This document shows positions 1 to 64,000 of a stretch of 64,000 nucleotides of DNA, piece by piece (within the stretch, counting starts at the first letter, position 1; every line of letters begins with the position of its first letter). This DNA is from Liolophura sinensis (Eukaryota; Mollusca; Polyplacophora; Chitonida; Chitonidae): contig NC_088307.1 in the NCBI RefSeq assembly GCF_032854445.1, positions 17,980,001 to 18,044,000 on the forward strand, written 5' to 3'. A program made the position numbers and the translations under genes. The notes below the pieces were generated by a model. That model saw only the letters and a list, made by a program, of their open reading frames with translations, did not search any database and was not told the origin of the DNA.

Positions 1-359
1 TACAAACAGAGAGAGTCAGTGTTTACTATATGGATATCAGTATCTTAAATTAAACCATCTAAGTACACGGTGTATTTCTTATGCTAACGATTTGACGATT
101 TCAGGTAAAGAAGAGCGCAGGCAAGGGGAAGCACCCATGCAATTCTTATTTCAGTTCACAAACGAACTTCACTTCCCAAATTTCGGAAGGAAAAATTTTA
201 TTGGATAAATGACATTCCATTACCAGGACCCTTGTTAGCCGTCCTACTCTAGCAACATAGGTCAATTGGGTTGAACGCCTGGACTAGGATAAATGACAGA
301 CGAGCGAAAAGTAGGTGTTTTGCCAGATCTCTATAGTCAATTTAGGAATTACGCAAAGT

Positions 360-2575
360 CTTGCAACGTATACGAAATGACATATCCTGTAACGAAGAGA
401 ATGAGCCATACGAATCCCTGTTCGTTGATATTGAATTGACTATCAAAAATAAATACCTCGAAGGAATAACATCACCCCCGCCCCGGAAAAGACGTTCAAC
501 TCTTCAGTAAAATGCATTTTACTTGGTGACTTTAACATTGACCTTTTTAAAACAGACAAGTTTACGCCCACCACATGTTTCCTTGATATTATGAAATGTA
601 ATTACTTCCTACCGTAAATAACTAAACCAACCCATGTTAAACAACCTTGGCGGCCTTGGTTGATAATATTTTCACGAACAGAATTTTTTTTCGGGTATAC
701 TACTAACTGATATAAGTGACCATTTTCTTTTGATTCACATTTTTAAGATCAATATTCAACCATTCCCGACACAAGGAAAAACAATTAAAAATACTCAGTG
801 GCATGAGATCCTTGAGAAGGATTATACAAATAAAGTGCTTTCTTTAATTCACTCGTTATTTACAAACATTTACGATGAGCATTTTCCAGTTGTATCATTT
901 CGCTCACTAGAACACAGAATAAATTTGTCGAGAATAACTACTTCGTCCCAACAAAGGAAATCACTATCGAACTGTCACAAACAAACTTAATAAACTAATA
1001 TCGAGAACCAGAAAAGAATATTATGAGCGTAAATTTAATAAGGCAAATAACGACATAAAAGGTACATGGACGGTTTTGAACGAACTCCTAAGACGAAATA
1101 AAGGTGACATACCAACAAATTTTACTAATGAACACAATGACCTCTTGGATAATCGATTCCATAGCAAATAACTTCAACAAATATTTCAGCACTGTTGCAG
1201 CAGATCTAAAACAAACTATCCCTGAAACCTTGACATCTCCTCTTGATTTTCTGCAACAAGTATCTAACGCAAATTTTAACCTGTCACCAGTCACACCGAG
1301 CGATGTTAAATGTATTATCCGCAAACTACGATTCTCCTGTCCCAGGTACTGATGGCGTATGTATGTCTGTGTTGAATCAGTCTCAGACTATATCTCAGTG
1401 CCCTTTTCTCATACAATTAACCTTTCCTTAAGAACTCTCATTATTCCAAAATTGTTTAAAAACAGGTAAAAGACCACACTTTAAATCTGGTGATAACCCC
1501 CCTTACGATAACTACAGGCCGATTCCGTACTACCTGCTGTCAGCTAGATTGTAGAAAAATTAGTTGCCCTTCAAATAGTTGGCTTTCTGGACAAAAATGC
1601 CATAATAAAAAATACTCAATACGGATTTCGACCTAGCCATTCCACTGCACAAGGAAGTTTCGGCCAAGGAACAGCGCAAATTCAGTGACAAGTGAGCTGG
1701 AGTCAATAAAGTTTTACTAAATATTAACAAAACTAAATGCATGATCATTAAACCATACAAGAAATCACTCCCTTCAGACATCCCGAAACTAAAAATAGGC
1801 AGCTTTGAAATAGAGTTTGTTGATGATTTCAAGTTTCTTGGCGTTGTTTTCAGCGCTAACCTATCATCGACATTACACGTTATATATATATTTCAATACA
1901 TACATACACGCAACATAGGAATTATAAAGAAACTTAAGAACAAAAAACACTTCTGATACTGTGTATCTCCCTCATTCTACCCTACATTTTTTATGCAAAT
2001 GCACTTTGGGGTAACACCTACAGGACTCACCTAAATCCCTTGTATATTTTGTAAAAGCGGACAATCCGCATTATCACTTCCTCACACTGATTTGCACACA
2101 CCCAGCTATTATCCATTAACTGAAAATCCTAGATTTATTTCAACTCCACACCTTCTCTTGCCTCCAGAATGTCCATAAGTTTATATATAGACCCTTTTAC
2201 CTGTCAACAACGTTATGCCAACAAACCATTTTTAACGTGCAGTCTAATGTACACTTTTACCCTAAACGAAATCAAAAACTAAATCTCCATAAACCATTCA
2301 CAAGAAATAACCTCTCCATATATTCCATCCATTCAAAAACTTCCCAAATATCTCAAAAGTATCAACTCTTTTTCTCCTTTTTAAAAATAAATCAAAGGAT
2401 TGTATGTACATGTATAACGGGATAGAACAAGTCCACCCGTACTTTATTCCTGCATTGCAGTCATTTAAACATTTGTTTATAATCATAAATGTTTATACTA
2501 ATATCATCTTTATTATATCTTTGTATACATCTGTATTCTGACTGTTTGTGAATAAACAAACAGACATACAAACAA
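360..2575 (+). mobile_element. Decayed non-LTR (LINE) retrotransposon, endonuclease plus reverse transcriptase remnants
   Basis: Translated pieces in shifting frames follow the order of a LINE ORF2. An apurinic-type endonuclease motif LGDFNIDL lies near 510-560. An SDHF-like segment follows near 715. Reverse-transcriptase pieces lie at about 1000-1660, including a TDGV-like patch and NTQYGFRPSHST near 1610-1650. A C-terminal FKFLGVVF segment lies near 1825-1855, and a connection region runs to about 2400. Many stops and frameshifts break the frame, and the stretch that should carry the catalytic YxDD box is missing between about 1650 and 1700, so the copy is internally deleted and dead. The motif style resembles jockey- or CR1-like elements; the clade is not resolved. 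Both ends are approximate. Confidence 0.8.
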
Positions 2576-3573
2576 ACCCCAAGGAAATGTTGCTAAGAAG
2601 CGGCTGTATGCACGGTCATTCAGTGTTTTATTACCTGTAGAGCTACTTTCATTATATGTGTACGTGACAATTAAAAGACTATGTCAGATCTTTGTTCTCG
2701 TCCCTGCACGAAATACTTAGAGCTCTGTTGTCCCAGTTATGCAGGTAAATGCTGTTGCGAGATGTTAACTTACGTGTAGTGTTGACCAGTTTGAAGGTTT
2801 CTTTGCGGATCACTCCAGGGCAAATTGGTACCATCGAAGTCAACATATGAAACAAGGAACGTACTGCGTGCTGTTAAGCTTTTGTGGACAAACTAGGGGA
2901 GTTAGCCATTCTTTATTAATGCATACTCACTCCATCTCACATGTGCTAGCTTAGCCGGAGGTCAACTTACTAAACACAGGACATGTATGCCAACATTTGA
3001 AAAGCTGAAATACCGTGACATGCATGGAGATGGAAATCGAACACCGTTCAGTCGGGAACCTTCCATGTACATAAAGTATTTCTGGCCAGAGCTAGTCCAT
3101 TTTCCATTCTTACTTTTATGATGTGGGCAAGCTAGTATTCATGTATTAAAAGAGTGCAATGTCAGTTTGGTTTGGACCTAGACGTCATTGCGCAGGAAAA
3201 GGTTCGACTGCGTATCATTGCAATCATTCCCTTGTGAAATATTTTTCACAGTCTCTGAATGTTGTATTTCCTTGAACGATTTATTTCACACCTTCCTCTA
3301 AGACATACATATATGATTTATTTATTTGATCGTTGTTTTACTTATATACACTGAAAAAAACAAATGTTTCTCATTTAAACAGATCTCTGACACAGATAAT
3401 AAACGGGGTTAACAAATGAATGCCTTGCTGTGAATATCGGACTATTATACTATTTAGAGCATTAAAATGATTCCAAAGTATCAAAAAGCTATAATTTGAT
3501 CCCTTTTATACATTTAAGAAAATTCATAAACATTTACTTTGAACATGTTCAAGGCATGCTTATTTTTCAGATA
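2576..3573. other. Gene-free stretch
   Basis: No open frame with coding character, RNA gene or recognised repeat was seen here. It is AT-rich and ends at the first SINE A copy. Confidence 0.5.
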
Positions 3574-3829
3574 AGGGGCCTCCGTGGCTCACTTGGTTAG
3601 CGAGCAGGACCAAGGAGTCTCTCACCAATGCGGTCGCTGTGAGTTCAAGTCCAACTCATGCTGGCTTCTTCTCCGGCCGACTGTGGGAAAATCTTCCAGC
3701 AACCTGCGGATGGTCGTGGGTTTCCCCTGGGCTGTGCCCGGTTTCCACCCACCATAATGCTGGCCACCGTCGTATAAGTGAAATACTCTTGAGTACGGCG
3801 TAAAACACCAATCAAACAAATAAATCAAA
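3574..3829 (+). mobile_element. SINE A, near full length, with target-site duplication
   Basis: The tRNA-like head carries an A box (tggctcacttgg) and a B box (gttcaagtcc). The body is followed by the conserved tail gtaaaacaccaatca and an ATAA-rich end. The direct repeat atttttcagata occurs on both sides (3562-3573 and 3830-3841), which marks a retroposition event. Confidence 0.9.
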
Positions 3830-4103
3830 TTTTTCAGATACACGCGTATGTTTCATAAATATATTGACTTATTTTATAAATATCCAGTATTTTATAAATA
3901 CTCACATTTATAGCATAAATGCAATAATTTATAAATTAAATTTTGTAAATTGAATGGGTTTATTGCTTAACCGGAATGATTTAAACTTTTCAATGTATAT
4001 GATCAATATTATAAAGCGGTCTTATTATCAGTTGTTTGATAAACTTGAACGCCCAAGAAACAAACACTGAAACACGTCGAGATCCCTCATGACGAGTACA
4101 TAT

Positions 4104-4152
4104 GCCCCTCCCCCCCCCATTAACTAAAGCGCCCCCCCCCCCCCCCCCCGCC
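4104..4152. repeat. Two poly-C tracts
   Basis: Runs of about 9 and 18 cytosines are separated by a short AT spacer. Tracts like this are prone to length error in assemblies and may form quadruplex or i-motif structures. Confidence 0.8.
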
Positions 4153-4994
4153 GCAACTAATTGAACAAATTCCCCTACTACCACAGAGCGGCCGCTCTCG
4201 ACCGCATAATGAGCTCTAACAAAGGGGCAATACTCTGCCATGGGCGCTATTATAAGGCAGCAGAAAAAACTTAATACGCTCTTGAGTCGAGAGTAACAAT
4301 GATGACAGAGCATTCACATATAAGGGCGAATCTGGAATAGTTGATGAGATATCTCGCAAAAACTTAAGTCAAAGACTTTGCTCGGCTTTTGGTGAGATCG
4401 ATGACACTCATATAGTTACACAGACAAGTCAGTATGGGAGCAGCTACTATATCTAACTGTAGTAAGATTTTAGTTTTACTTCAGTTACTGTTATGGACAA
4501 GTCAGTAGAGGGAGCAGCTATTAGATCCGACTTTAATGAGATCGAGATTAACCCAAATATTCCCTTATCCAGGAACTATCGTACACAAGCACCTTGGCTT
4601 TTAACAATGTCTTTAATTCATTTCCATCAGACAGGGGTCCATCGATAAGTGTATAAATAACACTGTAAATATGTCGAGATACCTGAAACGGTCGTCAAAC
4701 ACCAATGGCATCAATAAAACACAGATTAACTCACCTGTGAAATATACTTAGGTTTTGCTTGTGATTTGATATAAACCAATATAAATACTCAGATGGCCGT
4801 GCAGATAACCGTACACAGCCAGGAGAAACCAAGCGCACTTTGCCTTAAACCTGACACACCTACATCCTGACTAAAGGCACCGCCCAAACCAACAACAGCT
4901 GGGTTTAAGCCAATTTTGACCATATCTCTGACTTCGGCTTCGACCGAGGTATCTCCAGGTATCTTTATGAAATCTTCTAGTATAAAAGAGTACA

Positions 4995-5200
4995 GTACAT
5001 GAGCAGTGATGATAATTGACAACTGGTCACACGTAACCTTTGAAATGCGGACTCTTGTTAATTTACGTCAGCTAGGGTTTTTTCTCTAATTGTCCATGTC
5101 AATGCATAAATAGTAGCACAATTACTCGTAAAATAATGCAGTGATGTCAATCGCAATTTATTACACGTCACTGGTCTAAAAATAATTGAAATGCTGTCTT
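4995..5200 (+). repeat. Dispersed family C copy
   Basis: Family C is recognised by ordered blocks: a start like gtgatagttggcaaatggtcacacgtaaccggtgaaat, described here only by its 5' part (gtgatagttggcaaa), then 'cttgtcaatttacctcag', 'catggcttaagcagaatt' and an end like 'cactggtctagaattactc'. This copy keeps the first and last blocks with substitutions. No coding capacity is seen. Confidence 0.65.
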
Positions 5201-6640
5201 GTGAAGAAACAATCACATGAAAATCACAAGGGACTAGACGTCCAGGATGCTAACTTTAACAGCAGAGCTTTTTAACTTTTGTGATGGTAAATATATTCAA
5301 AATGTAAAACCTTTATTTTTGATGAATAGGACACGAATTCATTAAAAATTGTATTGATATACTGTATATAGAATCTGAGAAATCTTTGATAGTCGAAAAA
5401 GATTAATCCTCGATTTTATTGGATAAGCTGTCCGTGAGGTCTGGGTCCGACCAATCAAATACAGGATTCGTGCGATTCAAACGTCAAATCACTGAACATT
5501 TGCCTGACTCTTTACCGGGATTCCTTATATGTGAAAAAAATGTCCTTGTAAAATGACGGTGTGGCGCCGTCTCAACTAAGGCAGATGTTTGATTCTATTT
5601 CAGGATGGGTTTAAACCTGTGATCTCATTGGCCAAGGAGTAGGGGACTTCCGTCGGTCATGGAGGGTACGTGGCTGTGGAAAGAAGCAGAGTGAATATAT
5701 ATGCACATAAATTTAAGTCCAAGAATAAAGCTGATTGCATTTGTTAATACCAAACCCACTAGATAACAACTACGCGCAACGCTCTGAGGCAAAGCCATCG
5801 AGACGTTTCTGTATCAGAACCGGGTCAAGTTATGGCCGCTAGGTGAGATTGTCTGCACACCAGTCCACTACCCCTCAACCCCCATCCCTAACCCACCCCC
5901 ACACCTGCCCCTGGGAGCTCCACCACCCAGAAACAGTAGCATACACAACGATTACACTGAATGATTGATATACCAAGAGTCAGAAGTCTATGTCGTTTAT
6001 ATTTTGCACTGTTGGTTTTCTGACAGACCGCTCAAAGCCGTCTAAGCACCGTGCACGTAAGTGATTATGAAGCGGTTTTGCACGCGACAAGTGGTCATCT
6101 TCACTGGTGGGTACACCACACACAACTTTACATCAAGAGAATAGGCGTATTTAAACACTTATTCATTGACATAAGGAAATGTAGTCCCATACAAATATCT
6201 GATGCGTGGCCCGAAGCCTTAATTTAACGACTTATATACTATAAGCACAACGTCCATTTTGTACCCTCATGCCTATTTGCTTTTTCACTTTTGTTTCATC
6301 TTTGCTATGTGCGTCAAATCAGACATTCGTATACCAGCCGTCAACCAAAATGGTCGTTCCAGGTCGCACGGCTAATTCCCAAAGCATTCTTTCAACACAA
6401 GCCACCAATACACTGAGAAATTATATAAAGCATGGAATTAAGATTCGTTTATACAAAGAAATGAGTTTTCAGTAATAATGGAAAGAGTCAAGGAAGGTTC
6501 TAGGCGAATTAATTAAATCATTAAATCAGTAAGCCCTAAAGCTGTTTCTTAAAATTTTTAATCTTAGCCTTTGAATCTACATAAAGTACACCTCGGCCCA
6601 CCTAATGTCATTGTTTACCATATGTGATGGCATCACAGTA
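5201..6640. other. Gene-free stretch
   Basis: No gene is supported. A C-rich patch with several CCACCC-like words lies at about 5870-5930. Short open frames have no recognisable product. Confidence 0.45.
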
Positions 6641-6870
6641 TTTTTGAGGATTTCTAGACCAGTGCATGGCATCTAATAAATAACCCTATGCTTTAACTAA
6701 TCCTGCTCCGAACCCTGGAATAAAACCCTAACCAAGATAAAGTGACAAGAAGCTGGATTCCACTGGTGAGCATTTGCCAACTGTTACACTGCCTGCATTG
6801 TTTTGGATTTACACTCTGTATGCTGTAGCCCTGTATGCTGCAACAATACGCCGTGATTGGGTAGGTCGAC
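6640..6870 (-). repeat. Dispersed family C copy, reverse orientation
   Basis: It reads from the 'tttctagaccagtg' end toward the 'gtgatt..' start. The central blocks are diverged. Confidence 0.55.
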
Positions 6871-7184
6871 GTAACTGACCACAAGTTCTCCAAGCTGTTT
6901 AAGTCAGGCTGCCATAGCTTGTGATGTTATTCCTGATCTATTTTACTTTTGTCATCTAAGTCCAAGAGAACTCTTTGTAATAAAACACAAATTTTGAGGC
7001 AATTTCTGACTTAAATCTAAGACAGTTTCTTATGTCAGACTTAGTCTCAGCTTGTGATATTATCCTTTGAAATTAAAATCTAATTTTCATTTTAGTTATG
7101 AAGGTATAGGAAGTCCTGGTACAAACACATAAATTCCTAAGACAATTCACAGTTTTCGTGCAGTAAACTGTTTTGATTTATTAA

Positions 7185-7315
7185 TTTTATTTATTTGACC
7201 GCTGTTTTACGTCGGACTCAAGAATATTTCACTTATTCAACGGCGACCAGCACTATGGTGGGACAAAACTGGGCAGACCGGGGGGTGTCTGCAAACCCAC
7301 GACCATTCGCAGGTT
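7185..7315 (-). mobile_element. SINE A, 5'-truncated
   Basis: On the minus strand this is the SINE A body and tail only, with the ATAA-rich tail at the low-coordinate end. The tRNA head is missing. Confidence 0.7.
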
Positions 7316-7445
7316 AAACTGTTTTGAAGTTAGGGTTAAACCAGAGCCTAAGACAGCTTTCGTGATTCTGGCCCTCTGCCTGCTGTACAAGTCTGCATTG
7401 AGCATGGCTTGATACGAGGAAATGGCATCAAGGTAATATTATATA

Positions 7446-7695
7446 AAAGACTACAAAGAGTAAAACCAGAAGAGTGGCGACGGTCGCCGCTCGCACATTA
7501 CCGGTGAAATATGGCCTCGTACCAATTTAATTCTTTCATGGTTCATTCCGATTGTTCATGTATGTGCCAAGAAAGTAGCTATTAACACGCCCTTAGTATC
7601 ATGACTTAAACAGAATTAGGTAAAAAAAAACAAAATACAGTGATGTTAACTGTAATATATTAGACGTTACCGGTCACTGTGACACAAATAGCTTT
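7446..7695 (+). repeat. Dispersed family C copy
   Basis: The blocks 'accggtgaaatatggcctc', 'atgacttaaacagaattag' and 'agacgttaccggtcac' are in the family order. Confidence 0.6.
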
Positions 7696-8094
7696 GCAGC
7701 CAGCGTTTGACCCGGACAAAATATAAACTAGAAACAGTCCTTTTATACTACGGTGTTAAGATTAGTCTTTGATGGTAATTGCGTGTTGCTGGTTACACTT
7801 TCACAAAACTTTGTCAATATATATTTCATAAGCTTTCGAGTGAAAAGTGCTGTGGTATGGCACAAAATTAACCCAGTATGCAACGTCTTTTACGAAAGAA
7901 GGCAACGAGAATTTTGATTTACGAAGCTTTGTGGAAGTACTTCCAGGTTGACTGATATACCTGGGGAAAAAACCTTGACATATACCCTTAGTGTATAAGC
8001 TGGATTCGAATCTGTCACCTTACAGTTGCCTACATCCACACAATGATTGCATATAGGCCTAGGGGAAAAACCGACACCGAAGCTACGTTTTGAA

Positions 8095-8365
8095 GTCATA
8101 TCCGGGCACCCTGAGTTCCTTCGCCCGTAAAACGGACAGCCGTTCTTATATGGCGTTAAAATAAATAAACATATATACACGAGACTACGCCATGGACCAA
8201 TGGGGTCGCATGTTTGAGTCCAGCTCTCGCTGTTTCCGCTGCAGCTTTGTCAAGAGTTTCCTCCACGGTTTCCTCCTCATAAATCTGACGGCCCCCATGT
8301 ACATTGCAAGTTAAACATTCTTGAGCGCGGTGTTAGCCACCAATCCAGTAAAAAAGTAAATAAGC
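8095..8365 (+). mobile_element. Older SINE-like fragments (SINE A-related tail, second variety)
   Basis: One tail ends in ataaataaac near 8175. A second unit follows, with tccagctctcgctg, tttcctcctcataaatctg, attcttgagcgcggtg and caccaatcca in the same order as in SINE A but strongly diverged. Confidence 0.5.
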
Positions 8366-8616
8366 ATAAGGCAACCGAGAAGAAGAATTTGGAGACAAAT
8401 CTGCTAACAGTCTAGTGGCTTACATTTACCCCAGGGGACGGGGTGAATAGATAGTAATCAGCTCTTGTTAACCCACGCGGGGGGGGAACAAGGAATGTAG
8501 TTGAATAGCCTGAACAATAGTACTGTTCAGTTTATCAATAATTTCCTACTCACGATCCCTCCGGTTATCCAGGTAACACGCAATATTATCATGCTGTCAA
8601 ACATCATTAGAAAATG

Positions 8617-8867
8617 CTCAGTTGGTTAACACGCTAGTGCAGCGTAATGACTCAGGAGTCTCTCACCAATGCGGTCGATTTGAGTTCAAGTCCAGCTCAT
8701 GCAGTCTTCCTCTCCGGCCGTATGTGAGAAGGTCTTTCAGCAACTTGCGGATGGTCGTGGGTTTCCCTGGGCTGTGCCCGGTTTCCTCTCACCATAATGC
8801 TGGCCGCCGTCGGATAAGTGAAATATTCTTGACTACGGCGTTAAATACCAATCAAATAAATAAATAA
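8617..8867 (+). mobile_element. SINE A with target-site duplication
   Basis: Nearly complete, starting inside the A box (ctcagttgg). The flanking direct repeat atcattagaaaatg is at 8603-8616 and 8868-8881. Confidence 0.88.
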
Positions 8868-8881
8868 ATCATTAGAAAATG

Positions 8882-9880
8882 TGAATGTGAAATCATGTTA
8901 GTTTGCGTACATTTCTGGGTAAATTGTTTCGATCAATTCATGGCAGTAGTACTAATCCCTTTCAACAATTCAACAATTCTGTAATAGAATAGGTATAATT
9001 TTGTTTAAGGTAACGGTTTTGTTATTTTGAAAACTGGAATGTTATTGAAGGCTATGTGGCAGACGTATTAACATAAGAATGTGCTAAAATTAACAGTATT
9101 TACGGAATTGCAAATATGTGAACTAACATAGCATTGTACATTGTCTCTTCAAATACATTTAATTCGGAATACATTCAGAGCAAAATGATTTTTTTTAAAT
9201 GCAGACCAATATTATTTTACAAACAGTAGGTTCGTTCTACCGTTAAATGTGAGTTATTTCTCATTGGAGAAAACTGGGCAGTACCACGGACAGGAATCCA
9301 GCATGAGATGGACTTGAACTCACAACAAGTTCATTGTTCTTGAGATCTTGGCGGCAATCATCGTCATTTTATCAAATCAGACACTTAGCATTATTATGTT
9401 TAATTCTCTCGATCCAACAGACGGGAATGACCTATTCACCCGGTTTAAATCTGATGAATATTAATGTAAATACAATATCCAATCAGATAGTAGTTTCCCT
9501 AATGATGGACAACTAGACTAAACAACAGCAACGTGCACACGTTGTCCGCACACACGGTTGATGTCAGGTAAAATCTCACCTACACAGAAGCACTCTACAC
9601 CCTTTACGAGTGAGGTCAAAACAGACAGAAAGAGCGTTCGACCGACTGATCATTGTGGCCCGTCACGTGTTTAAGAGCTTTCAGTTGATTTGATTGACAT
9701 GTCTGAAGTTTCTCTTTGCATAAATACTTTGCCAACCTGAGAAGGTAGGCCTGAATATTTGATTGGATAACGATGACGGTTTGGCTAGTTCCGATAGGAA
9801 CATTTTTGCGTAATTGTCGGTTTATAGTGGTAAACGGAGTGGTACAAAAGCGTAGAACGCTATGTAATATAAATAAAGGT
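8882..9880. other. Gene-free stretch
   Basis: A weak, degenerate minus-strand SINE fragment may lie at 9265-9325 (gctggattcctg/ttcaagtcc-like words). No gene is supported. Confidence 0.4.
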
Positions 9881-9884
9881 GTAC

Positions 9885-10370
9885 AGCATGGAGAGTAAGT
9901 CAGACCAGCGGCGACAGTGTGATAACTGATCGATCATTTTGAGTAATTCTAGACCATTGACGGTTAATAAATTGAAATTAACATCACTGCATTTTTTTTA
10001 CCTAATTCTGCTTAAGCCATGGTGCTATGTAATTTGCTACCCTTTATGCATTTACATGAACAGTTAGAATAAAATCCTAACTGAGGTAAAATGACAAGAG
10101 GTTGTATTTCACCGGTTACGGGTGACCCCTTGTCAACTATCACACAGTCGTCGCTGCTCTGGATTTACGCCCTATAATGTACGTCTTTTATAGTATTCTA
10201 GTCAGTTTACCGCAGTAAGGGCTTTATTCTATCTGTCCATGTAAATACGTATACACTAGCAAAGTACACGCCCTCTAGCACCATGGCTTAAGCAGAATTT
10301 GGTTTTAAAAAAAAGCATATGCATTGATGTTAACTGCATCATGTTAGACGTCACTGGTTTAGAATTACCT
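9885..10370. repeat. Three family C pieces in mixed orientation
   Basis: A plus-strand start fragment (9885-9935) is followed directly by a near-complete minus-strand copy (9935-10185) and a plus-strand copy lacking its start (10197-10370). The opposed copies could fold into a long imperfect hairpin. Confidence 0.6.
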
Positions 10371-10659
10371 TTCTGGTCAATGGTTTAGAGTCACTTATCC
10401 CTCTTAAGATCACAGTCAATGAACCCTCCTTTAATGTAAACACGGAGACTTTGAAGACATATACTAGTACCTTACGTCCTGTTTTCAACAGCATTTTGAA
10501 TTTTCTTTCATATATATACTTTACAGAAAAGTATTTTCCAAGGTACGCAAGCTCTTGTTACCATTGATGTAATGGTGTCTAGCTGTTTCAGTTCATCCAT
10601 TTTCTTGTAGACTAGAGCTGGACTTCGGCCCTTTTGTCCTTTCTTTCTTGCCTACAATG

Positions 10660-10931
10660 ATTTATTTTATTTATTTATTTGATTGGTGTTTTACGCCGTA
10701 CTTTCAAGAATATTTCTCTTATATGACGGCAGCCAGCATTATGGTGGGTGGAAACCGGGCAGAGCCCGGAGGAAACCCACAACCATCCGCAGGCTGCCGA
10801 CAGACTTTCCCACGTAAGGCCGGAGAAGAAGCCAGCATAAGCTGGACTTGAACTCACAGCGACCGCATTTGTGAGAGGCTCCTGGGTCATTACGCTGCGC
10901 TAGCGCGCTAACCAACTGATACACGGAGGCC
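10660..10931 (-). mobile_element. SINE A, full length, with target-site duplication
   Basis: On the minus strand it has the tRNA-like head with A and B boxes, the body and the ATAA tail. The flanks share cytacaatg (around 10651-10659 and 10932-10940). Confidence 0.88.
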
Positions 10932-11029
10932 CTTACAATGTTTGAGATAGTTGACCTGGGCAGGATATCTATGTTTTCCCCCCAGATTTCACCATTTGTG
11001 AGATCTAGGTGACAATCATCATATCATAC

Positions 11030-11737
11030 TCAACCTTTTCTAAAGATCAGCTGGAATCTATCTACTAGAGTCCGGTCACCGTATGTACGGGCGCAAGTAC
11101 AATCATAGTCCAGACTAGATACAACCAAGCTACAAACACAACAAACACAACCCGATGGTAAAAACTGTGACCCGCCTACACCATTTGTGGCAGGCCTTTC
11201 TCTGTTATTTGCAAAAACATGACAAAAAAAACACATACACATGACTGGAATATGCTCTAAAACTATACACAATACTGTACCAAAAATACATACACATAAT
11301 TTATATATCTGCAGTTCACAAACTGTGTAATTTTTAAAAACCCACAAATTATGTACCACTGATACACATATCATTGTGGATGTGAAAATTTGTACACAGT
11401 CTTTCATGTAGCGTAAATCTGTTTCAATCACTGTAGGCAGTATACTGGTTCTTTTTTGAATTAAATAAAAACACTTGGGTAACAGGGCTACGAAGAAAAT
11501 ATACACAGTTTGAACAAAACTAGAGACAGTTCCGGTGGTACGTTTTATAAATGCATCTTTATGTGTACAAAAATTACCATGGTTTCCTCTTTTGTCACAT
11601 TTCTGACAACCAGCACAACGGCCGTATTTGTAGATATCAGCAAAACGTTGAGCATCTCTGGGCCTACATTCAAAAAACTTCGTACATGGATTTTTCGTAA
11701 CATTTCTCCCAACACCGTCTGATGGGGCTATAGCACA
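11030..11737 (-). CDS. Putative cysteine-rich coding exon, function unknown
   Basis: The frame is open for 235 codons between stops, unusually long for this AT-rich surrounding, but has no ATG near its beginning, so it would have to be an internal or 3' exon. The first 60 residues contain six cysteines spaced C-x5-C-x16-C-x2-C-x2-C-x9-C among basic and aromatic residues (core words CTKFFEC and CAGCQKC), which looks like a folded disulfide or zinc-binding module. The following 130 residues are hydrophobic and cysteine-rich and may be fortuitous read-through into 3' untranslated sequence. A possible donor (gtaatt) lies just after the CxxCxxC part. The family is not recognised and no neighbouring exon was found. 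Confidence 0.3.
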   Translation of the reverse strand, partial: CAIAPSDGVGRNVTKNPCTKFFECRPRDAQRFADIYKYGRCAGCQKCDKRGNHGNFCTHKDAFIKRTTGTVSSFVQTVYIFFVALLPKCFYLIQKRTSILPTVIETDLRYMKDCVQIFTSTMICVSVVHNLWVFKNYTVCELQIYKLCVCIFGTVLCIVLEHIPVMCMCFFCHVFANNRERPATNGVGGSQFLPSGCVCCVCSLVVSSLDYDCTCARTYGDRTLVDRFQLIFRKG

Positions 11738-11989
11738 TTAAAAGTTATGTTTCAGACAAGAAATTAAATTTACGACTTTTTGTGAAACTGTGTTCTTGCT
11801 CTCTACTTCATTGTTGTCTATTGGTAAAGGACGGACTTTTAGGACTAATGCAATCCGTCTTGCTCATAAATACCGGGGCTCGAAGACACGATGGGTAAGT
11901 TCACATCATAGCGTGTTATATTAGCCCCAGAAGGAACGTAAAAGTACCAATGCCCTATTGCGATAAGTGTGTCTGGTGCCTGTTTGATA

Positions 11990-12345
11990 TTGATAGGGGG
12001 CGTGTAAGTTGCTAATATTTACACATATAAATTAACAGTCAGAATAAAACCCTATATGAGGTAAATTGACAAGAGGTTGTATTTCACAGCATTTTGAGTA
12101 ATTCTAGACCAGCGAAGTTTAATAAATTGCATTTAACATTACTGTATGTTTTTTTTTTTAATTCTGCTGAAGCCATGGTGCCGGATGGCGTGCAAATTGC
12201 TTCTATTTATGCATTTAAATGAACAATCGAGGTAAACTGACAAAAAGTCGTATTTCACCGGTTACGTGTGATCATTTGCCAACTATAACACTGTAGTCGC
12301 TGCTCTGGTTTTACTCTCTATGCTGTTGTCTTTTATAGGAGATGG
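11990..12345 (-). repeat. Two family C copies in tandem, reverse orientation
   Basis: A partial copy (11990-12087) abuts a near-complete one (12088-12345) that begins 'attttgagtaattctagacc' and ends near the 'gtcgctgctctggt' block. Confidence 0.6.
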
Positions 12346-12571
12346 GCAATCTTGTTGCAACTCCACTTGGGACTGAAGAATCCCAACTTTCCCTGAGGTG
12401 TCCTGCCAAGATAACAGTTTTTACTTGACACAAATAAAAAAACTCTTTTTCTTTTTGTATTTTAGTACAGAATATTTAGTTTAGATTATTTAATTTGAAG
12501 ACTCAAATTTTATTTTTCTGCCGACGCATAAAGTTGTGGTTGTGGCTGTTGTGACTGAAGTCCTGACTTTA

Positions 12572-12825
12572 CACTCAAAAAATAATCTGTTTATTTTAAC
12601 AGAAACTATAGCGTCTGAGTGATGCCAGAATGTATTCTGTTAATGTAACAGATTATTCTGTTAATTACAACATACATATTCTATTAATTCAACATAAAGA
12701 TTATATTACATTAGCAAAATATCATGTTGAATATAACACAGTATTATGTTATAATAACAGAATACATCCTAACGTAACTCAGACAACAGATTTTCTGTTA
12801 AAATTGACAGACTTTTTATTGAGTG
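12572..12825. mobile_element. MITE of about 254 bp, TA-flanked, terminal inverted repeats
   Basis: The ends are inverted copies of each other: the left end begins cactcaaaaaataatctg and the right end, read in reverse complement, begins cactcaataaaaagtctg. The match continues to 'ttttaacagaaa'. A TA dinucleotide flanks both ends (12570-12571 and 12826-12827), the duplication expected of Tc1/mariner-type transposition. The inside is made of further small inverted words (ctgttaa/ttaacag) and has no coding capacity. Confidence 0.8.
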
Positions 12826-12827
12826 TA

Positions 12828-14715
12828 ATTCGTGTGTATTTAAAATAATAATTAAAGAAATCGTGGAAAAAATGTAGTGTATTTTTCACAATAGGCACAT
12901 AGCGGATCATAATGTAAATGTGTCCGTCTTCTTTACTTCGCTCTCTTATTTTCTTGATTTTTTGTCTATCAATTGCAATGTTAAAGTTATAAAAAGCCAA
13001 TTGGCTCAAAACCAACCACCATACAGCAATAAGAGTGGCACTAAAATTTCGAGGTTATACCGTAATCACAGGTGGAGAGCTGTAAACACGTTAATGGGAA
13101 CATAGCGAGGTTGCCGGGTGAAGACGGGGCGAGAGGATCAAATCTTGTAACAGCCCAGCTATCTTAAACCTAGGGATCCTTACACGAGACAGCGTCTGTG
13201 TTTTAAATCGACGCCATCTTGCGCCAAGACAGCCAACGCATTGAAACAAAGAGATATTTTGATACCTATTTTTAGCATTTCTGCCCGAATCAGTTCAATA
13301 AAACATACAGGTTAACTCTACTTATTCTTTTTTTTTATATTTATTTATACCATCGTGCTAAATGCTATACTAAAGAATATGGCAGACGACACGTATATAG
13401 CTGGACGAAACCGAGAAGAACATGAGGGACCCAATGCATACAAGCCTACACCAGGGTCTGTCATTGGAGTTGTCAGGTGACAGAGGTGAAACGAACGAAA
13501 CAAATTTGTCACACAGTTTAACAGTGCAAACGCGACTTAAGGGCACCTAGTTATTGCCAAGTGGCCCTTCACTTTTCATGCGAACGAGGAGCCCAATAAT
13601 GATGTCATTTGTCTACTGTGTGTGCTTTTATGACCTGGTCCGCGAGCCTCTCTTCGCAACGACCCTGATGCCACGGAGAATGTGTGCTCGGCTCATTAAA
13701 AATGCCGAAATCATAAAAGCCCATTGGACTAGGCTGTGAAAGTCAACTCTCTTACGATGTGCAAGTTTAACTGACCGCTCAAGGTGAACTCTGGGGGCAA
13801 ACATTTGTAAATCACGGGGTGGTTAAAGGTTCTCTAAGTATATATATTGCCATGTTACCAGTGAATGTATGTATATAAACATTAACACAGTTTTAACTAA
13901 GCCTCCGTATGTATAAGTCAAGTTTGGTATAATTTAGCGATACCAGCATTTAGAGTACCACTGTATTGGACTGAAAACCCCTTGGATTTTTACGCCGATC
14001 CAGCTCAAAGAAGCAACTTGGTAAGAAAGTTAACTGTTATACGTAGTCTACAACAATGAAAATATAAACAGCTCATTGAAATTTAAGTTCTTGAAGAAGT
14101 TTAAAGAAGCAAGATTTAGAATTAATTTACCACATCAGGAAGTTTGCCAGGTACCTGCTCAAAGGCGGTGGTTTATTTCGGACAGTCCAGTTCCTTCCAC
14201 CTCTGAATCAAACAAATGGTTCAAATAAAACTATTGCACTACACAAATAGCGCCACTTCACGATACTTAAAACATTGTCATATGTGAAACCGGTGTCAGA
14301 GAATCCATTCCGAAAATCTGACTGTCAGCCTTCGAGGCAATCCACAATAATATTCCTGTCACAACGGAAGTACTTCCATGATAAAAAAAATCATCATTAT
14401 AATACACAGTATGTTTCCATTGTCAAAAGTTTAGATGTATACACAGAAGTCATATGAAACATTCCCTTTTCGTAGCTACCCCTTCTTTCAGAAGCAGGAA
14501 ATGAAAGAACACTTAATATCACTGACGCACAGGTACCACCTTTTCATATCCCTGTCTTGATAAACTGGCATATGCAGGAGTGCTTTCAACAAGTACCAGC
14601 GTATGTCAACATCACACGAATGTATGGTCAGGGACCAACTTCACAAAGTCATCATAAGCTAAGTTGATTATATCTGCCATACAGCAAAACTTGTATGAAA
14701 AATGCATTTAAATGT
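12828..14715. other. Gene-free stretch
   Basis: No supported gene. Short open frames on both strands lack recognisable domains. AT content drops around 13560-13740 without a clear exon. Confidence 0.4.
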
Positions 14716-14716
14716 C

Positions 14717-14910
14717 TTTTTATTTGTTTATTTATTCGTTTGATTAATGTTTAATGTTCAACTCAAGAATTTATTTTTCGGTGGTCAGTTTTATGGTTGG
14801 AGGAAACTAAAATGCTTGAAGTAAGTCACTGCACTTTGTCAAAAGTGACAAACCTCATGACTAAAAGGCGACACCGAAGCAGCGAGAGTTGGATTCGAGA
14901 GCATTATTTC
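14717..14910 (-). mobile_element. Old SINE-like copy
   Basis: The tail is TTATTTGTTTATTTATT-like, followed by tcaactcaagaat and a diverged body. It ends in a B-box-like ttggattcgag. The order matches a tRNA-derived SINE on the minus strand, but divergence is high. Confidence 0.45.
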
Positions 14911-15179
14911 GTGCCTAAAAAGCTGACCTTTTGATGTTGATAAAAGATGACTTTTGCTTTCCTTTGATGGCAGCGCTGTTTGGATAGGTATATATTTCTT
15001 TCTGACAAACACCACAAAAGATTGTTTCTGGGTGTATGTAGTACAATGCACGACGGTTTCACTGCGTTCACAATGTAAAAAAACGACAACAAACAATCTG
15101 TATACACGCTTGTATGGAAGCGGTGGTAGCCACGCTTTTATTATGTTCCCCACGATGCGACTGGAGTATGCATTTTTCA

Positions 15180-15440
15180 AGCAAGTAAATATGAAAAGGC
15201 TACGCATATAGAGAGTAATACCAGTACAGCGACGGCAGTGTGATAGCTGGCAAATGGTCACACATAACCGGTGAAATATGGCCTCTTGTCGACGACGGCA
15301 GTGTGATAGCTGGCAAATGGTCACACATAACCGGTGAAATACGGCTTCTTGTCAATTTACCTCAATCAGGGATTTATTCAAACTGTTCACATAAATGCTT
15401 AACTAGTGGTAAATTTATAAAGATCATTTTTGTTTACACT
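15180..15440 (+). repeat. Family C copy with duplicated start block
   Basis: The first 60 or so bases (gacggcagtgtgatagctgg through ggtgaaat) occur twice in a row, at about 15228 and 15292. The second continues into the 'caatttacctcaatcaggg' block. Confidence 0.65.
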
Positions 15441-15488
15441 TGTCCATGTAGACGCCTGCGAAATTACAGACTCTACACAATTATTCTG

Positions 15489-15556
15489 ATCGCCGTCGTA
15501 TAAGTGAAATATTCTTGAGTACGGCGTAAAACACCAATCAAATAAATAAATAAATA
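15489..15556 (+). mobile_element. SINE A tail fragment
   Basis: Only the last 60-70 bases of SINE A remain, from gccgtcgtataagtg to the ATAA tail. Confidence 0.8.
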
Positions 15557-15569
15557 TTATACACAGGAT

Positions 15570-15804
15570 AACATATCAGTTACGCTCTGTGCATACGTTT
15601 GAAATAAATCGTAAATAACATATCAGTCACGCTCTGTGTATACGTTTGAAAGAAATCGTAAATAACATATCAGTCACGCTCTGTGTATACGTTTGAAAGA
15701 AATCGTAAACAACATATCAGTCACGTTCTGTGTATACGTTTGAAAGAAATCGTAAATAACATATCAGTCACGCTCTGTGTATACGTCTGAAAGAAATCGT
15801 AAAT
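15570..15804. repeat. 47-bp tandem array, 5 copies
   Basis: The word aacatatcagt recurs at 15570, 15617, 15664, 15711 and 15758, an exact 47-base period. The copies differ by a few substitutions. The array starts right after a SINE A tail. Confidence 0.92.
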
Positions 15805-17424
15805 AACAGCGTGAGAAACTTTTATTGTGGAAATAGTAATTTTCATTTTTTGAATTTCTATCACAACCTAGTAATCTAGTCGTCATAAAATTATTTGACC
15901 TATCACTTTTGTTTTATTTTATTTAACCCGCCACCCTTTTCCCCCGTAGCTTTCTTTTATACGGCTCTCTTAAATGTATTTTTATACCATTTTCGCTCTG
16001 GACCTACAAAACTATGATATCTTCTGTACTTAGGTCCGTTGGTGAACGGTTTAGATAAACTATGCTAATTAAAATAACAGCTAAAGATGTAAAAAGAGAA
16101 GTCATATGGAAGCAGTAACAGTATGGCAATTATGACTCAAGTAGTTGGGCCTATATACGGCAAAATGCTGGCCTAATGTAGGCATTCAAAATTTCTAAAT
16201 TTCCTCATCTAAAGATCAGACACGATCAGTTCCTGTCAAGACTGGAACGTTGGATTTACAGAGCCTTAAATTGTTTCTTGATGATGGGGCGTGGTAATTT
16301 CACCTGCGTCCAAATTTATAATTCTGAAAATTAATGATAATAATTAGTTGTATGCTTGAGCACACTTTACCGCACCTTACCAAAATTTGAACGGTATCAG
16401 ATAAAAATGAAACAATCAAAATGTATGGAAGCCAGATAACGCCATCATCGTAGTAGCGCTTCGGATCATGATAAAGCGATGGCTTGATGCAAATTATCAT
16501 AATACTTTTTCAATAAGACTTCTGTCCAACAATTGTTAACCAGTCACCAGTGAATGAAATCATTAAGTAAAGTTAAAGCCCAAAACTGCACCAGGTAAGA
16601 AGATTAAACCGAATTTAAGTGAAAGTCTCGGCACACACATTTATACCGAGAATGAAACATTTAAGTTTCATCTTCCTTTTAAAATGATACCGGTACCATC
16701 TAAAAAAAGGAAAACTGAAAAAAGCTGCTCAGTGCAGCAAAATAAAATATATGGTAGAAAAACATGGTCGAGGATTAAATTTTATTAAACCCGGAAGTGT
16801 AAAGTTTGGTATGCGAAAGAGATTAAGGCCTAACCCAACGCGCTGTTGGGTCCCTATGTAGAGGTCATATATTAAAGCGCTCTTGTAAGCGAAATAACGA
16901 CGCGACTTAACTGGAGTTGTACTCCAGCCGTTAGCACGGGAGCTTAAGATCCAACTCGGCTCATCTCGAATTGTACGTCGTGTCCTAAATGCTCGTGTAT
17001 GCGACACTACAGAACTGGTGTTGTACCGCCAGTTGATAAGTGTTACGTGTATATGTTTGCATCTGGTCGCAGATTACTGGTGGATCATCTCGTCACACAC
17101 AACCATGTGGATTACGGAACAGACTTAAGTAGTACGACCTATATACGGCAAAATACTGACTTAATTTAGGCGGTCAGAGTTTATTAATTTCCCCATCTGG
17201 AACTCAAGAGCCATATCCCTACAAATGCTCATTTATGTACACAAAACCATGCAGAAACCACTCACCCACTCGGCCATGGCAATGATGTTCCAGAGCTCCA
17301 GCACCATATCTAACATATATACACGCGTCAAAACGACGTGTAACAAAGGCAGTTAGGCATTTTGGGCATAAGCATAATATTCGAAAATTTAATACCAGCA
17401 ATTCATTGCATAAAGAACCGCTCT
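15805..17424. other. Gene-free stretch with a short direct repeat
   Basis: About 75 bases around 'cctatatacggcaaaat' occur twice in the same orientation (16138-16215 and 17128-17205), suggesting an undefined dispersed element. A CpG-richer patch lies at 16840-17000. No gene is supported. Confidence 0.4.
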
Positions 17425-17500
17425 TGGTGTTATGCGACGTAGTCAAGAATATTTCTCTTATACGATGACAGTCAGAATTATGTTGGAGAGAGCCCGGTGG
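17425..17500 (-). mobile_element. SINE A fragment
   Basis: Part of the SINE A body in reverse orientation (gtagtcaagaatatttctc and the following block), without head or tail. Confidence 0.55.
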
Positions 17501-17834
17501 AAGACACATTCTTTGTAAAGTAATCTGCACATTTATTGAATAAATGAATAAAATTGGTTTAACGCCACTTTGACAGTATTTAAGCCATGTATATAGTGGC
17601 AAAAATGTTTATTGAAGCATTATTTTGCGAGTTTTACGCTTTTAATAATCTCTGTATTTTTTCATCTTTTTCAGAACATGAGAATGCTCTAGCCGCGAAC
17701 AACGGAGAACTGGTTTGCCAGCGTGCTTTTGAAGGGATTTTATATATCAAAAAGACGAAAAGTCCAAGTCTTATGAATAGGTCAATTTTGAAACCCTAAA
17801 CCCTCCTGCAGAAAGGTGACTTGAGAAGGCAGAC

Positions 17835-20800
17835 ATGCCTGGTGAAAGAGGTTTGAAGAGAGGTCACGATACGAACAGATCAAATAAGGACAAGAAAGAA
17901 AATACAGACAAGAAAGAAAAGAAAGACAAAAAGGACAAGAAAGGTCAAAAAGAGACAAAAGGAAAGAAAATGGAGGCGCCACCTTCAAGAGAAAAGGAGC
18001 ATAAAATAATCGTGAACGCGGCTAATGATATAGCCGGTGAGATTCAGAAATTTTCCAAAAGGTTTTTCTCGAAAAACAAAGCAGACATGGACTTCCAACA
18101 AGCGATAGAAGCGCTTCAAAAGGTGTATGAGATGTGGAACATGGAAACAGTGGACGAAATTCCGTCGTGGAAGGATTTCATCGCCGCCCAGGGCACAAAA
18201 AAGATCGACAGAGCTACGCGCGAGACTGAAGGTTTTGCCACCGTAGAAAAGCTTTGTGAGCGAGCACGCCATTTTGAGACACTCATCCCCAAGATCAGAA
18301 AGAAACTCATGGCCTGTCTGCAATATCATCTATTCAAATACTGTCGGAGTTTTGAAGAGCTGACGGAAGGTTACGAGATCCGACCGGTCAGGGAATACGA
18401 AGAGTTCATCAAGGACAACAAATCTGAAATCGACTCAAAGTTGGACGCGATTAATGATAATATCATCAAATACGGAGAGCTCAAAAAGCCGTTTGCAAAT
18501 TTTGTGCGCGAAGGGCATGCCCATGGGCAACTGATCAAAGAGATCTGTCTAAACATTGTAGAAATCTGTCATCTGGGTAAAGCGTGGGTGAAGCAAGACA
18601 TTGAATATCCGGAGAGGCTGTATGAGGAGTCTCAGTTCAGCAGCTCCTATTACGAGAAGCTAATGGACGACAGCAACAATTTGACCTGGAAGCGACAACA
18701 GAGTCTGGAGATGCTCGCGAGACGAGAACGTTTCTTGTGGCGCCTGGAGGTCGACCACGACGCGAAATGGCGCGAAAGGCGCAAATTGAAGAAGAGCAAG
18801 GACACCGTCGAAGGACTGCTGGAGAAAGCTGAAAAAGCCATAACTGATAAGGAGTACGAAATCGAAGTGCTGAAAGATGAAAAGACCGGCGGCGTGTCGC
18901 CGAGAAACAAAAGCATCGCCTCCGAAGATCTGGACGTGGCGCGACGGGATCTCGTCAAGCTCAGCGAGCGCAAGACGTCGCTTCAGAAGCAGCTGGAGCG
19001 CATGGAGCGAGATTACGAAGCGGCGTCCAAGCGCCACGATGAGGCAAAGCAGGACTTGGACGATAACGACAATGCCATAGAGGATCTTCGCACCAGCGTC
19101 AGTGACATCGACCTTGAGCTGAAGAACATTAACGAGAGGACGGGCGCCCTTTCGACCAAGATCGCCTTGATTCGTTACATACGGGATCTGACGCTTTCAT
19201 CTCAGACCCTAAGGAAAATCGAACAGAAGCGTCGGGAGAGACAGGTCCAGCAAGAACAGAGGGAGAGAGGTAAGGGTAGGTGGAGGAAGTAGAAGAGTGA
19301 AGGAGGGAATGGGAGTGGGGGCCATGAGCATAGAGCAAATTAGATCCATACATAATACAACAGTCTCAGAGTAAATCTAAACTAGAAGGTAGCAAATGGT
19401 GACCCCCCCCCCTTTCGTTAATTTACATCAGCCAAGTTCTATTCTAATGTACGCACTTCAGCTCCTTAGCACCACGGCTTACGCAGAATTAGGTAAAAAA
19501 ATGCAGCGATTATTATTATTATTTGCAATTTATTAAATGTCGCTGGTTTATAATTACTTAAAATGCTGTATTGTCATCACATTTTACTCAGGAATGCTTA
19601 GTCCACAAGCAGATTTCCGGTTTATGCCTTTATACAACACAAAAAGACTACAGTGGAGTATAAGTGTGACAGATGCCAAATGGTCACAGGTAACAGGTGA
19701 AATCCGGTCTCTTGTCAATTTACCTCAGTCAGGGTTTTATTCTAACGGTTTGGCGCCATTGATCTACACTTACTCAAAATGTTGTGTGATCAACACATTT
19801 TATAAACATTTACATGAAAATAATGTAACAGAACCAGGCCGAGTGGATGAAGTCTACCAGCAGAATTCTGATTTATGCAAACGTTCACACGTAGCCGGTG
19901 AAATATGACCTCCAGTCAATTCACCTCCGTCATAGAAAATACTTGATGATTTATTTGATTTGTATGGTGTTAAACGCCATACTCAAGATCTTATCTGACA
20001 ACGGTTACGTTGTTAACGCGGTGCTCAAGAGGTGTATGGGTGCTTCTTTATACACTAATGTCAGTTCCTATGGCCACTAATGGTGTAAAGATTAAAAAAT
20101 GAGTTGCAATTATAGTTTTCAGGCCAAGAAATGGAGTTCACAAACAGGTAGTCTGTCAGGTTTCGCCCAGCTTGATGCTGTTTATGGTTCTAATGAATGC
20201 TAGGTTGCCATTTCCGAAACAGCGTTCAACTAAAAAACTATAAAAAAAGTTAATGAATATGAGTCATGTACAGAGAAGCAGCCAACAATTCTCAATCGAA
20301 ACGAAAAGAGGCAGGAAATGTTTCAGTTACCTACATTTAACCAGTATCTAAATTGTGCATTTCATTATAAAAAGACGCATATTTCAGTCTGTGCAACGTT
20401 TCCGTGATCATAGAACACCAGGGTTCGTGGACTGACACGATAAGAGGATCAATCTGTCAGTCTTTTTTTCTACAGTAACCAGGATTCTGCTGGTGGACTA
20501 ATCATCCCTGAGGCCGTATTCCTTTACTGTGTTTTAATATTGTTGTACGATAAACACACGTGATGACCACACAGCATTTTATGTAAGCCTGGACAAGTAA
20601 CGCCTAAAAAATTACGTCAGTGCATCCTTTAAATAATTCTGCTTAAGTCATGGTGCGCGGAGGAGGGAGGGGGGCATTGTTAGCATTCAGTCACCTATAA
20701 ATCCCTAACTGAAGTAAACTGACAAGACTCTGTGTTTCACAGGTTACCAATTGCCGGTATCACACTGTCGTCGCTGCTTTGGTTGTATCCTCTATCCTTT

Positions 20801-22030
20801 AAGTCTTTTAATATATCGTAACGATCCCTACACAATACATCTGTAAATTTAGGTAATACCACATACTGAAAGTGTGACAAATAGACTTCGAGTAATATTC
20901 TTCTCATTAATAGAGTCCGAACTCTCAACGCTTACGATAATAGAGACCGTTAGTTAGAAGTCACAAGTTCAACTTGTAACTTGTAACTAGAATAGGTAAA
21001 CTAATTCTGATTTGAAGTTACAAGTTAAAAAGTTTCATCTTGTAACTGAAGTCCCTGATGTTCTTTAGAATAACTGGAGTTTCACGTCAAATATAAGTCC
21101 GTGATGAGCAGTTTTCTGTCAGAAATTGAATGCATACAAAGGCTCTTCCTGAGCCAAAGTAGAAAGTCCTTTAAAGGATCTCCCCCGCGCATGCGGCTTG
21201 TATAATTAGTTCGTCACGTATACTTGTAACTGTGGTTTCAGCATAGAGAAAGATAACGTTGATGGCCTTAATTCCTGACAAACTGAATTCTGATTTGAGC
21301 AAATCGTTTATTCGTTAATGCATGACTTTAAGTGCCATGCAGACATATTTATAGTGCACTATCTACATATTTATATGTAATTGTGGAACCTTGACTACAT
21401 ATTTATAGTGCAGCGCCTACACATTGACAATGTCATGCCTTTATATTGACAGTGCCATGCCTACATATTTATGGTACAATGGATGCTTCTGTTTAATGGT
21501 TTCTCACTGGAAAAACGTGGCGATACGACCGGTCACATTGTCAATAAGACATCGAGTCTATCAATACTTGTTCCGGTATGCTTATGATGAGTGGCAAGTC
21601 AGTGAGGAAGCTGTGATATTGCCGAATATTGATTAATAAAGTTTGTAAAGGCTGGCTTAGTTCTTATAAAAATCACACAGGCTATTTACAATGCTTTTTT
21701 CGTTTGCTTTCAGCTTCGGAACCACTGGATGAGGCTTGTAAATTTGTTGCTGACAAAATCGGAAACGATTGGAAGAAGCTGTATCCAAGGTTACCCTTTT
21801 GTCCAACCAGAGACCAGATAAAGCGTTACAATGATATCTCGCTCATTTCCAGCATAGCCGCGAAAAATGATTGGACAGACGACAAGCAAGCGATGCATAG
21901 TTTCTCAAAATGGCGGAACTTCAACCGTCGCTGTGACGTCGCCCAGTTGACGCGCAGTTTGAAAATGGTTCAGATGAAAGATCTGGCGAAGAAAGTAGAA
22001 ACACACTTCTTGGTCAAGTCACAGGATTAA
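17835..22030 (+). CDS. Lysine-rich coiled-coil protein with C-terminal death-domain-like module
   Basis: Two exons are read: 17835-19269 and 21714-22030. The donor G|gtaagg and acceptor tttcag have matching phase (1), giving about 584 residues. Residues 1-50 are a run of lysine and aspartate/glutamate with nuclear-localisation-like clusters. Residues 55-280 are mixed helical sequence with no family I recognise. Residues 280-478 form a strong coiled coil with long charged heptads. The last 100 residues resemble a death domain: a helical module with NDWKKLYPRLPF and a terminal amphipathic helix VAQLTRSLKMVQMKDLAKKV. Death domains assemble apoptotic or innate-immune complexes, so a scaffold role is plausible but inferred. 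The ATG sits in a favourable context (purine at -3). If the intron is kept, a stop 23 bases past the donor gives a form without the death domain. Exon 1 is more GC-rich than its surroundings. Confidence 0.85.
19350..19935 (+). repeat. Three family C pieces in the intron of the death-domain gene
   Basis: Copies or parts lie at 19350-19560, 19620-19830 and 19855-19935, all in the same direction. The middle one has the best-kept start (atgccaaatggtcacaggt) and 'tttacctcagtcagggtttt' block. Confidence 0.6.
19945..19990 (-). mobile_element. SINE A tail remnant
   Basis: A short degenerate piece (tttatttgatttgtatggtg and actcaagat) in reverse orientation. Confidence 0.4.
20570..20805 (-). repeat. 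Family C copy, reverse orientation
   Basis: 'attctgcttaagtcatggtg', 'ctaactgaagtaaactgac' and 'cacactgtcgtcgctgc' are in the expected reverse order. A G-rich insertion lies near 20660. Confidence 0.6.
21714..22030 (+). CDS. Exon 2 of the coiled-coil/death-domain gene
   Basis: This exon encodes the death-domain-like end. The preceding tract gctttttt...tttgctttcag is a good polypyrimidine-AG acceptor. It joins in phase 1 to make an alanine codon and stops with TAA at 22028-22030. The tryptophan in NDWKKL and the later IAAKNDW and FSKWRNF words fit the hydrophobic core pattern of the fold. No AATAAA follows closely. Confidence 0.8.
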
Positions 22031-22750
22031 CAGGAAATCTAATGAGTAAAAGAAACATCTTCATTTTAGATGTTAGCGCATGGTGTGTGAACGGTTTGGG
22101 TGTTCGGACGCAAAATGAACACTTGGAGCAAAAAAACTGAGAGAGACGTTTGAACTGGTGCATCAAGGTCGCGCTGCAATCAGGACTGATGTGCTTCTAG
22201 AAATCTCACATGTTAAACGTGCGCATGCGTTTGATGATAATGAAAGAAATTCGACGCCTACTATTCGAGAGAATTTGACCCTACCTGCTGTCCCAAAAAT
22301 TATTTTTATGAGGATCAATCAAAGGCGATATTAGTATTACATCAAGACTTGTAGCAAAAACTAATGACGTATTTATTCTCAAATGGCGGTCTGTCAAACT
22401 AGAACGTGTATTACTGAAACTGTCCATGCACATTTTGGAAATGAGCCACAAACAAACGGAGATAATGAAATCGGCTTCCTCCAAAACATCACATATATAT
22501 TCTTGAAATTTCTTCCTTATTTGCTGTTTAAAGCCGTGTACGGGAAGAAAAATTGGAGTGCCCGGATAACTAAGCACTGTCCTCCGTAATCTGACACACA
22601 CCATTACTTTAAAGCGTGGAACAATTTCCCTACCTTTAATGACATAAAACTGTTGACAAAGCTTTTCCCATATATATACACATTATACTCAGTTAAAAAT
22701 TTTGAGAAATCAGATGATGGGCCACACCATCATGCTATAAACTTCTATTT
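22031..22750. other. Gene-free stretch downstream of the death-domain gene
   Basis: This probably includes the 3' untranslated region of the upstream gene. No clear polyadenylation signal or other gene was seen. Confidence 0.4.
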
Positions 22751-22964
22751 ACTTTATGTAGTTATTCATTTGATTGGTCTTTTACGCCGTAGTCAAGAAT
22801 ATTTCACTTATACGACGCCGGTCAGCATTATGGTGGGAAGAAAAAGGGCATGAGTTCAAAAGAAGCTCACGACCATCCACAGGTTTCTGACTGACCTTCA
22901 CCCGTACGGCTGGAGAGGGAGCCAGCATGAGCTGGACTTGAACTCACAGCGACCGCATTGGTGA
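22751..22964 (-). mobile_element. SINE A, head-truncated
   Basis: The tail, body and B-box region (ttgaactcacagcgacc on the plus strand) are present. The A-box end is missing. Confidence 0.75.
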
Positions 22965-23439
22965 CATTATCCAAGTAGTTCTTGATTTTAATTTGATTTT
23001 CTTTTTCGTGGCTTTGGATATTCATGTGATATACGATTTGTGTGGTATAAATATCTCTTTATGAAAGGCTTGAAAAGGCAAGCAGATAATATTTCGGTAA
23101 TTTGTGATTTTCTGAAAATCCGGTAATGAAACGACAGTCAAGAATCTGTCATACAGAAATGAGAAATAAACGGTACCCATGTACAGTCCTGACATAAAAA
23201 GATGAAGTGCCCAATGACAATCCACAGTTAAGGTTTTGCAAATGCTAACTATCATTCTATAAAATCATATTTACTGTGAAATCAGTTATTTAGTTAAAGA
23301 ATATATGGAGTTTTAAACCGTGGGTGTGAAATTTTAACCCGGAGCCGCAGGCGAATTTCACTTACACAGTTCTCAATTTAAACGGACACCTTATATGGAT
23401 ATATACCATTTTACTTGGTACATTTTCATTCAAATTTTC

Positions 23440-23675
23440 GGGGCCTCCGTAGCTCAGTCGGTTAAAGTGCTAGCGCAGCGTAATGACCCAGGAGTCTCTC
23501 ACCAATGCGGTCGCTTTGAGTTCAAGTCCAGCTCGTGCTGGCTTCCTCTCCGGACGTACGTGGGATGGTCTCTCAGCAACCTGCAGATGTTTCCTCCCAC
23601 CATAATGCTGGCCGCCGTCGTATAAGTGAAATATTCTTGAGTACGGCGTAAAACACCAATCAAATAAATAAATAA
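23440..23675 (+). mobile_element. SINE A with internal deletion and target-site duplication
   Basis: The A box (tagctcagtcgg) and B box are present. About 30 bases of the gtcgtgggtttcc block are deleted. The direct repeat attcaaattttc is at 23428-23439 and 23676-23687. Confidence 0.9.
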
Positions 23676-23849
23676 ATTCAAATTTTCTCATTTGCAGTAC
23701 CAAACCTTTTTCATCCGCGTAACCTCTTTTTGTAATACATTAGTTATTGCTGCATCACAAGACCGACCGCATTGCTTATAACTACACGAGCCGCCATCGT
23801 TATTCATTTATTTATCTACCCAGGTGCGACCTGAGAGGAGCCATCATTG

Positions 23850-23985
23850 TTTACTTATTTATTGATTGATTGATTGTTGTTTCACGCAATACTCAAGAAT
23901 TTTTCTCTCACATATGGTGGCGGGGAATTTCAGTGGAGAAAACTGAAGTATCCGGGTAACCCACAGCCATATCAGCTGGACCACA
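23850..23985 (-). mobile_element. Old SINE-like copy
   Basis: (ATTG)n-like tail followed by a diverged SINE A-type body in reverse orientation. Confidence 0.45.
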
Positions 23986-24027
23986 ATGAGTTATTTTTCA
24001 CCCTCAACCTACCCCTCTTATTCGGTT

Positions 24028-24256
24028 CACTCAAAATGTAATCTGTTCATTTTAACAAAAGGTCTGTTGTTTGGGTGATGTTGGAATGTACTCTGTTATT
24101 ATAACATACTACTGTGTAATATTTAACATAACATCCTGTTTGTCTAAGAGAATTTTTATGATAAATTAATAGAAATTAACAGGCTAATCTGCTGCAATGA
24201 CATTCTAGCATCACCTAGACATCTGACTTTCTGTAAAATTTAACGATTATTTTTAA
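24028..24256. mobile_element. MITE copy, same family as 12572-12825
   Basis: It starts cactcaaaatgtaatctg and contains ttttaacaaaagg and gtgatgttggaatgta, matching the first copy. The right terminus is eroded. Confidence 0.6.
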
Positions 24257-24299
24257 CCCCAACGTTGTCAAATGTCAGCGTTTGGCGACGATGGTCAAA

Positions 24300-24720
24300 G
24301 AGGGTTCGTAAAAAAGAAAGAGCTTAACAAAAACTAAAACTAAAATTGTGGACAAAGTCCTTAATACCACAGGGTTACACAAGTCACGATCCTCTAAGGC
24401 TAAAAAACAGAACGAAATTTTGCCAGATGTTTTGCCATCATTTGCCAATGATAGCGAAAACAGCCAAGACACGACTGATACGATGACAAGCAAATTAAAT
24501 CATCAGCCAAAATATTCGCAAAAAAGAAAGTAAGGCAGAAACCACAGAAACTGACAACCATATTAACTTGAAAAGCGCTAAATCTATAGCGGAATCAGTT
24601 CATGTGCTTGTGCATTTACAGTTGAACGTCGCTTCCGAAAAAATGTCGGTCAGATTTTATGAAGGCGTCTCCTATACTAGCAGTTCGATTCCAGTGCCGA
24701 AATACTTATTGTGCAGTTAT
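24300..24720 (+). pseudogene. Possible coding remnant, frameshifted
   Basis: Two frames that each look protein-like abut at an A-rich run near 24527-24535. The first is rich in lysine and acidic residues (NEILPDVLPSFAND). The second continues with SAKSIAESVHVLVHLQLN. Together with the frame at 25071-25300 this could be a broken gene, but the family is not established and chance is not excluded. Confidence 0.2.
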
Positions 24721-24729
24721 CTCGCGGCA

Positions 24730-24882
24730 AACATGCTGGTTTTCTCTCAGATCGTGAGAAGGTCTGCCAGAAGCCTACGGAGGGTCGTAGGTTTCTCCCA
24801 GGTTCTGTTCGGTTCACTCCCGCCATAATGCTGATCGCCGTCGTATTAGTGAAATATTCGTGTGTACGGCGTAAAACAGATA
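24730..24882 (+). mobile_element. SINE A, head-truncated and diverged
   Basis: The SINE A body from tgctggttttctc to gtacggcgtaaaaca. The ATAA tail is nearly lost. Confidence 0.65.
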
Positions 24883-25327
24883 AATGCGCACAACTTCACA
24901 AGAAATGGGCAATAATCATATGAAGGCTTACATCAGGCTCCAAGCGGTGCATAAACATCATTTTGTGCTATAAGGCTGCCGTGCTGTAACGCTGCCGTGC
25001 TGTAACGTTGCCGTGCTATATGAATGACCTCACTGCTTCACCAGCAAAACTACCGTAATTCACTTAATGATTGGTATGTGAAAATACACGTCCAGAAGCA
25101 CATAATGGTATTGAAATGATCCTTCGATTCCAGGTGAATGGATCAATTAGAATCAAGCAAAATGTCACACTTAAAAAAGCTAAACTTTGGATGAAATACA
25201 GTATATACAGTGACGTTTTTTCACAAAAGAAGGAAAAGAATGTGGGAGTACCTTTTGGAAAACTTACTAGTTTTAAGGGGACAATGATGATCCTTATTGA
25301 AAGACTATCCCAGACTAATACAGTCTG

Positions 25328-25874
25328 CTCTCAAAAAAGTAATCTGTCAAACTTAACAGAAAGTCTATTGTTTGAGTGATGCTAGAATAAATCTGTTATT
25401 GCTGAAGATCAGTTATTTATTTATTTTTTTTGATTGGTATTTTACGCCATACTCAAGAATATTTCACCTATACAACGGCGGCCAGCGTTATGGTGGGTGA
25501 AAACAGGGCAGAGCCATCCGCAGGTTGCTAACAGACCTTCCCACGTCCGGCCGAAGAGGAAATCAGCATGAGCTGGACTTGAACTCACAGCGACCGCATT
25601 GGTGAGAAGCTCCTGGGTCATTAGGCTGCGTTAGCGCGCTAACCAACTGAGCCACGGGGGTCCCGCTGCCGAATAGAATAAATCCTGATATTGCTGCAGA
25701 TTGTTCTCATAAACATAACACACATACTGTATTAGTTCAACATAACCATCCTATTAGACTGTTAGGTATTATGTTGAATATATCTCCGTATTATCTTATA
25801 AGAAAAGAACACATTCTAGAACCACTCGTGCAAGCAGACTTCCTGTTAAAATTAAGAGATTCATTTTTGAAGTG
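25328..25874. mobile_element. MITE copy interrupted by a SINE
   Basis: The left part (tctcaaaaaagtaatctg through attgctgaagat) and right part (tagaataaatcctgatattg to cattttttgaagtgta-like end) together make one copy of the MITE seen at 12572-12825. It is split by the SINE A at 25411-25668. Confidence 0.65.
25411..25668 (-). mobile_element. SINE A nested in a MITE, with long flanking duplication
   Basis: A full-length minus-strand SINE with A and B boxes. About 27 bases beginning tagaataaatc occur on both sides with three differences, so the insertion duplicated a long target or the duplication has since diverged. Confidence 0.8.
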
Positions 25875-26304
25875 TATTATAAAATTCTCCGGATTAACAA
25901 AACGGAGACCACATACGGAAAAGTAAGCTCTAGACATAAAAACGTGCTCAAACTATCGCAGTCCAGTAGAATTATCACGAACTTATTGGATTCATGATAG
26001 CAGAAGCCATACAGAACATCGTACTCAAAGACATATTAATAATAATCATATTAATTCACCTGCCTGTTTATCCTGGACTCAAAGATCCAAATCCGAAAAA
26101 CCAGAGCATAATCTTTTATTCATCAACAGAGCCGTCTTTGTTCGTTACTTGTCCGTGTCTCCATATAGTCACGAGATCGTGATGGCTAATCATCAACGTC
26201 ATTTTGACCTGAATGTTCACGATACCACTTCATCCCCGTGTTCATGAACGCTGTGAAGGCTAAGACATTCATTTATGTACACATGCAAGCCTACTTCCTT
26301 AAAG

Positions 26305-26885
26305 GACACATGATATTGTCTGGGAGCTGGGCCAGGTTTAATTAAAATGGAAGGTACAAAAGTTCTGAGGCGAAGGGGGTGTAGTACTACCCAGCTTTTA
26401 CACAGAACAGCCATTCTTACGTTCCGAAGGTGGTGGGTGTGATAGGGATGGGGGGGGGGGGGGGGTGGCACCCGAAAATCCCCAATATTGGATTTAATTA
26501 ACTTTAGTGATTCTCAAGCAGGCAACCACCCTCTACATTCCTGATGTGGTTCCATACTTGTACCTTTCATGTTAATTAAAACCTTAAATAGTGCTAATTA
26601 GCGTCGTTCTCAAGTGATCTTTTCACCAGAGATTCCATTGTCACCTTGCAGATTTGGATTAAATGTGGTGCCCATAATCACTTGACATAGAAATGAAATT
26701 TGTACCTTTTTCATGTTTATTAAATCCAGTTTTGGGGCTTTTTGGGTGGCGCCCCCTATCACACCCACCACCTCCAGAACGTAAGAATGGCTGTTCTGTG
26801 TAAAGGCTAGGTAGTACTACACCCCCTTCACCTCAAACTTTTTGTACCTTCCATGTTAATTAAATCTCGCCCAGCTCCAAGACTA
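26305..26885. mobile_element. Fold-back element with inverted arms of about 170-190 bp
   Basis: The left arm (26305-26497) and right arm (26717-26885) are imperfect inverted copies. Shared words include aatggaaggtacaaaa, agggggtgtagtactacc, cacagaacagccattctt and gtggtgggtgtgatag. About 220 bases lie between the arms, with no open frame. A poly-G run (about 26449-26466) sits in the left arm. Confidence 0.75.
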
Positions 26886-27049
26886 ATAAGGTACTACTTA
26901 AATACAAAAGTGTGTCATGTCAGATACGCTGTAAAAATGAGAAGAAATGTTTCCCTTTTGAGGCATATTTGGTATTTCTTAATAAGCCCCTGTTCCCTGT
27001 CTATTTTCCGTGGTCGGGAATATTCGGTAATGACGTCATCCTTGTCAGC

Positions 27050-27166
27050 ACGTGCGGCCGCAGAGGAAGCCAGCAAGAGCTGGACTTTACACCACAACAA
27101 CTGCAGTGGTGAGAGGCTCGTAGGTCATTGCGCTGCGCTGGCATGCTAACCATCTAGGCCCCGAAA
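27050..27166 (-). mobile_element. SINE A head fragment
   Basis: The tRNA-like head and start of the body in reverse orientation, with the A-box end near 27160. The tail half is absent. Confidence 0.65.
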
Positions 27167-27302
27167 CTGTAGGTTTAAAAAAAAAGTCCTTTTTATACCC
27201 GAAGAAGAAAGCGGGGAGCTTTTTTGTGCTTTTATATGTTAGAACAAACCCTAAGCTCCACATTAAGAAACAAAAACCAAGCGTTTCAAGTAACAGGATT
27301 AC

Positions 27303-27548
27303 ATGACCAAAGGCTTTAGCAGTAATGTTGCAGGAATATTGCTTATAACGGGAATTGCATTTGTTTTCACATCTTCGGCTGTTCATTGTAAAAAGCAGCT
27401 TCACGATGATGATAACGTCATAGTGTCTACCAGAACCACGTGGCAAAAGCAGCTTTACAACGATGCTAACGTCATGGTCTCTACCAGCACCACGTGGCAA
27501 AAGCAGCTTTACAACGATGCTAACGTCATAGTCTCTACCGGCACCTGA
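27303..27548 (+). CDS. Putative small secreted repeat protein, 81 aa
   Basis: The ATG-initiated frame begins with a short polar and basic start, a hydrophobic stretch (VAGILLITGIAFVF) and SSAVHC, a plausible signal peptide. It then holds three 18-residue repeats (KQLYNDANVIVSTGT-like, ending TTWQ) and stops with TGA. The repeat is 54 bases at DNA level (27391-27548), so it keeps frame. The complementary strand is also open for 174 codons, which weakens the case. No family is recognised, and no splice context or promoter was identified. Confidence 0.3.
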   Translation: MTKGFSSNVAGILLITGIAFVFTSSAVHCKKQLHDDDNVIVSTRTTWQKQLYNDANVMVSTSTTWQKQLYNDANVIVSTGT

Positions 27549-28446
27549 TAAAAGCATCACACTAGTTTTCACAGCTCCTCTTTTCACAAACCATACAACA
27601 TTTGTTTTCACCGAAACATCTTATAATTTCGTATTTTACACCTTTAAAAAATGCGATAAACGGTAGCGTGAGTGAAATGGGGAAATTACAATCTGCCAAC
27701 AAGCAGACAAGCATTACAGCAAGGAACTATTTCAATAGTTTGATTAGCAGATGGAGATCACAACCGCCTGGGTACGATGGGTTTTTACATTGCTTGGGAC
27801 CATGTAGTGGACCTACCCTAGATCTGGGATTTGTTTCATTTCTCCCAGCTTAGCCTACTGTACTCTTCTATTTACTAACCTGCAACTTGGTCTTTTCCAG
27901 TGCGCTGACCTCAACGTGTCAAAACTATCCGATACAAAAACAGCATTCTTTTAGCAATACGACAATTCGCCTCAGAATGGTCAAGCCAGACGGCCCCGGA
28001 AAAGTGAGATAAACCAACAGCCAGGGTCCACGGCAAATTCCCGGTGGGAGGTCTAGGAGGGCAAGGCCCCAATAAAAAAAATGGTTTTGTGTATTTTAAC
28101 TGTACTTTGGAAGCCTTTGTTAGCAAGTATACACGTCGTTATTTCATCACTGTGTGACATGAAAACATCATGCATTATATGCCACAAAAACGCGTCATAT
28201 TTCATACACTCAAACGGAGAACATTTTTAATTAATAAAGCGAGAGTCGATAGGTATGTCATCTAGTTCTTCACGAATAATAAAGACCATTATGTCACAAA
28301 GAACACAAATGTACCTGTAGCATCGAAAGCATGCCAAAGATTGCTAATTAACCGCCATTTTCTATAGGAGTCAGTCACACTCGGCATCATCCAGAAAAAA
28401 TATATATCTGTCGATCCTCTGGATGCACGCCATTAGAACGGAAGAC
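27549..28446. other. Gene-free stretch
   Basis: Short frames only. No repeat family named here was found in it. Confidence 0.4.
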
Positions 28447-28462
28447 TCACAACTGGTTTGGG

Positions 28463-28819
28463 TGAGTGTGTGAGTGAGTGAGTGAGTGCTTGGGGTTTAA
28501 CGTTGTACTTAACAATTTTTCAGTAATAAGACGGCGAAGGAATCCTTAGGGTGTATATAATGTGCCTCCTTGTCGCACGACGGACTTCCACCGCCTGGTG
28601 CTGCTTCACTGAGACGCCTTACCGTAGGTAAGCCGCACTGCCCGAGCCATTATACTGATAGGGGTCAACCAGTCGTTGCACTATCCCCTTCAAGCTGAAC
28701 GCCAAGCGAGGAAGTTACAACTTCCTCTTTTAAGGTCTTAGGTGTGACTCGACCCAGGATTGACCTTGGATCTACCGCTCTCGAAGCGGACGCTCTACCA
28801 CCTGTGCTATTGGGTCTGG
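28463..28819 (-). mobile_element. SINE B with 16-bp target-site duplication
   Basis: On the minus strand the element starts with a tRNA-like head: A box tagcacaggtgg-like, B box ggtcaatcctggg-like. It ends in a (CTCA)n-type tail. Exact direct repeats tcacaactggtttggg flank it (28447-28462 and 28820-28835). It shares no obvious body with SINE A. Confidence 0.9.
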
Positions 28820-29619
28820 TCACAACTGGTTTGGGAGTCTTAGCATTAATTTTCTTTTATAATGAACAGTAAGAACCATAAGTAGCTAAAAAACGAACCT
28901 TAACCATAGCAATGTAAATGCAAATATGTTAAGAATTAGCTAAGAAAACAGAACACTGTATTCAGTTCCAAAATGTAGTGCCTGTAACACTGGTGATTTC
29001 ATATCTATAGCATTGCTTGCACTGCAAGCACTTTGTGAACGTTTTTCCCGTACAAGACATATCTCAAGGATTAATGGTGTTTGTTTTATCAAATCTTGTT
29101 TATTACAAAAGTTTCCCCCTACATCATCACTGGTACACATCAGTAATATTTCAGAGACATTTTGCTCACAGTGCATGGATGTCCATCACTTCACAGGGCA
29201 AAGGAGTTTTGTGATGTCAATGAGTCTTAGTGTGATCTGATTGATTGATTGATTGATTGATTGTTGTTTAATAACATTTGAGCCAAATTTGCGGTCAATT
29301 TTCTTTGGGAAGCCATGATGCCTGGACAGCCACATCCTGCTGTTTGTGTCACTGTCACAGAAGAATACCTCTTCAGCTCTTCTGTAATTCTGTGATGATC
29401 CACTGGGCCTATCAACACAATGCTGTGTTCCAACTAGGTCTGATTTTCACCAATACTTTTTGTCACATCAAAACGTCTCAGTTTTAACTGATTTTTCCAG
29501 AGCTGTCCTCTGATCTTTCCAGAAAATTCCAGAGCTGTCTTCTGATTTTACCACAGTTGATTTTCCACACCTGTTATCCAATTTTTTCACACCAGTATCA
29601 TCGGATTGTTTCACAGCTG

Positions 29620-29688
29620 TCACCTGAATTTGTCCAGTGTTTTCAGTGTAGCCTGAATCTCACCTATCTCTTTTCTGTACGCCAGAGC
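29620..29688 (-). CDS. VARS2: VARS2 last exon
   Basis: It encodes [18 protein letters not shown] and DKFR, then TGA. The heptad pattern continues the C-terminal coiled coil of exon 30789-30932. The acceptor is ttggcag, and the junction is phase 0 with YMDK. Confidence 0.85.
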   Translation of the reverse strand, partial: ALAYRKEIGEIQATLKTLDKFR

Positions 29689-32600
29689 CTGCCAACAGAT
29701 CAGGACACAAATTAAGAGACTGATTTGTCCAAAGCCTATCATCAACAGGGTAGATCACCTGTATTATTACAACAGCTTGTTTGTTGAAGCATTCGCTGTT
29801 GGTCTGTATTAGAACATATGCTGGCTAGAGCATTTGTTATGAACGAATGGAATATATTTTGTTGTAAGTATCACAATATTTGCTGGCATTATGTAGCCAA
29901 AAATGAAAAACAAAACATTCAGACAATAAAACTTATTTAATGCTTTGTCCCATAATACTGCAATAAGGTTTCTGCAGCTGCAAGAAAATGTGGGTGGGTA
30001 TCAACTATGAAACTCATGCCCATCTGCGGGTTGCTGACAGGCTTTCTTGGCCGGAGAGGAAGCCAGCATGAGCTGGACTTGAACTCACAGTGACCGCATT
30101 GGTGATAGGCTACTGGGTCATTACGCTGCGCTAGCGCACTAACCAACTGAAACATGGAGGCCCCCTAGTGAAGAAATACATCCCCATGGTAATTGTTCTT
30201 GATATGCAGTCTTGCAATGGCATGGTGACTCCAGTTAACTGTCTTCTGTTAGAATCACCAGTGTGTAAATTTTCAAGAGATTGCGAGAAAGACGCATCAT
30301 GCATGACATTACTTTACTTGATTGGTGTTTTATGCCGTACTCAAGAACATTTCATTTATACGGGCATCTGCCAGCATTATGGTGGGAGGAAACCAGGCAG
30401 AGCCCAAGGGAAACCTACAACCATCTGAATTTACAGTGATTTATTTATTTATTTATTTGATTGGTGTTTTACACCATAATCAAGAATATTTCACTTATAC
30501 GCCGACAACCAGCATAATGGTGGGAGGAGACTGGGCAGAGCCCTGGGGAAACCCACCACCATCCACAGGTTGCTGGCAGACCAACTTACAGTGACCACAA
30601 TTGGTGGGAGTCTCCTTGGTCATTGCACCATGCAGGAGTGCTAACCCCGTCCGCCACTGTATGGCATTAGATTTTGCTTGGACATATTTGTAGCAGGTGG
30701 AGATAGCAAAGATATCACAATTTCCGCCATCTGTGATGGTTACAGTTATAGTAAATTTATTCAGGCTCTATACTCATCATTTCCCTACCTTATCCATGTA
30801 TCTCTGCTGGATGTCTGGTGATGTTTTGGAGCCCCTTTTCTCCTGGGAAGCTGTCACCTTCTCCAAACTCGCAATCACTTTTTCGAGTCTCTTCTGCAGT
30901 CGTGTTTTTTCCACATCTGGGTTCAGCAAATTCTGAAATGTTTGAATTTCAAGAATCAAACACTTTTCCTACCTAAAATTCAAGGAAATAAATTATTAAA
31001 ATGTTAATTGTGGCCAATTAACTGAATATTCAGGAGCTTTTCATGGCCTACATATAGCGATGATTGACATTTTACTACCATTTTTTCTCTCCAAATTTGA
31101 CACTGACCTCAAAGTGATGAAAATCTGTGCAATCTTGCCACATGACAGTGGTTTTCTATACTCTGGCTATTCACACTTCCTTCACCAATAAACAGACTGC
31201 CATTGTGTAAGTGAAATATACTCTAACTCATTTAGTCATTCAGTATGCACACATCATTCCAGTATATCTTGAAAGCTCAAGAGGTCAGAGTTGAAAGTTC
31301 ACAAGGTCATGCACCCTCACCTTGAGTAGAAGGTGCACCGTGTAATGCTGATTCACAATGTTAGCCACACAGCCGTCTGGAATATCACTCCTACTCTCCA
31401 CAAACTGGGTGTTGTCACAGCGAGACAGCGTAGAAATGACATCCCTGTAATGCTCCAGTTCATGGAGATCACAGTTATGTTCTGTGATCTGAACAAAACC
31501 TGATTAAACAAAAAAAACCTTTGATCACTATGAGAAAACTAGAAATGAAGTGAACAGATATATGTATCACCAAGTAAGCGAAAGTTGATTTTACCAATAT
31601 TAAGCTGAAGGATTTATCCATCCTCTTCTGTGTAACTTTTTTTTTTTGTGAATTATTTTTCCCATGTTGAGCTTTAACCCCTGAAGTTATCCAAGTAGCC
31701 AAAATGCATTGAAAAAAAAAACCTATAAAATTATAAACACAAAAACTCACACTGGGGTCTCATCTTGCCAATGTTGAACTCCTTCTTGATGGAGAGAGAT
31801 TTGTTGACAATCTGTAACACAGTATCCATTTCTGACTCGCTCACCAGGTTTCGCCAAGGGTACTGTTGAGAGAAGTCGTATGATATGACATACATTACCC
31901 CCAGTCAGTATGACATCCATGACCACCTGCCTATGTAACATCCATGACCACCTGCTTATGTAACATCCATGACAACATGCCTATATAACACCCATGACCA
32001 CCTGCCTATGTAACATCCATGACCACCTGCTTATGGGGGGCCTCCGTGGCTCAGTCGGTTAGCGCGCTAGCGCAGCGTAGTGACCCAGAAGCCTCTCACC
32101 AATGCGGTCGCTGTGAGTTCAAGACCAGCTCATGCTGGCTTCCTCTCCGGCCGTACGTGGGAAGGTCTGTCAGCAACCTGCGGATGGTCGTGGGTTTCCG
32201 CCGGGCTCTGCCCGGTTTCCACCCACCATAATGCTGGCCGCCGTCGTATAAGTGAAATATTCTTGAGTACGGCGTAAAACACCAATCAAAAAAAAAAAAA
32301 AAAAAAAACCTGCTTATGTAACATCCATGACCACCTGCTTATGTAACATCCATGGCCACCTGCTTATGTAACACCCATGACCAGCTGCCTATATAACAAA
32401 CCAATGGGACATGTACTAGAATGTTTTGTTCAGTTACACTGTTCACTGGTCAAGTTCTCATTTCCAAATTACCTAAAAACTCTCATATTCCTGAAAAACA
32501 AACTTTCTTAATCTCTCGTAATTTTTATTCATATTACTCATATTCAAAAAGCACGCTTATAAAAACTTAATTTTTCTATGTACATGACAGGCATACCCTC

Positions 32601-35600
32601 TGGTTTCCTCCACACAGCGAAAAAATCCTTAAAATAAACAAATATTTACCTCACTGGGTTCAGGGTACGGAGCTATACAGATACTTCTGGAAAGTGACTC
32701 TGGTGACCGTGGCAACCTCTGGTATAACTCTTCTGTCAAAAAAGGCATGAATGGACTGGTCGCTCTCAGCGCAGTGTTCACACAGAGCCACAGAGTTTGG
32801 TTAACAACATCTCTGTGTGGAGAATCCAGGTCCCAAAGCACTGGTTTAACACTTTCCTGTGAAAACAAATATGAGAATGCTATCACTGTTACTTGATTGC
32901 ACTTTTCATTTAATAGCTTTAAATGTTTGGAACAGCTACATTTGTAGTGTACCTTTACTCCAAATGAAACAAATCGCTGCCAAACCTATTGTAAGGAATC
33001 AGTGCAACAATTCAATGTTCCATACACAGCCTGGTTATGTCCCTTGACAGAACTCTTCCCAGAAAAAAATGAGCAAAAATGAGATGAATTTTACCTCTTG
33101 ACATTAAGTTCTGATTGCTTTGCTTCCTGATGAAAAAGTTTCTTCCCTAAAAACCTATTCAGATATATTTATTTATTTGATTGGTGTTTTACGCCATACT
33201 CAAGAATATTTCACTCATACGACAACGACCAGCAGTGGGAGGAAATCGGGCAGAGCCTGGCGGAAACCCATGACCATTCGCAGATTGCTGGTAAGCCTTC
33301 CCACTAACAGTCATATTTTGATATAAACTCTACAATTTCCCAATCTTGAGTTTATTTATTGCAATGATTTGAACACAAAATAGTGTTTGGAGTTTCATAA
33401 TTGTTGAGAATTTCCTTAGTAAATGTGTAGACATAGTTCTAACTACAGCTGTCTTGCCCTTTAAGAGTTGAGTGGATCACCACAGTTTCTGCTCACCAGA
33501 TAAACATTACATAGGTCCATATACCAGAACTGGTGCAGAGATTTGGTTACCCAGTGAAGGTCATGTGACCTAAAACTCTGATCACATGACTGGACCATGT
33601 GACAAAGCCTGCTGACAATCCATTGGTCGACTTTATTTCCTTCCTCTTGTATCTGTGATAAAACAGAGTTGCTTATTATCTGACAATATTCAGTTTCGAG
33701 CAACTTTGTTAGTATTGGGGAAAACCCGCCTTTCTTATTTATTAAATCATTTAATTGATGTCTCATGCTAACCACATCATTACAGTGGGAGGAAATTGAA
33801 AATCCCCCCACCGACGGGTGGAACCTATGACCATCCAAAAGAAACCCACTTTTCATTAGGCTTTTTGTTTTTGGGAGCAAAACAAATGTATGAAGTTCTG
33901 ACCTGAAAAACTGGGTCAATTGTCAGCTGTCACTCTAATCCTGTCAAATCGATCAGGGGCTGCCATAAAACTGGTTTGACTTAAAGTCAAAATTTGACAT
34001 CTGTTATTATACAGCTTATTTGTAGAATTAAGAGTTGAAATTGGGTCGGCCTAACATGAGGTAATTTACAACAAACCTTTTTGAACCATACCTGTAATGA
34101 TGAAGTTTAATGGCGACTTCAATGATACGCTGATGAAACGCTTGGTATTTATTTCTTACTACAGAGTATGATGTGGCATAACATATAAAAGTAGCCAAAA
34201 GGCTTCTCAGCTTTCTTCTTGGGGCATTAAAATGGGTTTAAACTTCAGTTTTCTTAAGGTCTCTGTCAATCCGGAAATTAAGTTGCCCATTGTCGTTACA
34301 TCAACAGTGATAGATGTCAAGAGTGAGTGAGTGCTTAGGGTTTAACGTCGTACTTAACAATTTTTCAGTCATATGACAATGAAGGAATCCCTATGGTGTA
34401 TGTCATCTGCCTCTTTGTCACAGGATGGATTTCCACCGCTCTTTTCTCTAGTACTGCTTCACTGAAAACAACTTACCGAAGGCACGTAAGCCGCCCCGCT
34501 CAAGCCATTATACTGATACGGGTCAACCAGTCATTACACTATACCCTTCATGCTGAACGCCAAGCAAGGAAGTAACAACTTCCCCCTTTAAAGTCTTAGG
34601 TGTGACTCGACCCAGGATTGATCCTGGATCTACTGCTCCCAAAGCAGACGCTCTACCAACTGTGCTATCCAGGCTGGTCTAGCTGTCAAGACAACATTGT
34701 TGGGGGTAGAGCCAGGAAGTAGGGTCGCTAAGCTGGTCTCGTGTTCCAAGTATGTCCATATATAATATGTCATGTTCAAATATCCTCTATCATTGATGGA
34801 AAATATGTATAAAATAGAGGGGTTATTAAGAAATGTCAACTACCCTAATTCCTCAATCTTTCCACGTATACAACAGCAACTTTCACTGCTATTTATGCAC
34901 ATTTTTAATCTGATTTTGGAGACACCACATTGGTTGGGTTTGCCAATTTCAGGGCTTCATAAAAAGTATGATTTTATCAGTCTACACAGAAGAATGCTCT
35001 CAGAATATGCTTGAATAAACACCTTGCAAACATGCAAAATGGCTGAAGAATTACAGTATGCCTCAAGAAATGATAAACTTTTACTCATTCTTTGGACATA
35101 TTTCTTCCCTGTCCTTAAAACTATATTCTTCCTTTTATGGTATCTTTTTATGTATCTTTTCGGTCAAAAATTTCTACTACCAGTGAATCTAAACGTGAAG
35201 TTCCAGTGAAAATTCATACCAGTGGCCCGTTTCACAAAGCGTTTTAGGGCTTCAGCCTAAAACTGTAACACAAAATAAACTCTTAAATCTATGCTCTAAA
35301 TCAGTGCAGGCATACTGTACCACTAAGGTATTCTGTATCATCTCACCTTGAAATTTGACCTTGGCTGGAAATTCTCTCCCAAGTTCATGGTAACAAACTT
35401 GAACGCTTGCCAAATCTTGTTGCAGAAATGACGATAGCTTTTCACATGGGTGACATCCATGTTGATTTCTTGAGCTGAAGGATAAAAAAAAAATTAATTA
35501 TATTTTTAATAAATCTTCATGTCGTGCTGTCTTATTTTCATGGGAATAACAATGATAGAAAATAAGCATAATTAAAACAAATCATACAACAAATGGTGGG

Positions 35601-38600
35601 TGCTGTGACACTAATTAGTTTGAAATAAACAAACCTTTGAAGTTATAAGAACAGAGCGTGAATCGCAGAGCGTCTGTTCCACACTCAGGGATGCCTTCTG
35701 GGTAATCTGACCTCTGACCTTCCATGGCCTTCTTAATCTCTGCTTTGGACAAATTACTCTCTAGCAGTTGTTTTTGTAAGCCCTGAAAAAAAAAATTAAT
35801 AAAGTAATTAAATTAAGTAAACAAATTAAGCTCTAGGATGGTGATATTTCTGACACTGAAAGAAGTGTACAGAACTTACAGGTCGGGCGTCAATACATCA
35901 TCACTCAGGGCAGTTCAAACACAGGGCCCCAGCAGTTCAAACACAGGGCCCCAGCAGTTCAAACACAGGGCCCCAGCAGTTCAAACACAGGGCCCCAACA
36001 CTTCAAACACAGGGCCCCAGCAGTTCAAACACAGGGCCCCAACACTTCAAACACAGGGCCCCAACACTTCAAACACAGGGCCCCAGCAGTTCAAACACAG
36101 GGCCCCAACATGTCAGACACAGGGCCCCAGCAACCAGAATCTGTACATCACTACTAATGAACATTGTGATGTACAGCTATGCCAGTCATATTGGTGAAAG
36201 AAAAGTGACCTTTAAAAGAAACGGCAACATCAAAATAAATGTACATGTGCATCAATAGTGCATGAAGGTTATCAGGCATAATTTGCTGTCTTTGTGATAT
36301 TGCATAGCAGAAATATGCAAAGTTCAAATCAAAGCAAAATGGCACACATCATATTGTGCCATATCACCATTTTTGACCAATCAGGTGTGAGCTATCTCTA
36401 TAACCTGAGACACAGCCGTTTCCAATTCAACCCAAATCTCATTTGGCTATTAATCATACAGGCGTGGGATTTGATGTGACATGGGTGTTTCTGGTTGCCT
36501 TAACGTGGCGCATCCCAAGGCCATGTAAAAATTTCACATTAAAAATTGATGTATTGAATAATCAAGCACATTAGATACATGTTTCTATGGCTATTTATGT
36601 CTGCTTCCACCCCCTCTTCCTAAATAACTTGGGTTATATTATTTGTCGTCATTTTTTTTTTTTTAATGAAGGTCAATGATCGCTGTTTGTTACCAAGGTT
36701 ACAGGAACTGTGAGAGCAGGGGACACAGCCAATTTGCTGTTCATGGATTGGACTGAACCCACACTTTGCTTGCCCCAGTCAATATTTATTTATTTATTTG
36801 TTTGGTGTTTTACGCCGTACTCAAGAATGCATGGGAAAGCATAAACTGATATCAGTTTTTACACTGAACACTCATATGCCTGGGTGTATCTGAATAGATT
36901 GCCTAGCGTAAATGTATTCATTTATTTATTTGATTGGTGTTTTACGCCATACTCAAGAATATATCACTTATACGATGGTGGCCAGCATGATGGTGGAAGG
37001 AAAGCGGGCAGAGTCCGGGTCACTCCACTGTGCTGGCATGCTAACTCCCTTGGCCACAGAGACCCCCTCCTAGCCAATAAGAGACAAAAATTTTTAACCA
37101 CTTTCCCAAGGTCAGTCTAAACATACGTCCAATGAAATCCCTCGTATGATATCGACAGGGTCCACCACATTGCCCAGAGACTTGCTCATCTTCCTGCCAT
37201 GAGCATCACGTAACGTCCCATGAAGTAACACCTGGCCAACACAAAGTCGAGAAGTAACACATGAAAACCAGTTACAGTTACACAAAGTTGAGAAGTAACA
37301 CATGAAAACCAGTTACAGTTACACAAAGTTGAGAAGTAACACATGAAAACCAGTTACAGTTACACAAAGTTGAGAAGTAACACGTGAAAACCAGTTACAG
37401 GAGAGCAAAGCTATTTTCTTGTAGGTCAAGTGAAGTTAACACAGTCAAGTGAAGTTAACACAGTTACATTCATGTATTGGCAAAGCTGTGATCCAATAAG
37501 GAGAAAACTGTAACGGTGGGTTTGATTATTTAGAGACATTTTTGTCACTCACTCACTCACTCACTCACTCACTCACTTAACACTCAGGATAGATTTTTGA
37601 GTATTACATTTTGTACAATGATATACAGAGAATGAAAGAAAGAATGGGAATTTCTAAATTAATTCAAAAGTTCTCTGTCAGCGAGCCGCTGATGCAGACG
37701 TAAAGATTCACCCCACAAAACTGAATATACATGCTCTGACCTGTTTAAATGGCAGTTCTCCAGTAAGTTTCTGACCCAGCATCACCATTCTGGCCACCCA
37801 GAAAAACAAAATGTCATGACCCGTTTCCAGCAGAGACGTTGGGTAGAATTTACACAATGAGTCAGTCTGAAAACAAAAAATGTTTATTTACTTATTCATT
37901 TATTTATTTATTTAATTAATTATATACATGTAAAAGTACTTGCTCTTGCTGTAAGATTTGAAAACAAATTTTATCTATTATAGTCAATAGCTCAAACTAG
38001 GTCAAAAATTTATTTATTTATTTACAAATTTATTTACAGCTCTAGCAAGGTCAAAATTACTAGGTCCTGTATGTACCTTGTCTGGCCAGCCAAACACAGC
38101 AAACGGAAAAAGAGCGGAAGAAAACCAAGTGTCCAACACATCCTCATCTGGTAACACAAAAACACAGAGCAGTAATTAAGCTTGCAGTTTTCTGTCACTG
38201 TTTTTACATGTTTCTAACGTTATTTCGTAATGACCCAGGAGCCTCTCACCAATGCGGTTTCTGTGAGTTCAAGTCCAGCTCATGCTGTCTTCCTCTCCGG
38301 CCATACGTGGGAAGGTTTGCCAGCAAACTGCTGATGGTCGTGGGTTACCCCTGGGCTCTGCCCGGTTTCCACCCACCATAATGCTGGCCGCCATCATGTA
38401 AGTGAAATATTCTTGAGTACGGCGTAAAACACCAATCAAATAAATAAATAAATCTAGCATTATTTAATATTCAGGGGACCATTATCACCTTTCTTCTCTC
38501 CACACCTTTTTAGTAAATCCTGATAATTGTGATCGAAACACATGGTCTGATACCCAAAATACAAACACTTAACAGCATGAAGTAAAATTACGTACCAGTA

Positions 38601-41600
38601 CACAGGTAAGTCCTTGCCACTAAAGTTTTGCTGATAAAGACACCCGTTCCTTGTTCTAACCTCTTAGTACCAAGCGTTAAGCAAGGCAGCAACAAGCATC
38701 ATTTTCAAAGTCTTTGGCATGACCCAGCCTGGGTCTCCTGACTTCAAGGCGGACAGACTTACCATTAGGCTGGACGGACATAAAATGTTGAATGATAAAC
38801 ACAGCTATATACGTAGTGTATGTACCTTGTTGTAGAACTATTTCCCCCGGTGGACAGTCCATTAGCTGAGCGGCCTTAGTTCTGGCACTGGCCTCACTCT
38901 CTGCACACACCCACTGCCCTCTATTATCAACCTAAAATATCACAACAACAACATGTTTTGGAATAACTCTCCCTTCAGACTGGTTGATTGGTGTTTAAAC
39001 CCATGCTAAAGAGCACTTCTTATATTACGCACGTCTGGTGTTAGCAGTATTGAAAACTGTCTGGCTAAATTCTTTTTTACTCTCCTCATATGAAAACATA
39101 TTCTGAATCTTAAAAGTTACTTCACAATAGACATTACATGTGCTTTTACAATTTTACATGCAATAAGGCTGAGTAATCCCGCACTTTCTTTTAACCATAT
39201 TTACTTATTTCTAAAGACATGTCTGAATAATTTATTTATCTATTTATCAGATTGCTATTTTACGCCATATTGAAGTGTTTATGGGTGGAGGAAATTGAGT
39301 GCCCTAAGGAAAAACCTGATAAACCTCCTGACTGAAAGTCACAGCTGAACAAGCCAGAGCTGGATTTGAACTCCCAGCTTTATTTTCCATTGGGGTCATA
39401 AAGGCACAAATAAACATGACATATGATTAATTCTGCAGCTTTTTCAGTCATTTTTATGCGGACCAGAAGTGGCAAGGCACCTGATATACTACTGTAGAAA
39501 AAGTAATCTGCATTTTACTGTTACGGTGGTCTACAGAGGAATGCTCTTCATCGTCTTGGCCAATGAGATAATTTAAAGAAATACAATAAACAAAGCCACA
39601 AAAAACGCAATGCACTGTACCTCAGTTTTTGCCAAATATGCTGGTATCCGATGTCCCCACCAGAGCTGACGAGATACACACCAGTCCCTAATAAAACAAA
39701 ACAAAAGACTGAATCCTGATGTATCTGTATAGTTAAAAACGTTATGACATATGAGCTATGGGTTCAACACCGGCCTTGGAGAGCCAATTTTTTAATTTCC
39801 TCAATTCTCATTTGCCTGGGTGCCGGTTAACGGTCAGTAAGGCTTGTATGGTCCTTTGCGCAGTTTAATGTTCATTAATACTTTCTGTCTTTCACCAATA
39901 TAGAGTATACATACATCTGTACACCACACATGGGAAAGTTCATCTGTAACTTGCCAAAGTTCAGTGGTTTAACTCAGGCACTCCGGTGTCCTTAACCCAT
40001 AAAACTGACTGCCATCTGACAAGTGAAAAATACTTGAGTATGGCATTGAACCACAATCAATCAAAGAAATATAAGACATAATTAAAGTGAGCCACTAAAG
40101 CTGAATTAATTAATAAAGCAGTATTCCAGAAATGTTCTAAAAATATTTTTAAAATTCTACACCTCTTATCAACAAAATAAATAGCAAGTGATCATCAGTA
40201 TCGAACCACTCATTTGCTGAAACCATTTTGCCATGTTACAGTTATCTAGAGTGACCTCACAAAACCTAGGAGCTCTCCTGTATCATCAGTATTAAACAAC
40301 ATGTCAATGAGAAAATACAAACAGGGATGCCTGATACTCAGCCAAAGAGTATCAGTTCTGTCCTGTTTTCAAAGGGCTGATGTTCCTTTTCGCTAGGCAA
40401 AAGCGTCGTGTTTTAGCAGCCCTGCTCGGCCTCATCTTCTACCTACATGGGTGTCAGCATTAAGCCTAGCTGGCTGTACCGACATTAGGGAATTTACCGA
40501 ACATAGCAGGAGCTTCTGCTTTATAACTCTTTCGTGCAGATTTCGTGAAAAAATTTCTCTCATTAATCTGTCTTTGCTAAGGAAAAATAATGCAACGTCA
40601 CAATATTTTTCTTCAAGCAATGACTTTCCCGAGGCGGTTTTCTTGCCACTTACAAGTTACTGCAGTTTCCTGCCCTACATATACACATTGTGACACGGGC
40701 AGCCATTCTCAGTTCTCTCTTCATAAATGAGTGGTCTAAAATGCATCAGTTTAATGTTTAAATTAACTGCAAAATCCAATTTATTTCATCTATATCTGTC
40801 TATCCACTATGAGAAACCACGCTGACAATCGACAGCTAATAGGTTTTTTGACGTGACAGCCAATTATCACATGACACTTTCAGCGCTAATGATTGGCCAA
40901 GTTCATAAGGGCTTCTACAACATGGCTACTCTGAATTAGTTGTCCGTCAGTACCATATCACCAATGCTAAACTTCATCTTCTCAGCTTTCAAATCTTCAT
41001 AGAGTTTTTCACCATATTTTTTGTGTGATAACTGTATCCTATATCCTTTTTTCTATGTATATATAGTGGCAGACTTTATGTTCACTTTAACCTTTAAACA
41101 AAAAGAAGCATTTCAACATTTTATGAAAGATTTAAACTATGAATAAAACATATATGGGGACCTCCGTGGTTAGCGCGCTAGCGCAGCATAATGACCCAGG
41201 AGTCTCTTACCAATGCGGCCGCTGTGAGTTTAAGTCCAGCTCATGCTGGCTTACTCTCTGGCCGTATATGGGAAGGACTGTCAGCAACCTGCGGATGGTC
41301 GTGGGTTTCCCCCGGGCTCTGCCCGGTTTCCACCCACCATAATGCTGGCCGTCGTCGTATAAGTGAAATATTCTTGAGTACGGCGTAAAACACCAATCAA
41401 AAAAAAAAAAACATATATGTAGCCATACTTCAGGATGACCTCTGGGTGACCTTTGTGCTCGAGTCAAATATATAACATAAAGGTCTTCTAGACTAAAGTA
41501 ACTCAAAATGTAAACAAACATCTAAACCATTTCTGAACTTCAATCAAAATATATCTAATCTATTTATCTTCCCATTCACACAAGATAATTCTGAACATTG

Positions 41601-44600
41601 CAAAACAACACAAAGTGTGATACTGTTAGATGCATTTATTTAACTTTTATTCAAGCTGACCTGATGTCACCAAGCCAGTTGTACCAGTCAGACTGGTACA
41701 TTGCAGGGTGAATCTCCAGTTCCCCACTTCTGACAGCCTACAACAATGGCAAGCATAAGAATAAAAAATAAAATTTATTAAGCTTGCTTAAAACATCAAA
41801 CTATTAAATGGACCAGATTTCACATCCTATAAAATTTTGGATTGCTTGCGTAATATTGGTTATATTACCAAAAAATGTGTAAAATGTCATGAATTCTGCG
41901 CTAAAAACGTTGCCAGATGCTTTCCATTACATGTACATCATATCAGTCAGACACTTTTACCATTTCGCTCGTTTTAAGAGAGTTTGTTGAGAGAGGTGAC
42001 TTTCAACATGATAGCCTATGGATGAAATTCAAAATCAGAGTGTTAAAGCAGATGTTGGATTTGGAAAAGATTAAGTTTTCTTTAATAAGTTTCTTTACAA
42101 ATGGATTTATCTTAATCTTCACCTCCAAAGCTTGCTGTGCCATTTCCTTACATGACACAAACCACTGCTCCTTTAGTCTGGGTTCTATTACATCGTGAGA
42201 ACGGCTGAAATAAGAAAACAGTGTGCTATTACATCATGAGAATGGCTGAAATAAGATAAATAGTGTGCTATTACATCATGAGAACAGCTGAAATAAGAAA
42301 AATAGTGTGCTATTACATTATGAGAATGGCTGAAATAAGATAAATAGTGTGCTATTACATCATGAGAACAGCTGAAATAAGAAAAATAATGCGCTATTAC
42401 ATTATGAGAATGGCTGAAATAAGAAAAATAGTGTGCTATTACATTATGAGAATGGCTGTAGTAAGAAAAATAGTGTGCTATTACATCATGAGAACGGCTG
42501 AAATAAAAAAAATAGCGTGTTCAATTACTCTTCAATAATGAGAGAGGGATATTAACCATGTTAAATGAACATTTGTTCCAATGGGTGACTATTCTGATTT
42601 TCAAGTATATTTTGGTTGGTTTTGTTAAGTTTTTTTATCACAATGGATAACTGGGACCGTGTAAAGTACTCTCAAGGAACTGCCAGTACAGCCTAAGACT
42701 CTGACGTGACTTACTGGCACGAAAGTCGGACCCTCTGGGCAATTTTTCACTGACCTGCAGAGTGGTAGGACCATGGGGTTCTCACACGTTCCCCTGAACA
42801 AGCCTTTCTGGCTTAACGACTGTATCAGAGCTTCTCGAGCCTCAAAACGTTTCATACCCTAAAAAGAAAATAATATGGCATACAGTACCCTGGTAATGTC
42901 CTGTTAAGCCAAGGTGTACCCAAAATGTATATTCGCTTATCAAATCCATTTTCCCGTGTTCGCCAAGAATAGCTCAAAGTATTGACTTTCAGTATATATC
43001 AAATTTGTACCTGCACTGATATATTAAAATAATTCTGAAGTTTTAAATGCCACTCGCTTTATAAATTTTAGAAACTTTAATACCGAATTTGAATGATAAC
43101 GCACACACAGACAAGTCTGCTACTTTGTGAAAGGTGATTCAAATATTTGCATCCAAAATCCCTGATATGGCCTCCATATTAAATCAACAGCTATTTGACC
43201 ACAAAAAGGCAGTGCAAGATACACAGTAGATATAGAAACTGCTTGGTTAAGGAATTAATATTTATTTTTATTAATATTTATATTAATAATGAAATCCTAA
43301 TTTGACCTGGTCCAAGACAATGATTAAAGCAGCTTTAACTTAAAATCAAGTCCGATCTCATCTGTTCAGACAAAATATAAAAATTCTCCAATAGTCTGGA
43401 AAATCAGTTTGAACCAAAACTTTGTTCTGCTTAAAAGTCCCAGGTTCCAGGATCTGTTATACACAATTCTAGGACACCCTAGAAGTAATTAAAATGCTTT
43501 GATCTGTGCATAGTATTTGGAGTTAACCCAGTATAAATTTACAACTGATTGAAACAGCTTCAACTTAAAATCAAGCTTGTTCTCATCTGTTCAGATAAAA
43601 TGTAAATATTCTCCATGTCGGGGCCTCCATGGCTCAGTTGGTTAGCGCATTAGCGCAGTGTAAAGACCCAGGAGCCTCTCACCAATGTGGTCGCTTTAAG
43701 TTCAAGTCCAGCTCATTCTGGCTTCCTCTCCGGCCGTACATGAGAAGGTCTGCCACCAACCTGCGGATGGCCGTGGGTTTCCTCCGGGCTCTGCCCGGTT
43801 TCCTCCCACCATAATGCTGGCCGCCGCCGTATAAGTGAAATATTCTTGAGTACGGCGTAAAACACCAATCAAATAAATAAATAAATAAATTCTCCATGTC
43901 TCGAAAATCAGTTTGAACAAAAACTTATACACACAATACTTTGATCTGTGCATAATATTTGGAACTAACCCAGTATAAATTTACAACTGCACTGAATGGG
44001 TAGAGGAAACCGGGAGTTAACAACCACTTTTCACCAGGTACTTCATCTAAATTCGTAGCCACATCAGCAAGATCTGGATGAATGCTTACATTAATAGCGA
44101 ACATATCAGCAAACTGAGCTAAAATGCATCATCTCGAACCCCTAAACTTGAAGCTACAAACTGCATAAAAAATATACAAAATAACGGAAATATTTAACAC
44201 AATCATAGCTATGAATTTATTCTGACAACTTTTAAGTTTGTCATGGGGCCTCTGTGGCTCAGTTGGTTAGTGCGATAGCGCAGCGTAATGACCCAGGAGC
44301 CTCTCACCAATGCGGTCGCTGTGAGTTCAAGTCCAGCTCATGCTGGCTTCCTCTCCAACCGTACATGGGAAGGTCTGTCAGCAACCTGCGGATGGTTGTG
44401 GGTTTCCCCCGGGCTCTGCCCGGTTTCCTCCCACCATAATGCTGGCTGCCATCGTAGAAGTGAAATATTTTTGAGCACGGTGTAAAACACCAATCAAATA
44501 AATAAATAAATAAATAAGTTTGTCATGAAAAGCCTTTGCAGTTCACCTGACATATCCAAAAATAATCACAAATACTGAGACACTGAGTAACATGCTCATT

Positions 44601-47600
44601 TCCAAAAATCATGGTCATCACCTACCTGAAACTCTGCGGACACATTAGTCAATCTGCCATCATCAGCTAAAATCGTAACCATTGGCAACCCGTGCTTCCT
44701 GCCCACATCATAATCTTTATGATCATGTGCTGGAGTCAACTTTACAGCCCCTGTAAATATAAGCATTCATGAAGTGTTAGTTTCCAACAACACTAAAATA
44801 CATCCATAACAAGCGCAAATTCACATGTACATGTAGCTGGGACATCCTGTGTGGTGTTTCGTGTCATCTTGCACTAAGACCCCTTGTTATTCAACTTAGT
44901 GGCCCATCTTCAAAGATAAAATGCCGGTGTTAAAAGATGGGATATACATTTATTCATTTACTTATTTGATTCATTGGTGTTTTACGCCGTACTCAAGAAT
45001 ATTTCATTCATACTACGGCGGCCAGCATTATGGTGGGTCGAAAAAGGGCAGAGCCTGGGGGAAACCCACGAACATCCGCAGGTTGCTGACATGGGATATA
45101 CATATTTATTTATTTATTTGAATAAGTATATTTCACTTATACCACCTTGGCCAGCATTATGGTGGGAGGAAACCAGACAGAGCCTGGGGGAAACCCACGA
45201 CCAGCCGCAGGTTGCTGACATGGGATATACATATTTATTTATTTATTTGAATAAGTATATTTCACTTATACCACCTTGGCCAGCATTATGGTGGGAGGAA
45301 ACCAGACAGAGCCTGGGGGAAACCCACGACCAGCCGCAGGTTGCTGACATGGGATATACATATTTATTTATTTATTTGAATAAGTATATTTCACTTATAC
45401 CACCTTGGCCAGCATTATGGTGGGAGGAAACCAGACAGAGCCTGGGGGATACCCACGATTATTCAAAGGTTGCTGTCAGACCTTCCCACATACGACCAAA
45501 GATAGGGTGTAAAACCGCTGCCCAACCAACAGACATGCCAAGTAACTTTAGTACAGAGCAGCTTGGCATAGCTTACTGTATATTAATCGATGGAATTTCA
45601 ACACCAATCAATATTGCTGAATTTAGTCATATCGGTGTTTTTATTCACTGATTGATTGAATGACTTACTGATTGACTAATGGATTTATGTATTGAGTTAT
45701 TTATTTCTTCGACTGATGGATCCACTGATAGTTTGATTGATTGACTGACTGACTGATTGATTGATTTGCTGCAGACAAATCAGCCAGAGCTGGATTTGAC
45801 CCTATGACCTTAGTGGCCAATGACCAAACAGCCGCTTTAACCAAATGTGCCAGTGAGGGCACTGGGAGGTGTTGTTGATTTGGTACTTTAGAGCAATAAG
45901 AAGACAGGGGCCACTAGTAGATAGTGTACAGGCTGTTGGCCTGTGTTTTGGGTAGTGTGAAAATTATACAGCCCATTCATGTCTGTTACTCTGTATACAT
46001 TGTTAAAGTACATCAAAAATTGTCTATTTTTATACCTATATATTTTTTGGATTGATGTCATCACTGAAAACTGCATCATATAAAGTTGTAATTTACTATA
46101 AGCTACATAATCACCTGTGCCATATGATTTGTCAACAAACTCATCCTGAATGATTGGAAGGCGACGATCCTCAAATGGATGGGTCACAAATTTGCCGTGT
46201 AAATGTGAAAATCGGTCATCCTCTGGATGTACACACACTGCTGTGTCTCCCAGCATGGTCTCCAGGCGAGTCGTTGCCACGACAACTTCCTCATCTGTAA
46301 ATTATTAGTCATTCATAATGCACATGTATTTGCAACTAAAATATTCGTCAACTTCTGATTTAAATGTAAACTATATCCTAGATAAAGGTTATCTAGCAGC
46401 TGTCCAGCGATAGCGTCTTCTATGCAAACTATGGCTACTGATAATATATTTTGTCTTCCAATTTGAGTCTTCTAATTTCCATGACAAGAAGATGATAAAT
46501 GAAAGAAAACATCACACAACAAATTTTGCATAAACTACCGGTACACCTGATTGGTATGATTGGTCAATCACATTTTCAGCATTTATCAACAGAGCACTTA
46601 TCATGTATCATATTTTATGAATTATCATGTATTATATTTTATGAATCAAAAATTATGGATCCCCTACTTGGCCTCATTTCACAAAACGCTATGGGCCAAC
46701 TTGATTATAACTATGCTGAAAACTTTCTGACTCATACATGTATAATGGCGGCCAAAATATCATGTGGAGGAACCAAAGCAGAGTAATCAATCAACCTTTG
46801 GTAAATTACACTGGTGAATTTTTGCATTGCGTGACATATGTCCTTTTTTTGCATGGCAAGTGGTCTACAGAACTTCATGAAAGACTACACCAGAGAGCGC
46901 TTGTCACTATGGCTCCGAGAACAAAGACATGCTTGTTTGTTGTTGTGGTAGTTACAATCAATTTGGTCTTCTGAATAGTTTGTGGGGAAAAAATCACAGT
47001 AAAACCTTTCAAAATAATTTTATCCAACTTATTACAAAAAATTAAAAATATGAATGACAGAATCCTCACCGCTTCCTTCCACTGGGTATGCAAATGAATG
47101 TAACAGCCCAAACTCCACTTTGTCCTGGTAACCAGGGACATCCAGTAGAGTGCGTCCTGACAACTCCATGTTCTCCACCTGAAAATACAAAAAACACTGT
47201 TAAGGGAGGCACCAATTTTACTTTGTGTTTTACAGGTAAGCTAACGCCAAAAATATACAAATATAGAATAAAAATAAACTGAATAAACTGATGTTTTCAC
47301 GATATTAATGCTTCTCAAGGCTTTCAGAACACATAAGACTTTTACCACAAATATGCATTTGGAGTAATATGCTGACATGTTCATACTTCAATGTCAGATA
47401 TGGTGGACTTCAGGTGGCAGCACCAGTGAACCAATCGGTCGCTCCGATAGATCAAGCCAGCATCATGCAGCTGCACAAAGGCCTCTGTAACAGCTTTGTT
47501 CATTGGCTGAAAATACAAAATGAAAATATGTTCTCTTCAGTGTACTAAACTTCCTGAGTTATCTCTGGTTGGGTGCGGAGTTACTCAAAGCAATCAAAAA

Positions 47601-50600
47601 AAAATAAAATCAATAAATTTATTCGATTGAAATTTAATACATAATACGTAATATTTCAGTTTTGCAACTTAGAGTGCTCAGTTTTATAGTTGCCAAATGA
47701 GGCAAAGCGATAAAATTTCTCTAATGCAACAAACAAGAGCAAGCCGAATATCAAAATGGTGGAATTTATTTATTTATTTGATTGGTGTTTTATGCTGTAA
47801 TCAAGAATAATTCACTTATACGAAAGTGGCCAGCATTATGGGGGGAGGAAAACGGGCAGACCCCGGGTGAAACCCATGACCATCCGCAGAATGCTGCAGA
47901 CCTTCCCACACAAAAAGTTGGAAGGCAAGTGAACAATTTGGAACTTCATGTACGACTAAGCTTCTCTGCAAAAACGATGGACTGCATATTGCCACTTAAG
48001 GAGCTCTCACATGGAGCCCAGTTTGGCCAATTTTTAGTGCCGAGTGCGTCATGTGTTGTATTCGTGAAACGTCGGGGAGACTCCGGCGTTGTCGGCGAAA
48101 GGTCATGGAGTTGTCGTGACACTGTCCTGGCAAGGTCGTGCTGATCTGACCAAGTCCTGGTGAGTACTCGTGCCAAGTCGTAAATCTATCCTGGTGTAGT
48201 CGTAGCACAGTCGTTGTACTCTGGACTCTGTCATACAAGTCGTGCTGCAGTCCTACTGTCGTCGTAGTACAGTCGTTGTACTCGGGACCCTGTCATACAA
48301 GTCATGCCGCAGTCCTACTGTTGTCGTAGTACAGTCGTTGTACCCAAGTCGTGCCGCAGTCCTACTGTTGTCGTACTACAGTCGTTGTACCCGGGACCCT
48401 GTCGTACAAGTCGTGCCGCAGTCCTACTGTCGTAGTACAGTCGTTGTACTCGGGACTCTGTTGTACAAGTCATGCCACAGTATTACTTTTGTCGTAGTAC
48501 AGTCGTTGTACTCGGGACCCTGTCGTACAAGTCGTGCCGCGGTATTACTGTTGTCGTAGAGCAGTCATTGTACTCAGGACTTGTGCCGCAGTACTACAAC
48601 AACAGTAGGGCTGCAGCACAACTTGTACGACAGAGTCCCGAGAACAACGACTGTTGATCTGATATAAATCGGCCTTGGGAGAGCTACTTTCGACTCCCTT
48701 ACAACAGACCACGAAGAGCAAATATTGTAAATGGCCTATAGTTTCAACCAAAAAAACTGTCTTAAAATATTACTTTAGGCACAAAAACTTGCCTTTTTCA
48801 TGTAGGATATGATCCTACCTTCTACACAAAACTTAAACTATTGTTAGAGGATCAAACAAACTTTGAACAGTGAGCTTCAAAATATTTACAAAATTGAATG
48901 TCGGTATAACATTTAGGTTTCTACTGGTAAACAGCTTTAAATGTAAGTACTTACTTCATCCAAAGTAAATTTCGCCCTTTCCCAGTCTAGAGATGAGCCT
49001 AACTTTTTCATCTGATCATAAATTACCTCCCCTTTTCTGCAAAATACAGAACAGCAAATCCATAACAGAAAACAGAACCTGTTAGTAGTAAACCAACTAA
49101 AATTTTAAAGATTTATGAAGAAATTACAATCACATATTCTTCACAGCACATGTATTCCATAGCATCAATGTCAATAAAATACAGCTTTTAAAATTAAATG
49201 AAATTAAGACAATAAAAAAACAATAAATTAACATGAAGCTAACTATATGAGGTCACATCTGATTTTCTGTTTAACAATGTACTAAAGAAGTTTTCATCTA
49301 GATGAAAGTTATCAGGTTTATGGGTGGAGGAAAGTTGTGTTCCCACTGTAAAACATCCACTTCAAAACAACACAGCTTTTTGCCCAGAACCTAATAAACC
49401 TCCTGAATTTATTTAATTTTTTCGATTGGTGTTTTACGCTGTACCGAAGAATATTTCACTTATACGACGACGGCCAGCATCATGGTGGAAGGAAACCGGG
49501 CAGAGCCCGGGGGAGACCCACGACCATCTGCAGGTTGCTGCAAGACCTCGTGAACTGAAACCATAGCCAAAACAATGCGAAGCAGATTCAATGTTTCCTA
49601 CCCCACTGGTCAGAGAGGAAACCAAAAGAAACTCTGGGTGTGCACTCTAGATTAAAACAAAAATTGAAGATGTAAAAAACTAACTCATTTTTCCATTTCC
49701 AGATTTCTTCAATAAAATGCTCCCTGCCCAAATCGTGGCGAGTCAGCTGTTTCTCTCTCCACAGTTTTTTCTCCACAACCACCTGTGTGGCGATTCCCGC
49801 ATGATCACAGCCAGGCACCCACAGAGTTGTCTCCCCTTTCATCCTATGCCTGCAGAAGAGCACATCACATGAAATGGCAATATAGCAACTAGTGACAGGC
49901 TCAACTGATATCTAACATTTGCAAATCGGAATGAGCCCACATACTGTGCATGTATTCAGGACAACACACAGCTGATTGGCAAAGATCGAAAATTGGACCA
50001 ACATAAATCGTCAAAATAAGACATCAACTGAGATATTGTTGCCTACACTGAATCTCCAAAATCTACACAGAGATGTTATTTCAGAGGAATGATTGTGACT
50101 TCATTACTTGCTGCATGAAGACTTCGTTTTTGTGAAGCGAAGAAATAAAATGTTACTTTTTAACAATACACAGGCAACATCCTAGTTACTAGGTATATAT
50201 TCATTTAACAACAGCAAGGCAGTGATGTTGTATTACAAAGGCAGATCACTGTCTTAAAGGTCTGCCAACAACCTGTGGATGGATGTGGGTTTCCCTCGGC
50301 TCTGTTCGGTTTCCTCCCACCATAATGCTGGCCACTGTCGTATAAGTGAAATATTCCTGAATACGGCGTAAAACACCAATCAAATAATCAAATAAATAAA
50401 TAAACACTGTCTTAAAACATAGCGTCTCACCATCTAACAATAGCATCCTGGATGGAGTTCGTCAAGGCGTGGCCCAGATGTAGATTTCCTGTCACATTGG
50501 GTGGAGGCAGACAAATAACGAACGGATCTGAGATGTCAGAGCCCTGTAAATTATGCGGAAAAAGCAAGACGCATCTATTTAAAAGTGAACCAGGATATGT

Positions 50601-52386
50601 TTGAATCAAATTCTTATGTCTTAATCAAAGTGCGCAATACATATTTTCAACTGACACAAAGGTAAAGCTAATTATTAGATTTAATCACAAGCATTAAAGG
50701 GAGCTTTCAAATAAAAATTCCCATATCCCTTTGCATTTTGTTCATTTTTTTGAAGTTTTTGAAACTTCGATATAGTCTGAAAAAATCGATCATCTGATTT
50801 CAGACTAACTTACTCATTTATTTATTTTTTAGATTGCATGTTTAATGCCATACTGAAGAGTTCTTACATTTGTGCAATGAAGAAAACCAAAGTGTCTGGA
50901 GGAAACTGGAGAGCCTGGAGGAAATCAGAGCGTCTGAGGGAAAGCAGAGTGTCTGTAGTAAACCACTGATCTTTGCAATTGACAGGTTAGGCAACTTTCT
51001 CATCTGACATATGTCGTACTGGTTCAGTGGAGACAAGTGCGGATAAACAACATGCAAGACTACACAACACAGTGTCATGAACTATCTCACTCCACAAAGG
51101 TTTCAAGCACAATGAAAGCAAGGGAATCTTAAAAAAAATTCTGTCCAAGAACAGCTGACTAAGTGACTGGAAGACAAGAAAAATTGTTAAAGGATATTAG
51201 AATCAGCTGTTACCCGTGTGTCTGGCTTGAAGAATCCTTCCTTTACCCACCAGTCATACCATGCAGCCTCCACATACAGGGGACTGTATCCAGTTGGTAA
51301 AGGGCAGTTGGTATCTACAGGCACATGATGTTATAGTATTTATTTATTTATTTATTTATTTATTTATTTGACTGTTAAATAGCACACTCAATCAATTTTT
51401 CACTCACATGACGAGTAAGTCATGTCAGTTTTATGGGCAATAGTGAGTGAGTGAGTGAGTGAGTGAGTGCTTGGGGTTTAACATCGTACTCAACAATTTT
51501 TCAGTCATATGACGACGAAGGAATCATTAGAGCGTAAGTGATGTGCCTCCTTGTTGCAGGACGGATTTCCACTGCTCTTTTATCTAGTGCTGCTTCACTG
51601 AGACGATTTACTGAAGGCAACTAAGCCGCCCTGCCTGAGCTATTTACTGAAACGGGTCAACCATTCATTGCACCATCCCCTTCATGCTGAACACCAAGTG
51701 AGGAAATTACAACTTCCTCATTTAAAGTCATGTGACTCGACCCAGGATTGACCCTGGATCTATCGCCCCCGAAGTGGACGCTCTACCAACTGTGCTATCC
51801 TGGCCAGTTTATGGGTTATACATGCTGTTGACTTATGATACTTTTTCAGCAATTTTAGGTCCGTGAAAAGATCAAGAAAAAGATTCAATATCTAGATAAT
51901 ATCTAATTTAACTTAAAAAGCTCAACCAGTGAAAAAGAGGCCAACAAACTCCGGATTATCTAGAAAAATACCTCAAACAGCCACTTGGCCTTGGGCTTTC
52001 AAGGGGTTATCACATTAAATTTTGCAGGACAAACAAACAAAAATAGTGCTTTTCACAACCAGTTTTATTCAAACAAAAACTGTTTTGTGTGTGTGTATAT
52101 ATAAGCATATGAACAGATGTGGGGATCCAGTCTTGTATGAGGATTACATTTAGATTAGCTCTTAAGAAGAATAAATAAAGTAGGGTTTTACCATCTGAAA
52201 TATGAGAGCACAGAACTCTGGTGTGTATACAGAATTTGAAAACTCAAGATCTCACAAAGGAATCTTCTCCTAAGACCATATGCCATTGAATTTACCTTTC
52301 TTTTCTCCTTTAGGTGTTTTCACATCATAGGTAACAACATCCTTTTCTCGTGACGGTTTGTTCACCTTTGTTTTCTTTGAAGAATC
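29620..52386 (-). CDS. VARS2: Valyl-tRNA synthetase, mitochondrial type (25 exons; 5' end unresolved)
   Basis: The enzyme joins valine to tRNA-Val. Exons in transcription order: 52296-52386, 51214-51314, 50431-50543, 49685-49849, 48955-49036, 47387-47506, 47070-47178, 46115-46294, 44626-44750, 42755-42858, 42123-42204, 41661-41737, 39621-39687, 38826-38931, 38077-38147, 37741-37866, 37127-37231, 35635-35782, 35347-35474, 33497-33652, 32650-32856, 31751-31862, 31321-31499, 30789-30932, 29620-29688. Every junction is GT-AG and phase-consistent. The sum is 2967 bases, 988 residues plus stop, against roughly 1060 remembered for human VARS2. Order: [15 protein letters not shown] (HIGH class), editing domain ([23 protein letters not shown]), [19 protein letters not shown], anticodon-binding helices, C-terminal coiled coil. 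Words such as LWVPG, RFTLCS and VKPVLW favour the mitochondrial over the cytosolic paralogue; this rests on memory. AATAAA-like signals on this strand lie near 29100. Confidence 0.95.
29998..30164 (-). mobile_element. SINE A, tail-truncated
   Basis: The head with A and B boxes and half of the body are present. The 3' tail is missing. It lies in the last VARS2 intron. Confidence 0.75.
30312..30655 (-). mobile_element. Two SINE A copies in tandem orientation
   Basis: A head-truncated copy (30312-30426) is followed by a nearly complete but diverged one (30441-30655), both on the minus strand inside the last VARS2 intron. Confidence 0.75.
31905..32398. repeat. 25-bp minisatellite, about nine copies, split by a SINE
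   Basis: The unit is ctgcttatgtaacatccatg plus accac, with variants. The array lies in a VARS2 intron between exons 31751-31862 and 32650-32856. Confidence 0.92.
32036..32307 (+). mobile_element. SINE A inserted into a minisatellite, poly-A tail
   Basis: A full-length copy with A box tggctcagtcgg and B box gttcaagacc. The array word cctgcttatg sits on both sides as the target-site duplication. The tail is a plain A run of about 20, so the copy looks young. Confidence 0.92.
33163..33305 (-). mobile_element. SINE A, head-truncated
   Basis: Tail and part of the body in reverse orientation inside a VARS2 intron. Confidence 0.75.
34110..34870 (+). repeat. Dispersed family D copy split by SINE B
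   Basis: The left half (34110-34321) and right half (34680-34870) match one continuous copy at 62695-63065. Shared words are atttatttcttactacaga, ctttcttcttggggc and aggggttattaagaaat. Confidence 0.7.
34322..34679 (-). mobile_element. SINE B with target-site duplication
   Basis: tRNA-like head at the high-coordinate end (A box tagcacagttgg, B box gatcaatcc) and a (GAGT)n tail at the low end. Flanking repeats are tagatgtcaag and tagctgtcaag (34311-34321 and 34680-34690). Confidence 0.9.
34905..35065 (+). repeat. Dispersed family E copy
   Basis: It shares gattttggagac, tttcagggcttca and gaagaattacagta with copies at 53870-54040 (same strand) and 56520-56632 (opposite strand). Confidence 0.6.
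35908..36131. repeat. 22-bp minisatellite, about ten copies
   Basis: The unit is agcagttcaaacacagggcc plus cc, alternating with an aacacttc variant. It lies in a VARS2 intron and gives a fortuitous repetitive open frame. Confidence 0.95.
36781..37068 (-). mobile_element. Two SINE A fragments
   Basis: A tail fragment (36781-36830) and a copy with a large internal deletion (36919-37068), both in reverse orientation in a VARS2 intron. Confidence 0.7.
37127..37231 (-). CDS. VARS2: VARS2 exon with the KMSKS signature
   Basis: It encodes [18 protein letters not shown] and LGNVVDP, the second class I ATP-binding signature. A 41-bp array lies 10 bases 5' of its acceptor. Confidence 0.95.
37241..37404. 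repeat. 41-bp tandem array, four copies
   Basis: gagaagtaac recurs at 37249, 37290, 37331 and 37372, an exact 41-base period. The array begins 10 bases from the acceptor of the KMSKS exon. Confidence 0.93.
37546..37577. repeat. (CACT)n microsatellite
   Basis: About eight tetranucleotide copies in a VARS2 intron. It may be the tail of a lost SINE B copy. Confidence 0.85.
38224..38452 (+). mobile_element. SINE A, A-box end missing
   Basis: It starts within the head (gtaatgacccaggagcc) and keeps the B box, body and ATAA tail. Confidence 0.82.
38590..38775 (-). mobile_element. Degenerate SINE B copy
   Basis: Ordered words gccaagcg/aagtctt/gacccagcctgg/gcggac match SINE B in reverse orientation with heavy divergence. 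Confidence 0.5.
39230..39390 (-). mobile_element. Old SINE A-related copy
   Basis: TTTATTTATC tail, tattttacgccatattgaag and a diverged body ending in ctggatttgaactccc. Confidence 0.55.
39925..40080 (+). mobile_element. Old SINE-like copy, second variety
   Basis: Words cataaaactgactgccatc, aaatacttgagtatggc and caatcaatcaaagaaat follow the SINE tail order, as in the copy near 8095-8365. Confidence 0.45.
41157..41410 (+). mobile_element. SINE A with target-site duplication, poly-A tail
   Basis: The head lacks about eight bases of the A box. Body and tail are near consensus. The repeat acatatatg flanks both sides (left 41148-41156, right 41411-41419). Confidence 0.9.
42123..42204 (-). CDS. 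VARS2: VARS2 exon whose acceptor is repeated in tandem upstream
   Basis: It encodes [19 protein letters not shown], the segment returning from the editing domain to the catalytic core. Its 3' splice site (cttatttcag|CCGTTCTCA) is the first unit of a 42-bp array that continues 5' of it. Only this acceptor gives the correct phase with exon 42755-42858. Confidence 0.9.
42185..42519. repeat. 42-bp minisatellite that copies a splice acceptor
   Basis: Unit 0 (42185-42225, 41 bases) spans the start of VARS2 exon 42123-42204 and its acceptor. Seven 42-base units follow, starting at 42226, 42268, 42310, 42352, 42394, 42436 and 42478. On the minus strand each carries a pyrimidine tract and a CAG at the equivalent place (tttcag, or tacag in unit 6). 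Confidence 0.93.
43620..43888 (+). mobile_element. SINE A, full length, with target-site duplication
   Basis: A box tggctcagttgg, B box gttcaagtcc, ATAA tail. The direct repeat attctccatgtc is at 43608-43619 and 43889-43900. Confidence 0.95.
44246..44514 (+). mobile_element. SINE A, full length, with target-site duplication
   Basis: A near-consensus copy. The direct repeat taagtttgtcatg is at 44233-44245 and 44515-44527. Confidence 0.95.
44955..45500 (-). repeat. SINE A-derived 129-bp tandem array
   Basis: A head-truncated minus-strand SINE A (from 44955) is followed by three units of exactly 129 bases; aataagtatatttcac recurs at 45121, 45250 and 45379. Each unit holds SINE tail, part of the body and a short spacer (gacatgggatatacat). 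Confidence 0.9.
45640..45860 (-). mobile_element. Possible old tRNA-headed SINE
   Basis: A (GATT/GACT)n stretch is followed by agccagagctggatttgacc and caaatgtgcc words that suggest a degenerate B-box and A-box end in reverse orientation. Confidence 0.35.
46115..46294 (-). CDS. VARS2: VARS2 exon, editing (CP1) domain
   Basis: It carries [14 protein letters not shown] and the following HPEDDRF, core segments of the hydrolytic editing domain that removes mischarged threonine in this family. The pocket continues in exon 44626-44750 with [12 protein letters not shown]. Confidence 0.93.
47766..47912 (-). mobile_element. SINE A, head-truncated
   Basis: TTTATTTATT tail and body to gaccttcccaca in reverse orientation. 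Confidence 0.75.
48200..48655. repeat. 62-bp minisatellite with inverted last unit
   Basis: cagtcgttgtac recurs at 48208, 48270, 48332, 48379, 48438 and 48500, with a variant at 48562. The usual step is 62, with two shorter units. About 48592-48654 is an inverted copy. The unit contains the near-palindrome gtacagtcgttgtac. It lies in a VARS2 intron. Confidence 0.9.
49408..49551 (-). mobile_element. SINE A, head-truncated
   Basis: Tail and body in reverse orientation, breaking off after gcaggttgctg. Confidence 0.75.
50255..50403 (+). mobile_element. SINE A, head-truncated
   Basis: Body from aggtctgccaacaacctg to the ATAA tail. It ends 28 bases from the VARS2 exon that carries the HIGH-class signature. 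Confidence 0.8.
50431..50543 (-). CDS. VARS2: VARS2 exon with the HIGH-class signature
   Basis: It encodes the start of the Rossmann catalytic core, [15 protein letters not shown], where HLGH takes the place of HIGH for ATP binding. It ends in phase 2, and the junction with 49849 forms the tryptophan of RWHRM. Confidence 0.95.
51441..51808 (-). mobile_element. SINE B with approximate target-site duplication
   Basis: (GAGT)n tail at the low end and tRNA-like head at the high end (A box tagcacagttgg). The flanks share cagttttatggg and cagtttatggg. A stretched TTTA array lies just before it (51337-51370). Confidence 0.88.
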
Positions 52387-52561
52387 CTACAATACAGGTA
52401 TTCAGACTCAACATGAAGCTCATTTAACACTTCAAAACATGCCAAAATTGACCGTATACATGATGACAGTTTGCACAGTTCTGCTCAAATATTTTATAAA
52501 AATACTGATGATCGCGGAGAAAACTTTGTGTTTTTAAGTAAAAACGGTTTCGTTTAAAATT

Positions 52562-52729
52562 TGGTCCTCTTCGGTCATAAATGGGAAGGTCTGCGAGCAA
52601 CCTGCTGATGGTTGTGGGTTTCCCCTGGGCTCTGCCCGGTTTCCTCCTACCATAATTCTGGCACCCGCTGTATAAGTGAAATATTCTCGAGTACTGTGTA
52701 AAACACCAATCAAATTAATAAATAAACAT
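52562..52729 (+). mobile_element. SINE A, head-truncated
   Basis: Body from ggtcataaatgggaagg to the ATAA-type tail, with moderate divergence. Confidence 0.75.
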
Positions 52730-52743
52730 GCCAAAATTCTTAC

Positions 52744-52815
52744 TTTTGTGGTTTTGCAGCAAGTTTGAGCCTGTTTGTGAGCCTTCGGTAACAGCAAGTT
52801 TATGTTTATAACCAT
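52744..52815 (-). CDS. VARS2: Candidate upstream VARS2 exon
   Basis: A minus-strand frame ends KQAQTCCKTTK at a good donor (AAAA|gtaaga) in phase 0, which fits the start of exon 52296-52386 ([10 protein letters not shown]). The lysine-rich character suits the linker in front of the catalytic core. An in-frame ATG at 52815 would make it a first exon. A splice acceptor inside it (aacag or cgaag) would make it internal. Confidence 0.4.
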
Positions 52816-53048
52816 GTATTTATGTATTTATTCATTCATTTAATTGTTTGAAGTTTTACGCCGCTATCAAGAATATTTCACTTATACCATGGCACCCAGC
52901 ATTATGGTGGGAAGAAACCATGCGGCAACCCATAATCATCCACATGCCCCGACAGGAGCTGGGCTTGAACTTACAGCAGATACATTAGTAAGAGGCTCCT
53001 GAATCATTGTGCTGTGTTAGCATGCTAACCACTCAGCCACAGAGACCC
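52816..53048 (-). mobile_element. SINE A, full length but diverged
   Basis: Tail, body and head in reverse orientation ending in agccacagagacccct. Its low end touches the candidate VARS2 exon. Confidence 0.75.
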
Positions 53049-53869
53049 CTGTATATTTCATTATGATTCTAAGTTTCTTGAATGAATGATGAAAGAATTA
53101 CAAGCCTTTACGTATCATTAAATGTGAGACAAACACATTTACGTATGTATAAGCCAGCTGATATTTGTAGCCACCTGAGTTAGTAGTCATGGAGTGGGGT
53201 AATTTTCATTTCAAGCAACGCAGTTGCGAGATATGGTGTGAAACACCCCCCATATGTACAGGGTATGTGATAAAGAACATTTATCGTCCTTTACACGCCT
53301 GTTAAAACTCTTCACAAACTTCGTGTTGCTTACCCCACTCTGCAATTATATGTGGTACTGAATGACATAAGGCCACTTGTTTTATTTTCGAAGGAGTCAA
53401 CCCTTGCAAATCGATGGGAAATTGTGCCTCTGTCCCCAAGGTGAAATGTCAACCTGCTCACAGTGACAGATCGTTTGTAAAATGAGGCAAGGGCCTCAGG
53501 GATTCGCTCAGGGATAGCAAAATCGGCTTTTTACCCTACTTTTACCTTTTGATAAAACAAAAAGGATACATCATATCACTCTAATTTTTCCCACACATGT
53601 CCTTAAGTAATTGCACTTCACATTCCAGTAAGTTTTACTTGTTTTTCTGCATGAAAAAAAATTACACTTCACTGCTACACCGAAGTGGGACGATTTCCTA
53701 TCTAGTTGCAAGGGGTCCTTTCTGCAGCATTTGCAGGGTGAAGGGAGTTGACAATAAAACCAGATTTCCTGAAAGTTTGCTGCTGATCATGCTGACACCT
53801 CTGACAACTCTAATATTCCTCAACCTTTTCGCATATGAAAAGATCAAGAATCAGTGCAATTTTTGCCCA

Positions 53870-54040
53870 TTTTAATTGGATTTTGGAGACAAAACTACAC
53901 TGGCTGGATTGGCCAGATTCAGGGCTTCACAAAAAGTGTAACTGTATGTGTCAGTGAAGAATAATGCCTTCAGAATATGTTCGAATGAACACCTACCAAC
54001 CATGCGAAAAGGTTGAAGAATTACAGTACCGGTACCTAAA
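53870..54040 (+). repeat. Dispersed family E copy
   Basis: See the copy at 34905-35065. The shared block runs from gattttggagac to gaagaattacagtacc. Confidence 0.6.
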
Positions 54041-54104
54041 TGTAGGGAAGACAAAATAATCTACATAATGAATGCATTTCTGAAAGCTGAATATTGGTTT
54101 ATGG

Positions 54105-54431
54105 CTAAGTCTCAATGACATTTGCCTGTGTTGTCTGTGAGAAATGAAACGATCTTGATTGTCGATGTGTGACAGAAGCCGGCCCACGCTTATCTGTGAT
54201 GACACTGTTGGCACAACGACCCGCTCGGGGCAACTGTACTGACGCCAGTTCAAAGTTATCGTTTTTGTTTAACAAGCGAGAAAGTGAGGCAGTATAACTC
54301 GAGTGTCGTATTCCACACTGTATGCTTCGGTATGCATTGGGATTAAAGCATATATGGTGTCGTCTGCTCTTAAAATACTTGATTTTATGCCGAAAGTACA
54401 GAAATCTCATGACACTCCAGGAGGCTGACAT
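54105..54431 (-). CDS. Candidate 5' exon with mitochondrial-presequence character
   Basis: An ATG-led frame of 108 codons starts MSASWSVMRFLYFRHKIK and is rich in arginine, serine and histidine with few acidic residues in its first 50 positions, as expected of a mitochondrial targeting peptide. It starts 206 bases from the GTF2H4 ATG on the opposite strand, where a VARS2 first exon would be expected. Purine at -3. No decisive splice donor was found (candidates include gtattt after codon 17), so the link to VARS2 is inference. Confidence 0.35.
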   Translation of the reverse strand: MSASWSVMRFLYFRHKIKYFKSRRHHICFNPNAYRSIQCGIRHSSYTASLSRLLNKNDNFELASVQLPRAGRCANSVITDKRGPASVTHRQSRSFHFSQTTQANVIET

Positions 54432-54637
54432 TTTGGCTAGCCAATTTACGGCAGTTGTAACTCAAATTGGTGGTTCACTTAACCTACATACCTATCTCTA
54501 GCTACAGCCCAATGAAAATTAAATATTCATTGTTTTACACCAAACATTGTTTCAAAATCTCTGAAAGCTGGTATTATTTGTAAAATTTTTATTTTACGAC
54601 ATCCGACAATAAGAGCTCTTTTGATTGTGAGGTGAAA
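54432..54637. promoter_or_regulatory. Possible bidirectional promoter between VARS2 and GTF2H4
   Basis: These 206 bases lie between the GTF2H4 start codon and the candidate VARS2 first ATG. They contain an inverted CCAAT box candidate (cccaatgaaa near 54508) and no obvious TATA box near GTF2H4. The role is inferred from position. Confidence 0.35.
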
Positions 54638-57600
54638 ATGTTAACCAAGATGTCGGCTGCTGCCGCGAGCACGGGGACATTAAACTGTAAGAATTTGTAT
54701 TCGTATTTGCGTAGCTTGTCCCCGCTCGTGCTCGATAAGCTGTACAGTCATCCAGCAACATGTCTGGCAGTCTTCAGGTTCGATATTTTTAATTTTTTTC
54801 TCACGTATCCGATCTCTCAACAGATTGTTTGTGACATCTTGACCGGCTTCCACAGTCTAAACTGTTCTTCAAAATTAGATAATTGCCCCAACGTCAGCTT
54901 TTGCAAAGTTTTGTTGAGCTAAGGATAGCCTCAAACCAATGCTAAAAAGTACCTTAACATATTTCACGAGGGCAGGTAACTGTAGAAGATTTTCAAATGG
55001 AGCACTCTCTGATGTTGGATTGAAAATTGCCCAAATAGACCCCAACTCCTTTTTTTTTATACTGGTCCAAGCAGCTTGGAGTTTCGACACCAACTGTGTT
55101 AATTTCATACTCATCGAGGGTCCAGGCCGATTCTCTTTGCTAAATAAGAGACACCAACCTAAAGACCCACCGCACTGCCACCATATGTCCCTACTCGATT
55201 TAAAATAGATTTATTATAGCCACAAAGGCTTCCACGATACATGCTTCTCAACCACTGCTGCCATGCTGAGCAGCTATGTGCATGTCCTGCTTCATAGTGG
55301 AGCAGTGGGAAGATGGCGGCATACAGTGGAAGCATTCATGGCTATAGTAAATCTATTCGAAAATGAGTAGGGACATATGGTGGCGGTGCAGTGGGTGAGG
55401 AAAGGAGGTCTTTAGGTTGGTGTTTTTTTATTTACCTGAGACCTGTTCAACAGCAAAGAGAATCAGTCTGGACCTTTGTAGAGTATGAAATTAACATTGT
55501 AAGCATCAAGACTCCAACAATGCTAAGCCAATATAAGAAAAGGAGTTGGAGTCTTTCAGGGCTAGTTTGAAAACCAACCATACACGAAAACATGTGTTTA
55601 AAAGTTACACCTCAAAAGTGGATCTCTTGAGTGTCACCCCTCTCAAATTTATTTGCTTTCAAAGATAGCAGGTAGGATTAGTGTCAGGAATGTTATTTGG
55701 ACAGAAACATTGACTGAGACTGACCAAAAGTTAGAAGCCATCTGAGTAAATACTGTATTGAACAAAGACATCTGTACTAGAAATGTTTGGCAGGATTACA
55801 CAAATTTCAATCAAAGAAAATTCTCAAAATCAAATAGCTGGAAAGAGGCACAAGTTCAACCACAAGACTCTTCAATCTTCAAGTTAAATCCCAGTCTTGG
55901 ACAGGAAATTTGTAGATTCATTTGCTCTCCTGGCTCCTGGTGAAAATAAGCTGTCAATGGTGCCTGTGGAGACATTGTCACAGTCTTTTTATGGAAGATC
56001 ACTTGTCTTACAACAGTATGGTACATTACATATCGGAAAACGCAGCAGTAACATGTTAAAGGTTGCTGGTTTACCCCAAGCACTTTTCATCTGATTTTTA
56101 GGGAAAAAAAGACTTTTTCATTTTTTTCCATTTAATTTCTTGTAAAAATAATTACGTCTATCATTTTATTTAAATGTGATCAATTTCTGATTTATTTATT
56201 CATTTATTATTTTCAGAGAGTTACCCGAGCTGGCGAGGCTGTATGTGATGAGAATCCTGTTTGTGGAGCAGCCAGTCCCTCAGGCAGTTGTCTCCCTTTG
56301 GGTCGATAATCATTATCAAGAGTAAATAAAGAACTACTTTTTGCCATAAAACAGAACGACAGGACATTGTTTGAATGCACAGCTTTGTGGTTGAAAGCCA
56401 TTGGATTTAGAAATGAATATTAGAAGGCAATATAAGTAGTCTTAAGAAGCTTTTAGCTATGATTGGGTGGTTTACAAAGTGATTTTTTTAGCTTATCATA
56501 CTGTATTATCTCTATACTCAAAACCATGGTCAAGCCTTCCAAGTGAGGGTATTATTCTGTGTAGATTAATAAATTGTTTGAAGCCCTGAAATTGGTTAAC
56601 AAAGCCAGCATACTTTAGACTTCAAAATCAAATGAAAAAGACTCTGAAAATGGTTCTTTCTGTTCCACGTGCATCAAAGCTCAGGCACTCGTGTTTATCT
56701 TGATTTTATGGTGGCCATGTTTTGTTTTTGTAACAAGCTTCGTAAGGCCAGCCAACATATGTCAATGCTACACATGTATTGCACATGTATGTCTTGTTTT
56801 TGGTAGGGAGCACCGTATGGCCAGCAAGCAGCTGTCTGATTTACATGTGTGGCAGGAGCAGCCTATTCCAGGGGGCATGCCAGGCTGGATCCTGAAAAAT
56901 ACATACAGGAAGAACCTCAAGGTGGCCCTGTTAGGAGGGTGGGTCATTTGAGTGAGAGATCTCACTGCCATAAATAGAGGCCATTAAGTCAAATCAAACA
57001 GCCAACCGTGTGTGTGATGTTTATTGCTACCAAGCATGTTTTTAAAGGGACTAGTAGCAAGATGAAAAGGCTGCTCATTCCTGTCATTTTGGCCATTGTA
57101 ATAATCATTCAGTGATTCTTAACATTTTATTAACATTTATTTCAAATAAATGTCCCACAAAATAAGAAAGATTATTGTGAAAGTTAATTGATGAGTTGTA
57201 TTATATGTTATAATAAAGGAGTTTCGAGTCAAACTCTTTTATTGTTAAAAGTAAAATTAGTCCTACTGTATCATGTGACTTGTAAAAAATGTTTAGCAAC
57301 CTTTGTTGACATAAATTTACTGATCACCTGTCTCCCCATGTTCCAAAGGTACACAACACCTCTTTCCTTTAGGATCTTTTCAAATTTTATCAGTTCTCTC
57401 CATTGTTTCACTACTCTAAATTACTTTTTGTGAAACTTTTTTCAGATACCCATGTTAAAGTAAAGTTAAAAGTTACCTAACATTTTGACAGTTGACATAA
57501 TACATTCAGATTTTTTTTTACTTTTAGAGATAAAACAGTTCATACTTGAAACTCACCTGTTGGTTTTACTCCACCTGCTGCTTGTTATTGTGTTTTTAGG

Positions 57601-60600
57601 GGCTCTCCTTGGCTCGGGGGTGCTGTCCTAACAGCTGATAAATACGCCAAAGATATCCCATTTCTGGATTCTTATGCATTAGAAAGATGGGAGGTTTGTG
57701 GATTTGTCTTACCAAAAGTCATGTTAAAGGAAAATATAATTTTGTTTTAATGTTTAATTGTTAACCTTGCAAAGACTGTACACATTGTTCATGTGTGAGG
57801 GGTCTCCTGTAAGTCCCCTGTTAAAATCACCATACTAGGGTCGAGCTTCAGAGAAAATGTTACATGCATAAAGTGCACCCAGATGTACAAAGCAGGCGGA
57901 CAGAAAATATGTACTAAATTTATTAACACCCAAATTCACATTAAGAAAAGCTATAAATGTATAGAGATATATGTAATGACTGTCAAGGTCTGCCAGCAAC
58001 CTGCGGATAATCATGGATGTCCCTTTGGCTTTGCCCTCGTTTCCTCCCACCATAATACTGGCCACTGCCGTAGAAGTAAAATATTTTTGAGTACGTCGTA
58101 AAACACCAATCAAATAAATAAATAAATAAATCAAAATCCTTGAGACAGTGTAAAACAAAAATGAAATCAGATAAAGAATGACTCATCAGAAATCAGATTT
58201 GTTGGCTGTAGAGTTTAATTCTAAAACATAAAATGTTTGGAATAATTGTACATAGGCAGTCAAATAAATAGGTGTTCTTATTCATATGATGTTTTGCTTA
58301 CAGTGTGTGCTGAAATTCATGGTGGGGACCAGTGAGGGTTCAGAAGGGGTGAGCCGCGATGTCGTGGAAATCCTCCTGCACTCAGGGCTCATGAAGGGGT
58401 GAATATTTCAATAGGCTGACTTACTTTTGAGACACTTGAATACCAAATTGGAAACATGATATGAGCTTGTAATTCTTAGTATACTAATACTGACATCACA
58501 CCAATGTCAGAAGAAGAACTGTGTTGCTCATTCTGTTATCTCTTAACATGGTATGTCTTAACCTAAATGCTAAGAATGAACCAATCTAAAGCTGTAAAGT
58601 CTTTATTCCTATGACATATTCCGACTTCAGGTTCATTGGTTTACTTTGTGGTAAAATAATGTGGAAAGTGTTTTACAGTTATGCAGATCAGGGGAGATAA
58701 TTTTGTGCAGCGAGATGAGCACTAAAGGGAGGTAACTGCATGTAGATGGTAAGATCATAAATTCAAACAAACCTGTCAGAAAGCTGAATGAAATCTTAAG
58801 ACACAAAATTCTCGATTTTCACTTGTATCTGCTTGAGAAATTGTTAAAACTTCCTTAATTGTGAGCAGTTTGTTGTGTGTTGTGTTCAATACTAGTCAAC
58901 CTCTCGTGTTTTGTGCTGCAGAGAAGCATCAGAGCCAACCCCATCCATCACATCTTTGGGCTTCAGTTTCTCCTGATGGAGACAAGTCAGCAGGTCTGGT
59001 TCTTCATGTTACAGTACTTGGACAATGTTGAGTGAGACAAAAGGGAGCAGAAAAACTTTTCTGTCAGTGTGCATCCATGTGCTTTGGTGCACCCTTGACT
59101 TGATATTACCAGCACAAAAGAGTTTTGATCTTAAAGTTCTAGCCCTACTGTGACTTAATATCAAAACGTTATTTGAGTATTCTGCATCTGCAGGCAAGTC
59201 TAAAAACAAATTTCAGACCTTTTTCTATAAACCTAGAAAATCATCCAGTTTTGTTTTAAGGCAACACCATCTTTGTGTTTTATGGGACACTACAAAAGCT
59301 GAAAATGGAATAAAAATGACAATTAAAATCTACCTTTTAACAGGAAAAATTGCTTGGATAGTTCACATTATTTTTGTTTTGATACCCTCCTTAAACAGTG
59401 AAAATAGGTTTATTCTGTCTGTAAAGCAATGATTTTTATATTTGGTTCATTTGATTGGTATTTTACGCCATATTCAAGGATATTTCTCTTATATGATGGC
59501 AGTCAGCATTGTGGTGGGAGGAAACCCCAAAACAATTTAAATTGGTGTAGCCTAATGTGTATTACCAGGAGTATGGGGAGCAATTTTTTCAAACCTTTTG
59601 AACTGAAGCTCAAACTCATTAAAAAAAGCCTACTGTGTAGCAGAGTGTGATGGAATGCAGTGTGTCCAGTGACTGCTCATTTTTGTCCTTACTGAAAACC
59701 TTCGTAGAGAATAAATTTTAGTAAAGCTAAACCCTGATTGGACATAATAACCTATGACACTTTTGCTTTTTGGTAAGTTCTAATCATTTGTACATTTGCT
59801 GTTTTCCATATTTGGGTTACATATATGTTGATTTAATGACTGTCTCTTAGTCTGTGTAGTGTGAACTTGTTATCTCCTGAGCCAATCACACACATGTACC
59901 AGCGCACCTACATACAGAATTGTTCCTCTATGGGCGTACGTGGAAAGGTCAGCCAGCAGCCAGTGCAGGTCGTGGGGTTTTATCCCACTATAATGCTGGC
60001 TGCTGTCGTGTAGGTGAAATATTCTTGAATACGGCGTAAAATAAATAAATACATATATATGTACTGATCAAGGAGCTTGGGCAGAGTTGTCATTAACCAC
60101 TAAAGCAGTTCTTTAAAAATGTATGATTGAGCTTTTTGTTTTCCTGATTTCAGACGAGAGGAATGGATCTAGTGGAATGTCTTTCATTTTTATTTCAACT
60201 CAGCTTTTCTACCTTAGGAAAGGTAAGTTGATGAACATGTCACTATGTTCATTTTGCTCCATGTACTCCGTGTAAGTTGAAGCCAAAATAATTTTTCAAA
60301 TACTTAAATGTTATTGGCTGTTGAATGTGATTCCATTAGAGCATTTTGAGTATTTCTAGACCAGTGACATCTAATAAATAACAATGAACATGACTATCTA
60401 ATTCTGCTTAAATCATGGTGCTAGGTGGTGTGCACTTTGCTTCTCTTTAAGCATTTACATAAACGATTAGAATCAAACCCCAAGTCTAACTGAGGTAAAT
60501 CGACGAGAGGCCGTATTGAACCGGTTATGTCGCACTGTCGGCAATGTTTTACTTGTGAGTGTTTCACACCTTTTTATGCTACTGTGAAGTAGATTTAATA

Positions 60601-63600
60601 ATAATTGAAATGATAACTTCATTTGCTTTCAGTGGTTTCCTCTATTAATGCTTCAGAAGTCAAATGATGTAATCAGGTGACTAGGTTCTTTGCAATGCAT
60701 TTATTGACTTATTTGTTTATTTCTTTCTTTTTTCTAGGATTACTCCACAGAGGGCATGAATGAGTCACAAATGAAGTTTTTACAACATCTCCGTGAGTTT
60801 GGACTCGTCTACCAAAGAAAGGTAAATGTGGGAAACGTCTTGGTTAATGAATTCTTGTACAGAAAGGCCCGGGAACATTTGAGCACATTGTCTGCTGGTG
60901 GATTTACTGTGTATTAAAAGCTCTGCTCATTTTCCTTCCTCCATAATGCTGGCTGTCATCACAAAAGTGAGATGTTCTTCAGAATGGTGTAAAGCATGAG
61001 TGAAATAAATGAATAACTGTTTTGAAAGAGTGATGTGTGGAAACTAATAATCATTTGAGATTTTCTCTCTTATTACAGATATTTTCTACATTTCATCAAG
61101 TTCTTGTATTGATCATTTTTACTGAAATATTTTAGTTACCTCAGAAATGCAAAAAAAAAATTTTTTTATAATTATGAAAGGTTTATTTTGGTCCATTTCT
61201 GTTTGACACTTTTATTATGTCAGTTGTCTGCCCTGATACTTAAGGAAATTAACCACAGGCTTTCTTTCCCTCTTCAGCGTAAATCTCAGAGATACTATCC
61301 CACCAGGCTCGCAATCAACCTGGCCTCTGGCCTTAACAAATCCAACACAGATGTCCACCGTACAGGATTCATCGTTGTTGAAACAAACTACAGGGTTTAC
61401 GCCTACACAGGTGAAAATGAATTGAGGCATCTTTTGGGCTCTCCTGTATATAGTATAGGCGTGGCTTATGATGTACCCTGAGCTTCAGCGTCCAGTAATA
61501 GTGAAAGTAATGTTAAACAGCATGTTAGGAGTGGTATCTTAAAAAGGATTACAGATGTTGAGCTCAGGGCTTGCACACATGTAAAGCACAATAGCACAAG
61601 ATATTGTTGATTCCGTCGTTGATTGGACGGATATGTGCATATTAAGAACTGTAAATTACTGAATTCCTTACTTAGCGTATTGTGTATTAGAATCACAGGT
61701 AAACAAAATGTTAGGTTTGGTGTCTTAAAATTTATTATATGTTTTGACCTGAAGTTTTACCTGCATATAAAGCACAATGACACCAAGGGGATGTTCCTTC
61801 TCTGATGCTCTGTTACCAAATTACCAAACTCACAAATTCAGTTCTTTATGCATTGAGCTGAAGTTTCTAGGTGTCTCGTCAATTAAAAGCGATTTTTCAC
61901 AATTTAAAAGCAAAACAAATACATGTTTACGTATTTGAAAGTGAAGTATTTATGATACACGGATATTTCTTTCTGTTATTTTCTTGTTGGAAAAAGAGTA
62001 ATGATCAATGATATTAAAGTTTGGAATTGTCTTCTCTAATCAAAAAAGAAATCAGAAATGTTGAAAATTTAAGTAATAGTAATACTTTGTATAAATTTAT
62101 GTAAACACTATACTTGTTTTGAAACTATAATATCCTTTACTCTCGAGAGGTGTGTTAATCTTTGTTCTCATGGTGCAAATTTTGACCACTCCAATGAAAA
62201 GAGGAAATTCGCCTTTTCTGAATGTAGCTTATAAAGCAGACTTGCCGTAACAGTTACATGTATATTGGGCATTCTTTTATCATAGGTGCTCAGTTGGTTA
62301 GCGCGATAGCGCAGCCTTATGACCCAGGAGTCTCTCACCAATGCGGTCGCTGTGAGTTCAAGTCCAGCTCATGCTGGCTTCCTCTGCGGCCGTATGTGGG
62401 AAGGTGTGACAGCAGCCTGTGGATGGTCGTGGGTTTCCCCCGGGCTATGCCCGGTTTCCTCCCACCATAACGCTGGCCGTCGTCGTGTAAGTGAAATATT
62501 CCTGAGTACGGCATAAAACACCAATCAAATAAATAAATACATCATAGGCTAACAATATTTTAGAGGTGGTGTCAAGAGATCAGTTTCTTAAATAAGCTTA
62601 AGAATAAATTTGTACATTTCAGATTCTCCTCTACAAGTTGCCTTAATTGCTCTCTTCTGTGAAATGTTGTACAGGTGGGTGAAAACAGATTGTTTGAAGG
62701 ACACATGAAACGCTCGGTTTTTATTTCTTAGTACAGACTATATGATGTGGCCCTAACATATGGTGGTACAAAAAAGATGCTCAACTTTCTTCTTGGGGCT
62801 TAAAATGGCTTTGAACTACAGTTTTCCTAAGGCCCCAGCAGTGTGTTCAGAAATTTTGTGGCCCTGCTGTGGTGATGTCAACAACTTCAGTGGTGACAGC
62901 TGTCAAACAACTTTTTTGAGTCCAAATTGGGATGTGCAGGATTAGATGGTCCCATGTTCCCATTATAGTTGTCAATGATGTCGTTTCCGAATATTTTTGT
63001 CCACTGACAGAAAACATGCATAAAAAACAGGGGTTATTAAGAAATATAAATGTGCCTCAAGAATAAAAATTTGGGGGGGGGGGAGCATATGTTTCTTCAG
63101 TTTTCGTACAACCATATTCTTCGCTTTCATGTTTCCCTTAAATTTATGATTTGCCAACTAATTGGAACAGGAAGAGGTAAATGTAGCACTTCTAATTTCT
63201 TTCCGTTTTTTTTTTTTTTTTTAATTTGAAAACTATGTCACTAAACATCAAGTAGAAGTCTTCATTTTCCAAAACTAGGATACAACTATTATAAATTCTA
63301 CTTAAAGGATTTTCAAAATCATTAATTTTGCACTTTGACCCTCTAATTAAAATTTTTCAAAAGCTAAATGTATAAGGGGAAATGCAGATACATTATATCT
63401 GGCAGTATTGAATCAAATAAAAACACCAAATCTCCGGTCGTAAGTGGGAAGGTGTGGCACCAACCTGTGAATGGTCCAGAGTTCCCCCTGGGCTCTGCTC
63501 AGTTTCCTCCCACCATAAATATGGCCACCATCTTATAAGTGAAATATTCTTGAGTATGACGTAAAACACCAATCAAATAAAAAAATAAACACACCAAACT

Positions 63601-63828
63601 TCGAAAATTCGTGATTGACAAGTTTTCCTGCATGTGGCCCAGAAATTTTTATATTGTGTTCAGTTTGTGTGTACAAGAAACCTGAACATCCAAACCGTCA
63701 ATAAAAAAATGAATCGGTTAATAATCTTTAGGGGTTTTTTTGTCTTCAGATTCCCAAACTTGAGCATAGGTAACTTGTCACGTGACAGTGTGAGACAGGC
63801 ACTGACAAGGGGGATAACTGCTGAGCAG
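54638..63828 (+). CDS. GTF2H4: General transcription factor IIH subunit 4 (p52), 3' part beyond the window
   Basis: p52 anchors and stimulates the XPB translocase in TFIIH, for promoter opening and nucleotide excision repair in the nucleus. Exons: 54638-54777, 56217-56321, 56807-56938, 57600-57693, 58304-58398, 58922-59031, 60154-60222, 60738-60821, 61278-61410, 62623-62674, 63750-63828. About 365 codons are covered of some 460 in the human protein as remembered. Diagnostic words are [78 protein letters not shown] and [15 protein letters not shown]. The ATG at 54638 follows an in-frame GTG and has A at -3. A second ATG four codons on is also possible. Exon 6 is two bases short of the expected frame (see findings). 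The C-terminal XPB-binding part lies past 64000. Confidence 0.95.
55037..55554. mobile_element. Long terminal-inverted-repeat element in GTF2H4 intron 1
   Basis: The left arm (55037-55235) and right arm (55317-55554) are inverted copies. Shared words, read left to right in the left arm, include caactcctttt, gttaatttcatactc, gattctctttgctg-like, acaccaacctaaagac and ccaccatatgtccctactc. A loop of about 80 bases separates them. No transposase frame is seen. Confidence 0.8.
56520..56632 (-). repeat. Dispersed family E copy, reverse orientation
   Basis: The reverse complement shares ttctgtgtagactg-like and gaagccctgaaattgg words with the copies at 34905 and 53870. Confidence 0.55.
57984..58133 (+). 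mobile_element. SINE A, head-truncated
   Basis: Body from aaggtctgccagcaacctg to the ATAA tail in a GTF2H4 intron. Confidence 0.8.
59444..59526 (-). mobile_element. SINE A fragment
   Basis: Tail-proximal part in reverse orientation (tttgattggtattttacgcc). Confidence 0.65.
59930..60050 (+). mobile_element. SINE A, head-truncated and diverged
   Basis: Words gggcgtacgtgg, ataatgctggctgctgtcgt and acggcgtaaaataaataaat. Confidence 0.7.
60335..60555 (-). repeat. Family C copy, reverse orientation
   Basis: Begins attttgagtatttctagacc, then taattctgcttaaatcatgg and ctaactgaggtaaatcgac. It lies in a GTF2H4 intron. Confidence 0.65.
60930..61015 (+). mobile_element. SINE A tail fragment, diverged
   Basis: ccataatgctggctgtcatc, gagatgttcttcagaatggt and an ATAA-like end. 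Confidence 0.55.
62287..62540 (+). mobile_element. SINE A, near full length, with target-site duplication
   Basis: It starts inside the A box (gctcagttgg) and has the B box and ATAA tail. The direct repeat atcatagg is at 62279-62286 and 62541-62548. Confidence 0.9.
62695..63065 (+). repeat. Dispersed family D copy, uninterrupted
   Basis: This is the reference copy for the split one at 34110-34870. It lies in the GTF2H4 intron before exon 63750-63828. Confidence 0.65.
63430..63590 (+). mobile_element. SINE A, head-truncated
   Basis: Body from tctccggtcgtaagtggg to an A/T-rich tail. Confidence 0.75.
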
Positions 63829-64000
63829 GTGAGTTGACTGGGTCATGGCAAGGCTACAGCCCTGCTGAAAAATATTGAAGAAATTGTATTTTGATCAAAC
63901 CTTCTGGATCAGTCATGTCTGTTTTATCTCCAGATTTTTTTATGTAGAAGCCTGGCTCGAGCATGAAGTTGATTTAGCTTAGAATAGAATAAGACTTGAC

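Follow-up and report, generated by a model that had tools for sequence, protein, structure and literature searches.

A minisatellite repeats the 3' splice site of a valyl-tRNA synthetase exon in the mollusc Liolophura sinensis

Which 3' splice site is used when an intron carries seven near-identical copies of it ahead of the exon? This question is raised by a valyl-tRNA synthetase (ValRS) gene on the minus strand of the window, the 64,000-nucleotide (nt) stretch of Liolophura sinensis DNA that we analyzed. An intron of 550 nt (42205 to 42754), bounded upstream by an exon at 42755 to 42858 with the donor CTCTGCAG/GTCAGTGA and interrupting the frame in phase 2, is followed by an 82-nt exon at 42123 to 42204 with one codon split by the intron. 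Across the 3' splice site of this intron, at 42185 to 42519, TRF reported a minisatellite with a period of 42, 8.0 copies, 89% matches, and a score of 530. Each 42-bp unit consists of a T-rich pyrimidine tract, a CAG, and about 20 bases resembling the exon start. The first exon-type bases of units 1 to 8 lie at 42497, 42455, 42413, 42371, 42329, 42287, 42245, and 42204, with acceptor-to-acceptor steps of 42 (six times) and then 41 nearest the exon. The TRF output and the list of positions thus confirmed to the base the copy number and spacing given in an earlier note, and its reading of the array as repeated copies of the 3' splice site of a VARS2-type exon is supported by the unit content and the flanking ValRS exons. 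The 335-bp array had a single match in the 609-Mb assembly, which was the array itself, and no relatives of it were found elsewhere in the assembly, in both cases with a search tool that skips very common words. One copy of the locus was found in the assembly, and no second haplotype of it was seen there.

The exons at 42858 to 42755 and 42204 to 42123 encode valyl-tRNA synthetase. The joined peptide of the gene model scored above the curated cutoff of NF004349 (785 bits) and that of TIGR00422 and aligned with an E value of 3e-147 to 1gax, the Thermus ValRS. This alignment was gap-free across the intron junction and the exon at 42204 to 42123, which indicates that acceptor 8 yields the conserved protein. 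The gene model comprised 16 exons and covered the gene short of its 3' part; a further upstream exon was seen near 51.3 kb, and the donor string was not found there. A second ValRS gene was present at about C13:6.704-6.72 Mb, and this paralogue (C13:6.71 Mb) has an intron at the identical place and in the identical phase to the array-bearing intron. The region ahead of the paralogue gave a KPKTAAQLKKEAKRLEKLEKFKAKQ reading with no Pfam hit, presumably cytosolic and VARS1-like. Since there are two ValRS genes, and the paralogue has an intron matching in position and phase, VARS2, the name of the mitochondrial ValRS, is a reasonable provisional name for the gene in the window. A 39-residue query over the junction matched only the VARS2-type gene itself and the paralogue and revealed no spliced retrocopy with the mature junction. 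The VARS2 introns also hold minisatellites that stop short of any modeled exon, at 35910 to 36132 (22 bp, 10 copies), 44995 to 45458 (129 bp, 3.6 copies), and 48195 to 48580 (62/109 bp). Additionally, the window contains a dispersed repeat (for example, at 41207 to 41521, 43679 to 43980, 44236 to 44522, and 49352 to 49646) with a recurrent peptide-like reading and several open reading frame copies, which looks like a SINE-type element.

The seven upstream acceptors (42246 to 42516; first exon-type bases 42497 to 42245) all retain the AG, in every case as CAG. Scored with self-written generic matrices, they reached 4.7 to 6.2, compared with 4.4 for the real acceptor, which bears out the view that every unit is a potential acceptor. 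With no decoy weaker than the real site by this generic matrix, site strength is unlikely to select the real acceptor, and position would have to do so. Read from acceptors 1 to 7, the frame meets no stop until the last unit, where the final step of 41 shifts it and brings all seven readings to a shared TAA TAG; the conserved protein is read from the exon-proximal acceptor of exon 42204 to 42123 only. The claim that only this acceptor keeps the frame therefore held for all of the decoys, and from protein conservation and frame we infer that acceptor 8 is the one used in splicing.

The last 60 intron nt contain four matches to the branch point motif yUnAy, two of them upstream of the AG of acceptor 7. 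The two in the last inter-acceptor interval are CTCAT (42236 to 42240), which falls within unit 7's copy of the exon head and has its A at 42237 (-33), and CTTAT, with its A at -7, only 6 nt from the AG. The former is our candidate branch point. Downstream of it, a TAG follows at 11 nt and the real CAG at 32 nt. Scanning reportedly passes over AGs that lie closer than 12 to 15 nt to the branch point (PMC1431707), and thus from a branch point at CTCAT the TAG at 11 nt would be skipped and the real CAG used. From a branch point farther upstream, scanning would presumably reach a decoy AG before the real one. The earlier note presented the array as a natural test of how the first or last AG is chosen; a test of site choice it may well be, but the yUnAy matches in the last interval suggest that it may be better framed as a choice of branch point.

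In human CBS, the 68-bp duplication 844ins68 reportedly supplies a second 3' splice site, and it is said to have been studied experimentally (by Romano in 2002, judging from a title cited in PMC2630376). The two cases share an enzyme gene, an extra 3' splice site, and the question of which site is used; the VARS2 array differs in being an array, whereas CBS has one duplication. A 31-bp variable-number tandem repeat of human CBS spans the exon 13/intron 13 boundary and is likewise a short repeat over a junction, but it is on the donor side and polymorphic in humans, while the VARS2 array is on the acceptor side. Variable internal tandem repeats in human segmental-duplication genes average 30 bp in four copies, can sit at exon-intron boundaries, and are reported to change transcripts and perhaps create introns (PMC2812944); the VARS2 array, by contrast, keeps the conserved exon.

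The closest known structures are the amphioxus "mirages," in which either boundary of an intron is copied in tandem like a minisatellite and which have been reported in Adh3, BflGb6, and BflGb9 and also in troponin C and PGBD5 (PMC3087553, PMC3902484). The AG or GT is reportedly kept in many, not all, of the copies, and Adh3 data and globin reverse transcription-PCR suggest regular splicing (PMC3087553, PMC3902484). The amphioxus units measure 10 to 72 bp in Adh3, 150 to 160 bp in BflGb6, and 157 bp in BflGb9, and the number of BflGb6 units differs between two haplotypes, 6 in one and 3 in the other (PMC3087553). The VARS2 array, too, is made of tandem boundary copies with the AG: the intron end and exon edge were found together in tandem units, the splice signals were kept, and the authentic exon was whole. 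It differs in its mollusc host and its 42-bp unit, in that recurrence was measured here (12 of 109 introns), and in that normal splicing is predicted here from the sequence. No mirage in molluscs was found in the open-licence literature, where the name was found for cephalochordates only, and the available part of a paper on Conus introns treats only microsatellites and includes no junction arrays (PMC3862624). The VARS2 array is not a singular oddity but belongs to a class already published (PMC3087553), in a new phylum as far as the open-licence literature shows.

We read the array, with a probability of roughly 85%, as a mirage that was founded by a duplication, grew within the intron, and is spliced at the exon-proximal acceptor as exon definition predicts. 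The exon body is whole at the downstream end of the array, so splicing at the exon-proximal acceptor would leave the mRNA unaltered. Exon definition would be the most economical rule, the acceptor nearest the exon's own donor being the winner. U2AF and U2 would settle on the last pyrimidine tract and on a branch point within the final 41 nt, and scanning in the second step would bypass the TAG 11 nt away and take the CAG 32 nt away. By the same rule, the first donor would have to win in donor-side mirages. Exon-proximal choice on either side is the prediction of exon definition and the opposite of that of a shortest-intron rule.

How often such junction copies occur was measured in 109 introns modeled from neighboring exon matches: 16 in VARS1, 15 in VARS2, 38 in nine genes of the CCT family (PF00118), 18 in myosins, and 22 in adaptins. 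The CCT-family introns came from nine gene regions out of 76 PF00118 places; for myosins (at least 84 places, with 65 of 213 candidates scored) and adaptins (57 places), the sample covered stretches in which both neighboring exons were matched. Excluded were 12 neighboring exon pairs without a consistent pair of junction sites, as well as pairs whose family coordinates left a gap or overlapped widely. Probes of 30 exon and 8 intron bases were aligned to their own introns at a threshold of 11. Junction copies were found in 12 of the 109 introns, 5 on the acceptor side and 7 on the donor side, and mirages are thus unexpectedly common among the sampled introns of this genome. The aligner detected 11 of them, with top scores in their own introns of 17 to 38, and the twelfth is a second, AG-free array in VARS2. 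Among 22,192 swapped probe-intron pairs, the best score was at least 14 in 9, at least two such matches occurred in 1, and the maximum was 16, against a top score of 26 for the VARS2 junction probe in its own intron, where 7 copies exceeded the threshold.

On the acceptor side, copies numbered 7 in VARS2, 50 in the myosin intron m3 (47 with AG), 2 in the myosin intron m9, and 26 in the adaptin intron a11 (23 with AG). On the donor side, they were scored twice in VARS1 (6 and 2 copies), in the CCT-family introns cctA (6) and cctD (10), in the myosin introns m7 (17, 16 with GT) and m15 (1), and in the adaptin intron a4 (3, 2 with GT). Two inclusions had little margin: m15, with its one extra copy, and the second VARS2 array, whose alignment score of 10.5 was under the threshold of 11 set for the other introns. 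Donor-side mirages lie at C13:6704625 and C13:6713457 in VARS1, at C1:72038337 and C8:53405973 in the CCT family, and at C12:684216 in a myosin gene. Two of the arrays were plain without probes. In the VARS1 exon homologous to the exon behind the VARS2 array, the donor end is repeated at 146-bp steps in the raw data, and the VARS1 donor-side mirages lie at 4693 to 5030 and 13404 to 13926 of the joined regions L004 to L006. A profile search matched CCT-family positions 361 to 395 four times at 109-bp steps. In a myosin-head gene (L023, C2:5375801-5379600), intron 269 to 2696 carries about 50 tandem units of 31 to 32 bp, TTTCTTGTCTGCTGTGTTTGTAG/GTTTGAGCG, of which 47 have an intact AG, before the true acceptor. 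The placement of possible branch points varied: in a11, the sole yUnAy match in the last 60 nt also lies inside an exon-like copy (by eye), in m9 the candidates fall in the intron part, and in m3 no yUnAy match was found within the last 60 nt.

Matches barely over the threshold were not counted; these were the acceptors of cctA (1 copy, score 11), cctI (5 copies, 11), and VARS1 (V1) at 13374 (1 copy, 12) and the m8 donor and the a6 and a12 acceptors (1 copy each, 11 to 11.5). A VARS1 array of 21 30-bp copies (9610 to 10246 of the joined L004 to L006) had no exon homology by eye and was also left uncounted. Separately, a CCT-family gene (L018) has a 47-bp minisatellite of about 101 copies that fills most of its 6.6-kb intron (261 to 6876) and touches no junction. 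In another region (L021), myosin-head profile positions 118 to 152 and 121 to 152 were matched at C1:26642195-26642299 and 26643291-26643386, about 1.1 kb apart, and these successive matches are possibly mutually exclusive exons. At C8:37880506-37891931 lies a mollusc-type hemocyanin gene with eight tandem functional-unit domains (PF14830, a family not known outside molluscs); this marks the genome as that of a mollusc and speaks against amphioxus, where mirages are known.

The 11 aligner-found introns contain 122 decoys with an intact AG or GT, and 84 of these scored at least as high as their own real sites by the generic matrices: 7 of 7 in VARS2, 10 of 10 in cctD, 42 of 47 in m3, 5 of 6 in VARS1-4624, 12 of 23 in a11, 3 of 6 in cctA, 2 of 2 in m9, 1 of 1 in m15, 1 of 2 in a4, 1 of 16 in m7, and 0 of 2 in VARS1-13456. 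At least one decoy equaled the real site in 10 of the 11 mirages; strength could help site choice in m7, a11, and VARS1-13456. Most decoys (116 of 122) are nonproductive through a frame shift or a stop. The six that are in frame and stop-free all belong to cctD, whose first steps measure 66 nt, and could be used without breaking the frame.

These counts bear on an alternative in which the upstream acceptors are really used and lead through their shared premature stop to nonsense-mediated decay, with copy number setting VARS2 output. The strength of all seven VARS2 decoys and the single TAA TAG to which they lead fit such a dial, and first-AG scanning from an upstream branch point would in principle favor the decoys (PMC1431707). 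However, the reported amphioxus mirages seemingly leave splicing undisturbed (PMC3087553, PMC3902484), and 116 of the 122 decoys in the 11 mirages, which come from VARS, CCT-family, myosin, and adaptin genes, are nonproductive, which looks neutral and not like a device tuned in one gene. We thus consider regulated use of the decoys improbable, and an effect of copy number on VARS2 at most possible.

Just upstream of the array, the intron block GTAATTGAACACG (42516 to 42528) resembles the exon block GTAATAGAACCC (42191 to 42180), and the two are 44 bp apart once the decoys are removed (31 + 13); together they are a plausible founder homology of the first duplication. The founding event, in a mollusc VARS2-type gene, would have been a tandem duplication that took in the 3' end of the intron together with the beginning of the exon, presumably by recombination or slippage between intron GTAATTGAAC and exon GTAATAGAAC, 44 bp apart. 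Unit pairs 3-4 and 5-6 agree in 82 of 84 bases, pairs 2-3 and 4-5 in 78 of 84, and pairs 4-5 and 6-7 in 65 of 66 compared bases. The units look dimer-like, which suggests that later growth proceeded partly in two-unit (84-bp) steps. Slippage inside the intron would have been neutral, and the exon-side unit would have been kept by selection on the protein.

A repeat count inflated by misassembly is very unlikely: the BflGb6 mirage of amphioxus did appear aberrantly assembled in a draft genome (PMC3087553), but the VARS2 units differ in an ordered, dimer-like way, and similar arrays stand at 12 of 109 introns. Least likely of all is incipient intron gain or exonization, with some units turning into exons or new introns, as has been proposed for amphioxus globin mirages (PMC3087553) and reported for boundary repeats in duplicated human genes (PMC2812944). 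Although each unit can be read through in the exon frame, the final step of 41 nt moves the reading into stops. The best GT in the array (AAT/GTAATA) has a score of 0.5, whereas the 109 modeled donors have a median of 4.1, a few real donors scoring as low as this GT.

The second VARS2 array (37239 to 37400, minus strand; 41 bp, 4 copies), identified by TRF, ends 7 nt before the acceptor of the ValRS exon at 37231 to 37127. Each 41-bp unit repeats the first ten bases of this exon, GTGTTACTTC, preceded by CAT (three copies) or CAC (one copy) where the exon has CAG, and AG is absent for 177 nt above the true acceptor. The two VARS2 arrays thus contrast, one with an AG in every unit and the other with no AG for 177 nt, and we read the second as a junction-derived array that has probably lost its acceptors. 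It was counted by an exact ten-base test run after the array had already been noticed: at least two exact copies of the exon start were present in the own intron for 3 of 109 acceptors, this one included, and for none of 11,096 swapped pairs. The same test on donors gave 3 of 109 own introns versus 1 of 11,096 swapped pairs.

Arrays also appeared to be overrepresented at exon edges. Counting TRF arrays with a period of at least 10 and a score of at least 60, and calling an array exon reaching if it extended at least 5 nt into the exon, we found 26 arrays in 87 introns, with 8 reaching the exon, and 5 arrays in 22 adaptin introns, with 2 reaching the exon. The total of 10 of 31 compares with 2.89 expected (P = 2e-4) under a null in which founder units are placed uniformly and intron length is reduced by the arrays; without this reduction, the expectation was 1.86 (P = 4e-6), and in an earlier version with 26 arrays, 8 were seen versus 1.58 expected (P = 7e-5). 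The array list was transcribed by hand, and the periods of cctA (109), a11 (47), and VARS1-4692 (32) were set by hand in place of the TRF values of 218, 190, and 64. Because the null is crude, three periods were hand set, the gene families were hand chosen, and a single genome was used, the enrichment is a lead. That about 1 intron in 9 in this mollusc has an amplified splice junction, with minisatellites at exon edges above what unit length predicts, is a tentative generalization to which we give somewhat less than even odds. If it is true, some process tied to splice junctions would seed tandem duplication there, a strict exon-proximal rule would let splicing tolerate dozens of equal decoys (one myosin intron has 47 intact ones), and these loci would amount to a natural experiment on exon definition across the whole genome and to a source of intron change.

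Overall, in these arrays, decoys and real site are nearly identical, and therefore strength is held roughly constant while position is the variable. Under exon definition the copy closest to the exon should win, and under intron definition the one farthest away; on the donor and acceptor sides alike, it is the closest copy that the conserved proteins demand. Natural length alleles, if they exist, would provide a dose series. With 12 of 109 sampled introns, the survey extends mirages from cephalochordates to a mollusc.
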